Assembly: GCA_024280035.1 (NCBI GenBank)
Contig: JAJRQV010000014.1
Coordinates: 1 to 64,000 of the forward strand
Length of the DNA: 64,000 nt
Direction of reading: 5' to 3'
Origin: Campylobacterales bacterium
GTDB lineage: Bacteria; Campylobacterota; Campylobacteria; Campylobacterales; Sulfurimonadaceae
Shown here: positions 1 through 64,000 of the stretch, in pieces
Numbering within the stretch: the stretch's first letter is position 1
How the letters are laid out: each line of letters starts with the position of its first letter
Notes under the pieces: model-generated
Database searches by the model: none
Told to the model about the DNA's origin: nothing
The model's input: the letters and a program-made list of their open reading frames with translations, nothing else
Program-made: the position numbers and the translations under genes

Positions 1-33
1 GTTTTCTGCTTTTCTAAAGAAAGCTCGTTTCAC
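1..33 (-). other. possible 5' end of a gene downstream of def
   Basis: On the minus strand a GTG overlaps the def stop (GTGA) and opens a frame of 11 codons, beginning M-K-R-A-F-F-R-K, that runs off the window edge. The same stretch repeats the 12-mer TTTTCTGCTTTT that also lies inside the 3' end of def. Too little is visible to identify a product, and this may simply be an intergenic tail. Confidence 0.2.
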
Positions 34-551
34 GACCGCGTTTTCTGCTTTTGGAGTTTTTTGTACTCTTTTTCAAACTTTTTTCTACGTCCATAAGGGA
101 GCTTTTCTATAAAGAGTTTACCATTTAAGTGGTCAATTTCATGTTGAATTGCAACACTTAAAAGCCCTTCTGCTTCAATAACATTTTTTTTACCGTGTCG
201 ATCAAAATATGTTAGAGTCAGTTTTTCATAACGTTCAATATCTTCATAAAAAGTAGGGACTGAAAGACAACCTTCTTGGTAGACTATAGTTCCTGTCATA
301 TTTGAAAGAACAGGATTAATAACTTCGAGGAGCTCATCATAAGACTGCTCACCTTCTTCATCAGGAATAGATAAGATTAAGACACGTATAGCAACATCAA
401 CTTGAATGGCAGCAAGCCCAAGCCCATTACTTTCTATCATCGTATCATACATATCATCTAAGAATTTATGTAAAGATGCATCAAATTCTGTTACCTCTTT
501 AGAGATCTCTTTGAGGCGTTTATTGGGGTAAACAACTATTGGTAATTTCAA
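30..551 (-). CDS. def: peptide deformylase
   Basis: Removes the N-terminal formyl group from nascent proteins in the cytosol, using a metal ion. The 173-residue protein has all three family motifs: GLGLAAIQ at residues 43-50, EGCLSVP around the metal-ligand Cys95, and HEIDH at 137-141 with the two metal-binding histidines and the catalytic glutamate. Length is normal. The start is a TTG that overlaps the stop of the upstream gene as TTGA, suggesting translational coupling. It is the last clear gene of a minus-strand run tig-clpP-GGDEF-def, a grouping that makes sense for co-translational processing and folding. The C-terminus is rich in lysine and arginine. Confidence 0.96.
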   Translation of the reverse strand: MKLPIVVYPNKRLKEISKEVTEFDASLHKFLDDMYDTMIESNGLGLAAIQVDVAIRVLILSIPDEEGEQSYDELLEVINPVLSNMTGTIVYQEGCLSVPTFYEDIERYEKLTLTYFDRHGKKNVIEAEGLLSVAIQHEIDHLNGKLFIEKLPYGRRKKFEKEYKKLQKQKTRS

Positions 552-1618
552 CCTTCTGTATCCTTATTACATACGCAGAAGTCATCTGCATTATCTTCAT
601 TTTGTACTTGCTCCATTGCATTTAAAGTACATACAAGGGTCTCTTCAACCGCACGTTGTGTACTAATATTAGCAATACCAATGGCAATTTTTAATTGAAT
701 CTCTTTTTCTGCAAGAAAAAAGTTACTTGATGAGACTAAGTCACAAAGTCTTTCACTTGCACGCATTGCATTTTTTATATCGGTGTGTTTAAGTATCATT
801 GCAAACACACCTTCTCCATAATGGGCTACAACATCACTACGGCGAGAGGTTTTCATTAATAATCTGGCTATTGTTCTTGTCATTAATAAAAGAGCTTTTT
901 GGTTAGTAATGCTCTCTTCAATATCTTTTGAAAGTTCAATAGTAATGAGGGTACTCGTATGTTTAAACTCATCAATAAGATTTTTCTCTTGTTCAAGTTT
1001 GTTTAAAAGGTAGCGTTTATTATAAATACCAAACTGGTTATCATAAATGGTTTCATTCTCAACATTTTTTACAATAGCTGCTGCATCTTGGTACAACTCT
1101 TTCATATGTGTAACTTGCTTTTTCAAGATGTTATTGAGTTTACCTACATCTTGGTCAAGTGTACTGATTGTTGAAAGAACGGCTTGAGCAGTTGGATCAT
1201 TTCCTAATTCTTTACGACGTTTATCAAGAATTTTTTCCATTAACGCCATGTTTTTGTAAAGATTAGAGGTCACTTGTAAAATAGACTTAACCGAAGAAAA
1301 CCCCTGTTTTAGACTTTTTTCCAGTTCAATGCTTTTTTCATCATCATTCGTATCTTCAAATTCTAAAATAGAGTTTATCTGTTTTCGAAGTGTATCAGAC
1401 TTCTCTTCTAGAAGTCTGTCAAAATAGAGAGTAAAATTATTAGGGGTAGGTGGTAAATTGTCGTGAATCAGCTGAGAAAGCACCTCTTTTGAGTACATCT
1501 CTAAATCTGATGTCGGTTCACTTAAGTTAGAAGGTGAATCAATATCCCCAAAACTAGGAACTTCTTCATGCTTATCTAAAGCAGAAATATCACGTCTTTT
1601 TCTAAGATTACCAGCCAA
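548..1618 (-). CDS. degenerate GGDEF-domain protein
   Basis: A 356-residue soluble protein. The C-terminal part (about residues 190-340) has the fold signature of a diguanylate cyclase (IYNKRYLLNKL in place of the usual D-x-L-T-x-L-x-N-R region), but the active-site GGDEF loop reads YGEGVF, so the catalytic glycines and acids are not conserved. Cyclase activity is therefore doubtful, and a regulatory or scaffolding role is an inference. The N-terminal half is predicted helical and has no membrane segment. Start is TTG, 31 bases after the clpP stop. It overlaps def by 4 bases. Conserved association with clpP and def is common in relatives, but its job is not known to me. Confidence 0.8.
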   Translation of the reverse strand: MAGNLRKRRDISALDKHEEVPSFGDIDSPSNLSEPTSDLEMYSKEVLSQLIHDNLPPTPNNFTLYFDRLLEEKSDTLRKQINSILEFEDTNDDEKSIELEKSLKQGFSSVKSILQVTSNLYKNMALMEKILDKRRKELGNDPTAQAVLSTISTLDQDVGKLNNILKKQVTHMKELYQDAAAIVKNVENETIYDNQFGIYNKRYLLNKLEQEKNLIDEFKHTSTLITIELSKDIEESITNQKALLLMTRTIARLLMKTSRRSDVVAHYGEGVFAMILKHTDIKNAMRASERLCDLVSSSNFFLAEKEIQLKIAIGIANISTQRAVEETLVCTLNAMEQVQNEDNADDFCVCNKDTEG

Positions 1619-1649
1619 TTTGATCCTTTTTTAAACTATTTTATTCTTG

Positions 1650-2240
1650 CTAATCTTTAGCATTCTTAGAGATTACTTCATCTATCATACCGTACTTTTT
1701 TGCATCTTCGGCTGACATAAAATTATCTCTTTCTGTATCTGCAGCGACTTTTGCCACTTTTTGACCTGTATTTGCTGCAAGAATTGCATTTAGGTCATCC
1801 TTCATTCTTTGAATCTCTTGGGCTTGAATCTGAATATCAGTTGACTGCCCTTGCGCTCCACCTGAAGGTTGGTGAATCATAATACGTGAATTAGGAAGTG
1901 AATAACGTTTCCCTTTTGCACCAGAACTCAGTAAAAAAGCACCCATTGAAGCGGCTTGTCCTATACATATCGTCGAAACATCAGGTTTTATGTAATTCAT
2001 AGTGTCATAAATTGACATTCCAGAGGTAATTACACCCCCTGGAGAGTTGATGTAGAAGTAGATATCTTTTTCTGGGTCTTCTGCTTCAAGGAAAAGAAGT
2101 TGTGCCACAATTGTTGAAGCAACTTGGTCATTAACCTCGCCACTTAACATAATAATACGGTCTTTTAAAAGACGAGAAAAAATATCATATGAACGTTCAC
2201 CTCGTCCAGTTTTTTCAATCACGTAAGGAATATAGCTCAA
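1650..2240 (-). CDS. clpP: ATP-dependent Clp protease proteolytic subunit
   Basis: Serine protease core that works with ClpX/ClpA ATPases to degrade unfolded or tagged proteins. At 196 residues it matches the family, and the catalytic triad is visible: Ser98 in QAASMGAF, His123 in [10 protein letters not shown] and Asp172 in ERDNF. The start is TTG (M-S-Y-I-P-Y-V is the usual Campylobacterota N-terminus), preceded by an AAAGG-type ribosome site and a perfect short hairpin. It lies downstream of tig in the same direction, the classic trigger factor-Clp arrangement. No oddities in the coding sequence. Confidence 0.97.
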
Positions 2241-2253
2241 GTTTTGCCTTTCT

Positions 2254-2266
2254 GGCGTTTAACGCC
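2254..2266 (-). promoter_or_regulatory. hairpin just upstream of the clpP ribosome site
   Basis: GGCGTT-T-AACGCC is a perfect 6-bp inverted repeat 13 bases before the clpP TTG start, next to the AGAAAGG ribosome site. It could limit ribosome access or mark an mRNA end. Function is inferred from position only. Confidence 0.4.
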
Positions 2267-2408
2267 GATGTTCCCGTTGTTTGTGTGTCCTTTGTTATTT
2301 TAAAATATAAGACAAGGCACAATTGGGGTACAGATTATTTTTTTATTATTTTATCTAAGAATGGGGGAAATAACAACTTTTAGGGGTGTTTATGTGAAAG
2401 TTTGGAGT

Positions 2409-2431
2409 GTAGGTGTGTTTTACACACCTAC
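2409..2431 (-). terminator. strong stem-loop between tig and clpP
   Basis: GTAGGTGTGT-TTT-ACACACCTAC is a perfect 10-bp stem with a 3-base loop, starting 10 bases after the tig stop codon. On the minus strand it is not followed by a T-run, so it may be an mRNA-stabilising or partial-termination element rather than a strong intrinsic terminator. It would let tig and clpP be expressed at different levels. Confidence 0.5.
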
Positions 2432-2441
2432 GAAAAATAGC

Positions 2442-3740
2442 TTAGTCAGCCATCTTTGCTTCAATAATTTTAGATAATACCTTATCTTCTACCATTGCCA
2501 TTTGGATAGCAGGAAGGTAGCCTGATTTTTGGTAGTTTTCGTAAACTTCAGCAGGGTCTTGACCTGTTTGCATTGCTTCCATGTAAATAGTTTGCATTAC
2601 TTCATTGTCTTCAACTTTAACATCTTCAGCTTTGGCAAGTGCATCAATGATAAAGGTTGCTTTTACAGAACGTTCAGCATCTTCACGAAACTCTTCACGA
2701 AGTTCTTTCACCTTATCTTGGTTCTCTTTAAGTTCATTGATTTCATCTTCAGTCATTGTCTGAGCTTTTTTGTTAAGTGCCATATCCATCTCTTGTTCTA
2801 CTACAAAAGAAGGAAGATCGAAGTTGAATTTGTTTACAAATGCTTCTAGAAGTGTTGGTTTTAACTCTTCTTGGAATTTTTTAGAAATTTCTTCTTTTTC
2901 CATTTGAGCTTTAACTTGCTCTTTTAGTTTATCCATAGTTGCTTCTTCGTCACCAGGAATAAGTTTTTTAGCAAGAGCTGTATCTAAACGTACTTTATCT
3001 TTACGTTTAAGTTCGTGTAGAGTGACTTTAAATTGAGACTCTTTACCCGCAAGAGCTTCGCTACCGTACTCTTCTGGGAAAGTAACCGTAATTACTTTTT
3101 CTTCACCTTTTTTCATTCCAACCACTTGTTCTTCAAAACCTGGGATGAATTGGTTAGAACCAAGAAGTAATTCAAACTTCTCAGCAGCACCACCTTCAAA
3201 CAGTTCACCATCAATAGAACCTTCAAAGTCGATAATAGCAGTATCATCATTTTAAGCTGCTCTGTCTTCTTTTACTTTTTTAAGTGGTGCTTGGTTCGCT
3301 CCAAGTTCTTGAATACGTTCAGTTACCGCTTTTGCAGTAATTTTTGGTTTTTTAACTTCAGGAACAGCGTCAGCATAACCATCTAGGTTGATTTCAGGAC
3401 GTAAAGCAATGGTTACTTCAACATCAATCTTACCTTCAGACTTTTCAAATTTAGTGACTTGTGGCTCACCAATTAATGCATCATTACCAAAACCTAAATA
3501 TTTAAGCCCTGCATCAAGAACCTTACGTAACTCTTCGCCTTCAGCATCTTGTACTAGTTTTTCACCATACTGTTTTTTAACTACAGAAACAGGAACTTTG
3601 CCCTTACGGAAACCATCAATTTTTGCATCTCTAGCAAGTTGTTTAGCGATTTTCTCGATATTAGCATCGATGTCTGCTTGGTTTAATGTAGCAGTAATTT
3701 CAGCGTTAGCACCATTGATTTTTTTAGTTTTGAATTCCAT
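2442..3740 (-). pseudogene. tig: trigger factor, interrupted by an in-frame TAA
   Basis: Ribosome-bound chaperone and peptidyl-prolyl isomerase. The reading frame is 432 codons, the normal family length, with an N-terminal ribosome-binding domain (MEFKTKKINGANAEI; GFRKGKVP at the ribosome contact loop), an FKBP-like domain and a helical C-terminal domain. Codon 163 (3252-3254) is TAA between EDRAA and [11 protein letters not shown], exactly at the entry to the FKBP domain. The frame continues without any indel to the normal end. Relatives have Glu, Lys or Gln near this position. The start is the ATG at 3740, with AAGGG upstream, rather than the in-frame ATG five codons earlier. Truncation would leave only the ribosome-binding domain. 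Sequence error, nonsense mutation or readthrough are all possible. Confidence 0.85.
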
Positions 3741-3864
3741 TGAATCCCTTTTCATTTGTCTTGCATAGTATTTTCGAATTATACTAAGCAGAATTAAATT
3801 TTCGCAATTTTATCTAAACTTTTCTTTTTTTTACTTAATACAAGTTAAGAAGTGTTATCCTTCT

Positions 3865-3870
3865 TATAAT
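3865..3870 (+). promoter_or_regulatory. -10 box for folE
   Basis: A perfect TATAAT lies 18 bases upstream of the folE start codon, after an AT-rich stretch typical of Campylobacterota promoters that lack a -35 box. The predicted leader is very short. Confidence 0.55.
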
Positions 3871-3888
3871 AAAACCTAAGGCAAAGAT

Positions 3889-4473
3889 GTGTCAGATATA
3901 AATAATGAAGCTTTTGAAAATGCGGTAAAAGTTATGATGGAGTCTGTTGGTGAGGACCCAAATCGTGAAGGTCTTTTAAAAACACCGATGCGTGTAAGAA
4001 AGGCATATGAGTTTATGTACGGGGGGTACAAAGAAGACCCGAATGAAATTTTAAAGTCAGCACTGTTCACCTCGTCTAATGATGAGATGGTTTTGATTAA
4101 AGATATTGAACTGTATTCTACCTGTGAACATCATCTGTTGCCAATTATTGGGCGTGCCCATGTGGCGTATATCCCTGATGGTAAAGTGGTAGGGCTTTCA
4201 AAGATTCCTCGTGTAGTGGATGTTTTTTCACGACGTATGCAGATTCAAGAACAGTTAACTGAACAGATTGCTGCGGCAATAATGGAGACGATTAATCCAA
4301 AAGGGGTAGCTGTTGTTATTCAAGCAAGACATATGTGTATGGAGATGCGTGGGGTTGAAAAAATTAACTCGACAACAACGTCTTCTGCCTTAAGAGGGCT
4401 GTTTAAAACTGATGAAAAAACACGGGCTGAATTTTTCTCTTTAATTAATGCGCCTGTAGGAAACCGGTATTAA
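3889..4473 (+). CDS. folE: GTP cyclohydrolase I
   Basis: Converts GTP to dihydroneopterin triphosphate, the first step of folate (and often queuosine precursor) synthesis. The 194-residue protein carries the zinc ligands Cys79 and His82 in STCEHH and Cys150 in RHMCMEMRG, and the substrate region [10 protein letters not shown] near the end. Start is GTG with AAGG upstream. It stands alone on the plus strand, divergent from tig, and is followed after 124 bases by fliI. Length and motifs are normal. Confidence 0.96.
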
Positions 4474-4597
4474 TGTATCTCTTTAGGGAAGAGGCAAGAG
4501 GGAAGTCAAAACTTCTCTTCAGAGAACAAGAACAAAAGGTTTTTCTTTTTCTTCCCTCTGCTCTTTCTATTTTTTTAAAATCATCGGAGATGATTGA

Positions 4598-5908
4598 ATG
4601 CCTTTAAATACCCTTCGTAATCGTATAAGAAAAGAAAATTTGTCCCCCACCTTTGGAACAATAACGGAGATTAATGCAACCATGGTTCTTGCACAAGGGC
4701 TAAAGGTTAGTATTGGTGATACCGTGAGTATGATTTCTAAAGACAGTGGTGCAAAAACTATGGGTATGGTTACAGAGGTGAACTCTTCTGGTTTTGCAAT
4801 TTCTCCTTTTTCTTTTATTGAAGGGTATTGTGTTGGAGATGAAGTCTTTTTAAAACAAAATGGAATGAAAATAGATGTGGGTAATGAACTCTTAGGCAGA
4901 GTAGTTGACCCTTTTATGAATCCTATTGATGGAAAAGGTCCTCTTCGCTGTTCAAAGCAGTCTCCTATTATTAAAAAACCTATTGCCGCAATGTCTCGGG
5001 GAATGATAGATGAAAAGTTTTCTGTGGGTGTTAAAACAATAGATACCTTGCTCTCGTGTGGAAAGGGTCAAAAGCTGGGGATTTTTGCTGGTTCTGGAGT
5101 AGGTAAATCAACACTTATGGGAATGATAGTTCGTGGCTCGCAAGCACCAGTAAAAGTTGTTGCTTTGATTGGTGAGCGTGGACGTGAGGTACCTGAGTTT
5201 ATTGAAAAAAATCTTGGAGGTGACCTGACCAATACTGTTATTGTTGTTGCCACCTCAGATGATTCTCCCTTAATGCGAAAATATGGTGCTTTTGCGGCTA
5301 TGTCTGTGGCAGAATTTTTTAAAGACTAACAACTTGATGTTCTTTTTATGATGGACTCTGTAACCCGTTTTGCTATGGCTCAGCGTGAAATTGGTCTTGC
5401 CTTAGGTGAACCACCCACCTCAAAAGGGTATCCACCCTCTTCACTTACCCTTCTTCCTCAACTTATGGAGAGGGCGGGAAAAGAAGAGGGAAAAGGCTCG
5501 ATTACAGCATTTTTTACTATTTTGGTTGAAGGGGATGATATGAATGATCCTATTGCTGATCAGTCTCGTTCTATCTTAGATGGGCATATTGTTCTGTCTA
5601 GAGAATTAACTGATTTTGGAATTTATCCTACTATTCATATATTGAATTCTGCTTCTAGAGTAATGAATGATATTATTACGGCAGAACATTTTGAAGCGGC
5701 TCGAAAGTTTCGACGCTTATATACATTATTAAAAGAGAATGAAGTTTTAATAAGAATTGGAGCTTATGTTGCAGGAAATGATGTGGAATTAGATGAGGCT
5801 ATTTCTAAAAAGAAAGATATGGAAGCCTTTCTTTCCCAAGGATCTTCGTATATATCTGTTTATGAAGAGAGTGTAAATCGACTGATTGAACTCATGGGTA
5901 ATAATTAA
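4598..5908 (+). pseudogene. fliI: flagellar export ATPase FliI, interrupted by an in-frame TAA
   Basis: Cytoplasmic ATPase that energises type III export of flagellar subunits. The frame is 436 codons, full family length. Walker A GSGVGKS is at residues 165-171, GERGREVPEF follows, and the Walker B aspartate is in VLFMMDS after the stop. Codon 244 (5327-5329) is TAA between VAEFFKD and QLDVLFMMDS, and the frame continues without indel through MAQREIGLALGEPPTSKGYPP to the normal C-terminus. Campylobacter FliI has a glutamine-type residue near the stop. Truncation would remove Walker B and the C-terminal domain. A second start at ATG 5348 would give a fragment without Walker A. Motility would be lost if the stop is real and not read through. 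Confidence 0.88.
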
Positions 5909-6019
5909 ACAAAACTTATCTCAAAAACTATAAAAAGTTATTTTAAGCATAAACTTAACAAATATCTATTATCATCACATTATCGAAAGAGGACAAAAAG
6001 AGTCCTAATTAAATTTTGA

Positions 6020-7279
<1,260 letters not shown>

Positions 7280-7309
7280 AAAATAATTACATGAAAAGTA
7301 GAAACTAGA

Positions 7310-7375
7310 GTGCTAATAAGGCACGAAGGTATGATGCCGAGTCAAACTCAGCGTTAGCGGAAGGATTTGGGCTTT
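7310..7375 (+). other. structured spacer between nifS and nifU
   Basis: The 135-base spacer contains GTGC-N7-GCAC (7310-7324), then CGAGT-CAA-ACTC (7338-7349) inside a wider CCG/CGG pairing, then a G-rich stretch. It is clearly more GC-rich than its surroundings. It may be an mRNA processing or regulatory structure, or a decayed repeat. No known RNA family is recognised. Confidence 0.35.
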
Positions 7376-7414
7376 TGCACAAGTTCTGTATAAAATAAAA
7401 TTAAGGAGTAGAAA

Positions 7415-8389
7415 ATGGCAAAGAATGATATGCTAGGCGAGTCTCTTTGGGACGCGTACTCAGATAAAGTAACAACATTAATGAATAATCCTCAACATCA
7501 GGGTGAAATCTTTCCAGAAGAAGCAGAAGAACATGGTAATAAACTAATTGTTGCCGATTTTGGTGCAGAGAGCTGTGGAGATGCAGTACGTCTGTATTGG
7601 GAAATTGACCCTAAAGATGATAAGATTGTAAACTCTAAGTTTAAATCTTTTGGTTGTGGTACAGCCATCGCATCTTCAGATGTAATGACAGAACTTTGTA
7701 TTGGTAAAACCGTTCAAGAAGCAGTAAAAATCACTAATATTGATGTTGAACTTGCCTTACGTGATGATCCAGAAACGCCTGCCGTTCCACCTCAAAAAAT
7801 GCACTGTTCAGTAATGGCATATGATGTTATTAAAAAAGCAGCAGGTATGTATCTTGGTGTTGATGAAGAGTCATTTGAAACAGAAATTATTGTGTGTGAA
7901 TGTGCACGAGTTTCTTTAACTACACTCCAAGAAGTTATTCGTATTAATGACCTTACTACAGTTGAGCAAATTACAGATTACACCAAAGCAGGTGGTTTTT
8001 GTAAGTCATGTATTAAACCAGGTGGTCATGAAGATAGAGAATACTACCTAGTAGATATTCTTGCAGACACTCGTAAAGAGATGGATGCAGAAAAAATGGC
8101 AGCAGCAGCTGATGCTGGTCTTGCAGGTGACTTTGAGACAATGACATTAGTTCAAAAAATCAAAGCTATTGATGCAGTAGTTGATGAAAATATTCGTCAA
8201 TTCTTAGTAATGGATGGTGGAGATATGGAAGTTATTGATGTTAAATCATCAGATGAAAACATTGATGTATATATTCGTTATCTTGGTGCATGTAATGGTT
8301 GTGCCTCATCTTCAACGGGTACATTGTATGCAATTGAAGCTTCTTTAAAAGAAAAGCTTTCTCAAAAAATTAGAGTTTTACCAATCTAA
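7415..8389 (+). CDS. nifU: iron-sulfur cluster scaffold NifU (three-domain)
   Basis: Scaffold on which NifS-derived sulfur and iron are assembled into clusters. The 324-residue protein has the full nitrogen-fixation-type architecture. The N-terminal IscU-like domain has cysteines in AESCGDAV, FGCGTAIASSD and QKMHCSVMA. A central [2Fe-2S] BFD-like domain has CECAR and FCKSCIKPGG. The C-terminal Nfu domain has GACNGCASSS. Helicobacter NifU has the same layout and nearly the same length. AAGGAG lies 8 bases before the ATG. It is intact, unlike its partner nifS just upstream, and ends at a strong intrinsic terminator. Confidence 0.96.
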   Translation: MAKNDMLGESLWDAYSDKVTTLMNNPQHQGEIFPEEAEEHGNKLIVADFGAESCGDAVRLYWEIDPKDDKIVNSKFKSFGCGTAIASSDVMTELCIGKTVQEAVKITNIDVELALRDDPETPAVPPQKMHCSVMAYDVIKKAAGMYLGVDEESFETEIIVCECARVSLTTLQEVIRINDLTTVEQITDYTKAGGFCKSCIKPGGHEDREYYLVDILADTRKEMDAEKMAAAADAGLAGDFETMTLVQKIKAIDAVVDENIRQFLVMDGGDMEVIDVKSSDENIDVYIRYLGACNGCASSSTGTLYAIEASLKEKLSQKIRVLPI

Positions 8390-8407
8390 TAAAATTTATA
8401 TGTATTT

Positions 8408-8437
8408 AGAACTCTTCATCATGAAGAGTTCTTTTTT
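8408..8437 (+). terminator. intrinsic terminator after nifU
   Basis: AGAACTCTTCAT and ATGAAGAGTTCT form a perfect 11-12 bp stem with a very short loop, followed directly by TTTTTT. It starts about 19 bases after the nifU stop. This is a textbook Rho-independent terminator. Confidence 0.9.
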
Positions 8438-8657
8438 ATAAAATAGACTTCCCTTTTATACCTTACTTTATCTTAATAAATCTCTCTTATCACTATTTGA
8501 AATTCCTATAAGACCTAAGCACTTAGGTATAAGAAAAATGTATGTAATGCCCTTGTTTAGGTGTTTGTGGTTAATTATTTGTTGGTATTTCATTAGGCTT
8601 TGATTTATTTTAACATATTATCATTTCTTTATCTTTTAATAAATATAAGGAGATGGT

Positions 8658-8723
8658 ATGAAACACGTTATGTTTTTCTTTTTAGCTATTTTTATATTAG
8701 CAAGTAAAATACGAATTAAATAA
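8658..8723 (+). CDS. possible 21-residue hydrophobic peptide or truncated exported protein
   Basis: A short frame starts at an ATG with an excellent ribosome site (AAGGAG, 6 bases upstream) and encodes Met-Lys-His followed by a strongly hydrophobic stretch (VMFFFLAIFILA) and a basic tail, ending on TAA. It looks like a signal peptide or a small membrane peptide. The frame past the stop stays open for a further 21 codons, giving no recognisable family. It could be a real small protein or the 5' stump of a lost secreted protein. Confidence 0.3.
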   Translation: MKHVMFFFLAIFILASKIRIK

Positions 8724-8798
8724 ATAGTTGACAGCAGCAATATTTTAATTGCGCTGTTTGAAATGAGCTTGCCTATGAAAATAGGATAAGCTAAAAAA

Positions 8799-8814
8799 AT
8801 TCATTCATTCATTC
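8799..8814. repeat. (ATTC)4 tetranucleotide repeat
   Basis: Four perfect ATTC units in the nifU-OmpA spacer. Such repeats can slip and alter expression, but here no promoter or gene is clearly attached to it. Confidence 0.6.
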
Positions 8815-9051
8815 AACGAACACGCTCTCTTCTATTAGATTGTAATTAATCATCAGTGATATTATCTTAACTTTTTGCCTTATTAATCATACAAAACTTT
8901 TTGGAGATATTTTTTACTTTTATCTAAATACACTATATTTTGTTTTTCTACCATTAGTTTTTCATTTCATCCTCGTTAACACTTCATTGCAGTTTTGTTT
9001 ATTATATCCTATTAGTATGTTCATAGATTTTAGTCAATATAAGGAATAGAT

Positions 9052-9882
9052 ATGAAATTAGTTATGTTATCAACTTTAACAGCGGTAGTACTCTTAACTA
9101 CAGGCTGTGTTTCGACCAAAACACATGAAGTCGTTTTACAAGAGTTAAACGAGACAAAAGGTTATTTAAGTGAAGCTCAAAGTAAAATTGCTCAACAAAA
9201 CAGTGAATTAGAAAAACAGAAACTTCAAATAGAAGATAATAGTCAAAAAATTGCACAAAGTAGTACAGATATCTCAGCACTACAGAGTAAAAAAAGTAAG
9301 CTTGAAAAAGAGTTTGAAACAGCACAAAAACTTCTTAGTGAATCTCAATCTCAACTTGAAACAATGCGTCAAATTAAGGCAGAAACACAAAAGCGAAATG
9401 AAATATATGCCCATTTTGTGAATGAACTTCAAAAGATGATAGACGGTGGTCAGTTAACGGTGAGTATTGAGCAGGGGCGTATTGTGATTAATCTTCCTGA
9501 GAATGTTCTTTTTGCGAGTGGACGTGCTAGTGTTAATCCTGAAGGTCAAGAGGCTTTAAGGCAGATAGCTTCAGTCTTAAAAGAGTTTTCTGACCGTCGG
9601 TTTCAAGTTGAAGGGCATACAGATAATGTACCTATGAAAAGTGCTCGTTTTCCAAGTAACTGGGAACTCTCAACTGCGCGTGCCTTAAGTGTTGTTCATC
9701 TCATGGTACAAGAGGGTGTAAAGGCTGAAAACATGTCTGCTGCAGGTTTTGGAGAGTTTCATCCTAGAGCAGATAATGAGACAAAAGAGGGAAGAGCTCT
9801 TAATCGTCGTATTGAGATTATTATGCAAGCCAACTTAGAGATCCTCTCGAATGAATTGCCTAAGCTTGTACAAGAACCTTAG
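9052..9882 (+). CDS. OmpA-family outer-membrane lipoprotein
   Basis: A 276-residue exported lipoprotein. The signal peptide ends in a lipobox LLTTGC, giving a lipidated Cys19. Residues about 25-125 form a long coiled coil rich in Gln, Glu, Lys and Ser. The C-terminal third is an OmpA/MotB peptidoglycan-binding domain with LFASGRASVNPEG, VEGHTDNVPM and AAGFGEFHPR, followed by the basic NRRIEI. It probably tethers the outer membrane to peptidoglycan. It could be a MotB-like or Pal-like factor, but it lacks a transmembrane proton channel and the neighbours give no further clue. It is transcribed alone and ends in a hairpin shared with the convergent PhoH gene. Confidence 0.85.
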   Translation: MKLVMLSTLTAVVLLTTGCVSTKTHEVVLQELNETKGYLSEAQSKIAQQNSELEKQKLQIEDNSQKIAQSSTDISALQSKKSKLEKEFETAQKLLSESQSQLETMRQIKAETQKRNEIYAHFVNELQKMIDGGQLTVSIEQGRIVINLPENVLFASGRASVNPEGQEALRQIASVLKEFSDRRFQVEGHTDNVPMKSARFPSNWELSTARALSVVHLMVQEGVKAENMSAAGFGEFHPRADNETKEGRALNRRIEIIMQANLEILSNELPKLVQEP

Positions 9883-9891
9883 GTCTTGTAC
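9868..9891. terminator. bidirectional hairpin between convergent genes
   Basis: GTACAAGA and TCTTGTAC flank a short CCT-T-AGG core, forming a stem of about 11 bp with one bulged base. It overlaps the last codons of the OmpA-like gene and is followed by A/T runs on both sides. It can terminate that gene and the opposing PhoH-like gene. Confidence 0.6.
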
Positions 9892-11370
9892 TTAAAAATT
9901 TTTATCAAACCAATTTGCAATCTCAGATCTAATAGTATGTCTTAGCTGAACGCCAGCAATATAGTTCTCTGTTTTGGCTTTTTGAAGCAGAGCAACTAAG
10001 GCATTTCGCCGTTTCGATAAGAAAGGGTGGTCAATTTGATTAGGATCGCCCATCACTACTAATCGTGTTTCATCCCCCATTCGTGTACCAATAAGTTTTA
10101 ATGTAGCTGCCGTAAGGTTTTGTGCTTCATCAATAATAACAAACTTCTTAGAGATAGTTGTCCCTCTCAGGTGAGCAATATCCATGACCTCTATATTATG
10201 TTTCAGCATAAAAGACTCCGTTGCAGTCTCTTGTTTCATAGAATTGATATTACCTGTATATTCTACCTGTGAATCAATAGAACGTTTTTTCATATGCTCA
10301 ATAGTATAATTAATAGCAGAATAAAGAGGGTACATAAAATAACCTAGTTTTTGTCCTTCATCCCCCTTTCTAAAACCAAGTTCAGAATGTTGGTCATTTG
10401 CGGTTACTGTATTTCTTGCATAAATAATTCCTTCAACAATACTCTCATTGAGAAGTTCTAGCCCGGCTTGTAGAGCAATAAGTGTCTTACCCGAACCTGT
10501 TGCTCCGGAAACAACAGTAACATAATTTTGAGGGTGGGTTAACATGGTAAAGTAGAATTTTTGTTCAAGGTTAATAGGACGTACTAAGTTGTCATCATAA
10601 AATTCACCAAAACGTTTGTAAAAATCGCACCATTCAAGATTATGATTGTTCATAAGTGCATATTTTTGAATACCTGTTTCGTAAATTTGTGTGTCATCAC
10701 CAGCTTCTTGAACAAAGGTCATCTGTTCAAAGTTTCGGTGCTCTTGACTATCTTCAAGTTTAGGTTCTTCTCCTTGAAAGCTATAGGTATGTGCAAATTC
10801 AATCTCTTCAGGTCTTTCAACACGAGCATTTCGGATACTTTGCGTAGTAATACCTTGCACCTCAGATGCAATTTTAAAAGAGATATCATTTGTTAAAAGA
10901 GTAAGACTATACTCTTTTGCAATTTCACCAATTTTTGCATCATTTAGCCCATACTCATGTCGATAATTCTTAGCAATTTCATATGACTTTCTATAAATAA
11001 TATATAAGGGAATATCTGTACCTACTTGAGTGTCTTGTAAATTAGCATGAGGGAAGTTAACACTAAGACGATAATACTTATCTTTACAATTCTTTGCTTG
11101 TTTTTTTGAACACTCTTGAATACACTTAGGCAGGTCTGAAAACTCTATGGTTCTGCCTTGTTCATTATCTGCAAATCGGAAAAATTCTCTGGCTCTAAAT
11201 CCAGCATCTCCACGGATATCATCTTTTTTATTATTGAGTTCTGCTAAAACGATATCAGTAATTACAACAGCATTTTCACCATTATCATAGAGTCGAAGTA
11301 TATGAAGTGGATCATCAAGGATAACGGAGGTGTCTAGAAGATAACAGTTCTGTTTAGGTGTCTCAGCCAT
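9892..11370 (-). CDS. PIN-PhoH family protein (RNA-processing ATPase)
   Basis: A 492-residue cytosolic protein with two domains. The N-terminal PIN nuclease-like domain (about residues 5-150) starts YLLDTSVILDD, with the acidic residues expected for metal binding. The C-terminal PhoH ATPase has Walker A SGATGSGKTLIAL near residue 288 and a Walker B-type FVIIDEAQNLT, followed by GDPNQIDHP. This PIN-PhoH fusion is the YlaK/PhoH2 type, linked in other bacteria to RNA unwinding and cleavage. In Campylobacterota it is a common single-copy gene. It is transcribed alone. Substrate specificity cannot be told from sequence. Confidence 0.9.
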   Translation of the reverse strand: MAETPKQNCYLLDTSVILDDPLHILRLYDNGENAVVITDIVLAELNNKKDDIRGDAGFRAREFFRFADNEQGRTIEFSDLPKCIQECSKKQAKNCKDKYYRLSVNFPHANLQDTQVGTDIPLYIIYRKSYEIAKNYRHEYGLNDAKIGEIAKEYSLTLLTNDISFKIASEVQGITTQSIRNARVERPEEIEFAHTYSFQGEEPKLEDSQEHRNFEQMTFVQEAGDDTQIYETGIQKYALMNNHNLEWCDFYKRFGEFYDDNLVRPINLEQKFYFTMLTHPQNYVTVVSGATGSGKTLIALQAGLELLNESIVEGIIYARNTVTANDQHSELGFRKGDEGQKLGYFMYPLYSAINYTIEHMKKRSIDSQVEYTGNINSMKQETATESFMLKHNIEVMDIAHLRGTTISKKFVIIDEAQNLTAATLKLIGTRMGDETRLVVMGDPNQIDHPFLSKRRNALVALLQKAKTENYIAGVQLRHTIRSEIANWFDKNF

Positions 11371-11506
11371 GGCAGAGTCCTTTTATGTTATTTTACTCTA
11401 AAAAATGATGAGCATACTCATGTTTTTTTGAGCTATCCTTTTAAGAAGAATATTATATTAAACCATACAAAACAGAAAAGATTTCTTAAGTGGAAGAAAA
11501 AGAAGT

Positions 11507-11731
11507 TTAGATTACGCCAAGTTGTAAAAGGGCTTCATCATTAATCTCGTCTTGAGACATAAAAGCCTTATCTTGATAGATATAAGCAACAGGAAGTGTA
11601 TCCCAAAACTTATCGCTAGGGTGCTTAATCCCTGCGAAGTTTAAAAGACGTTCTTGAACCTCAATAGAGAGTTCGTTAAACATGATACTATCATCTGTAA
11701 CATTATCACCAATACGAGGATTTGAGAACAT
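11507..11731 (-). CDS. conserved small hypothetical protein
   Basis: A 74-residue acidic soluble protein without signal peptide or membrane segment. It has a mixed helical pattern (NELSIEVQERLLNFAG) and ends DEALLQLGVI. I do not recognise a family. The ATG sits just after a CTAAGGTTGT ribosome-site region. It is downstream of the PhoH-like gene start, transcribed in the same direction but separated by about 135 bases. Codon use matches its neighbours, so it is probably real. Confidence 0.65.
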   Translation of the reverse strand: MFSNPRIGDNVTDDSIMFNELSIEVQERLLNFAGIKHPSDKFWDTLPVAYIYQDKAFMSQDEINDEALLQLGVI

Positions 11732-11890
11732 TTACAACCTTAGATAAATAACTAATCCTAGTCTTTAGGTTCAGTTGAGTTATTATATATCAAAGAAAAT
11801 AGGATTATTATTAATTTTGCTTAATGTCATTATAAATTGAAAAGATTGTGAGTAAAAAGGAAAAAGAGTTTTAAAAGGAGAATACTTTGC

Positions 11891-12733
11891 TTATGAAACA
11901 TTCAGTTTAGAGTTTTTCCCTTTAACTAAGTCAGCTAAAGTACGCTGAACAATATTACGTAAGAAAATATCACCTTCATGGAGGGATGAGACACCAACGC
12001 TAACTGTCACATAGGTATTCGTATGTTGTTTAAAGCTTGGGTTATCTAAACTACTTTGAATTTTTTTAGCTACAAACTCGGCTTCACTAATGGCGGTTTG
12101 AGGAAGTAAAATAATGAGTTCAGTGTCAGAATAACGAGCAAAAATATCACTTTTACGAAGATGTTCTTGAGTCTCTTTACATAAGATGGCTAAGGTTTCA
12201 TCCCCCGTTTTTTTACCATATTTTTTTAGAATATCATCAAAATTATCAATCTCGAAAGCAATTAAAGAGAGAGCCTCTTTTTTTCGTTTTGAGAGTTTAA
12301 AGAGACGTTCACCAAACTCGAAAAAGTAGTAACGATTGTGTATGCCTGTAAGGGGATCAACAAGAGAAAGTTTTTCAATAGCAGAAGAATCCTCATCAAC
12401 CTCATGTTGTAGTTCAAGAAGATGTTGAGAAATTTCTAATATTTCATCATTATAAAAGATATCAGTTTCTTCGTAAGGAGAATCTGTTTTTTGCGATAAA
12501 ACAAGGGTATTGATTTCTAAAATTGGATATAAAAATTTCTTAGCCAGAAGAAACAGGATTAAGGAGAGTATGAAAAGTGCCCCAAGCATACCAATAAAGA
12601 ATTGGCTTTTTTGAGCATCTGTTAAAAATTCAGAGAGTCCAAAATAAAAGTAAGCAAAAAGTGAACTAAATATAAAAAAAAGGAGTAAAGAAGAACTAAT
12701 GAGTGTAAAAAATGATTTTAAACTTTGATTCAT
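11891..12733 (-). CDS. membrane protein with degenerate GGDEF domain
   Basis: Two hydrophobic segments (residues about 10-30 and 45-65) anchor an N-terminal sensor region. A short linker leads to a GGDEF-type domain recognised by DPLTGIHNRYYF. The active-site loop reads YSDTEL instead of GGDEF, so the conserved glycines are missing and cyclase activity is unlikely. It may bind a nucleotide or act as a dead regulator (inference). The start is taken as the ATG with AAGGAA five bases upstream. An in-frame ATG five codons earlier is the alternative. The gene stands alone, with its promoter side facing tRNA-Val. Confidence 0.8.
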   Translation of the reverse strand: MNQSLKSFFTLISSSLLLFFIFSSLFAYFYFGLSEFLTDAQKSQFFIGMLGALFILSLILFLLAKKFLYPILEINTLVLSQKTDSPYEETDIFYNDEILEISQHLLELQHEVDEDSSAIEKLSLVDPLTGIHNRYYFFEFGERLFKLSKRKKEALSLIAFEIDNFDDILKKYGKKTGDETLAILCKETQEHLRKSDIFARYSDTELIILLPQTAISEAEFVAKKIQSSLDNPSFKQHTNTYVTVSVGVSSLHEGDIFLRNIVQRTLADLVKGKNSKLNVS

Positions 12734-12850
12734 AATATTCCTTGTCATAGAACTAATATATTCTTACATAACTAAGCTTAAGAATAAGGTCACAGATTAT
12801 TTTAATAGTACTTTAGCTAAACTCTCACTCTTCAAAACTATCTATTAGAA

Positions 12851-12926
12851 GGTTCTTTAACTCAGTTGGTAGAGTGCTTCCATGACATGGAAGAAGTCGG
12901 CAGTTCGAGCCTGCCAAGAACCACCA
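12851..12926 (+). tRNA. tRNA-Val (GAC)
   Basis: A 76-base cloverleaf with acceptor GGTTCTT/AAGAACC, D arm CTCAGTTGGTAGAG, anticodon stem CTTCC/GGAAG with loop ATGACAT (anticodon GAC), T arm GGCAGTTCGAGCCTGCC, and an encoded CCA. Confidence 0.95.
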
Positions 12927-13015
12927 TCTTTAATATATAACTTACTCCCTACTCTTATTACATCAGTTTTCTTTTTCATGCAGATAAAATGTTATTATAC
13001 TTCAAAGGAAGTATT

Positions 13016-13612
13016 ATGAATAAAATTTATATGAGTGTAGTTATTGCTCTTTTGACTGTATTGACAGGTTGTTCTTCAAAAAAACCTGAAGCAGGGAAAA
13101 AACTTGTTACTGTTTTTGACGCGTGTATGATTAAAGGAGTAGAAGCACCTAAATGGGTCTGTGGAGATGCAACTGCTCAAAATATACATCAACTGTTTGA
13201 TGTTGGTTCTGCAACAATAAGTAAATTAGGAACAGGTTTTACCCAAGAAGAAGCTGCAGCAGATGCGAAAATAAAACTTCAAGAACAGATTGAAACTCTT
13301 GCCCAAGAAAAAATTATTCTTTTTATTCGCCGTGCTCAACTTGACCCTAAACAAGATGTAGATAAGGCCTTTGTTTTTCTTCTGTCGAAACGTATTGGTG
13401 CAAAAGTAATTAAAAAAGCACGTGTAAGTGAGTATTGGAAAAATTATTATCTAAATCTTGCTTATTCTCAAGTGGTTGTTAAAAAAGAGAGCTTTCAAAA
13501 AATTACTCAAAGAGAAGTCCTTCTTGAAATACGACAAAAATCTGCTTACTGGGAAATATTTAAAAATAATAATGCAGTTCAAGTCTTAGAAGATGTTTTA
13601 AACAATATCTAA
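13016..13612 (+). CDS. LPP20-family lipoprotein
   Basis: A 198-residue exported protein with a signal peptide ending in LTGC, so lipid-anchored at the cysteine. The mature part begins SSKKPEAGKK and includes APKWVCGD and a repeated helical region resembling the Helicobacter LPP20 family (DAKIKLQEQIETLAQEKI). The function of LPP20 proteins is not established; they are surface antigens in Helicobacter. The start was set at the ATG with AAAGGAAG upstream, since the nine extra codons before it lack signal-peptide character. It is monocistronic with a hairpin after the stop. Confidence 0.8.
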   Translation: MNKIYMSVVIALLTVLTGCSSKKPEAGKKLVTVFDACMIKGVEAPKWVCGDATAQNIHQLFDVGSATISKLGTGFTQEEAAADAKIKLQEQIETLAQEKIILFIRRAQLDPKQDVDKAFVFLLSKRIGAKVIKKARVSEYWKNYYLNLAYSQVVVKKESFQKITQREVLLEIRQKSAYWEIFKNNNAVQVLEDVLNNI

Positions 13613-13626
13613 GTGAAAAATCTAAG

Positions 13627-13654
13627 GTTTTACAAATTCCGAAATTTGTAAAAC
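13627..13654 (+). terminator. hairpin after the LPP20-like gene
   Basis: GTTTTACAAAT and ATTTGTAAAAC form a perfect 11-bp stem around TCCGAA, 14 bases after the stop codon. No clean T-run follows, but the AT-rich stem and position fit a terminator. Confidence 0.65.
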
Positions 13655-14196
13655 AGGCTTGTTTTGATAAAACTTCAACTGTTAGAAAATTGTTTTTATA
13701 TGCTCTTCTGCTTTTATCATGTTAACGGCGAAGTTAAATTCAGTTTATTGAAATAGATGCGGACAGTAGAAATAGTGCAGGAGAGACAGATGACTGTAGT
13801 CAATACTACACCTCTTCTCCCTCAGACACAAAAGGTGATTGATTTAGCAACTTTTGTTAGATTTGAGATACACAAACCGCTCCTAACGGGGTTGAAATGT
13901 GGGCTGTGTATGGGCTTAGTGATCTTGAGACAATGACCCTTGATACGTCGAATCTAACCCTTAGTTTTGATGATTAAACAGGTGACTTAGAAGTTGTTGC
14001 TTATATGAATGATACAGACTCCGCAATGTACTGCTAAAGATGATATATTAACTTATATGAATCTTTAGTAAAAACCTTTGTATTCTTTATCCTTTACGGA
14101 TAAGGGGTACACTCTTTTATTTAAAATTAAAGTTAACACTTCTCCTTCATAACATATAAAGCAAAATTTAGATAAAATCACGCAATTTTTAAGGCA
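13655..14196. other. gene-free stretch with a decayed coding remnant
   Basis: No intact gene is visible. The part at 13867-14037 retains protein-like sequence, while the remainder up to the thrS promoter is AT-rich without recognisable motifs. Confidence 0.5.
13867..14037 (+). pseudogene. possible remnant of a lost protein gene
   Basis: In one plus-strand frame the sequence reads DTQTAPNGVEMWAVYGLSD and continues, with an in-frame TAA at 13975, into GDLEVVAYMNDTDSAMY before another TAA. The composition (Thr, Asp, Asn, aromatic residues) resembles the beta-rich repeats of exported surface proteins. There is no start codon with a ribosome site and no recognisable family, so this is a tentative call of a relic. 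Confidence 0.25.
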
Positions 14197-14202
14197 TATA
14201 AT
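14197..14202 (+). promoter_or_regulatory. -10 box for thrS operon
   Basis: TATAAT preceded by AT-rich sequence with T-tracts, about 150 bases before thrS. It leaves a leader that carries two hairpins. Confidence 0.5.
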
Positions 14203-14236
14203 TTAGTATGGATAATGAGCAAAACTAGTAAAAGTA

Positions 14237-14261
14237 TTTTCACCTTTGTGAAAAGTTTTTT
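14237..14261 (+). terminator. terminator-like hairpin in the thrS leader
   Basis: TTTTCAC-CTTT-GTGAAAA followed by G and six Ts looks like an intrinsic terminator placed within the transcribed leader upstream of thrS. It may attenuate the operon, or end a transcript coming from upstream. No T-box sequence is seen. Confidence 0.5.
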
Positions 14262-14315
14262 AGAAAAGCCCATAACCTTATGCTAATGCTGAGTTTTTTT
14301 CGGCAAAAAGCCCAC

Positions 14316-14328
14316 GCACCTTAGGTGC
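14316..14328 (+). promoter_or_regulatory. second hairpin in the thrS leader
   Basis: GCACC-TTA-GGTGC is a perfect 5-bp stem, followed by TTTATATTTT and ending 24 bases before the thrS ATG. It could act with the preceding hairpin in leader control; this is inferred from position. Confidence 0.4.
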
Positions 14329-14352
14329 TTTATATTTTACTTTAGGATAACT

Positions 14353-16161
14353 ATGGACGCAATTGCGATTAGACATAATGATGAAATTTTAGATTTACAA
14401 ACTGCTTCACAACGTGGTGTTGAGGGAGAAGGCATTGAACTTGATAACTCAGCTGAGTCTTTAGATGTGCTTCGTCACTCAACAGCTCACCTTATGGCTC
14501 AGGCGATTAAATCGCTTTATCCTGAGGCTAAGTTTTATGTTGGACCCGTAGTTAAAGAGGGTTTTTATTATGACTTTAAAGTGGACTCTGAAATTGGTGA
14601 GGGTGACTTAAAAAAGATTGAAAAGCAGATGTTGTTTTTTGCTAAGAAAAAACATGAAATTGAAAAGTACGAAATTAGTATGGATGAGGCAAAAAAGAAG
14701 TTTGCTAATGACCATCTAAAACTTTCTGTAATGGAGCGTATTCCATCAGATACTGTTTCAATTTATAAGCAGGGTGAGTTTGAAGACCTTTGTCGGGGTC
14801 CGCACCTGCCTTCAACCAAATATATACGTTTTTTTAAACTGCTTAAAATTGCAGGGGCTTATCTTGGTGGTGACTCTAAAAATGAGATGTTAACACGTAT
14901 TTATGGAATTGCTTTTGCCGATAAAGAGTCTTTAAAAGCACATATGACTATGTTAGCTGAAGCGGCTAAACGTGACCACCGTAAAATTGGTAATGAGATG
15001 AAACTTTTTACCTTTCGTGAAGAAGTAGGTGCAGGTTTTCCAATCTGGCTTCCTGCGGGTGGACGTCTTCGCGCACGTTTAGAAGGGCTTCTTTTTAAAG
15101 CACATCGTAAACGTGGTTATGAGCCAGTTCGTGGTCCTGAAATGCTTCGTGCTGATCTGTGGAAAGTTTCTGGGCATTACCAAAATTATGGCGAAAACAT
15201 GTACTTTACGAGTATTGATGAGGTTGAGTTTGGTGTGAAACCAATGAACTGTGTTGGGCATATTAAAGTGTATGAAGATGAGTTGCGTTCTTATCGTGAC
15301 CTTCCCCTAAAATATTTTGAATATGGTGTGGTTCATCGGCATGAGATGACAGGTGCGCTTCATGGGCTTTTTCGTGTTCGTGAGTTTACTCAAGATGATG
15401 CCCATATGTTCTGTACAGTTGAGCAGATTGAAGAACAAATTATTGAAGTGGTTGATTTTGTCGATAAAATTATGACTACCTTTGGTTTTGAATATAAGAT
15501 GATGATCTCAACAAAACCTGAAAAAGCAGTGGGTGATGCCCAAGTTTGGGAAAAATCAGAACAAGCACTTATTAATGCCATGCAAGCTAATAATTTAGAA
15601 TATGAGATTGATGAGGGCGGTGGTGCATTTTATGGTCCTAAAATTGATATTAAAATTACTGATGCTATTGGACGTGAGTGGCAGTGTGGTACAATACAGT
15701 TAGACAACAATTTACCAGAACGTTTTGAACTTGAGTATAATGATGGTGACAATGAGAAAATTCAGCCAGTTATGATTCATAGAGCAATTTTAGGTTCGTT
15801 TGAGCGTTTTATTGGTATATTAACAGAACATTATGCGGGTGAATTCCCAATGTTTATTGCTCCGACGCAAGTAGCCATCATTCCGATAGCTCAAACGCAT
15901 AACGCATATGCGAAGGAAATAGCAGATAAACTTATTGATCTGGGCGCAGATTCTGAGATTTTCGATAAAAATGAAAGTCTTAATAAACGTATTAGAACAG
16001 CCGAAAAAGGTCGTGTTCCGATGATTATTGTTTTAGGTGATGAAGAAGTTGAAGCTAAAACTGTAGCGATTCGTGACAGAAGAACTAGAGAACAGTCTAA
16101 TGCAAATTTAGATTCATTCTTAACAATGATACAAACCAAAATCAACGAGGTAAATTTTTGA
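14353..16161 (+). CDS. thrS: threonyl-tRNA synthetase
   Basis: Charges tRNA-Thr with threonine. The 602-residue enzyme is the short form typical of Campylobacterota, with little or no N-terminal TGS domain. The editing domain shows RHSTAHLMAQ. The class II core has FPIWLPAGG, MNCVGHIKVY with the zinc-binding cysteine, and MTGALHGLFRVREF. The anticodon-binding domain closes the protein. It leads a classic thrS-infC-rpmI-rplT order and overlaps infC by TTGA. Length and motifs are normal. Confidence 0.97.
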   Translation: MDAIAIRHNDEILDLQTASQRGVEGEGIELDNSAESLDVLRHSTAHLMAQAIKSLYPEAKFYVGPVVKEGFYYDFKVDSEIGEGDLKKIEKQMLFFAKKKHEIEKYEISMDEAKKKFANDHLKLSVMERIPSDTVSIYKQGEFEDLCRGPHLPSTKYIRFFKLLKIAGAYLGGDSKNEMLTRIYGIAFADKESLKAHMTMLAEAAKRDHRKIGNEMKLFTFREEVGAGFPIWLPAGGRLRARLEGLLFKAHRKRGYEPVRGPEMLRADLWKVSGHYQNYGENMYFTSIDEVEFGVKPMNCVGHIKVYEDELRSYRDLPLKYFEYGVVHRHEMTGALHGLFRVREFTQDDAHMFCTVEQIEEQIIEVVDFVDKIMTTFGFEYKMMISTKPEKAVGDAQVWEKSEQALINAMQANNLEYEIDEGGGAFYGPKIDIKITDAIGREWQCGTIQLDNNLPERFELEYNDGDNEKIQPVMIHRAILGSFERFIGILTEHYAGEFPMFIAPTQVAIIPIAQTHNAYAKEIADKLIDLGADSEIFDKNESLNKRIRTAEKGRVPMIIVLGDEEVEAKTVAIRDRRTREQSNANLDSFLTMIQTKINEVNF

Positions 16162-16688
16162 GTAAAAAACAACAAACCATAATGAACGACGATATTCGTG
16201 TTCCAGAAGTACGCTGTGTAGTAGACGGCGGAGAAGCATTAGGCGTAGTATCTACAGCTGACGCAAAGGCTAAAGCAGATGAATTAGGACTGGATATTGT
16301 TCTTATTTCGCCTGATGCCAAACCACCTGTTGCAAAGATTATGGATTATGGTAAGTTTAAATACCAAGAAGAGAAAAAGAAAAAAGAGCAACGTAAAAAT
16401 CAGGTTAAAATCGAAGTTAAAGAGATTAAACTTTCGGTTAAAATTGCTGATAATGATATCTCTTATAAGGTTAAACACTCAAGAGAGTTCCTTGAAGCAG
16501 GTAAGCATGTAAAATTTCGTGTATTCTTACGTGGTCGTGAAATGGCTCACCCTGAAGCAGCAAGAGAAGTTTTACTTCGTGTTTGGCCAATGGTTGAAGA
16601 CCTAGGAACAATGGATAAGCCTCCACGTTTGGAAGGTCGTTACTACAATATGCTTGTTCTTCCTCACAAAAAAGAGGGCGCTAAGTAG
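16158..16688 (+). CDS. infC: translation initiation factor IF-3
   Basis: Binds the 30S subunit and checks start-codon selection. The 176-residue protein has the N-terminal domain (DDIRVPEVRCV, AKPPVAKIMDYGKFKYQ), a lysine-rich linker helix and the C-terminal RNA-binding domain (VKFRVFLRGREMAHPE). It begins with TTG, overlapping the thrS stop as TTGA. Non-AUG starts are usual for infC and allow IF-3 to repress its own translation in other bacteria. Ends 284 bases before rpmI, which has its own promoter. Confidence 0.97.
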   Translation: MSKKQQTIMNDDIRVPEVRCVVDGGEALGVVSTADAKAKADELGLDIVLISPDAKPPVAKIMDYGKFKYQEEKKKKEQRKNQVKIEVKEIKLSVKIADNDISYKVKHSREFLEAGKHVKFRVFLRGREMAHPEAAREVLLRVWPMVEDLGTMDKPPRLEGRYYNMLVLPHKKEGAK

Positions 16689-16805
16689 GCTTTTAGCCTA
16701 CGATAAATAGCTTCTTCTTCTGGAATGAATTGTAAATGGATAAGAGTCAAGCTCTTGGTCACTCTTTAGATAAAAATTCCCCTTTTTTTTTAAGTTAAAT
16801 TTTGG

Positions 16806-16811
16806 TATAAT
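16806..16811 (+). promoter_or_regulatory. extended -10 promoter for rpmI-rplT
   Basis: TTTTGGTATAAT is a near-perfect extended -10 element. The predicted transcript has a leader of about 150 bases containing GCATC-TTTG-GATGC (16872-16885) and TTTCCT/AGGAAA (16891-16907). The long structured leader resembles the position where L20 represses this operon in other bacteria, but homology of the structure is not shown. Confidence 0.55.
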
Positions 16812-16972
16812 CCCGAACTCATTTTACACTTCTGTGTAGAGTAATGGATTTTTTGTAATAAAAAATCAAAAGCATCTTTGGATGCATGAGTTTCCTGACA
16901 AAGGAAATCCAGTGTTAACCTAGGGCAAGGAATTACTTCTTTTGTCGTAAATTTAATAGAAAGGTCAAATCG

Positions 16973-17164
16973 ATGCCAAAAATGAAATCTGTAAAAGCTG
17001 CTGTAAAGCGTTTTAAAGTTAAGAAAAATGGTCAAATTAAACGCGGAACTGCGAATAGAAGCCACATCTTAACTAAACAAGATGCTGGAACACGTCGTGA
17101 GCAAAATAGCCCTAAGGTTATTGCTAAAGCTGACGTGAAAAACATCAAAGCGATGATCAACTAG
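16973..17164 (+). CDS. rpmI: 50S ribosomal protein L35
   Basis: A 63-residue very basic protein with the typical start MPKMKSVKAAVKRFKV, the KRGTANRSHILTK region, and a short C-terminal tail. It is a component of the large ribosomal subunit, in the conserved infC-rpmI-rplT order. AAAGG precedes the ATG. One position (N in RGTANRSH, usually aromatic) is unusual but does not affect identification. Confidence 0.95.
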   Translation: MPKMKSVKAAVKRFKVKKNGQIKRGTANRSHILTKQDAGTRREQNSPKVIAKADVKNIKAMIN

Positions 17165-17195
17165 TCCTAACTAGTATGATTTAACTCTCCGTGTT

Positions 17196-17247
17196 TAACT
17201 AAGTTATAGATATTGATGAGCCTTGCTCATTAAAGTGTACTTAGTTA
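17196..17247 (+). promoter_or_regulatory. long two-tier hairpin between rpmI and rplT
   Basis: TAACTAAGT (17196-17204) pairs perfectly with ACTTAGTTA (17239-17247), and inside it TTGATGAGC (17213-17221) pairs with GCTCATTAA (17225-17233) with one G-U, closing on a 3-base loop. It lies between two ribosomal protein genes, where an mRNA-processing or repressor-binding structure is plausible. Confidence 0.5.
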
Positions 17248-17325
17248 TATATACGGGCAAGTCTGTGAAAATCAGCACCCCACTCATCTGATTAAAGAAT
17301 GAACGGGTAAAGAAAAAGGAAAAAA

Positions 17326-17679
17326 ATGCCAAGAGTAAAAACTGGTGTCGTAAGACGCAGAAGACATAAGAAAATTTTAAAATTAGCTAAGGGTTTCTTT
17401 AGTGGACGTAGAAAACACTTCCGTAAAGCGAAAGAGCAAGTTGAACACAGTATGGTATACGCATACCGTGATAGAAAACAAAACAAACGTGAGTTCCGTA
17501 AACTATGGATTATCCGTATTAATGCAGCTTGTCGTTTAAATGACCTGTCTTATTCTGTATTCATCAATGGATTAAAAAAAGCTGGTATCGAGCTTGACCG
17601 TAAAATCCTTGCTGATATGGCAATGAATGATGCTGCAGCATTCTCTGCAGTTGTTACAGCTGCAAAAGCTGCTCTTTAA
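17326..17679 (+). CDS. rplT: 50S ribosomal protein L20
   Basis: A 117-residue basic early-assembly protein of the large subunit, which in several bacteria also represses its own operon. The sequence begins [18 protein letters not shown] and includes [15 protein letters not shown] and [14 protein letters not shown]. Length is standard. AAAGGA precedes the ATG. Last gene of the thrS-infC-rpmI-rplT group. Confidence 0.97.
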
Positions 17680-17794
17680 TTAGAGTAGTGGACAGCTTTC
17701 TTTAGAAAAGCTGCTCTGTAACATTTTCTTGGGAGTTTAGGCTCTCAAACCTCTTAAAATACACCTCTTTTACCCCATATTAATTCTTTCAATA

Positions 17795-17800
17795 TATAAT
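17795..17800 (+). promoter_or_regulatory. -10 box for the glycosylation operon
   Basis: TATAAT 36 bases upstream of the first gene of the polysaccharide/pgl cluster. The following nine genes are nearly all overlapping, so one promoter could serve them. Confidence 0.45.
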
Positions 17801-17835
17801 GTATTAAAATAGACATAGCTCTGTATCGGGACTAG

Positions 17836-19104
17836 ATGAAATTAAAATCTGAATTTTCTAGAAATATTTTAACTTTAATGACGGGAACAACAATAGCACA
17901 GGCTATTCCAATCGTTATTAGTCCTATCTTAACTCGAATATATACGCCTGAAGACTTTGGTGTTTTTGCCTTTTTTATCTCTATTGTAGCTATTTTTAGT
18001 TCTATCTCAAGCGCACGTTATGAACAAGCAATTTTACTTCCAATATCTGAAGAAGATGCTTTTCATGTTTTTGCCTTAGGTCTTATTCTTATCTCTTTTA
18101 TGAGTCTGTTTTTATTTCTATTTATAGTGATGTTTAAAGGTTATATTATTCAGATATTTCACACTCAAGAACTCTCTTTATATATATACTTTGTTCCTAT
18201 AACGGTCTTCTTTATAGGTCTTTTTAATCTGCTTAGTTATTTTAACAATAGAAAAAAACTTTATACAGATATGGCAAGGGCTTCTGTAATAAAAGCCGTG
18301 GTTCTTGCCTTTGTACAGATTATTATAGGTTTTGTAAAAGAGGGTGCAAGTGGATTAATAACAGCTCAGGTTCTTTCACAAATGTTTGCTAATATTCAAT
18401 TAGCAAAAAATATTTTCATAAAAAAGAAGTTTATAAATATTTTCAATTTAAAAGAGATAAAAAGAGTTGCAGTTGAGCATAATAATTTTCCAAAATACCA
18501 AGTCCCTCATACGCTTTTAAGCACAGCGAGCTCAAACCTACCTGTATATATATTTACAGCTTTTTTTTCAGCAAGTATTACGGGTTTTTATTCTTTAGCA
18601 ATTCGAATAATTTTTGCACCAATGATGATTATTGCAGGCTCATCTGCAAAAGTATATAATGAACATCTCTCAAATCTGCATAAAAACCAAAAAGATACAT
18701 ATACGTTTAGTGTGAATTTTTTAAAAGGTCTTAGTCTAAAGATTCTTCCATTTATTGTCTTGGTTTCTATTTTCTCTCCTGAATTATTTGCCTTTATTTT
18801 TGGAGAAGCATGGAGAGAAGCAGGGGTATATACACGTATCTTATCGCCATGGTTGTTTTTAAATGTAATAATCGCTTCTATTGCTTTTATCCCTAGTTTA
18901 GTAGAAAAACAAAAAAAAGCTTTTCAGGTGAGTCTGGTTCAGTTCTTTTTAGTTTTAGGTGTCTTAGGTATAGGTGTGACATGGGGAAGTGTTTATATTA
19001 CTTTATTAGGCTTTAGTGTCGTCAATAGTTTTATTCTGCTTTATAATCTTATTTGGTTTTTAGATGCATTAAAAAGTTCAAAAAAACAGAAGCGTATGTT
19101 ATGA
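17836..19104 (+). CDS. Wzx-type polysaccharide flippase
   Basis: A 422-residue integral membrane protein with about 12 hydrophobic segments, of the oligosaccharide flippase (polysaccharide transporter) type. It begins FSRNILTLMTGTTIAQAIP and has TPEDFGVFAFFIS, typical of this family. It would move lipid-linked glycans across the inner membrane. Its place at the head of a pgl operon suggests that it flips the N-glycan precursor, a job done by the ABC transporter PglK in Campylobacter jejuni. That substitution is an inference. It overlaps the next gene by ATGA. Confidence 0.85.
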   Translation: MKLKSEFSRNILTLMTGTTIAQAIPIVISPILTRIYTPEDFGVFAFFISIVAIFSSISSARYEQAILLPISEEDAFHVFALGLILISFMSLFLFLFIVMFKGYIIQIFHTQELSLYIYFVPITVFFIGLFNLLSYFNNRKKLYTDMARASVIKAVVLAFVQIIIGFVKEGASGLITAQVLSQMFANIQLAKNIFIKKKFINIFNLKEIKRVAVEHNNFPKYQVPHTLLSTASSNLPVYIFTAFFSASITGFYSLAIRIIFAPMMIIAGSSAKVYNEHLSNLHKNQKDTYTFSVNFLKGLSLKILPFIVLVSIFSPELFAFIFGEAWREAGVYTRILSPWLFLNVIIASIAFIPSLVEKQKKAFQVSLVQFFLVLGVLGIGVTWGSVYITLLGFSVVNSFILLYNLIWFLDALKSSKKQKRML

Positions 19105-20201
19105 ATATATTACTTATTGCAAACTCAAACGTAGTATTTGGAAATGAACTCAAAGAAGCCTTAGATAAAAAAATGTTTAATACTTATCTTTTAGACTTTG
19201 AAAGTTTAGAAGTAAGGTTTGAAGGTGAGATAGATAGAAGTATTAGTCAGAAGTTTGAGAAATTTAAAAAGATACCAAAATTTCATATGTTGTTTAGAAT
19301 GTATTTTATAAATAAATTTTTAAAAAATAGAAACTTTGATATCGTAAATATACACTATAGTAGATGGGTGTATTTGCTGATTTTGAAGACCTTGGTGCGT
19401 TCAAAGTTGATTATTACGTTTTATGGAAGTGACTTTTACAGGGTCAGTAATAGGATGAGAAACCTTCAAAAAAGAGTATACCAAAAAGCAGATGCCTTGA
19501 GTTTTACAAACCCCTTAACCAAAGAAGATTTTCTTAGATATTTTAAAAATTTTGAAGAGAAAAGCCTTGTTTGCCGTTTTGGTCTTACAACCTTAGATTA
19601 TATAGATAAAAATAGAGAAAAAGAGAAGACGAAAATCAGAGAAACCTTAGGGTATTCAAAAGAAAAAATTATTGTTACTTGTGGTTACAATGCCACGTCG
19701 GCTCAACAGCATAAAAAAATGATTAATGCTCTTATGAAAATTAATGAAGAAGTCTTAGAAAAAATAGAGTTTATTTTTCCAATGACATATGGAAATATGG
19801 CATATAAACAGGAGATAAAATCCGTTTTAAAAGTAAGTGGATTAAGGTATGTCATCTTAGAAGAGTTTTTGTATGAGGATGATAATGCTTATGTTAAACT
19901 TGCTTCTGACATTATGATAAATGTTTTACAAACAGATAGTTTTTCTGGAAGTATGCAAGAGTTTTTATATGCACAAAACTATGTTATAACAGGAACTTGG
20001 TTACCTTATGAACTCTTTGATAAGGAAGGTATTAAGTATTCTAAAATAGATACTTTAGATGAATTAGGCGATACGCTTATTTGGCAAATAAACAATATGA
20101 ATACAAAAGAAGAGTTAGAAAAAAACAGAGATATTATTTATAAACTTTCCTCTTGGAAAAACAGTATAAATTCTTGGGTGCAGATGTATGAAAATGTTTA
20201 A
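19101..20201 (+). CDS. glycosyltransferase (GT-B type), first of three
   Basis: A 366-residue cytosolic or membrane-associated enzyme expected to add a sugar to a lipid-linked glycan. It has GT-B features: a Rossmann-like start (MNILLIANSNVVFG), ITFYGSDFYR, and a C-terminal half (IIVTCGYNATSAQQHKK) with a nucleotide-sugar fold. The donor cannot be told. The ATG overlapping the flippase stop (ATGA) is chosen over an in-frame ATG 16 codons earlier inside the flippase gene. It overlaps the next gene by 14 bases. Confidence 0.75.
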   Translation: MNILLIANSNVVFGNELKEALDKKMFNTYLLDFESLEVRFEGEIDRSISQKFEKFKKIPKFHMLFRMYFINKFLKNRNFDIVNIHYSRWVYLLILKTLVRSKLIITFYGSDFYRVSNRMRNLQKRVYQKADALSFTNPLTKEDFLRYFKNFEEKSLVCRFGLTTLDYIDKNREKEKTKIRETLGYSKEKIIVTCGYNATSAQQHKKMINALMKINEEVLEKIEFIFPMTYGNMAYKQEIKSVLKVSGLRYVILEEFLYEDDNAYVKLASDIMINVLQTDSFSGSMQEFLYAQNYVITGTWLPYELFDKEGIKYSKIDTLDELGDTLIWQINNMNTKEELEKNRDIIYKLSSWKNSINSWVQMYENV

Positions 20202-21297
20202 AATTACTCACCTTACATCAGCTCATCCAAGATATGATACGCGTATTTTTATCAAAGAGTGTTGTTCATTGGCTAAGGTAAAAGAGTATAACCTCAGTTT
20301 AATTGTAGCTGATAAGCTTGGAGATGAGGAAAAAGAAGGTGTTCACATTTTTGATGTTGGAAGCGTAAAAGGTCGAATGAACAGAATGTTTAAAACAACA
20401 AAAAAAGTTTTTGAAAAAGCAAAAGAACTTGATAGTGATCTGTACCATTTTCATGACCCTGAGCTTATTCCTGTGGGTTTAAAATTAAAAAAACTTGGGA
20501 AAAAGGTAATTTTTGATATTCATGAAGATGTTCCTAAGCAGATTAAAGCCAAGGCATATATGAATCCTCTTTTTAGAGGAATAATCTCAAAACTGTATGA
20601 AAATTATGAAAACCTCACCTGTAAAAAATTTGATGCCTTAATTGTTCCTACCCCTTTACTAAAAAATAAATTCAGAAGTCTGCACGCTCAAGTTGTTCAA
20701 GTTACCAACTATCCTGTACTTAAAGAGTTAATTAATAATACTCCTTGGGAGATGCGAAAAAACCGTATATGTCATATTGGTTCCTTAGCGCAAACGAGAG
20801 GCATTAAAGAGCTAGTAGAATCTTTAGAAAAGTCTAAAGTAATCTTAGACCTTTGTGGTAATTTTAGACCTCCATCTTTTGAAGATGAGCTTATAGCCTT
20901 ACAAGGATGGAAGTATGTTGATTTCCATGGTTTTAGTTCTCGAAATGAAGTCAAAGAGGTTCTTTCTTGTGTTAAGGTAGGTATTGTTACCTTACATCCA
21001 ACACAAAGTTATTTAGAAGCTATTCCTGTAAAAATGTTTGAGTATATGGCAGCAGGAATTCCAATAATAGCTTCTGACTTTAAGTTTTATAGGGAGCTTT
21101 TAAAGGGATATGACACTGCCTTTTTTGTTGACCCTCTTAATCCTGATGCTATAGCTGATGCTGTTGTAAGTTTGTTAAATAATGATAAAAAAGCTAATAA
21201 AATGGGAGAAAATGCTAAGAAGGCTGTTCTTGAAAGGTTTAACTGGACAGAAGAAGAAAATAAACTTTTAAAGATATACAGAGGATTATTAAGATGA
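20188..21297 (+). CDS. glycosyltransferase family 4, second of three
   Basis: A 369-residue GT-B retaining glycosyltransferase. The N-terminal acceptor half contains SAHPRYDTRIF and DIHEDVPKQI. The C-terminal donor half contains CHIGSLAQTRGIKELVES and the E-x7-E type motif in VKMFEYMAAGIPIIASDF. It presumably extends the undecaprenyl-linked glycan built by the downstream pgl enzymes. It overlaps both neighbours by a few bases. The alternative start is the ATG two codons later. Confidence 0.82.
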   Translation: MKMFKITHLTSAHPRYDTRIFIKECCSLAKVKEYNLSLIVADKLGDEEKEGVHIFDVGSVKGRMNRMFKTTKKVFEKAKELDSDLYHFHDPELIPVGLKLKKLGKKVIFDIHEDVPKQIKAKAYMNPLFRGIISKLYENYENLTCKKFDALIVPTPLLKNKFRSLHAQVVQVTNYPVLKELINNTPWEMRKNRICHIGSLAQTRGIKELVESLEKSKVILDLCGNFRPPSFEDELIALQGWKYVDFHGFSSRNEVKEVLSCVKVGIVTLHPTQSYLEAIPVKMFEYMAAGIPIIASDFKFYRELLKGYDTAFFVDPLNPDAIADAVVSLLNNDKKANKMGENAKKAVLERFNWTEEENKLLKIYRGLLR

Positions 21298-22484
21298 ATA
21301 TCGTCATCTTTAATCATTATGCCTTAGTCCCTGAAATGGGTGGGGGTACTCGACATTATGATTTTGCTAAAGAGCTGGTTAGTCGAGGGCATAAGGTAAG
21401 CATAGTGGCTTCTAGTTTTCATTACTCTTCGTACCAAGAGATGAAGGTGTATTTAAAAAGTAGCTACCTGCATGAAGAGATTGATGGTATGGAATTTATC
21501 TGGATTAAAACGCGACCCTATAAGGGTAATGGAGTTAGGCGTGTGATGAATATGCTTGATTATATGATAAAGGCTAAGAATATAGACTTTACGAATAAAC
21601 CGGATGTTATTATTGGTTCGTCGGTACATCTTTTTGCTGTATATGCTGCTTATAAACAAAGCCAAAGACTTTCTCTTCCTTTTGTAATGGAAGTAAGAGA
21701 TATTTGGCCTCAAACTTTAATAGATATGGGAATCTCTGCGTGGCATCCTTTTATTATAGGACTTGGATATTTAGAAAAATATTTGTACAAAAAAGCAGAT
21801 AAGATAATTACTTTGTTGCCTGAAGCAGATAAATATATTGAAAAGTTTAATATCAATAAAGAGGATATTGTTTGGATTTCAAACGGGGTTGATGTCTCTA
21901 AGTTTAAAGGGCTTAAGTCTGAACAGAAAGAGAAAGAATTTTTAATTACATACATGGGGTCAATGGGACAAGCAAATGTTTTACATACTCTTATGGAAGT
22001 TGCAAAAAGATTAAAAGATAAAGAGATAAGGTTTCAGTTAATTGGTGAAGGTGAGTTAAAGAAAGAACTCCAAGAATATAAAGAAAAACAGACCTTAACA
22101 AATGTAAAAATCCTGGATCTTATCTCAAAAGACAAGGTACCACAGGTTTTAAAAAATAGTGATCTTTTATATCTTGGTCTAAAAGATTCTCCTTTATATA
22201 GATTTGGAGTTAGTTTGAATAAATTATTTGATTATTTAGCAGCAGAAGTTCCTATTGTATTTGCAAGTGAGATTAAGAAAAACCCTGTTGAAGAAGCAAA
22301 TGCAGGTCTATGCATAGCTCCCGAAAATACTGATTTACTTGAAAAAGCTATTATAAGTATGTATAAGATGAGTGAAAAAGAACGTAAGCCCTTTGGTGAA
22401 GGTAATATAAATTATATTGAAAACAACTTTTCGATACAATTTCTCACAAATAAATTAGAAAAATTATTAAATGGATTGGTATGA
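21294..22484 (+). CDS. glycosyltransferase family 4, third of three (WbuB/PglA-like)
   Basis: A 396-residue GT-B glycosyltransferase beginning with NHYALVPEMGGGTRHYDFAK, the glycine-rich acceptor loop of WbuB/PglA-type enzymes. It has MEVRDIWPQTLIDMG and, in the donor domain, YMGSMGQANVLHTLMEVAK and KLFDYLAAEVPIV. Enzymes of this type often add the second sugar onto a bacillosamine- or FucNAc-type primer, which would fit PglA in the pgl pathway. Donor identity is unproven. It overlaps the preceding gene by ATGA and pglB by 4 bases. Confidence 0.83.
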   Translation: MNIVIFNHYALVPEMGGGTRHYDFAKELVSRGHKVSIVASSFHYSSYQEMKVYLKSSYLHEEIDGMEFIWIKTRPYKGNGVRRVMNMLDYMIKAKNIDFTNKPDVIIGSSVHLFAVYAAYKQSQRLSLPFVMEVRDIWPQTLIDMGISAWHPFIIGLGYLEKYLYKKADKIITLLPEADKYIEKFNINKEDIVWISNGVDVSKFKGLKSEQKEKEFLITYMGSMGQANVLHTLMEVAKRLKDKEIRFQLIGEGELKKELQEYKEKQTLTNVKILDLISKDKVPQVLKNSDLLYLGLKDSPLYRFGVSLNKLFDYLAAEVPIVFASEIKKNPVEEANAGLCIAPENTDLLEKAIISMYKMSEKERKPFGEGNINYIENNFSIQFLTNKLEKLLNGLV

Positions 22485-24571
22485 ATAAAAATATAGAATA
22501 TAGTTGGCAACGCGTCAGTGTACTGATGTTTGTAGCTTATCTCTTTAGCTTTGCTGTTAGAATGTACTGGATCTATTATTTTCAAAATGAACCGAGTTTC
22601 TTTTGGAATGATGAACTTATGATAAATACAAATGATGGATATTTCTTTGCGAGTATGGTACAAAAGATTTTAGAAGATATGCATATTCATAATCCCCGTG
22701 TTTTAGATGGTTGGAGATATGGTGTTGTTGCCCTTACTGTAGTGTTTGCAAAAATTACCCCCTTCTCTTTAGAGACAATTATCTTATATATGCCAGTACT
22801 GATTTCGAGTTTAGTTATTATTCCTATTATCTTAATTGGACGACTTTATAAAAACCTCTCTTTAGGATTTTTTGCTGCTTTAATAGGTTCTATTGCTTGG
22901 TCGTATTATAACCGTACTATGGTAGGGTATTATGATACAGATATGTTCTCTGCTATGGCACCAATGTTTATTTTGTATTTTTTATTAGCCACAATAGAGA
23001 CAGAACAGAGTAAATATGCCCTTTTCTCTGCGCTTTCTATTTTAGTCTACCCCTTTTTATATGACTCAGGGCTCTCTCTTGTGTATGCCATGGGTATTTT
23101 TTATATGTTATATATGCTATTTTTTCATAAAAATGAGAGTTTTACTTATTACTCAATTATTCTTATCTCCCTTGCTTTAATGGGTATTCCTTGGTATGCT
23201 AAGATGATAATGGTGATTGTTGTTTATATTCTTTTGAAACAAGATAAATTTGGACTCAAGCCTTTAATGATAACTTCGGGCATAAGTGTACTTCTCTTTT
23301 TTATTACAGGAAATGTGTTTTATTTAATTTATGCCAAACTTATGGTGTATACAGTGCGTGGAACGCAAGAAAACGGGTTAATGTTTTACCAAGTGGCTCA
23401 AACGGTTAGAGAAGCAGGGCAGATTCCTTTTTCACTGATGGCTAACCGTATTTCAGGTTCCACAGTAGGTGTACTTATTGCTTTAATAGGATATATTGCC
23501 TTAGTAATGCGACATAAATCTTTTATTTTAGCCCTTCCTTTAATTGGAATAGGTGTCTTTTCTCTTGTTGGTGGCTTACGGTTTACTGTTTTTGCTGTTC
23601 CAGTAGCGGCAATTTCAGCTGTGTATATTCTTTATTTACTAACTACATTACTTAAAATAGAAAAACTTCGTTTACTCTTACTGGCTTTTTTAGTATCAAT
23701 ATTTTTATATCCCAATATTAAGCATATTATTGAATATAAGGTACCTACTGTTTTAACACACCCTGAGGTACAGATTTTAGATAGCTTAAGTAAGGTGGGT
23801 TCAGACAAAGATTATATTATTGCATGGTGGGATTATGGTTATCCTTTATGGTTTTATACCAATAAAAACACCTTGATTGATGGGGGAAAACATCAAAATG
23901 ATAACTACATTGTGTCACGAATTTTAACAACATCTTCACAAAAAGAAGCCGCATACCTTTCTCGTATTGCTGTTGAAAGTTATGTGCGTTCTGATTACAA
24001 AAATATTGCAGATACAATTTTTAGAAATGGTGAACAAAATCAAGTTAATATTGAGGAATATTTTGAAGAACTGGAAGCAGACACCTTAGAAATTCCAAAA
24101 GCTACACGTGAGGTTTTCCTCTATTTTCCTTATCGAATGATTGATATCTTTCCTACCGTCAAGGTTTTTTCTAACATAGATTTAGATACGGGTAAAAAAA
24201 TTAGCAGTCCTTTCTTTTTTAAAGCTAATGGTATTCAGCAAGAAGGGGCGTTAGTTAATTTTGGTTCAGGTGTTTCATTTGACCAAAATAGTGGAAATTT
24301 AATTATAGGTAATCAAAGCGTTCCTGTTAATGCAGTCGTAACAACAGGTGTCCGCCCTGATGGAAGACTAGGCGTTTCTCGACAGCAGATACACGCTAAT
24401 GCTCCTATGGTCGTTTTGATTTTACAAAATTATAATAGTGTTTTAATCTTAGATAAGGAGATGTTTAACTCCGCCTATATTCAGATGTTCTTTTTAGAAA
24501 ATTATGACAGAGAGCTTTTTGAAGCAGTAGAACTTTCTGCTTATGCCAAAGTATTTAGAGTAAAGATTTAA
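22481..24571 (+). CDS. pglB: STT3-type oligosaccharyltransferase
   Basis: Transfers a preassembled glycan from a lipid carrier to asparagine in acceptor sequons of periplasmic proteins. The 696-residue protein has a multi-pass membrane N-terminal domain (about 13 segments to residue 410) and a soluble C-terminal domain. The hallmark WWDYG is at residues 449-453. The first periplasmic loop carries the acidic NDELMINTNDGYFF with the metal-binding Asp. GYYDTDMFS is the second acidic motif. Length and layout match bacterial PglB. It sits directly upstream of pglC-pglD-pglE-pglF, so the whole general N-glycosylation pathway is present. Confidence 0.95.
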   Translation: MNKNIEYSWQRVSVLMFVAYLFSFAVRMYWIYYFQNEPSFFWNDELMINTNDGYFFASMVQKILEDMHIHNPRVLDGWRYGVVALTVVFAKITPFSLETIILYMPVLISSLVIIPIILIGRLYKNLSLGFFAALIGSIAWSYYNRTMVGYYDTDMFSAMAPMFILYFLLATIETEQSKYALFSALSILVYPFLYDSGLSLVYAMGIFYMLYMLFFHKNESFTYYSIILISLALMGIPWYAKMIMVIVVYILLKQDKFGLKPLMITSGISVLLFFITGNVFYLIYAKLMVYTVRGTQENGLMFYQVAQTVREAGQIPFSLMANRISGSTVGVLIALIGYIALVMRHKSFILALPLIGIGVFSLVGGLRFTVFAVPVAAISAVYILYLLTTLLKIEKLRLLLLAFLVSIFLYPNIKHIIEYKVPTVLTHPEVQILDSLSKVGSDKDYIIAWWDYGYPLWFYTNKNTLIDGGKHQNDNYIVSRILTTSSQKEAAYLSRIAVESYVRSDYKNIADTIFRNGEQNQVNIEEYFEELEADTLEIPKATREVFLYFPYRMIDIFPTVKVFSNIDLDTGKKISSPFFFKANGIQQEGALVNFGSGVSFDQNSGNLIIGNQSVPVNAVVTTGVRPDGRLGVSRQQIHANAPMVVLILQNYNSVLILDKEMFNSAYIQMFFLENYDRELFEAVELSAYAKVFRVKI

Positions 24572-24574
24572 AAG

Positions 24575-25180
24575 ATGTATGCTCACCTACTAAAGCCACT
24601 TTTTGATTTTCTTTTGGCTTTTGTCTTGCTACTTCTGTTTAGCCCCCTTATCTTAGTTGTGAGTGCCATGGTTTTTATAAGTATGGGCTCTCCTGTATTA
24701 TTTAAGCAAGAACGCCCTGGAAAAGATGAAAATATTTTTACTATCTACAAGTTTAGAACGATGAACAATAGTGTTAACGCAAAGGGAGAACCTTTAGAAG
24801 ATAAGCAGAGATTAACGTTTATAGGAAAATTTCTTCGTTCTATGAGTTTGGATGAACTTCCTCAACTCTTTAACATCCTTAAAGGCGAGATGAGTTTTAT
24901 TGGACCAAGACCTCTTTTAAAAGAGTATCTTCCCCTTTATAATGATGAGCAGAAAAAAAGACATAGGGTGAAACCTGGTATTAGTGGTTTAGCACAGGTG
25001 AATGGACGTAATAATATCTCTTGGAAATAGAAGCTTGATTATGATATTAGCTATACTAAGGAAATAAGTTTTTTAGTGGATATGAAAATTTTAATAAAAA
25101 CTATACAAAAGGTTCTTATGCGCCAAGATATTTCAAGCCAAGAACATGTAACAAGTGAGAAGTTTAATGGACATAACTAA
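24575..25180 (+). pseudogene. pglC: initial sugar-phosphate transferase PglC, interrupted by an in-frame TAG
   Basis: Membrane-associated phosphoglycosyltransferase that loads the first sugar phosphate (diNAc-bacillosamine in Campylobacter) onto undecaprenyl phosphate. The 201-codon frame matches PglC length. It has an N-terminal re-entrant membrane helix, then [21 protein letters not shown], the [12 protein letters not shown] catalytic region, and [16 protein letters not shown]. Codon 152 (25028-25030) is TAG between NGRNNISWK and KLDYDISY. The frame continues without indel to a C-terminus that closely matches Campylobacter PglC (HVTSEKFNGHN). Relatives carry Lys or Glu at this point. Truncation removes about 50 residues after the main catalytic motifs. 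pglD starts inside the last codons. Confidence 0.88.
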
Positions 25181-25769
25181 TACAATTGCTATTTATGGTA
25201 GAAGTGGCCATGGTAAAGTACTTGCTGATATTGCTCGGGCAAAAGGTTTTAAAAAGATTTTATGGATAGATGATGACCCTAAAAAAGAGGCATTAAGTTT
25301 TTTAGAGTTTTATGAATTCTATCATGAAGTCCCTGTTTTACTTGGCATTGGTGATAACAGTACCCGTCAAAAACTTTATCAATCTTTAAAGTCTAAGGGT
25401 TTTTCTCTTCCTTGTATTGTTCATCCTTCTGCTACGGTAAGTGAAAGTGTTGAACTGATGGATGCAACGGTAGTGATGCCTCATGTTGTTATTAATGCAG
25501 ATACCACAATAGGTATTGGCTGTATTATTAACAGCAGTGCTGTGATAGAACATGATTGTAGAATTAAAGACTTTGTCCATATCTCTGTAAATGCCTCTTT
25601 AGCAGGAAATGTTGAGGTGTCTAGGTTTTCACATATTGGAATTAATGCTACCATAATTCAAGGCATCTGTATTGGCGAAAATGTAAAGCTTGGCGCAGGC
25701 GCGGTTGTTATTAATAATCTTGAGTCTAATGTAACTGCAGTCGGTGTTCCAGCTAAGGCTCTTCCTTAA
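25167..25769 (+). CDS. pglD: UDP-sugar N-acetyltransferase
   Basis: Acetylates the amino sugar made by PglE to give UDP-diNAc-bacillosamine. The 200-residue enzyme has an N-terminal Rossmann-like part (IAIYGRSGHGKVLADIA) and a left-handed beta-helix of hexapeptide repeats. The catalytic histidine is His129 in VIEHDCRIKDF, matching His125 of Campylobacter jejuni PglD. C-terminus AVGVPAKALP is family-typical. The ATG at 25167, which overlaps the pglC end, is preferred to an in-frame ATG four codons earlier because it matches the family N-terminus. Confidence 0.93.
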   Translation: MDITNTIAIYGRSGHGKVLADIARAKGFKKILWIDDDPKKEALSFLEFYEFYHEVPVLLGIGDNSTRQKLYQSLKSKGFSLPCIVHPSATVSESVELMDATVVMPHVVINADTTIGIGCIINSSAVIEHDCRIKDFVHISVNASLAGNVEVSRFSHIGINATIIQGICIGENVKLGAGAVVINNLESNVTAVGVPAKALP

Positions 25770-26872
25770 TGAAAAGAATTTTTCTCTCTCCACCACATAT
25801 GAGTGGCAAAGAACAAGAATATATTAATGAAGTCTTTAAGAGTAATTATATTGCACCCTTAGGTGAATTTGTAGATAGGTTTGAGCAAAGTGTTTGTGAT
25901 TTTACGGGAAGCAGTTATGCCTTAGCTACGATTAATGCAACGGCTGCTATTCATTTAGCCCTTCGTGTTTTAAACATTATAAAAGATGATCTAGTGTTAT
26001 GCTCAAGTTTTACCTTTATTGGTTCGGTTTCACCCGTTTTGTACCAAAATGCAGAAGTGTTTTTTATTGATTCTGAAAAAGAGACTTGGAACCTAAGCCC
26101 TAAACTTTTAGAAGATGCCATTGAAAAAGCTTCGAAAAGACCTAAGGCATTAATCCTTACCCACCTTTATGGTCAGTGTGCAGACTTAGAAAAAATTGTT
26201 GCTATCTGCAAGAAACATAAAATTTATCTTATTGAAGATGCGGCAGAGAGCCTTGGGGCTACATTTCAGGGGAAACAGAGTGGAACCTTTGGAGACATGG
26301 GAGTGTATTCTTTTAATGGAAATAAGATTTTAAGCACTTCAGGCGGTGGTATGTTGGTGAGTGATAATGAGGCATGGATAGAAAAAGCACGTTTTTATGC
26401 AACTCAGGCAAAAGAAGATGCACCGTATTATGAACATAAAGAGTTAGGATACAACTACCGAATGAGTAATGTTCTTGCTGCCATAGGTGTAGCCCAGATG
26501 GAAGTCCTTCAAAAAAGAGTAGACAAATGTAAGGAAATTTTTTTATGGTACCAAGAAGAACTTAATGAGATTGAAGAAATTCGTTTTATGCCTGAAGTAA
26601 AAGAGTCAGAAGGAAATCGTTGGCTTACAACCTTGAGTCTTTGTAAAACAGACCCTAAGAAAGTAATTGAGCATTTACAAAAAAACAATATTGAAAGTCG
26701 TCTTTTATGGAAACCTATGCACCTACAAGAACTCTTTGAAAGTTCTTCCAAAGCACTTAATGGCGTCAGTGAAGAACTCTTTACCCAAGGGCTGTGTTTA
26801 CCTAGTGGCACACAACTTAGTCGTAAAGATGTGGGGTTGATTTGTCAGTATATAAAAGAAGTATTAGCATGA
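25769..26872 (+). CDS. pglE: UDP-4-keto-sugar aminotransferase
   Basis: PLP-dependent DegT/DnrJ/EryC1 family enzyme that aminates the 4-keto sugar made by PglF. The 367-residue protein has TINATAAIHLALR in the cofactor-binding region, IEDAAESLGATF with the PLP-ring aspartate, and the internal-aldimine lysine Lys186 in YSFNGNKILSTSGGG. Its start ATG shares a base with the pglD stop, and its stop overlaps pglF as ATGA. All family landmarks are present. Confidence 0.94.
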   Translation: MKRIFLSPPHMSGKEQEYINEVFKSNYIAPLGEFVDRFEQSVCDFTGSSYALATINATAAIHLALRVLNIIKDDLVLCSSFTFIGSVSPVLYQNAEVFFIDSEKETWNLSPKLLEDAIEKASKRPKALILTHLYGQCADLEKIVAICKKHKIYLIEDAAESLGATFQGKQSGTFGDMGVYSFNGNKILSTSGGGMLVSDNEAWIEKARFYATQAKEDAPYYEHKELGYNYRMSNVLAAIGVAQMEVLQKRVDKCKEIFLWYQEELNEIEEIRFMPEVKESEGNRWLTTLSLCKTDPKKVIEHLQKNNIESRLLWKPMHLQELFESSSKALNGVSEELFTQGLCLPSGTQLSRKDVGLICQYIKEVLA

Positions 26873-28644
26873 ACTTATTAAGACCTACGGGTCCCAAAAG
26901 AATACTATTTTTTCTTTTAGCAGATGCAGTTATTTCTGGTTTTACTCTTCTTTTGTCTTATGGTTTACGTTTTAATTTTGAAATCCCTCAGGCATTTATT
27001 CATTCATTTTTTAGTATATTCTTACTTCTTTTTGTTTTGAAAATCATTGCCTTTAGTTTGTTTAATATTTATATGATAGCCTGGCGTTTTTTCTCTTTAG
27101 AAGATGCTAAAAAACTTCTTTTAGCACACCTTATGGCGTATGGTACTTTTACCCTAGTCATGTTGCAACATTATGAAATTTTTTCACCCTTTCCGCGAAG
27201 TGTTATTGGGATTGATTTTGTTTTATCTCTATTTTTAATTGGTTTTTTACGTATCTCAAAACGGTATTATCTAGAACAGGGGGATAAGTCAAAGATGGAA
27301 CCAACACTTATTATTGGAGCCAACACAAAAGCAAACCAGTTAATTAAAGGCTCTTTTAATGGTGAAATTGATTATTTTCCATCTGCAATTCTTTCAATTT
27401 CAGACGAAGATGTTGATGCTGTTCATACCTTTATTAATGGAGTAAAGGTGTATGCCTTAGATGAGTTAGAAGCACTTGTAGAGCAAGAGAGTATACAAGC
27501 AGCTATTATTACGCTTAATCTTGAAGGACCTGAGCTTAACTTCCTTTATGATAAGTTGCAAGCTGTGGGCATTAAAGAGGTGCATTTTTATAACCTTCTT
27601 AAGGATAATAAACAGAAGCTTGAAGCCCTTAGTATTACCGACTTATTAGCACGACATCCTAAAGATTTAGACCCAACAAAAATTGCTGAATTTATTAAAG
27701 ATAAAAAAGTTTTAATTACAGGAGCAGGGGGAAGTATTGGTTCTGAAATTTCTCGTCAATGTAAAAACTTTGGTGCAAAAGAGCTTATCTTAGTGGAGCA
27801 TGGGGAGTATAATCTTTATAAAATTAAAGAAACGCTTCCTTTAGGTATTGCCAAACTCCTTTCTGTTGTTGATAAAAAAGCTTTAGATGAACTTTTTAAT
27901 GTTTATAAACCTGATATTGTTATTCATGCTGCTGCGTATAAGCATGTACCCTTATGTGAGGACAATATAGAAATTGCTATTAAAAATAATATTATGGGCA
28001 CGATGAATGTTATTGACAGTAGCATAAAGTACGGGGTACAAAAACTTGTAATTATCTTAACAGATAAGGCAGTAAGACCTACAAATGTAATGGGAGCGAC
28101 AAAACGTGTTACTGAACTCTATGCTCAAAATGTGGATTCTAAAAATACAGAAATTGTTGCCGTGCGATTTGGAAATGTTTTAGGTTCAAGTGGTTCTGTT
28201 ATTCCAAAATTTAAATACCAGATAGAACAAGGTGGACCGCTTACGGTTACTGATGCAGAAATGACACGTTATTTTATGCTTATTCCTGAAGCCTGTCAGC
28301 TTGTACTGCAAGCGGCTTCTATTGCTAAAGGAAATGAACTTTTTATTCTTGATATGGGTGAGCCTGTTAAAATTCTTGACTTAGCTAAAAAGATGATTCA
28401 ACTGTACGGAAAAGAGGATGAGGTTAAGATAGAGTTTACAGGCATAAGAGCAGGTGAAAAACTTTATGAAGAGTTAATGTTTGATGAGAATGACACCCAA
28501 ACGAAGTATGAATCTATTTTTATTACAAAGCCTACCCATTATGATATTGATGAATTGAGAAGAGATATAAGTGATTTATTTACGATGGATAAGAAGCTTC
28601 AAACACTTCAAAAGATAGTACCTGAATTTAATCACGAAGCATAG
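26869..28644 (+). CDS. pglF: UDP-GlcNAc 4,6-dehydratase (membrane)
   Basis: First enzyme of bacillosamine synthesis, making the 4-keto-6-deoxy sugar from UDP-GlcNAc. The 591-residue protein has four N-terminal membrane segments, a first Rossmann-like half (TLIIGANTKANQLI) and a C-terminal SDR domain. The NAD motif GAGGSIGSE begins at residue 285, and the catalytic Thr398-Asp399-Lys400 (TDKAVRP) is the variant triad also known in PglF. RFGNVLGSSGSVIPKF follows. The start is the ATG overlapping the pglE stop. It closes the pgl operon and converges on a minus-strand gene. Confidence 0.94.
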   Translation: MNLLRPTGPKRILFFLLADAVISGFTLLLSYGLRFNFEIPQAFIHSFFSIFLLLFVLKIIAFSLFNIYMIAWRFFSLEDAKKLLLAHLMAYGTFTLVMLQHYEIFSPFPRSVIGIDFVLSLFLIGFLRISKRYYLEQGDKSKMEPTLIIGANTKANQLIKGSFNGEIDYFPSAILSISDEDVDAVHTFINGVKVYALDELEALVEQESIQAAIITLNLEGPELNFLYDKLQAVGIKEVHFYNLLKDNKQKLEALSITDLLARHPKDLDPTKIAEFIKDKKVLITGAGGSIGSEISRQCKNFGAKELILVEHGEYNLYKIKETLPLGIAKLLSVVDKKALDELFNVYKPDIVIHAAAYKHVPLCEDNIEIAIKNNIMGTMNVIDSSIKYGVQKLVIILTDKAVRPTNVMGATKRVTELYAQNVDSKNTEIVAVRFGNVLGSSGSVIPKFKYQIEQGGPLTVTDAEMTRYFMLIPEACQLVLQAASIAKGNELFILDMGEPVKILDLAKKMIQLYGKEDEVKIEFTGIRAGEKLYEELMFDENDTQTKYESIFITKPTHYDIDELRRDISDLFTMDKKLQTLQKIVPEFNHEA

Positions 28645-28655
28645 AAGCGTGTTTT

Positions 28656-29062
28656 TTAAGTGGTAGCAAGTGCTTCATTATGTTTTTGTACACCAAATAC
28701 CCCAAGACCCAATCCTAGAAAAAGTAAGGCATAAAGACTGACGGGTAAAACTACTATCATAACCATGGTAAAAACTAAAAATCCTAATGCCATTTTCCAT
28801 GAGATATAAAAAAGACCTAAGGCACCAAATAGAAGTCCTAAAACAGCACCTATAATGATATTTTTTTCACCAGTTTTGTAATTTTCTATTAATTGAAAAG
28901 CTTTTTGAACAATTTTCATATCAGGTGTGTCTTTGCTGAGTTCTAAGCTCCCTTCTAATATAGCTTCTTTGTCTCTGAGTTTATAATCATACTGCTTAAT
29001 AAGACTGTTATAGTCAATAGTTTCTTCTTATCTTTAATTTTTAAATCATAGATGTCATTCAT
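28656..29062 (-). pseudogene. small membrane protein with a probable frameshift
   Basis: The intact 87-codon part reads MKIVQKAFQLIENYK and then two or three hydrophobic segments (IIIGAVLGLLFGALGLFYIS onward). In the same frame, sequence further upstream also codes (TIDYNSLIKQYDYKL and DKEAILEGSLELSKD). An ATG at 29062 opens in another frame (MNDIYDLKIKDKK). Adding one base in the A-rich run at about 29024-29030 would join them into a 135-residue protein beginning MNDIYDLKIKDKKETIDYN. I therefore call it a one-base deletion, real or sequencing error. No function is known to me. The in-frame ATG at 28919 could still express the membrane part. Confidence 0.55.
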
Positions 29063-29147
29063 TACAAAAGCCTTAGTTTTAAAAAGTTTATTTATGTTAT
29101 TTTAATGAAAGTTATCTAATAAAGAGGTAAAGTTTATATTTTTATTA

Positions 29148-29717
29148 CTAAAAATTAATCTTTATTCTTTGTATGAAATTAATAGAAATGATGTCAGTGA
29201 GCGGCTTTTTTTCATAGTTAAACTCAAGACGTGAGGTTTCCATACTTCTTGAATACCGCTGATATTCTCCATTTTGACTTTGTATGTATGTTGAAACATC
29301 TTCAATATTTAATTTAAAATATAAACTTCGAGGGATGTCAATAATACCTTTATAATGTGAAAAAGAGATATGCCCTTGAGTGGGTATTGTAGAGCGTGAA
29401 CAACTTCCATTCTTTGATTTTAAATATAGATCAATGGAGGAGGGATAGTTGTTGTCTTTACTTTTTATAATGTCTAAATTACAGTTATCATTAAAACAAC
29501 TGTAGTTTGTAGAGTATTGGTATTTTTAAAGTACGTAGGGTTTAAAAAATGGATCATGTTTTTTATCAGGGGGGATACATAGGGCTATTTCTGTGAAGGA
29601 AAGAACTTTAACGGGTGTGACTTTAGCGTTAAATTGGGCAAGGTCACTGCTTTCATTACATCCTGCTAATATAAATATTCCAAGAATACATTGTAAGGAT
29701 AAAAGTTTATTGAGCAT
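29148..29717 (-). pseudogene. hypothetical lipoprotein, interrupted by an in-frame TAA
   Basis: The signal peptide ends in a lipobox (ILAGC), giving a lipid-anchored protein. Codon 64 (29526-29528) is TAA after FFKPYVL. The frame stays open for another 125 codons (KYQYSTNYSCFNDNCNLDI, then GISFSHYKGIID-type sequence) to a normal TAG, total 189 codons. Such a long open tail with protein-like composition and four cysteines is unlikely by chance in AT-rich DNA. No family is recognised. It is followed upstream by another small exported protein, so the two may form a unit. Confidence 0.65.
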
Positions 29718-29729
29718 GGATTCCCTTTG

Positions 29730-30170
29730 TTAGCTATTTAGAATTTTCTGTTTTGCTGCTGTTCTACGTTGATCAAGGCTCTTACCTGGTCGTGGATTAT
29801 TATCAAATTCTAAGATATGAGAGATAGCAGGTGAACTTCCGGTAAATGAACTCATATCGCCGGGTTTTATAAGTTTATCGCAATAGCTGTTTCTTAGCTC
29901 TGGTTTGTATTTATATTCAATACATTGTTGTACAAAGGCACTGTCCATTTCTACATCTATACCATCAATATGTATCATATACACGTTAGCAATTTTTGTG
30001 CATGATGTTTCGGTTGAACATGAAAAGTTGTAGAGATAGTTCTGTACAAAAATTTCACCCGAGTCGTTTATTGAGGAAGTATAGTATGTGTCATTTTGTG
30101 TTTTTGTCGCCACACGAATACCAATGGCTACAATAAGAAGAATAATAGGAATTAGAAAAAACTTTTGCAC
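29730..30170 (-). CDS. hypothetical membrane-anchored protein
   Basis: A 146-residue protein with an N-terminal hydrophobic helix (FFLIPIILLIVAIGIRV) that probably anchors it in the inner membrane with a periplasmic domain. The domain has four or more cysteines (FSCSTETSCTKI, QQCIEYK, SYCDKL), compatible with disulfides. I do not recognise a family. It ends 12 bases before the start of the interrupted lipoprotein gene on the same strand, so they are probably co-transcribed. Confidence 0.6.
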   Translation of the reverse strand: MQKFFLIPIILLIVAIGIRVATKTQNDTYYTSSINDSGEIFVQNYLYNFSCSTETSCTKIANVYMIHIDGIDVEMDSAFVQQCIEYKYKPELRNSYCDKLIKPGDMSSFTGSSPAISHILEFDNNPRPGKSLDQRRTAAKQKILNS

Positions 30171-30270
30171 GAAGAGACCTTGAAATATATTTTAATATAT
30201 TATAACAAATTAAAAGATAAATATCTAGTTTTACTAAAAAGTAGAGGTAGAAGGAGGAGGAAAACAGACC

Positions 30271-31956
30271 CTAAAGTTCTGTTTTTAGTGCTGCTCCATT
30301 AGAGGCATTACTGACGAGAAGTGAGTAGCGTTTTAACCATTTAGATTTAATGTTTTTCTTTATTGGAGTCCATTTTTGACGACGTGCTTCAAGGATTGCT
30401 TCATCAACATTAAGTTGAAGTAGATGGCTATCAACATCAAGTTGGATCTCATCACCATCTTCAATTAAAGCGATTAAACCACCCTCTGCTGCTTCTGGGC
30501 TTACATGGCCAATACAAGCACCACGAGTAGCACCTGAAAAGCGACCATCAGTAATAAGCGCAACACTTTCGCTTAGCCCCATTCCTGCGATTAATGAAGT
30601 GGGTGCCAACATCTCTTGCATTCCTGGTCCACCCTTTGGTCCCTCATATCGAATAACAACTACATTTCCTGATTTAACCTTATGTGACATAATTCCTGCA
30701 ATAGCTGCTTGTTGAGAGTCAAAACAGATGGCTGTTCCTGTAAATTGACGCATCTGCTTGTCTATTCCTGCTGTTTTTACAACCGCACCTTCTTCTGCAA
30801 GGTTTCCAAATAAAATTGAAAGCCCACCTACAGGAGAGAAAGCATCTTCATTGGTGTGAATGATACTCGTATCTTTAATGTCTGCATCTTTAATACGTTC
30901 GGCAAGTGTTTCACCGGTTACTGTCAGTACATCTGTTTTAAAGACTGAACCACGTTTAGAAACTTCTTTCATTACGGCATTAACTCCGCCTGCACGGTTA
31001 ATATCATCCATATGAACGGTACTTAATGAAGGAGAGATTTTTGCGATGTGTGCCACTTGCTCACCAATAGTATTGATATCTTCAACATTAAAGTCAACTT
31101 CTGCCTCTTTCGCAATAGCAAGAAGATGCAGAACAGTATTTGAACTTCCACCCATAGCCATATCAATTACAAAAGCATTATTAATAGCATCTTTATTTAA
31201 GATATTACGCATATTCCATTTTCTATCTTCAGATTTTGCCATCTCAACAATACGTTTAGCCGCAACTTTTACCATCTCAATACGTTCAGGTGTCATAGCT
31301 AAAACAGTTCCATTACCTGGAAGAGCTACACCCATAGCCTCACATAATGTGTTCATAGAGTTGGCTGTAAACATACCTGAACATGAACCCCCTGATGGAC
31401 AGGCTTCACATTCGATTTCATAAAGCTCTTCGTCTGTCATCTTCCCTTCAGCATGTTCACCAACCGCTTCAAAAGCGGTTGCTAAATCAATGGGCGTACC
31501 ATCTGCCTTATGTCCCGCTTGCATTGGACCACCTGAAACGAAGATAGTCGGTACATTAACACGTAAGGCACCCATTAACATACCCGGAACAATTTTGTCA
31601 CAGTTTGGAATACAGATTAAAGCATCAAGTTGATGGGCTTGCATAACCGTCTCAATAGAATCAGCAATAAGCTCACGAGAAGGAAGAGAATATAACATAC
31701 CTTCGTGACCCATTGCGATACCATCATCAACACCAATTGTATTAAACTCAAAAGGTACACCACCCGCTTCACGAATTGCCTCTTTTACAATACGACCATA
31801 TTCTTGAAGAAAAAAGTGCCCAGGAATAATGTCAATATGACTGTTTGCCACACCAATAAAGGGTTTATCAAAGTCTTCATCTTTTAGCCCCGTTGCTCTA
31901 AGAAGAGAACGGTGAGGAGTTTTGTCAAATCCGCGTTTAATTGTATCACTACGCAT
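30271..31956 (-). CDS. ilvD: dihydroxy-acid dehydratase
   Basis: Iron-sulfur dehydratase for the third common step of valine, leucine and isoleucine synthesis. The 561-residue protein begins [19 protein letters not shown] and contains the cluster ligands in [13 protein letters not shown] and [17 protein letters not shown], plus [11 protein letters not shown] and [11 protein letters not shown]. The start is the ATG with AAAGGA upstream. An in-frame ATG 15 codons earlier lacks conservation. Monocistronic, divergent from the tRNA array. Confidence 0.96.
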
Positions 31957-32113
31957 AAAAATCCTTTTACATTTTAAAATAATTAATGTGATTATAACCA
32001 ATTATGCTTTCTTTAAATGCTAGAAAAGAAGCTTATTTTATGAATTAAGCTAGAAAAATGTAAATTTTACTCAAAATCGTTAAAAACTACTTTACTTTTA
32101 AGTTTCATTTTGC

Positions 32114-32119
32114 TAAAAT
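32114..32119 (+). promoter_or_regulatory. -10 promoter box for the tRNA array
   Basis: TTTTGCTAAAAT, an extended -10 element 27 bases before the first base of tRNA-Gly, preceded by T-rich sequence. Confidence 0.5.
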
Positions 32120-32145
32120 TCCCGTCCACAAACAGAAATGTATGT

Positions 32146-32220
<75 letters not shown>

Positions 32221-32282
32221 TTTTATAATATTGAAAATTTCAGTATTAGTTTGTAATTTTGAATATTGTTGTAAATATGTAT

Positions 32283-32369
32283 GCCCGGATGGCGAAATTG
32301 GTAGACGCAGGGGACTTAAAATCCCCCGGTAGCAATACTGTGCCGGTTCAAGTCCGGCTCCGGGCACCA
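32283..32369 (+). tRNA. tRNA-Leu (TAA)
   Basis: An 87-base class II tRNA with acceptor GCCCGGA/TCCGGGC, anticodon loop CTTAAAA (anticodon TAA, reading UUA leucine codons), long variable arm, T arm CCGGTTCAAGTCCGG, and an encoded CCA. Confidence 0.96.
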
Positions 32370-32401
32370 TACATTGTTAATTATTTGATTAACTGACGGA
32401 T

Positions 32402-32475
32402 GGCGCCATCGCCAAGTGGTAAGGCCGGAGCCTGCAAAGCTTCTATCCCCAGTTCAAATCTGGGTGGCGCCTCCA
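32402..32475 (+). tRNA. tRNA-Cys (GCA)
   Basis: A 74-base cloverleaf with acceptor GGCGCCA/TGGCGCC, anticodon loop CTGCAAA (anticodon GCA), T arm CCCAGTTCAAATCTGGG, and an encoded CCA. Confidence 0.95.
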
Positions 32476-32510
32476 ACAACAATAAATAAGACTAGCTTGG
32501 CAGCATATCT

Positions 32511-32600
32511 GGACAGATGGCAGAGCCTGGTCGAATGCCCCGGTTTTGAAAACCGGCGAGGGTCATACCTCCTAGGGTTCGAATCCCTATCTGTCCACCA
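32511..32600 (+). tRNA. tRNA-Ser (TGA)
   Basis: A 90-base class II tRNA with acceptor GGACAGA/TCTGTCC, anticodon stem CCGGT/ACCGG with loop TTTGAAA (anticodon TGA), long variable arm, T arm AGGGTTCGAATCCCT, and an encoded CCA. Confidence 0.95.
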
Positions 32601-32633
32601 CTTCATTTTAAAATATCAAAACAATCTCATAGA

Positions 32634-33317
32634 TTATTTCTTATTTCTTGTTTTAGAGACTCTTTTTGCATTTAATTTATATTTTTTCTGTTTTAGCTTT
32701 TCTACGATTAAAATAGAAACATTATGTATATCGGAGATAATACATTTACTGTCTTTATAAAAAAGATTTCTGTTTGACTCAAAAATATCAATAAGTTTTG
32801 AGAAGTCATATTTATCTAAAAATGGGTATAAAGAGATGGACTTTTCTTCTTCAAGTATCCAGTGACTTAAAACACATATGACTAAGAATTCAGGAATATA
32901 AGCAGGTTTTTTAGAAAAATAATTAGCTACTTTTTATGCCATTACATCATAATATGCGATAAGAGGTTCTTCATATTTTGCCAGTTGTCTTAATTCAATT
33001 GAACTTGTTTTATGCTGGCTTATTTCAACTAAATAGTCTACATTAACCACATACTCTTGTAAGTCAAGGAGCAACTCTTTTAAGCTTGAATAAACATATA
33101 TAGTTTCTTCATCAGCTCCTACCGTAGGTTCCCATCCAATCTCTTCAATATTTTTAAAATAACGTTCTAATGCTGTTCTTGAAAAAACTAATAATGCCTC
33201 TGTCTTAACATCTCTTAGTAAGGTAGGTTTTACTCTTTGTCTACAATTCTCACTAAGTATAATTTTCTTAATGGTTTTTGCTTTAGTATTGATTGAATTA
33301 CTTTGTAGCATGTTCAT
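32634..33317 (-). pseudogene. unknown protein, second tandem copy, interrupted by an in-frame TAA
   Basis: A 227-codon frame whose sequence aligns along its whole length with the intact gene at 33793-34467 (shared LRD-x-KTEALLVF, YYD-x-MA, IPEFLV-x-C-x-LSHW, LEEEKS, FESNR, basic KRVSKTR end). Codon 128 (32934-32936) is TAA just after YYDVMA, where the paralogue has a tyrosine codon (TAT), so one base change in the third position explains it. The rest of the frame is open to the end. The family is unknown to me. The duplicate shows that both halves were once one protein, which makes this the best internal proof that the stop interrupts a gene. Confidence 0.8.
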
Positions 33318-33459
33318 CTTTTTGCCCTTTTTAAATATAAAATATTATGCAAAATTGCTATAGATTGCATATCTGTATTAAGCAGATTTTTTATAATAAC
33401 TGTTACTTGTATCTAAGTGTCAACAGTATTTTAATAACACTAGGAAATTTCACTTTAAT

Positions 33460-33789
33460 CTAGAGTAGGATAGTTTGAGAGATGGGAGGTTTGTTGAATG
33501 ACTTTATGTTGTTGTAGGTGTATATGGGAGTTTTGTATAAAACTCTATCTAATGCCTTAATTTGAAAAAGATTGAAGATAGTTGAAATAAGAATAAAATC
33601 ATCACATTTTTTTTCAACTGTATTTTCTTCTGCAAATTGTTCAATTTTTATTTCTGTAGAATTTTCAATAGGTACAATAGTGAAGCTTGTTATAAAAAGA
33701 GAAAACAGTAAAAGCCCAAGAATTAAAAAGTTATTTTTACGTGATTTCATAAAACTAAGTAGACGAGATATTTTTTTTAGAATTAACAT
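33460..33789 (-). CDS. small membrane-anchored hypothetical protein
   Basis: A 109-residue protein starting 3 bases after the stop of the preceding unknown gene, so the two are probably translated together. It has a strongly basic start, then one hydrophobic helix (FLILGLLLFSLFITSFTIV), and a polar tail of about 70 residues. It lies between the two tandem copies of the unknown gene. No family is recognised. It may be a partner of the duplicated proteins, by position only. Confidence 0.55.
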   Translation of the reverse strand: MLILKKISRLLSFMKSRKNNFLILGLLLFSLFITSFTIVPIENSTEIKIEQFAEENTVEKKCDDFILISTIFNLFQIKALDRVLYKTPIYTYNNIKSFNKPPISQTILL

Positions 33790-33792
33790 AAT

Positions 33793-34467
33793 CTATTTAC
33801 TTAACTTTTTACTTCGAGTTTTAGAGACTCTTTTTCGGTTGACCTTATACTTTCTTTCTTGAAGTTTTTTAATGAGGAGTAAAGAAACCTCATGAATCTC
33901 TGAGATAATACATTCATTCTTATCCTGATAAGCCTCTCTATTGCTTTCAAACATATCAATCAGTAAAGTAAAATCATAATCATTTAAGAAGGGATATAAA
34001 AGTGTTGATTTTTCTTCTTCAAGTACCCAATGACTTAAGATACATACTACTAAAAACTCAGGAATATAAGAAGGTTTGTTGGCAAAGTAAACGCCTGCTT
34101 TATAGGCCATAGCATCATAATAATACATTAATGACTCTTCTTGTTTTGCAAGCATCTTAAGCTCTGGATATTGCTTAGCACCTTGGACTAAATTAATAAG
34201 ATAATCAGCATTAACAACATGCTCTTGAAGGATATTTTTTAAAGACTTAAGTGTGTTATATACATAAAGTGTATCACTGCTTGTTTTTACCTCAGGTTGA
34301 AGACTATTTTGTTCAATATAGGTAAAAAATCGTTCTAATGTTGTGCGGGCAAAGACAAGGAGTGCTTCGGTTTTAATGTCTCTTAGCATCATGGGTTTGA
34401 TTCTTTTTTTACAATTATGATGTATGATGTGTTCACTACGAAGTAGGTTTGAATCTGATGGTGACAT
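33793..34467 (-). CDS. unknown protein, first (intact) tandem copy
   Basis: A 224-residue soluble, predicted mostly helical protein with no signal peptide. Landmarks shared with the broken copy are the basic KKRIKPMMLRDIKTEALLVF, a central VNADYL region, SHWVLEEEKS and a very basic C-terminus (KRVSKTRSKKLSK) that could contact nucleic acid. I do not recognise a family and give no function. It is first in a three-gene minus-strand unit: this gene, a membrane-anchored protein, and the second copy. Confidence 0.65.
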   Translation of the reverse strand: MSPSDSNLLRSEHIIHHNCKKRIKPMMLRDIKTEALLVFARTTLERFFTYIEQNSLQPEVKTSSDTLYVYNTLKSLKNILQEHVVNADYLINLVQGAKQYPELKMLAKQEESLMYYYDAMAYKAGVYFANKPSYIPEFLVVCILSHWVLEEEKSTLLYPFLNDYDFTLLIDMFESNREAYQDKNECIISEIHEVSLLLIKKLQERKYKVNRKRVSKTRSKKLSK

Positions 34468-34650
34468 GGCATCTCCTTTCTATCTTTATAAAAATCATAA
34501 CACTACATTTTTCTAGTAGTTTTAGGCTTCTTATACTTTTATCTAGAAAGATATGACCTTATCTTTCTAGATACTCGGGAGGGTTTTACAAGCCCTATAG
34601 GCTTAACCAGTACATCATATGTAGGCATAAAATGTCTGGGAGATAAAAAT

Positions 34651-35145
34651 TTATAGTATGGTTTCAATTAATAAAGAGTCTGATTCTACTTTTTTTGCTT
34701 TTGCCTTTCTATCTTCTTGTAGTCGTGCATGTAAGTCTGGATTTGATAAGGCTAAAATTTGAATAGCTAGGTAGGCAGAGTTAATAGCACCTGCTTTTCC
34801 AATAGCAACCGTAGCGACAGGCATCCCTGCTGGCATCTGAACAGTTGACAACAGAGCATCAATACCACTTAATGCCGAAGCACTCATAGGAACACCAATA
34901 ATGGGTTTAATGGTTTTAGATGCAAGCACTCCGGCTAAATGTGCTGCCATGCCTGCGGCGGCTATAAAAACTTGGGCTCCTTTTTTTTCTGCTTCTTCAA
35001 TATAGTATTTTGTACGTTCAGGTGAACGATGGGCTGAAGAGATAATAAGTTCATAATCTACTCCAAATGATTCTAATGTATCTGCACATGACTTCATCAC
35101 ATCATAATCACTTTTACTGCCCATAACGATTGAGATAAATTTCAT
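34651..35145 (-). CDS. purE: N5-carboxyaminoimidazole ribonucleotide mutase
   Basis: Moves the carboxyl group in de novo purine synthesis, making CAIR. The 164-residue protein begins MKFISIVMGSKSDYDVM and has SSAHRSPERT with the catalytic histidine, and AAAGMAAHLAG. Length is normal. It stands alone with a 420-base divergent upstream region that carries two operator-like palindromes. Confidence 0.95.
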   Translation of the reverse strand: MKFISIVMGSKSDYDVMKSCADTLESFGVDYELIISSAHRSPERTKYYIEEAEKKGAQVFIAAAGMAAHLAGVLASKTIKPIIGVPMSASALSGIDALLSTVQMPAGMPVATVAIGKAGAINSAYLAIQILALSNPDLHARLQEDRKAKAKKVESDSLLIETIL

Positions 35146-35565
35146 TATTAACCTTTAACTTTTTTGATTATGGAAATGATACATTAACATTCACAGCAAT
35201 AGGTGTTAAACTATAAGCCAAAGTGGATGTTTAAGATTATATGTAACTAAAAGTTACTATCTTATGATAAATAGACTAATTATGTAACTATTGGTTACTC
35301 ATTGTATTTATAATTATTAATAAAATAATAACTATAACTTATTATTATCATTAATGTTTCTTAAAGTAACATTTTCTGAACTTCCTTATAAATTCTTGTT
35401 TTTTATAGTATATGTCTAGAATTAAGAGTGTACCATGCTGTTAAATTCGCTAAATACAAGAGAGATATGGAATTTAAATTATGCTAAATGCTTTTATTAA
35501 TGAACTGTTCATTGGCTCCAAGTTGCAATGAGATTTAAAAGTATGTAGTAGAAAAGGGTAAAGAG
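35146..35565. other. 420-base divergent regulatory region
   Basis: Upstream of purE (minus) and the biotin carboxylase gene (plus). AT-rich, with no coding potential I can support. It holds the GTAACT palindrome pair and candidate -10 boxes on both strands, none of them decisive. Confidence 0.6.
35243..35298. promoter_or_regulatory. pair of similar GTAACT palindromes
   Basis: GTAACT-AAA-AGTTAC (35243-35257) is a perfect 6-bp palindrome, and GTAACT-ATT-GGTTAC (35284-35298) is the same with one mismatch. Their centres are 41 bases apart, close to four helical turns, as expected for two regulator dimers on one DNA face. They lie about 100-150 bases upstream of purE. The binding protein is unknown. 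Confidence 0.4.
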
Positions 35566-37017
35566 ATGGAAAATATAAAAAAAGTCCTTATAGCCAATCG
35601 TGGAGAAATTGCACTTCGTATCATTCGTGCTTGTGATGAGCTTGGCGTGACAAGTGTGTGTCTTTTTTCAGAAGTTGATATTGATGGTGTCTGGGTAAAA
35701 AAAGCAGATGAAGCCTATCCTATTATGGGTGATCCTATTAATGCTTATTTGGATTACGAGCGTGTGATTTCATTAGCATTAAAAACAGAATGTGATGCGA
35801 TTCATCCTGGATATGGGTTTTTATCTGAAAATGCTGATTTTGCAAAAGCTTGTGAAAAAGTAGGTCTAATTTTTATTGGACCAAGTGCGGAACATATTGC
35901 ACTTTTTGGGGATAAGATTGCTTCAAAAAATGCCATGCAAGAAGTAGGAGTGCCTGTTTTACCAGGAACAAAAGAGCCTCTCTCTAGTGCTAAAGAAGGT
36001 GAGCATTTTGCAAAAGGCATAGGTTTTCCTGTGATTATTAAAGCCGCTTTTGGTGGGGGTGGACGAGGTATGCGAATTGTTCATAAGGCAGAAGAGTTTT
36101 CAAAATTATTTGATGAAGCCCAATCTGAATCAAGGCGTTTTTTTGGTAGAGATGAGGTTTTTATTGAACGATATCTAGAAAACCCAAGGCATATTGAAGT
36201 TCAAATTGTAGCGGACTCTTTTGGTAATGTTGTTCATTTAGGAGACCGAGATTGTTCTATTCAAAGACGTCATCAAAAGGTTGTTGAAATAGCACCTGCA
36301 CCAAACTTAAAAGAAGAAGTACGTAAAAAATTGTATGCTGTTTCAGTAGATGCCATGAAAAAGATTGGATACGAGAGTGTGGGTACGGTTGAGTTTTTGG
36401 TTGATAATAAAGATGAATTTTATTTTATGGAGATGAATACTCGTATTCAAGTAGAACATCCTGTTACCGAGATGATATCAGGAATAGATTTAATTCAAAG
36501 AATGATGGAAATAGCCGATGGAGATAAACTCTTATATAAACAAGAAGAGATAACGTTTCGAGGTTATGCTATTGAATTTAGAATTAATGCTGAAGATGCC
36601 TCACGTGACTTTGCCCCAAATCCAGGTACGATAACAGAGTATTTATCGCCAGGAGGATTTGGTGTTCGTTTAGATACTATTGCTTATAAAGGTTACAGTA
36701 TTCCAAGCTATTATGACTCTATGATAGGGAAGTTAATTGTTTATTCGATGACCTGGGATGGTGTGGTAAAAAAAGCGCAACGGGCTTTAAAAGAGTATAT
36801 TATCGAAGGTGTTCCTACAAATGTCACCCTGCATAAACAAATTGTTAAAGACAAAGACTTTAAAGAAAGGAAGTTTGACACAGGTTATTTTGAAAAAAAA
36901 TTATCAGGTTTTAATCTTAAAGTAGAAAATGACCTAAAAAAACAAGAAGAGAAGATACAAGGTTTAGCCAAATTAATTGATACAATAAAGAAACATAAGT
37001 TAGATGTACGACATTAA
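35566..37017 (+). CDS. biotin carboxylase subunit
   Basis: ATP-dependent carboxylation of biotin on a carrier protein. The 483-residue protein has the full fold: KKVLIANRGEIALRIIRAC, IHPGYGFLSENADFA, the glycine-rich ATP loop (KAAFGGGGRGMRIV), GDRDCSIQRRHQKVVE with the catalytic residues, and MNTRIQVEHPVTEM. The tail of about 30 residues is longer than in typical AccC and resembles PycA-type (pyruvate or 2-oxoglutarate carboxylase) subunits. No carboxyltransferase or biotin-carrier gene is nearby, so the final substrate is uncertain. Confidence 0.88.
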   Translation: MENIKKVLIANRGEIALRIIRACDELGVTSVCLFSEVDIDGVWVKKADEAYPIMGDPINAYLDYERVISLALKTECDAIHPGYGFLSENADFAKACEKVGLIFIGPSAEHIALFGDKIASKNAMQEVGVPVLPGTKEPLSSAKEGEHFAKGIGFPVIIKAAFGGGGRGMRIVHKAEEFSKLFDEAQSESRRFFGRDEVFIERYLENPRHIEVQIVADSFGNVVHLGDRDCSIQRRHQKVVEIAPAPNLKEEVRKKLYAVSVDAMKKIGYESVGTVEFLVDNKDEFYFMEMNTRIQVEHPVTEMISGIDLIQRMMEIADGDKLLYKQEEITFRGYAIEFRINAEDASRDFAPNPGTITEYLSPGGFGVRLDTIAYKGYSIPSYYDSMIGKLIVYSMTWDGVVKKAQRALKEYIIEGVPTNVTLHKQIVKDKDFKERKFDTGYFEKKLSGFNLKVENDLKKQEEKIQGLAKLIDTIKKHKLDVRH

Positions 37018-37049
37018 ATAAGGCATAATGAAAGAATGAATGATACCTA

Positions 37050-38954
37050 TCATTCATTAACTAATTTAAAGCTTGGACGTCCCAGGTAGTACCCTTGCAT
37101 ATAGTCAATTCCTATATTTTCAATAAGTTCATACTCTTCTTTTGTCTCAATCTGTTCAGCTACTGTTTTAATATTCATTTTTTGCGCAAAGATATTAATG
37201 GTTTCTACAATACTTTTTGCATTACTGTTTTTATGAATATCTCGGATAAGTGTGCCATCTATTTTTAAAATATCAATATCTAAGTGTAATAAGTAGGTAA
37301 AGTTGGCATAACCACTTCCAAAGTCATCCAGAGCAATCTTAGCTCCTGTTTGTCTGATTTTATTTATTTTCTCTTTAAGCAGGTCGAGATTACTCACCTC
37401 TTGTGTCTCTAATATTTCAAAGGTAAGTCGTTTTGCATGTGTTTTATTATGGCTTAATATATCTATAATAATTTCAAGAATATCACTATTAAAAAGGTCC
37501 TGTAATTCTAGGTTAATACTAAGTTCGGCATCTGTTTCTTTGAGTTTTTCCAAACTGGACTCAATAACAAACTTTGTAAGGTCAGTATAGATTTGAGTAT
37601 GACTAATGTAAGGTAAAAAATCATTAGGTAAGATGATATTATTATCATTATCAATCATACGGATTAATACTTCATACTTTTCGATTAGCTTACTTTTTGT
37701 ATTATAAATAGGCTGGTACATACATCGTATTCTTGATTCTTCAATAGCCATCTTTATATCATTAATATATTGGGTTTTATGGGCATGATTATCTTCCATT
37801 AAATCATAGCTTTCCATTCGGTTTCGTCCATTTGACTTCGCTAAATAGAGTTGCTCATCTGAAATTTTAATGGCTTCTTGCACATCTCTAAAATGAGAAG
37901 GGTAAGGGTTAATCCCTATGGATAATGTTAAATCTATACTGTTTTGTTTAGCACGTATTGGATTGTCTCTAAATACATTTAAAATACGTTCAGCAACATT
38001 TTTGGCTTGAGGTAGCGACTGTTTATATAAAAAGAGAACAAACTCTTCTCCTCCATAACGAATTAAAGAGTCTTTTTCTCGAATAAGAGAAGCAATACGA
38101 GAACTGACAGTATTTAAAATAATATCACCAATATCATGCCCATAGGTATCATTAACATTTTTAAAATGATCAATATCTATCATTAAAATTTGGTAATCTT
38201 TTATATCTATATTTTTTAAAAAATTTGAAAGATATTGACGATTAAAAACCTTAGTTAAAGGGTCTATAAAACTGTGTTTACGTGTACGATAATAAATTGC
38301 CACTTGAATATAGACACTTAGGAGCATTAGCACCATAAAAATAGAGATATAAAAATAGAGTTTATCTAAGGGTTCTAAAACTTCATCAATATGAGTCTGT
38401 TCTTCATTATCAAGGTCTATACCAATAGCAGCAACAACCTCACCATTTTCAATAATAGGAATTACCATACTAATCCATAAGGTGTCAAATAATTGTTGTT
38501 GTACACTCTCTTTTTGATTATGGTAAACATATTCCCAACTATTAGTTTGAGGTTCAAAAGGTTGATTGAATAGACCTCTTTCTTCTTCATCCAAAGCGGT
38601 ATCTAATAGATAATCTAATTGAGTTCCATGTGAAGACTTATTATAACTTAAGACATAAAGAAATTTTATTTCTGAAGTGAGTAGGGCGCGAAGCCGATTT
38701 TCATATAAACTTCGTAAACTAAGGGATGATTTCAGTTGTTTAGAGGCATTATTGTCAAGCTCTTTTTCCATCTGAGAAATGAAATTTTTGATAAGCGTTA
38801 TTTTTTTACGCACAAGGTCTTTATGAATAATAGAGTGGATTTTAACATTTGTTTTTTTATACTCTTTGTAGAGATAAATACTACCCGCCGTCATAAAAGA
38901 CAAGAAAAATAAAATGGCTAAAAAAGGTTTTCCAAACTTGTTAAATACAGACAT
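37050..38954 (-). CDS. membrane GGDEF-EAL cyclic-di-GMP enzyme
   Basis: A 634-residue inner-membrane protein. A hydrophobic segment near residue 15-30 and another near 195-215 bracket a periplasmic sensor region. Then comes a complete GGDEF domain (DPLTKVFNRQYL; active loop RYGGEEF) and an EAL domain with EVLIRM, NLELQDL, FEILET, LDDFGSGYANF, KIDGTLI and QGYYLGRP, so the phosphodiesterase residues look present. It could make or break cyclic-di-GMP. It follows a YfiR-like protein and a TonB receptor gene in one minus-strand unit, which suggests a sensor relay. ATG at 38954 is preferred to the TTG before it. Confidence 0.9.
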   Translation of the reverse strand: MSVFNKFGKPFLAILFFLSFMTAGSIYLYKEYKKTNVKIHSIIHKDLVRKKITLIKNFISQMEKELDNNASKQLKSSLSLRSLYENRLRALLTSEIKFLYVLSYNKSSHGTQLDYLLDTALDEEERGLFNQPFEPQTNSWEYVYHNQKESVQQQLFDTLWISMVIPIIENGEVVAAIGIDLDNEEQTHIDEVLEPLDKLYFYISIFMVLMLLSVYIQVAIYYRTRKHSFIDPLTKVFNRQYLSNFLKNIDIKDYQILMIDIDHFKNVNDTYGHDIGDIILNTVSSRIASLIREKDSLIRYGGEEFVLFLYKQSLPQAKNVAERILNVFRDNPIRAKQNSIDLTLSIGINPYPSHFRDVQEAIKISDEQLYLAKSNGRNRMESYDLMEDNHAHKTQYINDIKMAIEESRIRCMYQPIYNTKSKLIEKYEVLIRMIDNDNNIILPNDFLPYISHTQIYTDLTKFVIESSLEKLKETDAELSINLELQDLFNSDILEIIIDILSHNKTHAKRLTFEILETQEVSNLDLLKEKINKIRQTGAKIALDDFGSGYANFTYLLHLDIDILKIDGTLIRDIHKNSNAKSIVETINIFAQKMNIKTVAEQIETKEEYELIENIGIDYMQGYYLGRPSFKLVNE

Positions 38955-38958
38955 CAAT

Positions 38959-39366
38959 TTACCTAGTGTACTTACTAAATGAAGACTCTAAATGAATATT
39001 GTTTTTTTCGATTGAACTTTTTCTAAAAACAATATTAGGACGTCCTTTTTGCCAGAAGAAGGCACCAATAATATTTTCATGTTTAAGATAAGTACGATAT
39101 TTGGTAGTAAATAGTGGTTTGTTTTGACACTCTTTTGGTAATTTTTCAAGTGTGTTAAGAATAATAAGATCTGCCTTATTGCAGTTGTGTGTAGTGTGAA
39201 TACCAGAATTATTTTCTAAATACTTAATATGTCCATACAGGTAAAAAATTGGGTCTTTTTTCTCAGAAACATCCATGGCTAAAGAGAGATAAATTTTTGT
39301 AGCAATATCTTTATCTGAAGCAAATACAGTAGAGATGAGAAGTATTGCTAAAAATAAAACCTTCAA
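38959..39366 (-). CDS. YfiR-like periplasmic protein
   Basis: A 135-residue exported protein: hydrophobic signal (VLFLAILLISTVFA) then a compact domain with two cysteines (HNCNKADLII, KECQNKP) and the C-terminal pattern IIGAFFWQKGRPNIVFR. This resembles YfiR-type (DUF4154) periplasmic regulators of membrane cyclases, though similarity by eye is modest. The TTG start overlaps the TonB receptor stop as TTGA, with GGAG eight bases upstream. An upstream in-frame ATG is less likely. Located exactly between the receptor and the GGDEF-EAL gene, it may connect the two. Confidence 0.6.
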   Translation of the reverse strand: MKVLFLAILLISTVFASDKDIATKIYLSLAMDVSEKKDPIFYLYGHIKYLENNSGIHTTHNCNKADLIILNTLEKLPKECQNKPLFTTKYRTYLKHENIIGAFFWQKGRPNIVFRKSSIEKNNIHLESSFSKYTR

Positions 39367-41357
39367 AACACTAACTCCATTCCAAACCAAAATCGACGCT
39401 GAGTAATAGGGACTACTGTAAAACTTGCCTCTTGAGTGAGTGCATTAATTTGATCTATATAAGACTGTTCAAAACCATCATCAAAGATATTTTCACCCTT
39501 AAGATTAAACTTTAAATCTTGTGTCGCATGATAAATCAATCCAAGATTATAGTCATGCCCATTACTCGTAGTAGAATTTTGCTTTTCATGAATAATAAAT
39601 TCATTAAAAAAATCAAACTTATTTATACTATTGAGCATTCGTATCATGCCTCCATGATAGTGCTGACGTGGAGCATCTTCATAAGGAGCGTCAATAATAT
39701 TTACATAAGCTTGTAATTCAAGTTTATCATTTTGGCTAAAAAACAGGGTCTCTTCAATAGAAGCTAATGTAGTAGAAATTGATTTTTTATTGTTTTGCAG
39801 TTGTAAGGTGGCAGGGTCAATAAGAATGACATCCTCAATACTGTTATAGCCAAAGATAATTTTACTTAAAGAGAAGCTGTTATGATAAGAAAACTCTTGT
39901 AATATTGAGTGAAATGTATTTTCTTTAAGCCCCTCATTACTGTACTGATCAGCAGGAGCGATTGTCATATAAGGGTCGGGGGCAAACTGCATATGGCTTA
40001 AAAATGTTTTAGATACAAAGTTGCCTTTATTAAGTATATATCCCAAACGGGCTTGAAAGAGATTGATATCGTCTACGCTACTGTGTTTATTATGGTAATT
40101 TTGATACATAATTGATAAAGAGAAAATCTGGTTTTCATCCATGCTGTAACCGTCTTCAAAGAAGAATGAGCTGATATCAGTGCTGTAATAAGCTTGAGCG
40201 TAGGGTGTAGTAACAAGGGGAATACTTGAACTTGGGGGTATATATAAGTCACTTATTAAACTGATGTCTGTTAGGTCAAAATGTTTATGACGAAACTTTG
40301 CACCTAGGGTAAACTGATTGTCTTTGTAGTTAAATTTTTTGACTAAACCTAAGGTGAAACTATCCTCTTTTGTTGTTTGCTTTATACTTTTAAGCTGTAC
40401 TTGACCTTCTAAACTAGGGAGAGGTCGGTAGGCATAAGAGGGGTTATAGTAAAGATTATAATCTGTTTCACTTTTCATGATGCTCAGGCTGAAAATAAGA
40501 CTTTTTTCTTGAAAATAAGAGGTCCAGGAGGCAGTTAAAAAAAGATTTTCTAACTTACCGTCTTCTGGAAATTTATTTGAATCTGGTTTGGCAAAAGGAG
40601 AGGTGATACTTACTACTCCCCCTATTAAGGCATCTCTACTTTCGTGTGCGGCAAGAAGTTCAAGTGTATTGTTTTCACTCTCAACGGAGAAGAAGAACTG
40701 CTTACTTAGTTTATTTTTTTTAAGATCTTTTTCGGGTGTTGATATGTTTTTATACTGATTATCTTGCTTAGCAGCATAAGCAAAATAAGAGAAGTTATCA
40801 AACTCTTGGGCATAATAGGTACTTAAAAGATTTGAGCCGTAACTCCCCATTTGGGCTTTTATTTTTCCTCCTGCATCATGTTCGGCTGTTTTAGAGTAGA
40901 GACGTATAACAACAGTGGCAGGTTCTGTGGCAATCTCAAAAGAGGGGAAACCTTGATAAATCTCTATATGGTCAATAAAGTCTAACTCCATATCTCCAAA
41001 ACGTGAAAAACCACTCCCTAAAAGAGGATTAAATAATTCATTTTCATTAAGATAAATGCGAACAGAACTACTATTAAAAAGATTAGGATCGGCATTATAA
41101 AGATCAGGTTGACCCAATCTGTGTTCTTTATAGCCTAAGTAGCGAAGTGATTTCATAAGATCTTTAAGGGTATTGGCTTGCATACGTTCAATATCATCTC
41201 GGGTGTAGATAATAAGGTTGCCTCTAGCCTCATCTTTGGTTTTATTAGAAAGTTCAGAAGAGAGTTTAAAATCATTTAAAAGGCTGTCTATATCTTCAGC
41301 ATTTAAAGATAATGATAAAAAAGTGAATAAAAAAACTGTAGATAATTTACATTTCAT
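39363..41357 (-). CDS. TonB-dependent outer-membrane receptor
   Basis: A 664-residue protein with a signal peptide (MKCKLSTVFLFTFLSLSLNA), a plug domain (about residues 40-160; LIIYTRDDIERMQANTLKDL, VRIYLNENELFNP), and a long beta-barrel ending in a terminal aromatic-aliphatic strand (RFWFGMELVF) as needed for outer-membrane insertion. The ligand is unknown. Barrel hairpins are rich in Tyr, Asn, Ser and Phe. The ATG at 41357 is preferred to an upstream TTG. It is the first gene of a unit with a YfiR-like protein and a GGDEF-EAL enzyme. Confidence 0.88.
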   Translation of the reverse strand: MKCKLSTVFLFTFLSLSLNAEDIDSLLNDFKLSSELSNKTKDEARGNLIIYTRDDIERMQANTLKDLMKSLRYLGYKEHRLGQPDLYNADPNLFNSSSVRIYLNENELFNPLLGSGFSRFGDMELDFIDHIEIYQGFPSFEIATEPATVVIRLYSKTAEHDAGGKIKAQMGSYGSNLLSTYYAQEFDNFSYFAYAAKQDNQYKNISTPEKDLKKNKLSKQFFFSVESENNTLELLAAHESRDALIGGVVSITSPFAKPDSNKFPEDGKLENLFLTASWTSYFQEKSLIFSLSIMKSETDYNLYYNPSYAYRPLPSLEGQVQLKSIKQTTKEDSFTLGLVKKFNYKDNQFTLGAKFRHKHFDLTDISLISDLYIPPSSSIPLVTTPYAQAYYSTDISSFFFEDGYSMDENQIFSLSIMYQNYHNKHSSVDDINLFQARLGYILNKGNFVSKTFLSHMQFAPDPYMTIAPADQYSNEGLKENTFHSILQEFSYHNSFSLSKIIFGYNSIEDVILIDPATLQLQNNKKSISTTLASIEETLFFSQNDKLELQAYVNIIDAPYEDAPRQHYHGGMIRMLNSINKFDFFNEFIIHEKQNSTTSNGHDYNLGLIYHATQDLKFNLKGENIFDDGFEQSYIDQINALTQEASFTVVPITQRRFWFGMELVF

Positions 41358-41393
41358 AATCAACTCATTTTAGTAAAAATTATTTAACTAGCA

Positions 41394-41421
41394 AGATAAG
41401 ATAAAGCATGCCATCTTATCT
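41394..41421 (-). promoter_or_regulatory. inverted repeat upstream of the TonB receptor gene
   Basis: AGATAAGAT (41394-41402) and ATCTTATCT (41413-41421) are perfect 9-bp arms around a 10-base spacer that itself contains GCATGC. It lies between the stop of the EamA gene and the start of the receptor gene, on the transcribed side of both. It could be a terminator of the first unit or an operator for the second. Confidence 0.45.
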
Positions 41422-41488
41422 GGATAAGGTGAGAAGTTAAGAACTTATACCTATATGTAATTATTATATTAGGTCTTGTATTAAAGTA

Positions 41489-42358
41489 TTATAATGATTT
41501 TTTATTAATTAGGAATATGGCAAATAGGGAAATAATTCCACCAAGAATGATATAGATTTTTATCTCTTCATTTAATAAAAAGTACGCTACTGCAAGGGCA
41601 AAGATGGGAACAAGGAACATAAAGGAACTGGCTTTTGTTGAGCCTAAACGACCTGAGGCAATCATAAAAATAGTAGTGGCTATGGCTTGTCCAAAAATTC
41701 CCAAGTATAAAAGTGCTATCCAAAATCTTCTATCTTGTTGAAAAATAACAGTTGTATGATAATTTAAGGTGATGAAAAACAAAACTACCATGGAAATCGT
41801 TGCTATAAAAAAACTGTAATTAATGGTGTTAAGATGAAGATGAGATTTCTGAGCTAAGAGGGTTATGCCTGCCCAGCTTATAGCAGCAAGTATAAAATAA
41901 AATTCACCCGAGTTAAAGCTCTCAAGATGATAAATATTAAGCATAACAATCCCTCCCATTAAACCGATAAAAAGACCCAGATATTGAAGTTTAGTATGCT
42001 CTTGTTTTAAGATAAATAAAGAAAGAATAAAGGTAAAAAGAGGGCTTAAAATAGTGATGATTACCCCACCACTTCCTGCCGTAGAATATTTAACACCTAA
42101 ATAAGCAAAAAACATAAAAAGAATATTTAAAAAAGCACTTCCAAGGATGTATTTAATCCCTTTTTTTGGGAGTCTTAGAGGCTCTTTTATAAAAAACAAG
42201 ATAGGAATAAATGAGATAAACATAATAACAAAACGCCAAAAGGTAAGGACCTCAACCCCCACAGATTCTGTTAAAATCTTTAAAGCACTCCAACCTCCAC
42301 CCCATAAGAGCATGGCTACAATCATAAGCAGTGTGAATTTATGTGTAGTAGATATCAT
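41489..42358 (-). CDS. EamA-family drug/metabolite transporter
   Basis: A 289-residue inner-membrane protein with about ten hydrophobic segments in two repeated EamA halves (LWGGGWSALKILTE in the first half; LYLGIFGQAIATTIFMIA in the second). The family exports diverse small molecules, and the substrate here is unknown. The start is the ATG overlapping the end of the histidine kinase gene by 20 bases. A longer reading from 42424 would extend into that gene without conservation. Confidence 0.85.
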   Translation of the reverse strand: MISTTHKFTLLMIVAMLLWGGGWSALKILTESVGVEVLTFWRFVIMFISFIPILFFIKEPLRLPKKGIKYILGSAFLNILFMFFAYLGVKYSTAGSGGVIITILSPLFTFILSLFILKQEHTKLQYLGLFIGLMGGIVMLNIYHLESFNSGEFYFILAAISWAGITLLAQKSHLHLNTINYSFFIATISMVVLFFITLNYHTTVIFQQDRRFWIALLYLGIFGQAIATTIFMIASGRLGSTKASSFMFLVPIFALAVAYFLLNEEIKIYIILGGIISLFAIFLINKKSL

Positions 42359-44105
42359 TAAGAGCACATGTTGATAAAGGAATACAGAGTTTAAAGAGAG
42401 CACCATCATCTTTATTAAAAGCAACTAATCGACCTTGTTGATGGTCTTCAACGATGCTCTTACTCATATACAGACCTAAACCTGTTCCATTTTTTGTTTT
42501 TGTAGAGAAGTAGGGATCAAAAATATGCTTAAGATTTTTTTCTTGAATACCTCCTGCATTATCTTGTATAGAGATAATAATATATTCATCTTCTTGATAC
42601 TCTCGAATAATAATACAAGGTTTCTCTGGCTGAGTAGACTCAAGTGCATCATAAGCATTATTTAAAATATTAATGAGGACTTGGACTAACTCATTTCGAT
42701 AAAGGGCTAAACAGATATCTGTTTTTTCTGTATAAATAATGCTGATTTTTTGTTTTAATTTATGTTCTAAAAGTTTTAAGGCTTCTTTAACGAGTTCACT
42801 TACATAGGTGTTTTCAATTCCTTTTGTAGGTTTAAAAAAGTCTCTAAAATCTTCAACAGTACTTGAAAGATGTAAGACTTGATTGTCAATATCTTGAAGT
42901 TTAGCCTGTGTTGAAAGGGCGTTGTCTTGTTTGAGTTCTATATCAAGAGTAATATGGCTTGTAATAGCGGTAATGGTAGCAAGAGGTTGTCTCCACTGAT
43001 GTGCAATCATAGAAATCATCTCTCCCATAGCGGCATGACGAGATTGAGAAAGAAGCTGGTCTTGCTGTTGTTGTACCAGTTTTTGACTACTAATGTCTCG
43101 AGCAATCAGAATATAACCAATATGTTCTTGAGAATTGGTGTACTCCGGTGAAATTGTAAATTCTAACCAATAACTTTGTTGATAAGCATCTTGATTATGT
43201 ACTTCAGCCTTATAGGTCTCTTCATTTTGAAGTTTTTTCCAGATTAGCTTGAGTTCTTCAACCGGAAGAAAAGAGCCAAAAATTGAGGTAAAGGGGCTTG
43301 AGATAAAATGCTGTTTTGGAAATTTTGTAATGGTGCAGTAAGCCGAAGAGACATTGGTTATAAGCCCATACATACCTATATTTATCGTAATAACATGTTC
43401 ATTAATCAAATCAAGATGACGTTGAATAGACTGGGTCTTATTTTGACTCTCTACTAAGGCACTTTTAATGCGTTTTTTAAGCTCTTCATTAAAATGTTTA
43501 AGTTCTTTTGCTTGTTGTATTAAGGTCTCATTCATCTCTAAAAGACTCTGATTATCAGCATTGTTTTTATGTTTAAAAGCGGCAACAATGACCACAAGGG
43601 TAAAGTAGGCAAAAGAGACAAAAATGAGTTCTAAGGCACTATAATATATACCCTCTTGCCCATAAAGTCCATAAGCTAACCAATACGAAAACATAGTAAT
43701 AACAAACCATAAAATACCAACACGTATGCCTTGTAATAAAAAGGCAGAGGCAAAAAGAATAGGTCCCCATGCAATTTTACTGGCATCATCCCCAGAAAGA
43801 TAAAAAGCTGCACTGATGGTTAAAAATAAAGAGGGTAAAAATATTGTTCCAGCAAGGGTGTAATATTTTTTGTTATGACGTAATAAGAAGACGATGCAAA
43901 CGCTTAAAATAGAGAAGGCATTATCACTATAAACAAGAATCTCATTCACATCATAATGAAAATATGAGATGAAAGGAGGAATAAAAATTGCCAAAAGCAA
44001 CATAGTATTAAAAAATTCAAATTGAAATCGAAGAAGACTCTCTTTTTGTGTAAATGTATGATTACTATGAAGGTAATTTAAAAAAAGTTTTGATAGTTTA
44101 GTCAT
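42339..44105 (-). CDS. membrane sensor histidine kinase with PAS domain
   Basis: A 588-residue kinase with an N-terminal membrane domain of about six segments (residues 25-185), a coiled coil, a PAS-like domain (VITINIGMYGLITNVSSAY, ISSQKLVQQQ after it), a HisKA-type region with the phospho-acceptor in MISMIAHQWRQPLATI, and a HATPase domain (NILNNAYDALES, DNAGGIQEKNL, FDPYFSTKTKNGTGLGLYMSK). No receiver domain follows and no matching regulator is beside it. The start ATG overlaps the stop of the small membrane protein gene. Confidence 0.9.
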   Translation of the reverse strand: MTKLSKLFLNYLHSNHTFTQKESLLRFQFEFFNTMLLLAIFIPPFISYFHYDVNEILVYSDNAFSILSVCIVFLLRHNKKYYTLAGTIFLPSLFLTISAAFYLSGDDASKIAWGPILFASAFLLQGIRVGILWFVITMFSYWLAYGLYGQEGIYYSALELIFVSFAYFTLVVIVAAFKHKNNADNQSLLEMNETLIQQAKELKHFNEELKKRIKSALVESQNKTQSIQRHLDLINEHVITINIGMYGLITNVSSAYCTITKFPKQHFISSPFTSIFGSFLPVEELKLIWKKLQNEETYKAEVHNQDAYQQSYWLEFTISPEYTNSQEHIGYILIARDISSQKLVQQQQDQLLSQSRHAAMGEMISMIAHQWRQPLATITAITSHITLDIELKQDNALSTQAKLQDIDNQVLHLSSTVEDFRDFFKPTKGIENTYVSELVKEALKLLEHKLKQKISIIYTEKTDICLALYRNELVQVLINILNNAYDALESTQPEKPCIIIREYQEDEYIIISIQDNAGGIQEKNLKHIFDPYFSTKTKNGTGLGLYMSKSIVEDHQQGRLVAFNKDDGALFKLCIPLSTCALNDIYYT

Positions 44106-44328
44106 AAGATATTTTTTGCCGATTAAGTACAAAATAGAGTTTTAAACTTGTATAAACAAGCCAGAAAGATAGAGCAATATAAGCATAAAAATTCCATGCA
44201 AAAAAATCTAAATTCCAGTTAAAAAGACTCAGTAAAAGGTACATGGCAATAAGTTCTAGAAAAAAATAGAAGAAGGGCACAGTATAAGATGGTTTTTTTC
44301 TTCGTTTTTCTAAAAAATTTCTCTGCAT
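44098..44328 (-). CDS. small two-helix membrane protein
   Basis: A 76-residue protein with a basic start (MQRNFLEKRRKKPS), two hydrophobic helices (FFYFFLELIAMYLLLSLF and YAYIALSFWLVYTSLKLYF) and a short basic end. Its stop overlaps the histidine kinase start, so the two are probably translated together. It may be an accessory to the kinase. No family is recognised. Confidence 0.6.
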   Translation of the reverse strand: MQRNFLEKRRKKPSYTVPFFYFFLELIAMYLLLSLFNWNLDFFAWNFYAYIALSFWLVYTSLKLYFVLNRQKISYD

Positions 44329-44390
44329 AATAAGGGAAAGACCTTTGTAAAAGTATATTCTGTGGGGTTTTTAATGATTATAACATATCT

Positions 44391-45110
44391 TTATATCCAC
44401 TTTGCAGTGGTATTTTCATTTGGTCGTCCTTCTAATGTTTTATAAGGGCTATAACGACTTTTATATGCCAAACTTTGACACTCTTTTACATAATACCCCA
44501 TATATATCCAGTCTAAATCATTATCTTTAGCAATTTGAATTTGTTGTAACATAGAATAGGTTCCTAAAGAGTACTGTTCATAATCAGGATCATAAAAAAA
44601 GTAGATAGAAGAGATACCATTAGGCAAGATATCAACTAAGTCTACTCCCACCAATTTATTATCTATAAAATATAAAACTTCATATCCAAAATCTCCATGC
44701 CCATGTACAAAAGAGGCAAAATAATGTTTAGCATCTGTGTAATTATGTGCCCACTCTCTTTTATCTTTCATATGCAGATGGTATTTTTCAAAAAGCTCAA
44801 GATGCTCTTGACTAACCTTTGGTTTTCTAATATGTATTTTTGTATCTGTATTTTTACGTTTTACCCGTCGTTGAGACTTTGAATAAGCAAAGTTTTTAAC
44901 ATCAACTTTTAAACTTTCACATTGTGTACATGTTTCACAAATAGGACGAAAAAACATAGAACCAAAACGTCTCCATCCTCTTTCAATCAGATGTTCACAA
45001 TATTCAGTAGAACAATTTTCAATTATTTTATAATATGTGGTCTGTTTAGTGTCTTGTAAATAGGCACAGTTATCTTCATTTTGTGTTTCACGTAGGACTT
45101 TATCAAACAT
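44391..45110 (-). CDS. bpt: bacterial leucyl-protein transferase
   Basis: Attaches leucine to N-terminal Asp or Glu, feeding proteins into the N-end rule pathway degraded by ClpS/ClpAP. The 239-residue protein is of the Ate1/Bpt type. It has CAYLQDTKQTTYYKII, the cysteine-rich RPICETCTQCESLKV, and QRRVKRKNTD, and ends near YYVKECQSLAYKSRY and PYKTLEGRPN. All landmarks are intact. It is followed closely, on the same strand, by a 76-residue membrane protein and a kinase. Confidence 0.92.
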   Translation of the reverse strand: MFDKVLRETQNEDNCAYLQDTKQTTYYKIIENCSTEYCEHLIERGWRRFGSMFFRPICETCTQCESLKVDVKNFAYSKSQRRVKRKNTDTKIHIRKPKVSQEHLELFEKYHLHMKDKREWAHNYTDAKHYFASFVHGHGDFGYEVLYFIDNKLVGVDLVDILPNGISSIYFFYDPDYEQYSLGTYSMLQQIQIAKDNDLDWIYMGYYVKECQSLAYKSRYSPYKTLEGRPNENTTAKWI

Positions 45111-45112
45111 AT

Positions 45113-45445
45113 TTAATTAAGACTCAGTGCAGTAATTGGAGGTTCTAACTCTTGATAGGTTTGAATAGATATTTTTTTACATAAGGGTGGGAGGGTCTCT
45201 TCAAAAAGTGCTAAATGGTATTGAAACAGAAGGTGCATCTCTAAACTCATTTTATTTTTCCATTTTCCATAAACTATAATTGTATCTCTTTCTTTTAAAA
45301 TCTTATACTCTTGACATGACTGTTCTTTATGCGTAGGCGCAATGCTAGTGTAGAGTAGATTTAATATACTATCTATATATTTTTTCTTAGCTTTAATGCG
45401 AATAAGAAGGTAAATGGTATCAGGTACATATAAATTTTTTTTCAT
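45113..45445 (-). CDS. antibiotic-biosynthesis-monooxygenase-like small protein
   Basis: A 110-residue protein with the pattern of the ABM/YgiN ferredoxin-like fold: a first strand (TIYLLIRIKAKKKYID), a central CQEYKILKERDTIIVYGKW, and a helix with HLLFQYHLALFEE. Such proteins can be small cofactor-independent monooxygenases or stress proteins. Specific activity is unknown. ATG at 45445 is the better start, because the six codons before it add nothing conserved. It ends 2 bases before the bpt start. Confidence 0.6.
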   Translation of the reverse strand: MKKNLYVPDTIYLLIRIKAKKKYIDSILNLLYTSIAPTHKEQSCQEYKILKERDTIIVYGKWKNKMSLEMHLLFQYHLALFEETLPPLCKKISIQTYQELEPPITALSLN

Positions 45446-45513
45446 AAAAAGTATTCTAAGCAAAATATGATAAAAGAGGGTTAAAATAAAGAATATAAAA
45501 CTTTAGGTGAAGA

Positions 45514-45924
45514 ATGAAAATCGCAATAGTTGATGATTCAATGTCAGTAAGAATGATGATTGTTATTAGTTTAGATGAGATGGGCATAGATGCTAGTGAT
45601 ATTACGGAGTTTTCTACGGCTATTGAAGCCTTAGACACTTTCGAAAAAGATTATTATGATCTTATATTTTGTGATTTAAATATGCCTGAGATGAGTGGAT
45701 TAGAATTAATTACACAAATTTCTTCAGATTTTAAACATCTGGAAAAATCAAAGATAGTAATTGTAACGGGAGAAGAAGATATCTCTTATAAAGGGGACTT
45801 TAAACGTTTAGGCGTACATAACTTTATTAAAAAACCTATTCACCCTCCTGCGTTTATTCATCTCATTAAACCCTTAGTACAAAAAATTCAAAGAGATACA
45901 AAAAAAATGGTCCAAATTTCTTAG
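45514..45924 (+). CDS. CheY-like response regulator
   Basis: A 136-residue single receiver domain. The acidic pair is Asp7-Asp8, the phospho-acceptor is Asp54 in FCDLNMPEMSG, a conserved threonine is in VIVTGEED, and the lysine is in IKKPIHPP. With no output domain it probably acts by protein contact, for example in chemotaxis or with the nearby kinase, though their linkage is only positional. It is transcribed alone, opposite to its neighbours. Confidence 0.88.
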   Translation: MKIAIVDDSMSVRMMIVISLDEMGIDASDITEFSTAIEALDTFEKDYYDLIFCDLNMPEMSGLELITQISSDFKHLEKSKIVIVTGEEDISYKGDFKRLGVHNFIKKPIHPPAFIHLIKPLVQKIQRDTKKMVQIS

Positions 45925-45974
45925 GTATAAAAATTTCACCAAACCAGTTTATTGTAGTGGCTTAGTAAAATGGA

Positions 45975-46550
45975 TTAACTTCTTGCGTGTAAAAACTCTT
46001 CAAAATCTTCAATAACTTTTTCAAAACTATTTAGCATAAGATGGTCATCATCATAATTATTGACATAAGCATCAGAAAAATGTAATGCAGACTCTTCTGG
46101 GTCAATAATCATATCTTTAGTACCTAAAGCTACAAAACAGTTCATGGGTCTATTCATGCTATTAAGTGTGCTTGTGTAAGCAAGGTACATATTGGCTGCA
46201 TTTAAAATCATCTTTTTCTTTTCAAGACTCTCTTCTGCTTCTAACATCTTCTTGGCTTCCATGGCAGGTTGATAAACAGGATTAATTAAAAGACAATCTT
46301 TTTTAAATTTACAGGCAAGATAATAAGCATAAAAACCACCCAAAGAAGCACCAATGATAATAGTATCATTGGATGCAGTTCGAAGTGTGTCTTCGGCAAG
46401 TACCATACACTCTTGTGGATCTAAGGGTAAATCAGGGATTAAAAGACGGTTTTCTGTACACAAGGTACGTAAGGCATTAGGTTTTGAACCTTGTGAAGAG
46501 GAGTCATAGCCGTGTAAGTATAAAATTGAACGATTATTAAAACGTCTCAT
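45975..46550 (-). CDS. YqiA-like esterase (alpha/beta hydrolase)
   Basis: A 191-residue cytosolic hydrolase of the YqiA/UPF0227 type. It has LYLHGYDSSSQGSKPN, the nucleophile elbow GASLGGFYAYYLA with the serine, and a C-terminal histidine in DDHLMLNSF. The substrate is unknown. It stands alone between a response regulator and prfB on the minus strand. Confidence 0.8.
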   Translation of the reverse strand: MRRFNNRSILYLHGYDSSSQGSKPNALRTLCTENRLLIPDLPLDPQECMVLAEDTLRTASNDTIIIGASLGGFYAYYLACKFKKDCLLINPVYQPAMEAKKMLEAEESLEKKKMILNAANMYLAYTSTLNSMNRPMNCFVALGTKDMIIDPEESALHFSDAYVNNYDDDHLMLNSFEKVIEDFEEFLHARS

Positions 46551-46601
46551 TTCTTCTCCTGATTTTTAAGGTGTTAAATAAACTTTTTTAAGCCAAATAT
46601 T

Positions 46602-47711
46602 TTATTTCTTTTGAGCGATGAGTACGCCCTCAATTAATTTATCAATATCCCCATCTAAAATAGCACTTACATTTGAGAATGGTTCATTTGACCGAGTATC
46701 TTTTACCTGTTGATAAGGTTGCATAACATACGAACGAATTTGATGCCCCCAACCAATTTCTGATTTTTCAACACCTGCTTTTTCAGCCTGTTGTTTTTCC
46801 ATTTCAAGCTCATACAGACGAGATTTTAACATCTTCATTGCAGTGGCTTTATTTTTGTGTTGTGAACGGTCATTTTGACATTGTACTACGACATTCGTCT
46901 CAATATGTGTAATTCTAATAGCAGACTCTGTTTTATTAACATGTTGCCCTCCTGCACCAGAAGCACGATAGGTATCAATTCGAATATCTTTATCTTCAAT
47001 TTCAATATCAATATCATCATCAAGTTCAGGTGAAACCATTACAGATGAAAAGGAGGTATGACGTTTTGCATTAGAGTCAAAAGGTGAGATTCTAACAAGA
47101 CGATGAATCCCATTTTCTACCTTTAAATAACCATAAGCATTCTCACCTTTAATAAGAATTGAGGCGTCTTTAATTCCTGCCTCTTCTACATTTTGATAAT
47201 CTAAAATTTCAACTTTAAATCCACGTCTTTCCGCCCAACGTGAATACATTCTAAAGAGCATATGTGCCCAATCTTGGGATTCTGTTCCTCCTGCGCCGGG
47301 ATGAATAGATAAAATAGCAGAATTAGCATCATGTTCGCCTGAGAGCATGACTTCAATTTCCATCTGTTGTACGCTTTCATCAAGTTCATGAGCTTCTTGA
47401 AAAAGCATCTCTATACTTTCATCATCTTTCTCTTCTTTTGCCATCTCATAAAGTTCACTGGCATCTTCTAATTTTCCTGAAGCCTGTCCAAACTTTTCTA
47501 GTTTTCGTTCAAGTTGAGTCTTCTCTTTTTGAATTATACCTGCGGCTGTGGCATCATTCCAAAAGTCTTGAGAATTTTCTAATGTTTCAATCTCATTAAG
47601 ACGTATTTGAATATCTTTAGGTTTGACAATATTTTCAATATTCTTCATTTTTGTTGATAAAGTTTTTAAAAGTTCACTGTATTCGTAATGATCCATAGAT
47701 GTATTTTCCAT
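46602..47711 (-). CDS. prfB: peptide chain release factor 2
   Basis: Terminates translation at UAA and UGA. The 369-residue protein has the stop-recognition motif SPF (in [12 protein letters not shown]) and GGQ (in [15 protein letters not shown]), both standard. There is no programmed frameshift: the frame is open from ATG to the end, as in some relatives. Its intactness matters because several genes in this window carry in-frame UAA or UGA codons. The gene diverges from panC, with overlapping promoter regions. Confidence 0.97.
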
Positions 47712-47733
47712 TAATATTATATAATTGGCTTAT

Positions 47734-47739
47734 TATAAT
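47734..47739 (+). promoter_or_regulatory. -10 box for panC
   Basis: TATAAT 18 bases before the panC TTG, in the 45-base gap to the divergent prfB gene. Confidence 0.5.
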
Positions 47740-47756
47740 GCATTAAGGCTTAAATT

Positions 47757-48578
47757 TTGAAGATTGCACGAACACCAAAAGAACTTAAAGAAATTTTAAA
47801 AGTTAATACAGGCTCTGTAGGTTTCGTTCCTACTATGGGTGCCCTGCATCATGGGCACCTGAGTCTTATTGAAGAATCAGTAAGAAAGAATGACATTACG
47901 GTAGTTTCTATTTTTGTTAATCCTACACAGTTTCTTGAAGGAGAAGATTTAGATAAATATCCTTCTAAGTTTGAAGCAGATGAGAAAATCTGTTCACTTG
48001 CTGGTGTAGATGTTCTTTTTTATCCTCAGGTCAAAGATATGTATGAAGATGATGAAATTAAAATATCTGCACCAAATATTAGAGGTTGTATCTTAGAGGG
48101 TTATGTTCGTCCGGGTCATTTTGATGGGGTCTTAACCGTGGTGATGAAACTTTTAAATATGGTCTCACCTACAAAGGCATATTTTGGTAAAAAAGATGCC
48201 CAGCAGTTAGCCCTTATTATGCAAATGGTCAAAAACTTTTGTATGGATGTTGAAATTGTAGCCCTTGAAACGATTAGAGAGAGTGATGGTTTAGCAATGA
48301 GCTCTCGTAATGTTTATCTTAATAAAAATGAAAGAGTAGAAGCACTAAAAATTTCTAAGTCTTTAAAGGTAGCAACAAAGTTAGTTATGCAAAAGAAATT
48401 AACTACAGAATTAATCAAAAAAGAGATGTTTCAGACCTTAGAACCTTTAGATATTGAATATGTTGCCATTGTATCGCGTGCTTTTATTCCTCTTAACGAG
48501 GTTGAAATCGGAAATACAATTATTTTAGTAGCAGCAAAACTAGGAAGTACACGTCTAATTGACAATCTTTGGCTTTAG
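47757..48578 (+). CDS. panC: pantothenate synthetase
   Basis: Joins pantoate and beta-alanine with ATP to make pantothenate, a coenzyme A precursor. The 273-residue protein has [50 protein letters not shown] and [10 protein letters not shown], all family landmarks. The start is TTG with AAGG upstream. Its end overlaps that of the convergent penicillin-binding protein gene by 24 bases. Confidence 0.96.
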
Positions 48579-50312
48579 GTAGTCAAACTCTACAAGTAGG
48601 TCAACTATATTTTTATAAGTGGGTACGGCAGTGAGTGAAGCAAAATGGTTTTTTCTTGGTTGAACAACTGTGACACCAATGGTGTATTTATGCTTTTTGT
48701 CATTTGCAAAACCAAAAAATGAAGTATTATATTTTCGTACGTAACGCCCACGTTCCGCAATATGTGCGGTTCCCGTTTTTCCACCAATTTCAAGACCTTT
48801 GGTGATAGCTCCTGTTCCGGTTCCTTCTTTAACGGTTTTAATTAAAATCTTTTTCATACGTTCAGCCGTTGCGGTTGAGATAACTTGTACAGAACCTGCG
48901 GGTGTGATGCTTTCTACATTTCCATGCATATCAATGAGTTTATCTACAAAATAGGGTTGTAAGATTCGACCTCTATTATTAAAAGCATTATAGGCTTTAA
49001 GCAGTTGCATAACGTTTACATTCAGCCCATAACCATAAGAAGTGGTCGCCTTATAAATCTCATTTTTTAATTGATTAATAGCGGGAATGCTTCCTGCTTT
49101 TTCATAAGGAAGTTCAAGTCTGCTTTTTTGTGAAAAACCAAAATCAATAAGCCCTTGATAATACTCTAAGGCAGGAAGTTTTTGTGCCATCTGAGCAATT
49201 CCAATAGTAGAAGAGTGAACAATTACATGTTCTGCTGATAACCACTGGAATTTATGTTCATCTGTAATGGTTTTTCGACCTATTTTAAAACGCCCATTAT
49301 GCCCATTGACGAGGTCATAAGGATTAATAAGTTTTAATTCTAGTAAAAGAGAAAATATAATAGGTTTTAAAACCGAACCTGGCTCAAAACTGTACTCAAT
49401 AACATTTGCATTTAAAGAGGGGTAGTCTGACTTTTTAATCTTAGTTGGTAGATAACGGTTTGAACTTGCCATAGAGATAATCTTACCTGTACCTGACTCC
49501 ATAACTACGGCCATAATCTCATCAGCATCCAGTTTTGTTTTCATCTCTTTTAAGCTTTTTTCAACACGTTTTTGCAGGGTTACAGGAATACTAAGATGAA
49601 CATTTAAGCCATTAATATCAGGTTTAGTAAAAGAGCGTTTATTTAAAATCATATAATTATTAACATCTCTTGGACCAAACTGTTTACCGTTTTGTTGGGC
49701 ATTGAGTACATCTTCAAAACTCTTTTCAACCCCTTTTACACCATGCACACGAGTATATGAGTCTTCTTCTACCTTATGAATATAACCAATAATAGGTGTA
49801 AGTAAGTCTCCATAAGGGTAGAGTCTTTTTTCTCCACTGGGTAAGATGTTTAGCCCGTGTAAAATAGTACGACCATTAGGACGAACATATTCAACAAAGA
49901 CCTTCATTCGGCGCAGTTTATAAGCAAGTGTTTTTAAATATTGAGCATCTTGTGGATTAATATGATAAGACAGAACTACCGAACCTTTTCTTTTTTTAAG
50001 ACGTTTGTTAATTGTTTTCTCACTAATACCACTGTAAATAGAAAAAAGTTTTACAAAAAGATCTTTTTTATCGGGGTCAATATTTCGTGTATTTACCACT
50101 GCCTTGTAGAGTTGTTGGGTAGTTGCGATATGAAAACCATCTGCACTTATGATTTCACCACGTTCAGCTTTTGAGTTGTTTGAAGTAAACAAAGAAGGGC
50201 TATGTCTTTTGTGCAAAACTGTGTAGAGTTGCGAAAAAAGAAACAGTAAAAAGCCTGTAATTAAAAAGAGAAATAGTACTAATATTTTTTGTGATTTACT
50301 TCGGTTATCCAT
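48555..50312 (-). CDS. ftsI: class B penicillin-binding protein (FtsI type)
   Basis: Peptidoglycan transpeptidase of the divisome. The 585-residue protein has an N-terminal membrane helix ([20 protein letters not shown]), a dimerisation (pedestal) domain, and a transpeptidase domain with the SxxK motif in [11 protein letters not shown], the SxN-type region in VIVHSSTIG and KTG in [13 protein letters not shown]. Gene order with ftsW and murG a few kilobases away agrees with FtsI. Elongation PBP2 (mrdA) is the alternative but fits the sequence less well. Convergent with panC. Confidence 0.85.
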
Positions 50313-50376
50313 GGCTGAAATAATAGCTTAAAAATGCTAAAATAGCTTATAGATTTCTTGTAAAAGGTATATAAAT

Positions 50377-50916
50377 ATGAAAAAAGTAGTCATACTAATA
50401 ATGAGTGTATTGATATTTTTAGGCTGTTCGTCTTTGCGTGTAAATGTTGATTATGATCCTTCTTACACATTTGTACAGCAACAAAGTTTTGCTATTGTAC
50501 ATAATGAAAAAGAGGGAGAAAACACCCTTCTTAATGACCGTATTACGAATGCTTTAGAGCAGGAGTTAAAGAATAAGGGTTATGTAAAGGCTAAAAAAGA
50601 CAAGGCAGATATGGTTTTTGTTTTTCACACAGATGTGCAGAGTAAAACAGATATTCATACTGATTATGTAAGGGTAGGGTATAGAGGGTATCGTTATGGG
50701 GGAGGCATGGTTGCTCAAACCAGTACTTACACCTATACGAAGGGAACTTTGATTATTGATGCCTTAACTTCTAAAAATAAAAAAATTGTCTGGCGTGCAG
50801 TAACTACAGATGTACTGAGTCAACACGATACACCACAAGAACGTACGCTTTATATTAATCGTGTTGTCAAAAAGACGATGAAAGAGTTCCCTAATAAAAA
50901 TGGGATTGAAAAATAG
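50377..50916 (+). CDS. DUF4136-family lipoprotein
   Basis: A 179-residue lipoprotein with a lipobox FLGC (Cys17). The body resembles DUF4136: VDYDPSYTFVQQQSFAI, KADMVFVFHTDVQSKT, and GTLIIDALTSKNKKIVWRA. A tyrosine- and glycine-rich segment (YRGYRYGGGM) lies in the middle. These proteins are outer-membrane or periplasmic and of unknown function. Its stop overlaps the next gene start by one base (TAGTG). Confidence 0.82.
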   Translation: MKKVVILIMSVLIFLGCSSLRVNVDYDPSYTFVQQQSFAIVHNEKEGENTLLNDRITNALEQELKNKGYVKAKKDKADMVFVFHTDVQSKTDIHTDYVRVGYRGYRYGGGMVAQTSTYTYTKGTLIIDALTSKNKKIVWRAVTTDVLSQHDTPQERTLYINRVVKKTMKEFPNKNGIEK

Positions 50917-51848
50917 TGAAAGACTTAAGCGGTGCCTCCACTTTAGAGATAATGAACTGGTTTAATGCAGCATTTAAAGAGTCTTCAAAACTAGAATTTG
51001 AAGTGATGAATCCTGACTATCTTTCTTGTACGTATGCAGGAAGGTGTCTTGAAATTAAGGGTGAAACTTATATCTACAGGGGTTATAAAGCATATACGGA
51101 TTTAGCTCAACTTCTATTTTGTAGGATGTTGACTCCCGTGCTGATAGACGAGAAGAAGGTGCGGCTTAGCTTTGAAAAGTTAGACTTAGAAAACTCTTTT
51201 CATAAAACGCTTAAAAGTGAAGAAAAATATGGGGTTGACAGTGCTTTTTTTGAAATTAATAAAAATGAAGAACCTGCTTTTATCTTTGCTTACAGGCAAG
51301 CCTTAGAAAATGTTAATATTCAAAATAGAAAACAGGTTTTAGACTTAGGTGTAAACAGTGGGGATGAGTTTGCACTTATTAAAGAACTTCTTCCTTTAGA
51401 TAGTTTTGAAAAGATTAACTTTATTGGGGTAGATTATTCTGCTTCGGCAATAGAATTTGCAAAAAAACGTTTTCCCCAAAATAATGTAAGATTTTTTGAG
51501 CATGATATTAATAAACTTGATGAACTTAAGCTAGAAAAATCCGACTTAATCATTTCAATAGGCACTTTTCAAAGCCCAAACATAGACTTTAAACCCTTCT
51601 TTCTCTCTTTAGTTCAAAATTATCTAACAAAAGATGGAGCACTGATTCTTGGGTTTCCAAATAGTAGATGGATGGGTGGAGAGATGATTTATGGGGCAAA
51701 GGTTCCCAATTACATTATGTCGGAGATGTCTCTTTTGTACAAAGATGTTGTGTATTGCAAAAAGTATTTACAACAAAAAAAGTTTAGAGTCACCATAACA
51801 GGAAAAGATTACATTTTCTTAACAGCAACACGGATAGGGAGTTTGTAG
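50916..51848 (+). CDS. class I SAM-dependent methyltransferase
   Basis: A 310-residue protein. The N-terminal half is unfamiliar. The C-terminal half holds a Rossmann SAM domain with motif I VLDLGVNSGDEF, FIGVDYSASAIEFAKKRF and IISIGTFQSPNIDF. The substrate is unknown. Start is GTG overlapping the preceding stop (TAGTG), suggesting coupling to the lipoprotein gene, although their roles are not obviously related. Confidence 0.8.
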   Translation: MKDLSGASTLEIMNWFNAAFKESSKLEFEVMNPDYLSCTYAGRCLEIKGETYIYRGYKAYTDLAQLLFCRMLTPVLIDEKKVRLSFEKLDLENSFHKTLKSEEKYGVDSAFFEINKNEEPAFIFAYRQALENVNIQNRKQVLDLGVNSGDEFALIKELLPLDSFEKINFIGVDYSASAIEFAKKRFPQNNVRFFEHDINKLDELKLEKSDLIISIGTFQSPNIDFKPFFLSLVQNYLTKDGALILGFPNSRWMGGEMIYGAKVPNYIMSEMSLLYKDVVYCKKYLQQKKFRVTITGKDYIFLTATRIGSL

Positions 51849-51874
51849 AAGGAAAACTTTAATGGCTTGGGCTA

Positions 51875-52174
51875 TTAAAGTTGAGTTCTTGAAATTTCTT
51901 TATAAGCATTTAGTGCTTTATTTCTTACTTCTAACATTAGTTTCATACTCATCTCTGCTTTATCAATGGCAAGTGCAGCTTGGTGAAGGTCTTTTACGGA
52001 ACCTGTAGCTAAATCACTCATTGCTTTTTCACCTTTAACTTGCATCTCATTTACATCATTAAGAGATTGTTTTAAGGCATCAGCAAAACCTTCACCTGTC
52101 GTGGTGTTTTGCGTTTTACCTTTACCAAGAAGGTCTGCAGTAGACAGACCAGAAACTTTATTTAAATCTTGCAT
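51875..52174 (-). CDS. fliE: flagellar basal-body protein FliE
   Basis: Connects the MS ring to the rod. The 99-residue protein has the family pattern at the end (AALAIDKAEMSMKLMLEVRN, YKEISRTQL) and a polar N-terminus. It follows flgC by 110 bases in the conserved flgB-flgC-fliE order and is probably expressed from the sigma-54 promoter ahead of flgB. Confidence 0.92.
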   Translation of the reverse strand: MQDLNKVSGLSTADLLGKGKTQNTTTGEGFADALKQSLNDVNEMQVKGEKAMSDLATGSVKDLHQAALAIDKAEMSMKLMLEVRNKALNAYKEISRTQL

Positions 52175-52284
52175 GTTCTAATTATACCTTATTTTTCTGA
52201 AGAGGTTTTTTCAAATGATATGAAAATCAACTCAGTTTTAGTCTTTTAAAGAGGATTTCAATTAGATGAAATTAACTCTTTTAT

Positions 52285-52782
52285 CTACGCTTGAATTATA
52301 CTCATGGCAGATTGTGCCATGGTTTTAACACTTTGAAATGCTGCCACATTCGCTTGATATGAACGTGTTGCTTCAATTAAGTCTGCCATCTCTATAACAG
52401 GATTAATATTGGGATATGCCACATAACCTTCTGCGTTTGCATCAGGATGCCCCGGTTCAAATTTCATCAGTGGTTCTTTATCATCTCGCATAATCTTATC
52501 TACAACTACGGACATAATCGGCGGATTTACCTTATTGTTAAGTAAGCCCTCATCTAAAGGATCAGAATATCCTGAATCTCCCGTATTTGACATAAGTCTG
52601 TCATTTAAGACCTTATTAAAGTCAATCGCCTTGAACATCACTTGTTGACGACGGTAAGGACCACCTTCTTCAGTACGTGTTGTTTGCGCATTCGCGATAT
52701 TTGATGAAATTACATTAACTCGAGCACGTTGAGCAGAAAGCCCGTACCCGCTAATATCAAAGCTATTTAAAAATTGAGACAT
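52285..52782 (-). CDS. flgC: flagellar rod protein FlgC
   Basis: Proximal rod component. The 165-residue protein has the rod N-terminal motif (DISGYGLSAQRARVNVISSN), then IANAQTTRTEEGGPYRRQQV, and the C-terminal motif (NPVIEMADLIEATRSYQANV) shared by axial proteins. Lies 85 bases after flgB. Length is typical. Confidence 0.95.
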   Translation of the reverse strand: MSQFLNSFDISGYGLSAQRARVNVISSNIANAQTTRTEEGGPYRRQQVMFKAIDFNKVLNDRLMSNTGDSGYSDPLDEGLLNNKVNPPIMSVVVDKIMRDDKEPLMKFEPGHPDANAEGYVAYPNINPVIEMADLIEATRSYQANVAAFQSVKTMAQSAMSIIQA

Positions 52783-52866
52783 AATGTATCCTTACTTTAT
52801 GTGAGTTAACTTCTTAAAAAGATGAACCTATTCATCTTTTAAACAGGAGCTGTCCTTTTAACCTAG

Positions 52867-53301
52867 TTATTGCGTTCTTTCAGAGGCTTGTATAACCGCC
52901 TTAAAGAGTGCCGCTTCTTTTTTTAAAGCAGCAGTGATTCCTTGGAACATTAGGGAGTTTTTTGTCATCTCTGTTGTTTCAATATCTAAGTCAACACTAT
53001 TGCCATCATTTCTAGCTAAGTGCCCATCTCTGTAATAAAGCATAGCCTGTGCAGGCTCACTTTCACCTGCTGATGCAAAATGTGCTCCATTTGTTCGTGC
53101 CAATTCGAGTTTGGCAACACCTGGCTCATCAAAAATCTTTTTTGCTTCATTTTGAAGACTCTTTTCAAAACGAATATCTCTAGGATGGTAAAAAGGTGTG
53201 TCTTCATTAGCAATATTACCCGCAATTAAATCTTGACGAGCAGCACGATAATCGAGTGCTTTTGTCATTAAATCATGTGCTTTGCTAATTTGAATACCCA
53301 T
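52867..53301 (-). CDS. flgB: flagellar rod protein FlgB
   Basis: Proximal rod component. The 144-residue protein has KALDYRAARQDLIAGNIANE, the typical axial start, then PFYHPRDIRF and the C-terminal EMTKNSLMFQGITAALKKE. It is first in flgB-flgC-fliE and is preceded by a near-consensus sigma-54 promoter. Confidence 0.94.
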   Translation of the reverse strand: MGIQISKAHDLMTKALDYRAARQDLIAGNIANEDTPFYHPRDIRFEKSLQNEAKKIFDEPGVAKLELARTNGAHFASAGESEPAQAMLYYRDGHLARNDGNSVDLDIETTEMTKNSLMFQGITAALKKEAALFKAVIQASERTQ

Positions 53302-53337
53302 TTATAATCCTTATTTACCTTAGAATTGTTTATATCT

Positions 53338-53354
53338 AAGCAAAAAATATTCCA
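53338..53354 (-). promoter_or_regulatory. sigma-54 promoter for flgB-flgC-fliE
   Basis: On the minus strand TGGAA-N8-TTGCTT has GG (-24) and GC (-12) with 10 bases between, the diagnostic spacing of sigma-54. It ends about 36 bases before the flgB ATG. Middle flagellar genes in Campylobacterota are controlled by sigma-54 with FlgR, so this fits. Confidence 0.8.
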
Positions 53355-53422
53355 CTTTTATATATTTTAGTACAAGCAAAAATCATACCTTATAGGATAA
53401 GAAAATCTCAGCTTGTATTTGT

Positions 53423-53428
53423 TATAAT
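53423..53428 (+). promoter_or_regulatory. -10 box for ftsW
   Basis: TATAAT (TTTGTTATAATCC context) about 70 bases before the ftsW ATG, on the strand opposite to the flgB promoter. Confidence 0.5.
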
Positions 53429-53498
53429 CCCACAACTATGACTTCGTATATGACACAAGTCAGAAAAAATCAACACTATTTAATAATTAAGAAGTTTA

Positions 53499-54665
53499 AT
53501 GACTGACAGAGCACTTTTTTTATCCGTATCACTACTTATTACTATAGGAATAGTTCTGTCTTATTCCCTCTCTTCGTATATCGTTATTTTATTTGATTAT
53601 AGCCCTTTTCATTTTGCTATTCGTCAATCAATATTTGCATTTTTTTCAATTATTATAATGTGGGTAATTTCTCGTGCTGAAGCTGACATTTGGCTTCACC
53701 GTATAGGATTGAGCCTTTTTATAGGTGGAATGTTGTTAATGATGATCATGCCTTTTCTTCCTACCTCCTTAGTGAGTGAGGTTGGGGGTGCAAAACGATG
53801 GATTAAAATTGCAGGTTTTTCGCTTGCCCCTGTTGAGTTTTTTAAGGTCGGTTTTGTTTACTTTTTAGCCTGGTCGTTTACGCGTAAAATGAATATACAC
53901 CATAGTGATATACGTCTGCGTGATGAATTTGCTAGGTTTCTTCCTTATGCGGCTATTTTTATTTTGATTATGTTTTTAATTACCATTATGCAAAATGATT
54001 TGGGGCAGGTAGTTGTTTTGGGGTTAACCCTTGCTTTTATGCTCTTTTTTGCAGGTTCTTCTTTTAAGTTTTTCCTCTCTTTAATCTCTTTAGCCTTTGC
54101 TTTTTTTATCTTTTTTATTGCCACAGCAGAACATAGAATTATCCGTATAAAATCGTGGTGGGCATCAATTCAAGACTTTGTCCTTTCTCTTTTGCCTGAT
54201 TCACTTGCAAATGCCTTGCGCATTAGTGTTTCTGAAGAGCCTTACCAAATTGGGCACTCTTTAAATGCCATTCATAATGGTGGTTTTTTTGGAACAGGGC
54301 TTGCCAATGGAACCTTTAAATTAGGATTCTTATCTGAGGTACATACCGACTTTGTTTTAGCTGGACTAGCCGAAGAGTTTGGCTTTGTTGGAGTTTTATT
54401 TGTTACCATGATCGTTATTGTGATTTTACAGCGTATTTTTAAGGTGGCCAACCGAAGTGACAACCCTGTATATTATCTTTTTTCTGTAGGTATCGTACTT
54501 CTTTTTGCCTTCGCTTTTTTAATGAATGCGTATGGAATTTCAGGTTTGACACCAATTAAGGGTATTTCTGTACCTTTTCTCTCTTATGGGGGGTCCTCCA
54601 TGCTCGCTGCTTCCATAGGAATGGGCATGGTGTTGATGATTTCTAAAAAGATGCGTGCCAAATGA
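53499..54665 (+). CDS. ftsW: SEDS peptidoglycan glycosyltransferase FtsW
   Basis: Integral membrane polymerase of septal peptidoglycan. The 388-residue protein has about ten hydrophobic segments and the family loops VGGAKRWIKIAGFSLAPVEF, NDLGQVVVLG and PIKGISVPFLSYGGSSM. RodA is the alternative, but the ATGA overlap with murG, as in the dcw-type cluster, favours FtsW. Confidence 0.92.
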   Translation: MTDRALFLSVSLLITIGIVLSYSLSSYIVILFDYSPFHFAIRQSIFAFFSIIIMWVISRAEADIWLHRIGLSLFIGGMLLMMIMPFLPTSLVSEVGGAKRWIKIAGFSLAPVEFFKVGFVYFLAWSFTRKMNIHHSDIRLRDEFARFLPYAAIFILIMFLITIMQNDLGQVVVLGLTLAFMLFFAGSSFKFFLSLISLAFAFFIFFIATAEHRIIRIKSWWASIQDFVLSLLPDSLANALRISVSEEPYQIGHSLNAIHNGGFFGTGLANGTFKLGFLSEVHTDFVLAGLAEEFGFVGVLFVTMIVIVILQRIFKVANRSDNPVYYLFSVGIVLLFAFAFLMNAYGISGLTPIKGISVPFLSYGGSSMLAASIGMGMVLMISKKMRAK

Positions 54666-55678
54666 AACTCCTAATTACAGGAGGCGGTACAGGAGGGCAT
54701 CTTGCTATTGCCAAGAGTTTAAGAGATGCGGCATCTACATTAGGGCACAGTTCAAGTTTTATTGGTTCTACTTCAGGGCAAGATCAGTCATGGTTTACTA
54801 ATGATAATGTTTTGACCCAAGTTCATTTTTTAAAAACATCAGGCGTGGTCAATAAAAAAGGTTTAGGAAAAATATTTTCCCTTTTTTTAACCCTAAAAGC
54901 GACACTTCAAGCTATGTTGTATGTAAGAAAAGTGGATGCTGTGATTAGTGTAGGTGGATTTTCAGCTGCACCAGCTTCTTTTGCTGCTGTAATATTAGCT
55001 AAACCCTATTTTATTCATGAACAAAATGTAGCTATTGGTCGTTTAAATAGACTCTTAAGACCTTATGCTAAAGAGTTTTTTAGCTCTTATGAAAAAGACT
55101 CAAGTGTCAAAGATTATCCTGTAAGAGAAAGCTTTTTTGAAAAAGCAAGAGAACGTAGTGAGATAAAAACTATTATCTTTTTGGGAGGCTCTCAAGGAGC
55201 TTCTTATATTAATGAACTAGCTATAAAAGTTGCTCCTACTTTAAAGAAAAAAGAGATAAAAATTTATCATCAGGTAGGTAAATTAGAGATTGAAAAAGTT
55301 GAAAAAGAGTATGAAGTTTTAGGTATTAAGGCTGAGGTTTTTGCTTTTAGAGATGATATTGATGCGCTAATGCAAAAGAGCGATTTAGCCGTGAGTCGTT
55401 CGGGTGCAAGTACCTTATGGGAACTTTCTGCTTCAAATCTTCCTGCTGTGTATATTCCTTACCCTTTTGCAGCAGGTGATCATCAATTCTTTAATGCCTC
55501 TTTTTTAGTCAAGAAAGAGGCTTCATGGATGGCAAGACAAGAAGAAAATCCTTATGAATTACTTTTAGAAGTTTTAGAACAAAATATGCAAGAACCTTCT
55601 AAAAAATTGAAATTGTTAATTCACAAAGATGGGGCAAAAAAGATTATTCAAAAGGTAGAAGATTGTTGGCAGAATTAA
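54662..55678 (+). CDS. murG: UDP-GlcNAc lipid I transferase MurG
   Basis: Makes lipid II from lipid I at the inner membrane. The 338-residue GT-B enzyme has LLITGGGTGGHLAIAKS, VGGFSAAPASFAAVI, HEQNVAIGRLNR, GGSQGASYIN and RSGASTLWELSAS followed by PFAAGDHQFFNA. Its start overlaps ftsW by ATGA. Short but complete for the phylum. Confidence 0.95.
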   Translation: MKLLITGGGTGGHLAIAKSLRDAASTLGHSSSFIGSTSGQDQSWFTNDNVLTQVHFLKTSGVVNKKGLGKIFSLFLTLKATLQAMLYVRKVDAVISVGGFSAAPASFAAVILAKPYFIHEQNVAIGRLNRLLRPYAKEFFSSYEKDSSVKDYPVRESFFEKARERSEIKTIIFLGGSQGASYINELAIKVAPTLKKKEIKIYHQVGKLEIEKVEKEYEVLGIKAEVFAFRDDIDALMQKSDLAVSRSGASTLWELSASNLPAVYIPYPFAAGDHQFFNASFLVKKEASWMARQEENPYELLLEVLEQNMQEPSKKLKLLIHKDGAKKIIQKVEDCWQN

Positions 55679-56286
55679 CTGACTTTATATTAGCAACTGT
55701 GGGAGAGTGGGGATATAGTGGAATTATCATTATGATGGCTCTAGAGAGTTCTTTTATTCCTTTTCCTTCTGAAGTGGTTATGATACCTGCGGGTTATTTA
55801 GTAGATAAGGGTGAAATGAACTTAGTATATGTTCTTTTAGCCGCTTATTTAGGTTCTATGATTGGGGCTTTAGTTAATTACTTTTTAGCCCTTTCTTTAG
55901 GCAGAGCATTCTTATACAAGTACGGAAAATACTTATTTATGAAAGAAAAAACATTAGATAAAATGGAAGACTTTTTTCAAAAACATGGAGCTATTTCAAC
56001 CTTTACAGGACGTCTTATTCCTGGAATTCGTCAACTTATCTCAATTCCTGCAGGGCTTTCTCAAATGCCACTTTCAACCTTTACTTTGTATACTTTTTTA
56101 GGTGCTGCATTATGGTCAAGTATTCTTGTTGCCTTAGGGTATGTTTTAGGTGAAGAAGAGGCACTTATTAAAGAATATCTGCATCAACTAGTGTTTATTT
56201 CATTTTTCCTTGTTATTGTAATTGCAGGGGTGTATACCTATTTTTATCAAAGAAGACTAGAAAATCACAATACTATGATTAAATAG
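55663..56286 (+). CDS. DedA/VTT-family membrane protein
   Basis: A 207-residue membrane protein of the DedA family, whose members act in lipid and membrane homeostasis, including undecaprenyl phosphate recycling in some cases. It has SSFIPFPSEVVMIPAGYLV, the glycine-rich GRLIPGIRQLISIPAG, and several hydrophobic helices. The TTG start overlaps the end of murG by 16 bases. A second TTG follows at once. Its place next to murG fits a role in the lipid-carrier cycle, by inference. Confidence 0.88.
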   Translation: MLAELTDFILATVGEWGYSGIIIMMALESSFIPFPSEVVMIPAGYLVDKGEMNLVYVLLAAYLGSMIGALVNYFLALSLGRAFLYKYGKYLFMKEKTLDKMEDFFQKHGAISTFTGRLIPGIRQLISIPAGLSQMPLSTFTLYTFLGAALWSSILVALGYVLGEEEALIKEYLHQLVFISFFLVIVIAGVYTYFYQRRLENHNTMIK

Positions 56287-56370
56287 CACTATTTTATTCG
56301 TTGTTAACGCTTTGTTAGGATTCAATGAGTAATATAACAGTAAAAAATATTATATAGGGGTATCTGTTTT

Positions 56371-56733
56371 ATGAAAATAATATTTGAAGCAGTTCAGCAG
56401 GAGTTTATGCGTTTGAGCATAATTTTAGCTAAACTAGATTTTGAAAAAAGCTTAACAGATTTAGCATTATTAGCACAACTCAATGATGCTTTAACTGATA
56501 CTTATGTTGTTTTAAATAAAGATTTTTGTGAAAATGTCATCATATGTGAAAAATGTATGGATAATCGAGATCAACTACGTTATCTTTCAGAAATAATTGA
56601 TATTTGTGAAGAGCAAAAAGAGATTAGTGAAGAGGCATTCTTAGCTCTAAAAGACTTTTCTCTTTCTATTCCTGAAATTCTTAGTAAAATGGAAACCGTT
56701 TATATACAAAGCTTACAAAAGGCAAAGGCTTAA
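56371..56733 (+). CDS. conserved small acidic protein with cysteine cluster
   Basis: A 120-residue soluble helical protein without signal peptide. A cluster of cysteines, FCENVIICEKCMDN, followed by another in IIDICEEQKE, could bind a metal such as zinc or iron. No family is recognised. It is preceded by AGGGGTATC and is in the same direction as dedA and alaS, but 84 and 161 bases from its neighbours. Confidence 0.6.
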   Translation: MKIIFEAVQQEFMRLSIILAKLDFEKSLTDLALLAQLNDALTDTYVVLNKDFCENVIICEKCMDNRDQLRYLSEIIDICEEQKEISEEAFLALKDFSLSIPEILSKMETVYIQSLQKAKA

Positions 56734-56768
56734 CACGCCACTTAATTCTCTTTTTACCCCCACTTGGT

Positions 56769-56871
56769 TATAATCGCGTACTTATTTATACAAAGGCTTT
56801 TTAGTAAGTCTTTAATACAGGAAATTCCTGTTAAGAAAAAACAGATCATTTTACTTAATCCACGAGTAAAA
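56769..56871 (+). promoter_or_regulatory. alaS promoter and structured leader
   Basis: TTGGTTATAAT gives an extended -10 with TATAAT at 56769-56774. The leader holds ACAGGAA-A-TTCCTGT (56817-56831) and TTTTACT/AGTAAAA (56849-56855, 56865-56871), with ATCA/TGAT extending the second stem. It has no T-box signature. Function unknown. Confidence 0.5.
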
Positions 56872-56894
56872 CTGATGATATATAGGAAACAATT

Positions 56895-59447
56895 ATGGAC
56901 GTTAGAAAAGCGTTTTTAGACTATTTTGAATCAAAGGGACATACCCCTATAGCCAGTGCACCAATTGTACCTGATGATGCTACCTTACTTTTTAATAATG
57001 CGGGAATGGTTCCGTTTAAGTCAATTTTTACGGGTGAAATTCCTCGTCCAAAAAACCCAAGAGCTACCTCTTGTCAGACCTGTTTACGTGCAGGTGGTAA
57101 ACATAATGACTTAGAAAATGTTGGGCATACTGCACGTCATCATACTTTTTTTGAGATGTTAGGTAACTTCTCTTTTGGAGATTATTTTAAAGAAGAAGCG
57201 ATTGCTTATGCCTGGGAGTTTATTACTAAAGAGCTTGGTTTTGATGTAGATAAACTTTGGGTAACGGTTCATGACTCTGATGATGAGGCTGAAGAGATGT
57301 GGAAAAAACATATCTCTGCAGATAGAATTATGCGTTTAGGCGATAAAGATAACTTCTGGTCTATGGGTGATACAGGTCCTTGTGGTCCTTGTTCAGAAAT
57401 TTTTTATGACCAAGGTGAAGAGAATTTTAATGGTCCTGAAGACAAGATGGGTGGCGAGGGTGACCGTTTCTTAGAGATTTGGAACCTCGTATTTATGCAG
57501 TATGAAGTGAAGGTTAAGGGTGGAGAGAGACTTCCTCTTGCTAAACCTTCAATTGATACAGGAATGGGGCTTGAACGTGTCGTTGCGATTAAAGAGGGGA
57601 AACTTTCTAATTATGACTCGTCTATGTTTATGCCCCTCATTAACAAGGTTGAAGAGCTTACGGGCAAAAGGTATGCGTACAAAGCAGGTGCTTCATTTCG
57701 TGTAATTGCTGACCACATTAGAACCGCAGTATTTTTACTTTCTCAAGACATTAACTTCTCAAACGAAGGGCGTGGTTATGTACTTCGTCGTATCTTAAGA
57801 CGTGCAGTACGTCATGGTTATCTTCTTGGTCTTCGTGAAGCCTTTATGTATAAAATTGTAGATATTTTAGTTGAGCAGATGAAAGAGATTTATCCTTATT
57901 TAGAGACTAAAAAAGAGACAGTAAAAACTCAGGTTCAACTTGAAGAACAACGTTTCTTTAAGACCATTGCTTCAGGGATTGAGCTTTTTAATGCAGAGTT
58001 GAAAAATACTAAGGATGTTTTCTCAGGGGAGGTTGCCTTTAAGTTATATGATACCTTTGGTTTCCCACTTGACCTAACGCAAGACATGTTAAAGGGTGAA
58101 AACCTAAAACTTGATTCTGCTAAGTTTGATGCCTTAATGCTAGAACAACGTACCCGTGCAAAAGCAGCATGGAAAGGTTCGGGAGACGCGGCAAATGAGG
58201 GTGATTTTAAAACACTTTTAGAGAAGTTTGGAAAGAATGAATTTACAGGTTATGAAAGCACTGTGAATGAAGCAAAAATCCAAGCACTTTTAAGTGAAGA
58301 CTTTAAAATTGTAGATGAACTTCATGCCTCTCATACCGGATGGGTGCTTTTAGATAAGACCCCTTTTTATGCAGAGTCAGGGGGACAGGTGGGTGATATC
58401 GGTCAACTTGATAATCGTGCTACCGTAACAGATACACGAAAGTTTTTTGACTTAAACCTTTCTCATGTTGAAGTAAAAGAGACGCTTTTAACAAATGCTA
58501 CAGTTAAAGCAGTGGTAGATATTAATCGTTTAGAAGTAGAAAAGCATCACTCAGCAACGCACCTTCTTCATGCAGCCCTGTATGATATCTTAGGTGATCA
58601 TATCTCTCAAGCAGGTTCATCAAATGATGCACGACGTCTGCGTTTTGACTTTTCTCATCCCAAAGCGATGACAAGTGCTGAAATTGCAGAAGTAGAAGAG
58701 CAGGTTAATTACCAAATTCTTCGTGGTATTGAGGGGCTTACTAAAGAGATGAGCATTGATGAGGCAAAGAGTTCAGGTGCTAAGGCTCAGTTTGGTGAGA
58801 AGTATGGTGATAAGGTTCGTGTAGTAAGTTTTGGCGACGCGAGTGTGGAACTGTGCGGGGGAACACATATTAATAACACAGCTGTTATTGGAACCTTTGT
58901 TATCACAAAAGAGTCGGGTGTTTCTGCAGGGGTTAGACGTATTGAAGCGGTATGTGGAAACGCAGCCTATAATCTTTTTAAAGAACAACGTCATACCCTT
59001 TTACAAGTAGAAGTGGAAGTAAAAAATCGTGATGTATTAACAGGTGTTACAAAACTTAAAGAACAGGTGAAATCCCTTAAGCTTGAGGTTCAAGAAGCGA
59101 TGTCGGCATCAAAAGAAGACTTAGGCTCTGAAACGATTAATGGTGTTACTGTTATTATAGAAGAGATTAAATCGGGTGATGTTAAGACCCGTATTGATGA
59201 GCTTAAAAATAAGAATGAATCCTTATGTGCTATGCTTTTTCAGATAAAAGGTGAGAAGGTAATGATTGCTGCAGGGGTTAAAGGTGCAGAAGCTAAAGCA
59301 GGAGACTGGATTAAGAAAATTGCTCCAATCCTTGGCGGTGGTGGCGGTGGTCGTCCTGACTTTGCACAAGCGGGTGGAAAAGATCCTTCCAAATTGGAAG
59401 AGGCAAAAATTGCGTCTTTAGACTTTATTAAAGAGGTTCTTGTTTAA
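56895..59447 (+). CDS. alaS: alanyl-tRNA synthetase
   Basis: Charges tRNA-Ala. The 850-residue enzyme has the class II aminoacylation core ([60 protein letters not shown]), an editing domain with [12 protein letters not shown] and CGGTHINN, and a C-terminal DHHA1-type domain with a glycine-rich [12 protein letters not shown]. All regions are present. It overlaps the next gene by one base (TAATG). Confidence 0.97.
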
Positions 59448-59986
59448 TGAAAGAGGCTATGACAAACCTTTTTTGGGCTAATACGGAACTGATTGTATTT
59501 CTTCATGTGATTTCTGCTGTTATTTGGGTTGGCGGAATGGTAGCCATGCGTTTTGCTGCGCATCACTCATTTTTGCATGTTGAAAATCCAATCTTTAGAA
59601 TGCAGAGAGTAGCGCACGCACTTAAGCGTCTGTTTTACATTGTCTCTCCCTTTGTTGTTATTTTAATCATTACGGCAGTGATTATGGCAGTAGGTTGGGA
59701 TTTTAGAAATGCTGCGATTGATGCCAATGGAAATGTAATTGATGAGACGGCAATGAGCATGTACAATCTTATTCATGTTAAAGAAGTGATTTGGATGATT
59801 ATGACAGCTAATTTAGGGCTGATGATGTTCTTTCGTTCTAAGGCAGAAAAGGCACTACTTACTAATGACGCGGCAACTGCGAAGGCGAAATTAGGTTTAA
59901 TTGGCAAGTATATGGTGCCTCTTAATATTACGCTGGGTGTTATTGTAATTTATCTAGGTGTTGTGCTTAGATACTCTCACTCTTAA
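59447..59986 (+). CDS. four-helix membrane protein between alaS and maf
   Basis: A 179-residue inner-membrane protein with four hydrophobic segments. Conserved histidines sit in IVFLHVISAVIWVGGMVAMR and in NLIHVKEVIW, the pattern of CopD-like or cytochrome-b561-like proteins that may bind heme or copper. The function is unproven. The conserved alaS-this gene-maf order occurs in related bacteria. The start ATG overlaps the alaS stop. Confidence 0.7.
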   Translation: MKEAMTNLFWANTELIVFLHVISAVIWVGGMVAMRFAAHHSFLHVENPIFRMQRVAHALKRLFYIVSPFVVILIITAVIMAVGWDFRNAAIDANGNVIDETAMSMYNLIHVKEVIWMIMTANLGLMMFFRSKAEKALLTNDAATAKAKLGLIGKYMVPLNITLGVIVIYLGVVLRYSHS

Positions 59987-59987
59987 T

Positions 59988-60536
59988 ATGCTTCGTTTGT
60001 GTTCACAGTCCCCAAGTAGAGCACTGCTTCTGAAGAATGCTGGGATTGATTTTGTTCAATCTCCTGTTGATTATAATGAAGACCAAATTATCGCAAATTC
60101 TCCTAAAAACTTTGTTTATCAAGCCAGTTATGGAAAGTTTCAAGCTGCTCTAAAAGCGTATGATTTTAATGCCATGCCCATTTTATGTTCTGATACGGTA
60201 ATTACAGCTCAGGATAAGATTTTACGTAAGGCAAAAAGTATTGAAGAAGCAAAAGAGATTCTACTAACTCAAAGTGGAAAAGTAACCTCTATTGTGACTT
60301 GTATGATTTACAAAAGCTCACAACTAGAGTTAATTGATATCTCAACAACAGATTATCTTTTTGATACCTTTGATGAAGAGGATTTACAAAACTACTTAGA
60401 CTCAGGTGAGTGGCAGGGCAAGGCGGGGGCGTGTATGGTAGAAGGTTTTTGTAAGGCTTACATTAAAGAAGTCAAAGGTTATGAGTCGTGTGCTATGGGG
60501 CTAAGTGTAGAAAAACTTCTGCCTTGGTTAACTTAA
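59988..60536 (+). CDS. maf: Maf-family nucleotide pyrophosphatase
   Basis: Hydrolyses non-canonical or excess nucleoside triphosphates. The 182-residue protein begins MLRLCSQSPSRALLLKNAG, with the substrate-binding S-x-S-P-x-R pattern, and has LCSDTVITAQDKILRKA and GKAGACMVEGFCKAYIKEV. The ATG after the upstream stop is used; a longer frame from 59958 would overlap. It overlaps the convergent PilZ-like gene by 9 bases. Confidence 0.9.
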   Translation: MLRLCSQSPSRALLLKNAGIDFVQSPVDYNEDQIIANSPKNFVYQASYGKFQAALKAYDFNAMPILCSDTVITAQDKILRKAKSIEEAKEILLTQSGKVTSIVTCMIYKSSQLELIDISTTDYLFDTFDEEDLQNYLDSGEWQGKAGACMVEGFCKAYIKEVKGYESCAMGLSVEKLLPWLT

Positions 60537-61547
60537 CTCAATTTTATTAACGACACTTTTTAGCTCCCTTAAAAGTTCCATCTGTCTAAAATTTATATAA
60601 TGTTTTATTTGCTGTTTTGTATGTTCGTCATCTAAAAAATTCAAAACAACTTTTCGCTCTTTATCTTGCAGAAGAATCTTTTCTACCTGAGCTTTAACTT
60701 TTATCTTTGATATTTGAACATCGTCTTTTAATGTGAAGTTTATATCATAAATCTCTTTCTCTTTATTAGAAAGAATATTATCCAGTTCTACAAGAAAAGA
60801 GAGAGCAAATAAAGAGATGTCATAAAGAGAATAAGCCTCTTGATTAATATGTATATTAATTGATTCCTTATGCGGTTTAACCCGAATAGTTCAGCGATTT
60901 TTTGCACTTAGTGGTCTGTTTTGAAGATGCGAGAGGTAAAGAAGTTGCCGAGTCATATCGACCTTTGTTGCCTTAGTAATAATAGCATTTTTACTGTTGA
61001 ATTGAGGGGTAATAATAAACTCATTATTATATTTAAAACTGTACAGATGTTTTTTAGAGACCTTAAAAACTAAATGCTCATCATCTACCTTAACAAGTAA
61101 GGCATCAGAGTTAATATGAAGCCCTTTGTACATAGAAAATAGTCTAAATGATCGTTTTTGTGTTTTAGCAAAGATATCATAAATTTTGACTTCATTTGAG
61201 AGGTTTTCTGCAATATTAACGAATTTAGAACTCTCTTTAGGTTTAAGACGAGTAAGAATAAAAATTGTAAAATCTTCTTCATAAAAGAGATCAATCTGTA
61301 TAATATCTTGTTTATAGTTTAACTCTTCTTGCTTCAAAAGTTGCTCAAAAAGAGCGTCATCACTTTTAATCTCAAGCCCATAAGCATGTTCAAAAATATG
61401 GTAATAAATTTCTGTTTTCACCTCTTTAAGTTCAATAACAAGTTCATCAATACAAAACATCTCTAGCAGATATTTATTGATATGAACAAGCTCTTTATCT
61501 CTGAATATCAGTATAGACAGTGGAAGTTTTCTATACAAGTCACACAT
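60528..61547 (-). pseudogene. PilZ-domain protein, interrupted by an in-frame TGA
   Basis: The frame is 339 codons. The N-terminal 210 residues have no family I recognise. The C-terminal part has the PilZ cyclic-di-GMP pattern: an R-x-x-x-R motif (R218 to R222, in KNR-stop-TIRV) and a D-x-S-x-x-A variant in YDISLFALSF. Codon 219 (60891-60893) is TGA inside the RxxxR motif, where PilZ proteins usually have arginine, so CGA to TGA is likely. The frame then stays open for 120 codons to TAA. The truncated protein would lose the whole PilZ domain. The gene converges on maf. Confidence 0.72.
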
Positions 61548-61649
61548 TTTATCCGTAAGTATAAAAATCCCCTTTTAACAATTGTAGCTATTTTTTAAAT
61601 ATTATAACTTTGATGAATTATGTAAAAAAACCATCAAGGAAATAAAAGG

Positions 61650-61655
61650 TATAAT
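61650..61655 (+). promoter_or_regulatory. -10 box close to the restriction-modification gene start
   Basis: TATAAT only 18 bases before the ATG gives a leader of about 12 bases with no clear ribosome site, so the mRNA may be nearly leaderless or the true start may differ. Confidence 0.4.
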
Positions 61656-61673
61656 AAATAAAAAGTCATATTA

Positions 61674-64000
61674 ATGAGCCTCTTTCAAAACTCTGTCTTA
61701 CGTCTTGCCTTGGAACAACTTAATCATAATGATATTAAAGTAGCATTTGAAAAATATAAAACAGCTTTTTTACCAAAAATAGAAAATATTAAAAAGTCAA
61801 AAGAAGAACAGTATCAGTACGGTTTTTTTCAAGACCTATTTGTTGATATTTTCTCTTATGTTTTAAACCCCTCTCCCGATTTCAACTTAACAACAGAGTT
61901 TAAAAATCTAAGTGATTCTAAAAAAGTTGATGGGGCTATTTTAGTAGATGGTGAAGTGATTGCGGTGATTGAGTTAAAGTCCACTAAGACGAAGTCGATG
62001 CAGAGCATTGTGAACCAAGCTTTTAACTACAAAAATAATCATCCAACATGTAAGTATGTTATTACTTCTAACTTTGAAAAGTTACGTTTTTATATAGAAC
62101 ACTCGAATGAGTTTGAAGAGTTTAATCTTTTTAATTTAAACCTTGAAAAATTCACACTTTTATATCTTATGTTAAATGTTAAAGATATGCTCTCTTTGAA
62201 GATACTTGCACTTAAAAAGCAGTCTAAACTCAAAGATGAGCAGATATCTAATGAACTGTACAAAAAGTATTCACAACTGCGATTAGATTTGTTTCATAAT
62301 ATCAAAAAGAACAATAATCAAGAACCCTTACTTCTTTTAAATCTTACGCAAAAAATCTTAGACAGAATGATATTTATCTTTTTTGGAGAAGACAGGGGCA
62401 TTTTAAAAACGAACACAATTCAAGCCATTATTGACCATCATAAAGGTGATATTGAAGATAGAAGCCTTTACCATTTTTATAAGATATATTTTAAAGGAAT
62501 AAACAAAGGCAATAAGAAACTAGACATACCTGAGTACAATGGTGGGCTTTTTGCTTGTGATGAGGTTTTAGATGCGCTTATTATAGATGATGAGGTCTTA
62601 AAAGAACTGCCTTTACAACTCTCTGCTTATGACTTTAATTCAGACATAGATGTAGATATCTTAGGGCATATTTTTGAGAACTCCCTTTCAGACCTAGAAG
62701 AGATAAAAGCAAATATAGAAGAGAGTGATTTTGACAAGAGTAAAACTAAGCGTAAAAAAGATGGGGTCTTTTATACACCTGAGTATATAACAGAATATAT
62801 AGTAGAAAACACCCTTGGCAAACTCTGTAAAGATAAAAGAGAAGCCTTAGGTTTGGAAAACATAGAGGTTCTCATTCCTAAAAATCCAAAAAAACTTACT
62901 AAGGGCGAATTAAAGATAAAAGAGTCTTTAGAAGCTTATAGAGCATATCTATTAGGTTTAAAGATAGTTGACCCTGCCTGTGGTTCAGGTGCTTTTTTAA
63001 ATCAAGCCTTGAACTTTCTGATTTATGAACATGAATATATAGATGAGAATGAGAAAATCCTTATGGGTGGAAATGTCCTAGGGCTTTTTGATGTAAAAAA
63101 AGAGATTTTAGAGCATAACCTTTTTGGTGTTGACATTAATGAAGAGTCGGTTGAAATCGCAAAACTAAGTCTTTGGCTTAGAACAGTTGAGCGAGGAAGA
63201 AAGCTTAATAAGTTAGCCAATAATATTAAGGTTGGAAACTCTCTTATAGGTGATAAGTCAGTAGTAGATAATGCCTTTGTTTGGGAAGAAGAATTTCCTG
63301 AAGTTTTTGCCAAGGGTGGTTTTGATGTTGTTATTGGGAATCCTCCGTATGGAGCAAAGCTTTCAAAGACGGATAAAGATTACTTCAATGATACTTTTGA
63401 AACAGTTGAATATCAAATTGACACCTATACCTTATTTATGGAAAAAGCATATAAGCTTTTACAAAAAGATGGAAAATTAGGTTATATCATTCCTTCTACT
63501 TGGTTAACGATGTTTTATTTTAAAGACTTAAGAAAGTATTTAATCGAAAAGACTTTCTTTGAAAAACTTTTATTATTTAGATATCAAGTCTTTAGTGATG
63601 TAACCGCTGAGACATCAATTCTTATATTTTCAAAGAATGAAAATAATAATAAAAATATTATTATTAATTCTTTTAATAAAGATGATGAGATAGAAGTTAA
63701 AGAATATACAAATATTTCACAAGATGATTGGTTAGATGGATATGAATTAGGATTTAACCTATTATTTGGAGGACGAAAGTTAAAAGTTATAAATAAAATT
63801 TTTGATAATTCAAATGAATTATATTCTTACGCAAATGTAACAGTTGGAATTAAACCTTACCAAACAAATAAAGGAACTCCAAAACAGACCAAAGATGATG
63901 TGAAAAATAGAATCTTTGATGCAAATGAAAAAATCAATGATACTTATTATAATTATATTGTTGGTGGAAGTATAAATAAATATGTGATCCATCCATCAAA
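61674..64000 (+). CDS. fused restriction endonuclease-methyltransferase (type IIG-like), partial
   Basis: The first 775 codons of a long protein that runs past the window. A PD-(D/E)xK nuclease core is visible near the start: Asp86, then Glu100-Leu-Lys102 in IAVIELKST. The central part is helical. The adenine methyltransferase domain has motif I DPACGSGAFL starting at residue 433 and motif IV NPPYG at 556-560. The last part visible (residues about 640-775) is the start of the specificity region, to judge by position. This Eco57I-like arrangement lets one polypeptide cut and methylate the same site. Recognition sequence unknown. No indel or stop in the visible part. Mobile-gene status is an inference. 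Confidence 0.9.
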   Translation, partial: MSLFQNSVLRLALEQLNHNDIKVAFEKYKTAFLPKIENIKKSKEEQYQYGFFQDLFVDIFSYVLNPSPDFNLTTEFKNLSDSKKVDGAILVDGEVIAVIELKSTKTKSMQSIVNQAFNYKNNHPTCKYVITSNFEKLRFYIEHSNEFEEFNLFNLNLEKFTLLYLMLNVKDMLSLKILALKKQSKLKDEQISNELYKKYSQLRLDLFHNIKKNNNQEPLLLLNLTQKILDRMIFIFFGEDRGILKTNTIQAIIDHHKGDIEDRSLYHFYKIYFKGINKGNKKLDIPEYNGGLFACDEVLDALIIDDEVLKELPLQLSAYDFNSDIDVDILGHIFENSLSDLEEIKANIEESDFDKSKTKRKKDGVFYTPEYITEYIVENTLGKLCKDKREALGLENIEVLIPKNPKKLTKGELKIKESLEAYRAYLLGLKIVDPACGSGAFLNQALNFLIYEHEYIDENEKILMGGNVLGLFDVKKEILEHNLFGVDINEESVEIAKLSLWLRTVERGRKLNKLANNIKVGNSLIGDKSVVDNAFVWEEEFPEVFAKGGFDVVIGNPPYGAKLSKTDKDYFNDTFETVEYQIDTYTLFMEKAYKLLQKDGKLGYIIPSTWLTMFYFKDLRKYLIEKTFFEKLLLFRYQVFSDVTAETSILIFSKNENNNKNIIINSFNKDDEIEVKEYTNISQDDWLDGYELGFNLLFGGRKLKVINKIFDNSNELYSYANVTVGIKPYQTNKGTPKQTKDDVKNRIFDANEKINDTYYNYIVGGSINKYVIHPS

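Follow-up and report, generated by a model that had tools for sequence, protein, structure and literature searches.

In the YfiBNR system YfiR represses YfiN, and its own sequestration at the outer membrane depends on YfiB (PMC3375315). Malone et al. described YfiR–YfiN as a modular pair, found also in distant systems devoid of YfiB, with either GGDEF-EAL or histidine kinase domains as outputs (PMC3375315). Most YfiR–transducer pairs far from Pseudomonas have no YfiB (PMC3375315), which raises the question of what informs YfiR there. YfiR contains two disulphides, Cys71–Cys110 and Cys145–Cys152, and its Yersinia homologue HmsC responds to the periplasmic redox state through disulphides (PMC5550408). 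The locus described here resembles YfiBNR (P. aeruginosa; TpbB system), DgcN–YfiR–YfiB of E. coli, and HmsCDE of Yersinia in that an outer-membrane protein, a YfiR-fold protein, and a c-di-GMP enzyme are encoded together. It differs from YfiBNR in having a TonB-receptor-type protein (in 83 of 86 loci) instead of the OmpA-like lipoprotein YfiB, a Cache instead of a PAS sensor, a GGDEF-EAL enzyme with an I-site, and a small protein too diverged for Pfam DUF4154. The sequence-only reading had likened the three genes to YfiBNR with a TonB receptor substituted for the OmpA lipoprotein, and a TonB-type receptor does stand in the place of YfiB.

It is fairly likely that the three proteins form a relay across the envelope, leading from the receptor through the YfiR-like protein to the Cache GGDEF-EAL enzyme, with the contacts, the direction and sign of signalling, and the ligand inferred. 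In this relay the outer-membrane TonB-receptor-type protein would detect an extracellular ligand and alter the availability or conformation of the small periplasmic YfiR-like protein, which would dock on the periplasmic Cache domain of the inner-membrane enzyme and thereby set the balance between its diguanylate cyclase and phosphodiesterase activities. To judge from YfiBNR, the small protein probably acts as an inhibitor which the receptor sequesters; the mode of docking may differ from that on YfiN, the sensor being a Cache domain and not the PAS domain of YfiN.

Organization and distribution of the three-gene locus

The features of the locus in the window, i.e., the whole analysed stretch of 64,000 nucleotides, are listed in Table 1. 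The three genes had been described as running in one direction with a TTGA overlap and near-zero spacing; all lie on the minus strand and their coordinates were confirmed. Besides its ATG start, the receptor gene has an in-frame TTG at 41363. The small gene has its stop at 38959. A TTG at 39366, which forms a TTGA overlap with the stop of the receptor gene, is favoured as its start because most family members begin there and a GGAG sequence is found ca. 10 nt upstream. The Cache-GGDEF-EAL gene begins 4 nt past the small gene. The 4-nt stop/start overlap of the receptor and small genes recurs in many relatives. Elsewhere in the window, at 32146–32600 on the plus strand, there are four clustered tRNA genes (Gly, Leu, Cys, Ser).

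Table 1. Features of the receptor–small protein–transducer locus (positions in the window)
Feature	Position	Strand	Remarks
TonB-dependent-receptor-type outer-membrane protein	39363..41357	minus	ATG start; ~664 aa including signal peptide; plug and barrel
Small exported YfiR-like protein	38959..39366	minus	~135 aa; TTG start
Inner-membrane transducer	37050..38954	minus	ATG start; TM helix, periplasmic single Cache, TM helix, GGDEF (with I-site), EAL
Cache sensor region of the transducer (~residues 1–225)	38283..38954	minus	from alignment and census; common to GGDEF-EAL, GGDEF, and histidine-kinase versions
TTGA stop/start overlap of the receptor and small genes	39363..39366	minus	read from the sequence

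The small protein was searched for in 299 genomes of the order and, with a profile, in 397 genomes of the phylum Campylobacterota, and was found in 103 and 89 of them, respectively; the share of the sampled Campylobacterota genomes that have the gene thus lies between about one fifth and one third. Regions around the matches were taken regardless of their neighbours, and profiles built with the window genes as seeds were used to scan them. A receptor-type gene lies directly upstream of the small gene in 83 of 86 loci (it is absent in three). The downstream side is occupied by a Cache-sensor signalling gene in 78 loci, the sensor being absent there in eight. The complete trio, in the same order, is present in 76 of the 86 loci, one of the 76 being cut by a contig end. 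The co-occurrence of the trio in relatives, whose absence the sequence-only reading had named as grounds for rejecting its proposal, is thus found across Campylobacterota, and its conservation is far beyond chance. The evolutionary distances of the three proteins are correlated as well (r 0.83–0.90 in 66 loci; best permutation 0.13), which is expected for any stable, jointly inherited operon and by itself is no proof of contact.

Two variants of the gene order were seen. In one locus (L005, 1–4948) the order is receptor, small gene, receptor, small gene, Cache GGDEF-EAL, i.e., a tandem duplication of the input pair before one transducer. In another (L101) the Cache-GGDEF-EAL gene precedes the receptor gene and does not follow the small gene.

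The small protein and its cysteines

The small protein of the window has no Pfam or NCBIfam match, DUF4154 is absent from the Pfam families listed for its 81 homologues, and there is no overlap between the places of the small protein and those of DUF4154 in the order. Direct sequence searches with it against PDB and against plasmids gave nothing credible. The 81 relatives align with one another and carry the C-terminal motif GAFFWxKGRPNIxF. The structure prediction suggested earlier as a check against YfiR yielded a confident AlphaFold model (pLDDT 92.5) and a structural match: in a fold search of PDB, YfiR of P. aeruginosa occupies ranks 1–4 (best E 3.3e-4, probability 1.00, TM up to 0.59). 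For a comparison of profiles 25 Campylobacterota DUF4154 proteins were used, whose profile itself finds YfiR in PDB at 1e-10. In hhalign the small-protein family matched this profile over its full length (138 columns) with a probability of 95% and E of 3.6e-8, compared with a probability of 0.7% for an unrelated sensor used as a control. With the signal peptides removed, the link to the DUF4154 profile is only moderate (probability 56%), but its score of 29.3 is twice the highest value obtained in 60 column shuffles (14.4). Since YfiR is the top fold match and the profile link to DUF4154 exceeds both the shuffles and the control, it is concluded that the small protein is a remote homologue of YfiR, too diverged to be recognised by Pfam DUF4154, and the YfiR-like character ascribed to it earlier is thereby borne out.

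The substrate-binding-protein lobes 3lkv, 8wgl, and 3lft, found among the YfiR entries, match the fold of the small protein almost as well as YfiR does, the YfiR fold being similar to a lobe of ABC-transporter substrate-binding proteins. This resemblance, together with the fact that Cache domains can be ligand-controlled, speaks for an unlikely alternative in which the small protein would be a periplasmic ligand-binding protein: the receptor would import a ligand, and the liganded protein would activate the Cache domain, as for some chemoreceptors and LuxP/LuxQ. However, the ca. 115 mature residues amount to a single lobe with no two-lobe cleft, the homology detected is to YfiR, and the receptors show no recognisable TonB box (see below), which argues against energised import.

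The periplasmic redox state had also been suggested to control c-di-GMP through the small protein, which has two cysteines (C70 and C88 in the 143-aa reading of the window protein). Of the 81 family members 57 have both cysteines, 18 have neither, and six have a single one; the two-disulphide pattern of YfiR is not found, the family having as a rule at most one cysteine pair. A redox switch operating family-wide was rejected, as the two cysteines mostly occur jointly or not at all and 18 of 81 members have neither, which makes a general redox input unlikely and leaves this part of the earlier proposal unsupported. The pair is likelier to be a structural disulphide, to judge from its distribution, than a family-wide switch.

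The transducer and the receptor

In the transducer Pfam recognises EAL (7e-63) and GGDEF (1.3e-39), and both active sites are intact, with GGEEF, the RxxD I-site, and the metal-binding and catalytic residues of EAL, in agreement with the earlier description of the enzyme as a GGDEF-EAL protein with all its key catalytic residues. The catalytic residues of EAL hardly vary among 52 long GGDEF-EAL members, 47 of which have an intact GG[DE]EF. A single Cache domain, modelled with a pLDDT of 93.7, forms the periplasmic sensor; its best matches among solved structures include the extracellular domain of WalK, and its conserved residues are R115, D119, P167, and D181.

As in YfiBNR, a transducer with a periplasmic sensor and a GGDEF output adjoins the YfiR-type gene: a receptor and a Cache-GGDEF(-EAL) protein accompany it in 66 of 86 loci, and the kinase version in nine more. 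The output of the complete loci is GGDEF-EAL in 53, GGDEF only in 13, and a histidine kinase in nine, and in seven of the nine kinase loci an EAL match is also found within range. The gene following the kinase codes for a receiver-PAS-EAL response regulator in six loci (L062, L063, L074, L082, L096, and L097), where a four-gene phosphorelay takes the place of the direct GGDEF-EAL output. The alternative outputs converge on c-di-GMP, because the same sensor is joined to GGDEF-EAL, to GGDEF, or to a kinase mostly followed by an EAL regulator. That the sensor is a Cache domain common also to the kinase outputs is a point beyond the sequence-only reading.

Small molecules are the usual ligands of single Cache domains. 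A sensor domain of this kind, with R115, D119, P167, and D181 conserved, could bind a small-molecule ligand of its own, and the small protein would then merely tune the sensor or serve the receptor. This explanation is very improbable, as it does not account for the sensor and the small gene staying together in 78 of 86 loci despite the exchange of the output domain.

The receptor of the window gives a weak match to Plug in Pfam (E 0.003, below the cut-off); among 72 receptor homologues Plug was found in 62 and the TonB beta-barrel in 18, and none of the 72 matched the STN signalling domain. Ahead of the plug, where a TonB box would be expected, lies a short conserved N-terminal segment, LLxxYxxxSxLSxxTKxExxG, found by one pattern in 57 of the 72. 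A strict TonB-box pattern was dropped, since it also misses ordinary receptors, and a relaxed one was used instead. TonB boxes being degenerate, this pattern is to be read with caution; it was found in two of the 72 trio receptors (in one inside the signal peptide, the other being FKLSS of the window protein) and in all six other receptors of the source genome with a readable start. The lack of a recognisable TonB box in the trio receptors is therefore no more than suggestive. TonB proteins are encoded in the source genome.

Ligand uptake had been proposed as one possible input, with iron and vitamin B12 named for a check of c-di-GMP levels. The uptake of iron or vitamin B12 found no backing: the match to the B12-receptor model scored 19 bits, its cut-off being 600, so that the assignment as a B12 receptor was rejected, and the receptor belongs to a group with no recognisable TonB box. 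The assignment as a FecA-type transducer was likewise rejected, there being no STN domain. The trio is similar to FecA–FecR and FpvA–FpvR in employing an outer-membrane receptor in the proposed signalling across the periplasm; in contrast to them it comprises neither an STN domain nor, in the adjacent genes, an anti-sigma/sigma pair, and its output is c-di-GMP. It may tentatively be proposed that the receptor has lost its TonB box and serves exclusively in outer-membrane signalling, not in transport. Its conserved N-terminal segment LLxxYxxxSxLSxxTKxExxG would then bind the YfiR-like protein directly, and an external ligand would act on c-di-GMP independently of TonB.

TonB-type receptors beside genuine YfiR proteins

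The order TonB receptor–YfiR–transducer is found in eight of 21 Campylobacterota regions with a genuine DUF4154 protein (recognised by profile match or, in some cases, from the N-terminal sequence encoded upstream), and Sphingobium and Pseudoalteromonas plasmids also carry a TonB receptor–YfiR pair, followed in the Sphingobium indicum plasmid by an ATP-binding (kinase-type) protein. These TonB receptor–DUF4154/YfiR–transducer operons of Sphingobium, Pseudoalteromonas, and other Campylobacterota share with the trio the gene order and the apparent roles of the products. They differ from it in that their small protein either matches Pfam DUF4154 or bears the name of the YfiR family, some of their receptors carry a TonB-box-like segment, and their transducers belong to other types (histidine kinase or GGDEF). 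The general TonB receptor–YfiR arrangement is already visible in public genomes and the trio is its divergent variant. Because genuine YfiR, too, is flanked by a TonB receptor and a transducer, both in Campylobacterota and on proteobacterial plasmids, the trio may be regarded as a divergent branch of the YfiR-type relay, with a TonB-type receptor putatively in the place of YfiB.

Many YfiN–YfiR pairs have no outer-membrane partner (PMC3375315), and Yersinia HmsC responds to redox through disulphides (PMC5550408), hence the receptor could be an ordinary importer sharing nothing but the operon with a downstream YfiRN-type pair that senses something else, e.g., envelope or redox stress. This is unlikely in view of the position of the receptor gene upstream in 83 of 86 loci, a receptor group with no recognisable TonB box, the recurrence of genuine YfiR proteins beside TonB receptors, and the cysteine pair missing in 18 of 81 small proteins. 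The evidence points to the TonB-receptor-type protein as the outer-membrane partner of the YfiR-like protein, in a small-protein family outside Pfam. If the relay from the receptor to c-di-GMP operates as proposed, the sensing of extracellular ligands at the outer membrane would be linked to c-di-GMP through a three-gene unit, directly testable in cultured Sulfurimonas-type bacteria. The literature searched, whose coverage leaves out most subscription journals, yielded no YfiR–TonB link of relevance and no functional description of the arrangement, and the trio appears to represent a branch of a known relay that has so far escaped annotation.

Among the DUF4154 loci several details may be recorded. 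In L154, L155, L158, L164, and L167–L170 the genuine DUF4154 gene is preceded by a TonB-receptor-like gene and followed by a transducer gene, and the receptors of L168–L169 have at their start an LL-containing segment similar to the one in the window family. In the Pseudoalteromonas plasmid (L175, 2411–4471) the annotation splits the TonB receptor upstream of the YfiR gene into two pieces. DUF4154/YfiR was also found in long frames (~500–880 aa) additionally matching GGDEF or histidine kinase, apparently YfiR fusions (L146, L147, L148, and L150). The source genome itself contains a second YfiR-type unit (contig C35, 1–3135; L014), in which a recognisable YfiR (DUF4154) gene with no TonB receptor beside it is placed between receiver-GGDEF-EAL and membrane sensor genes and overlaps them by 4 nt each.
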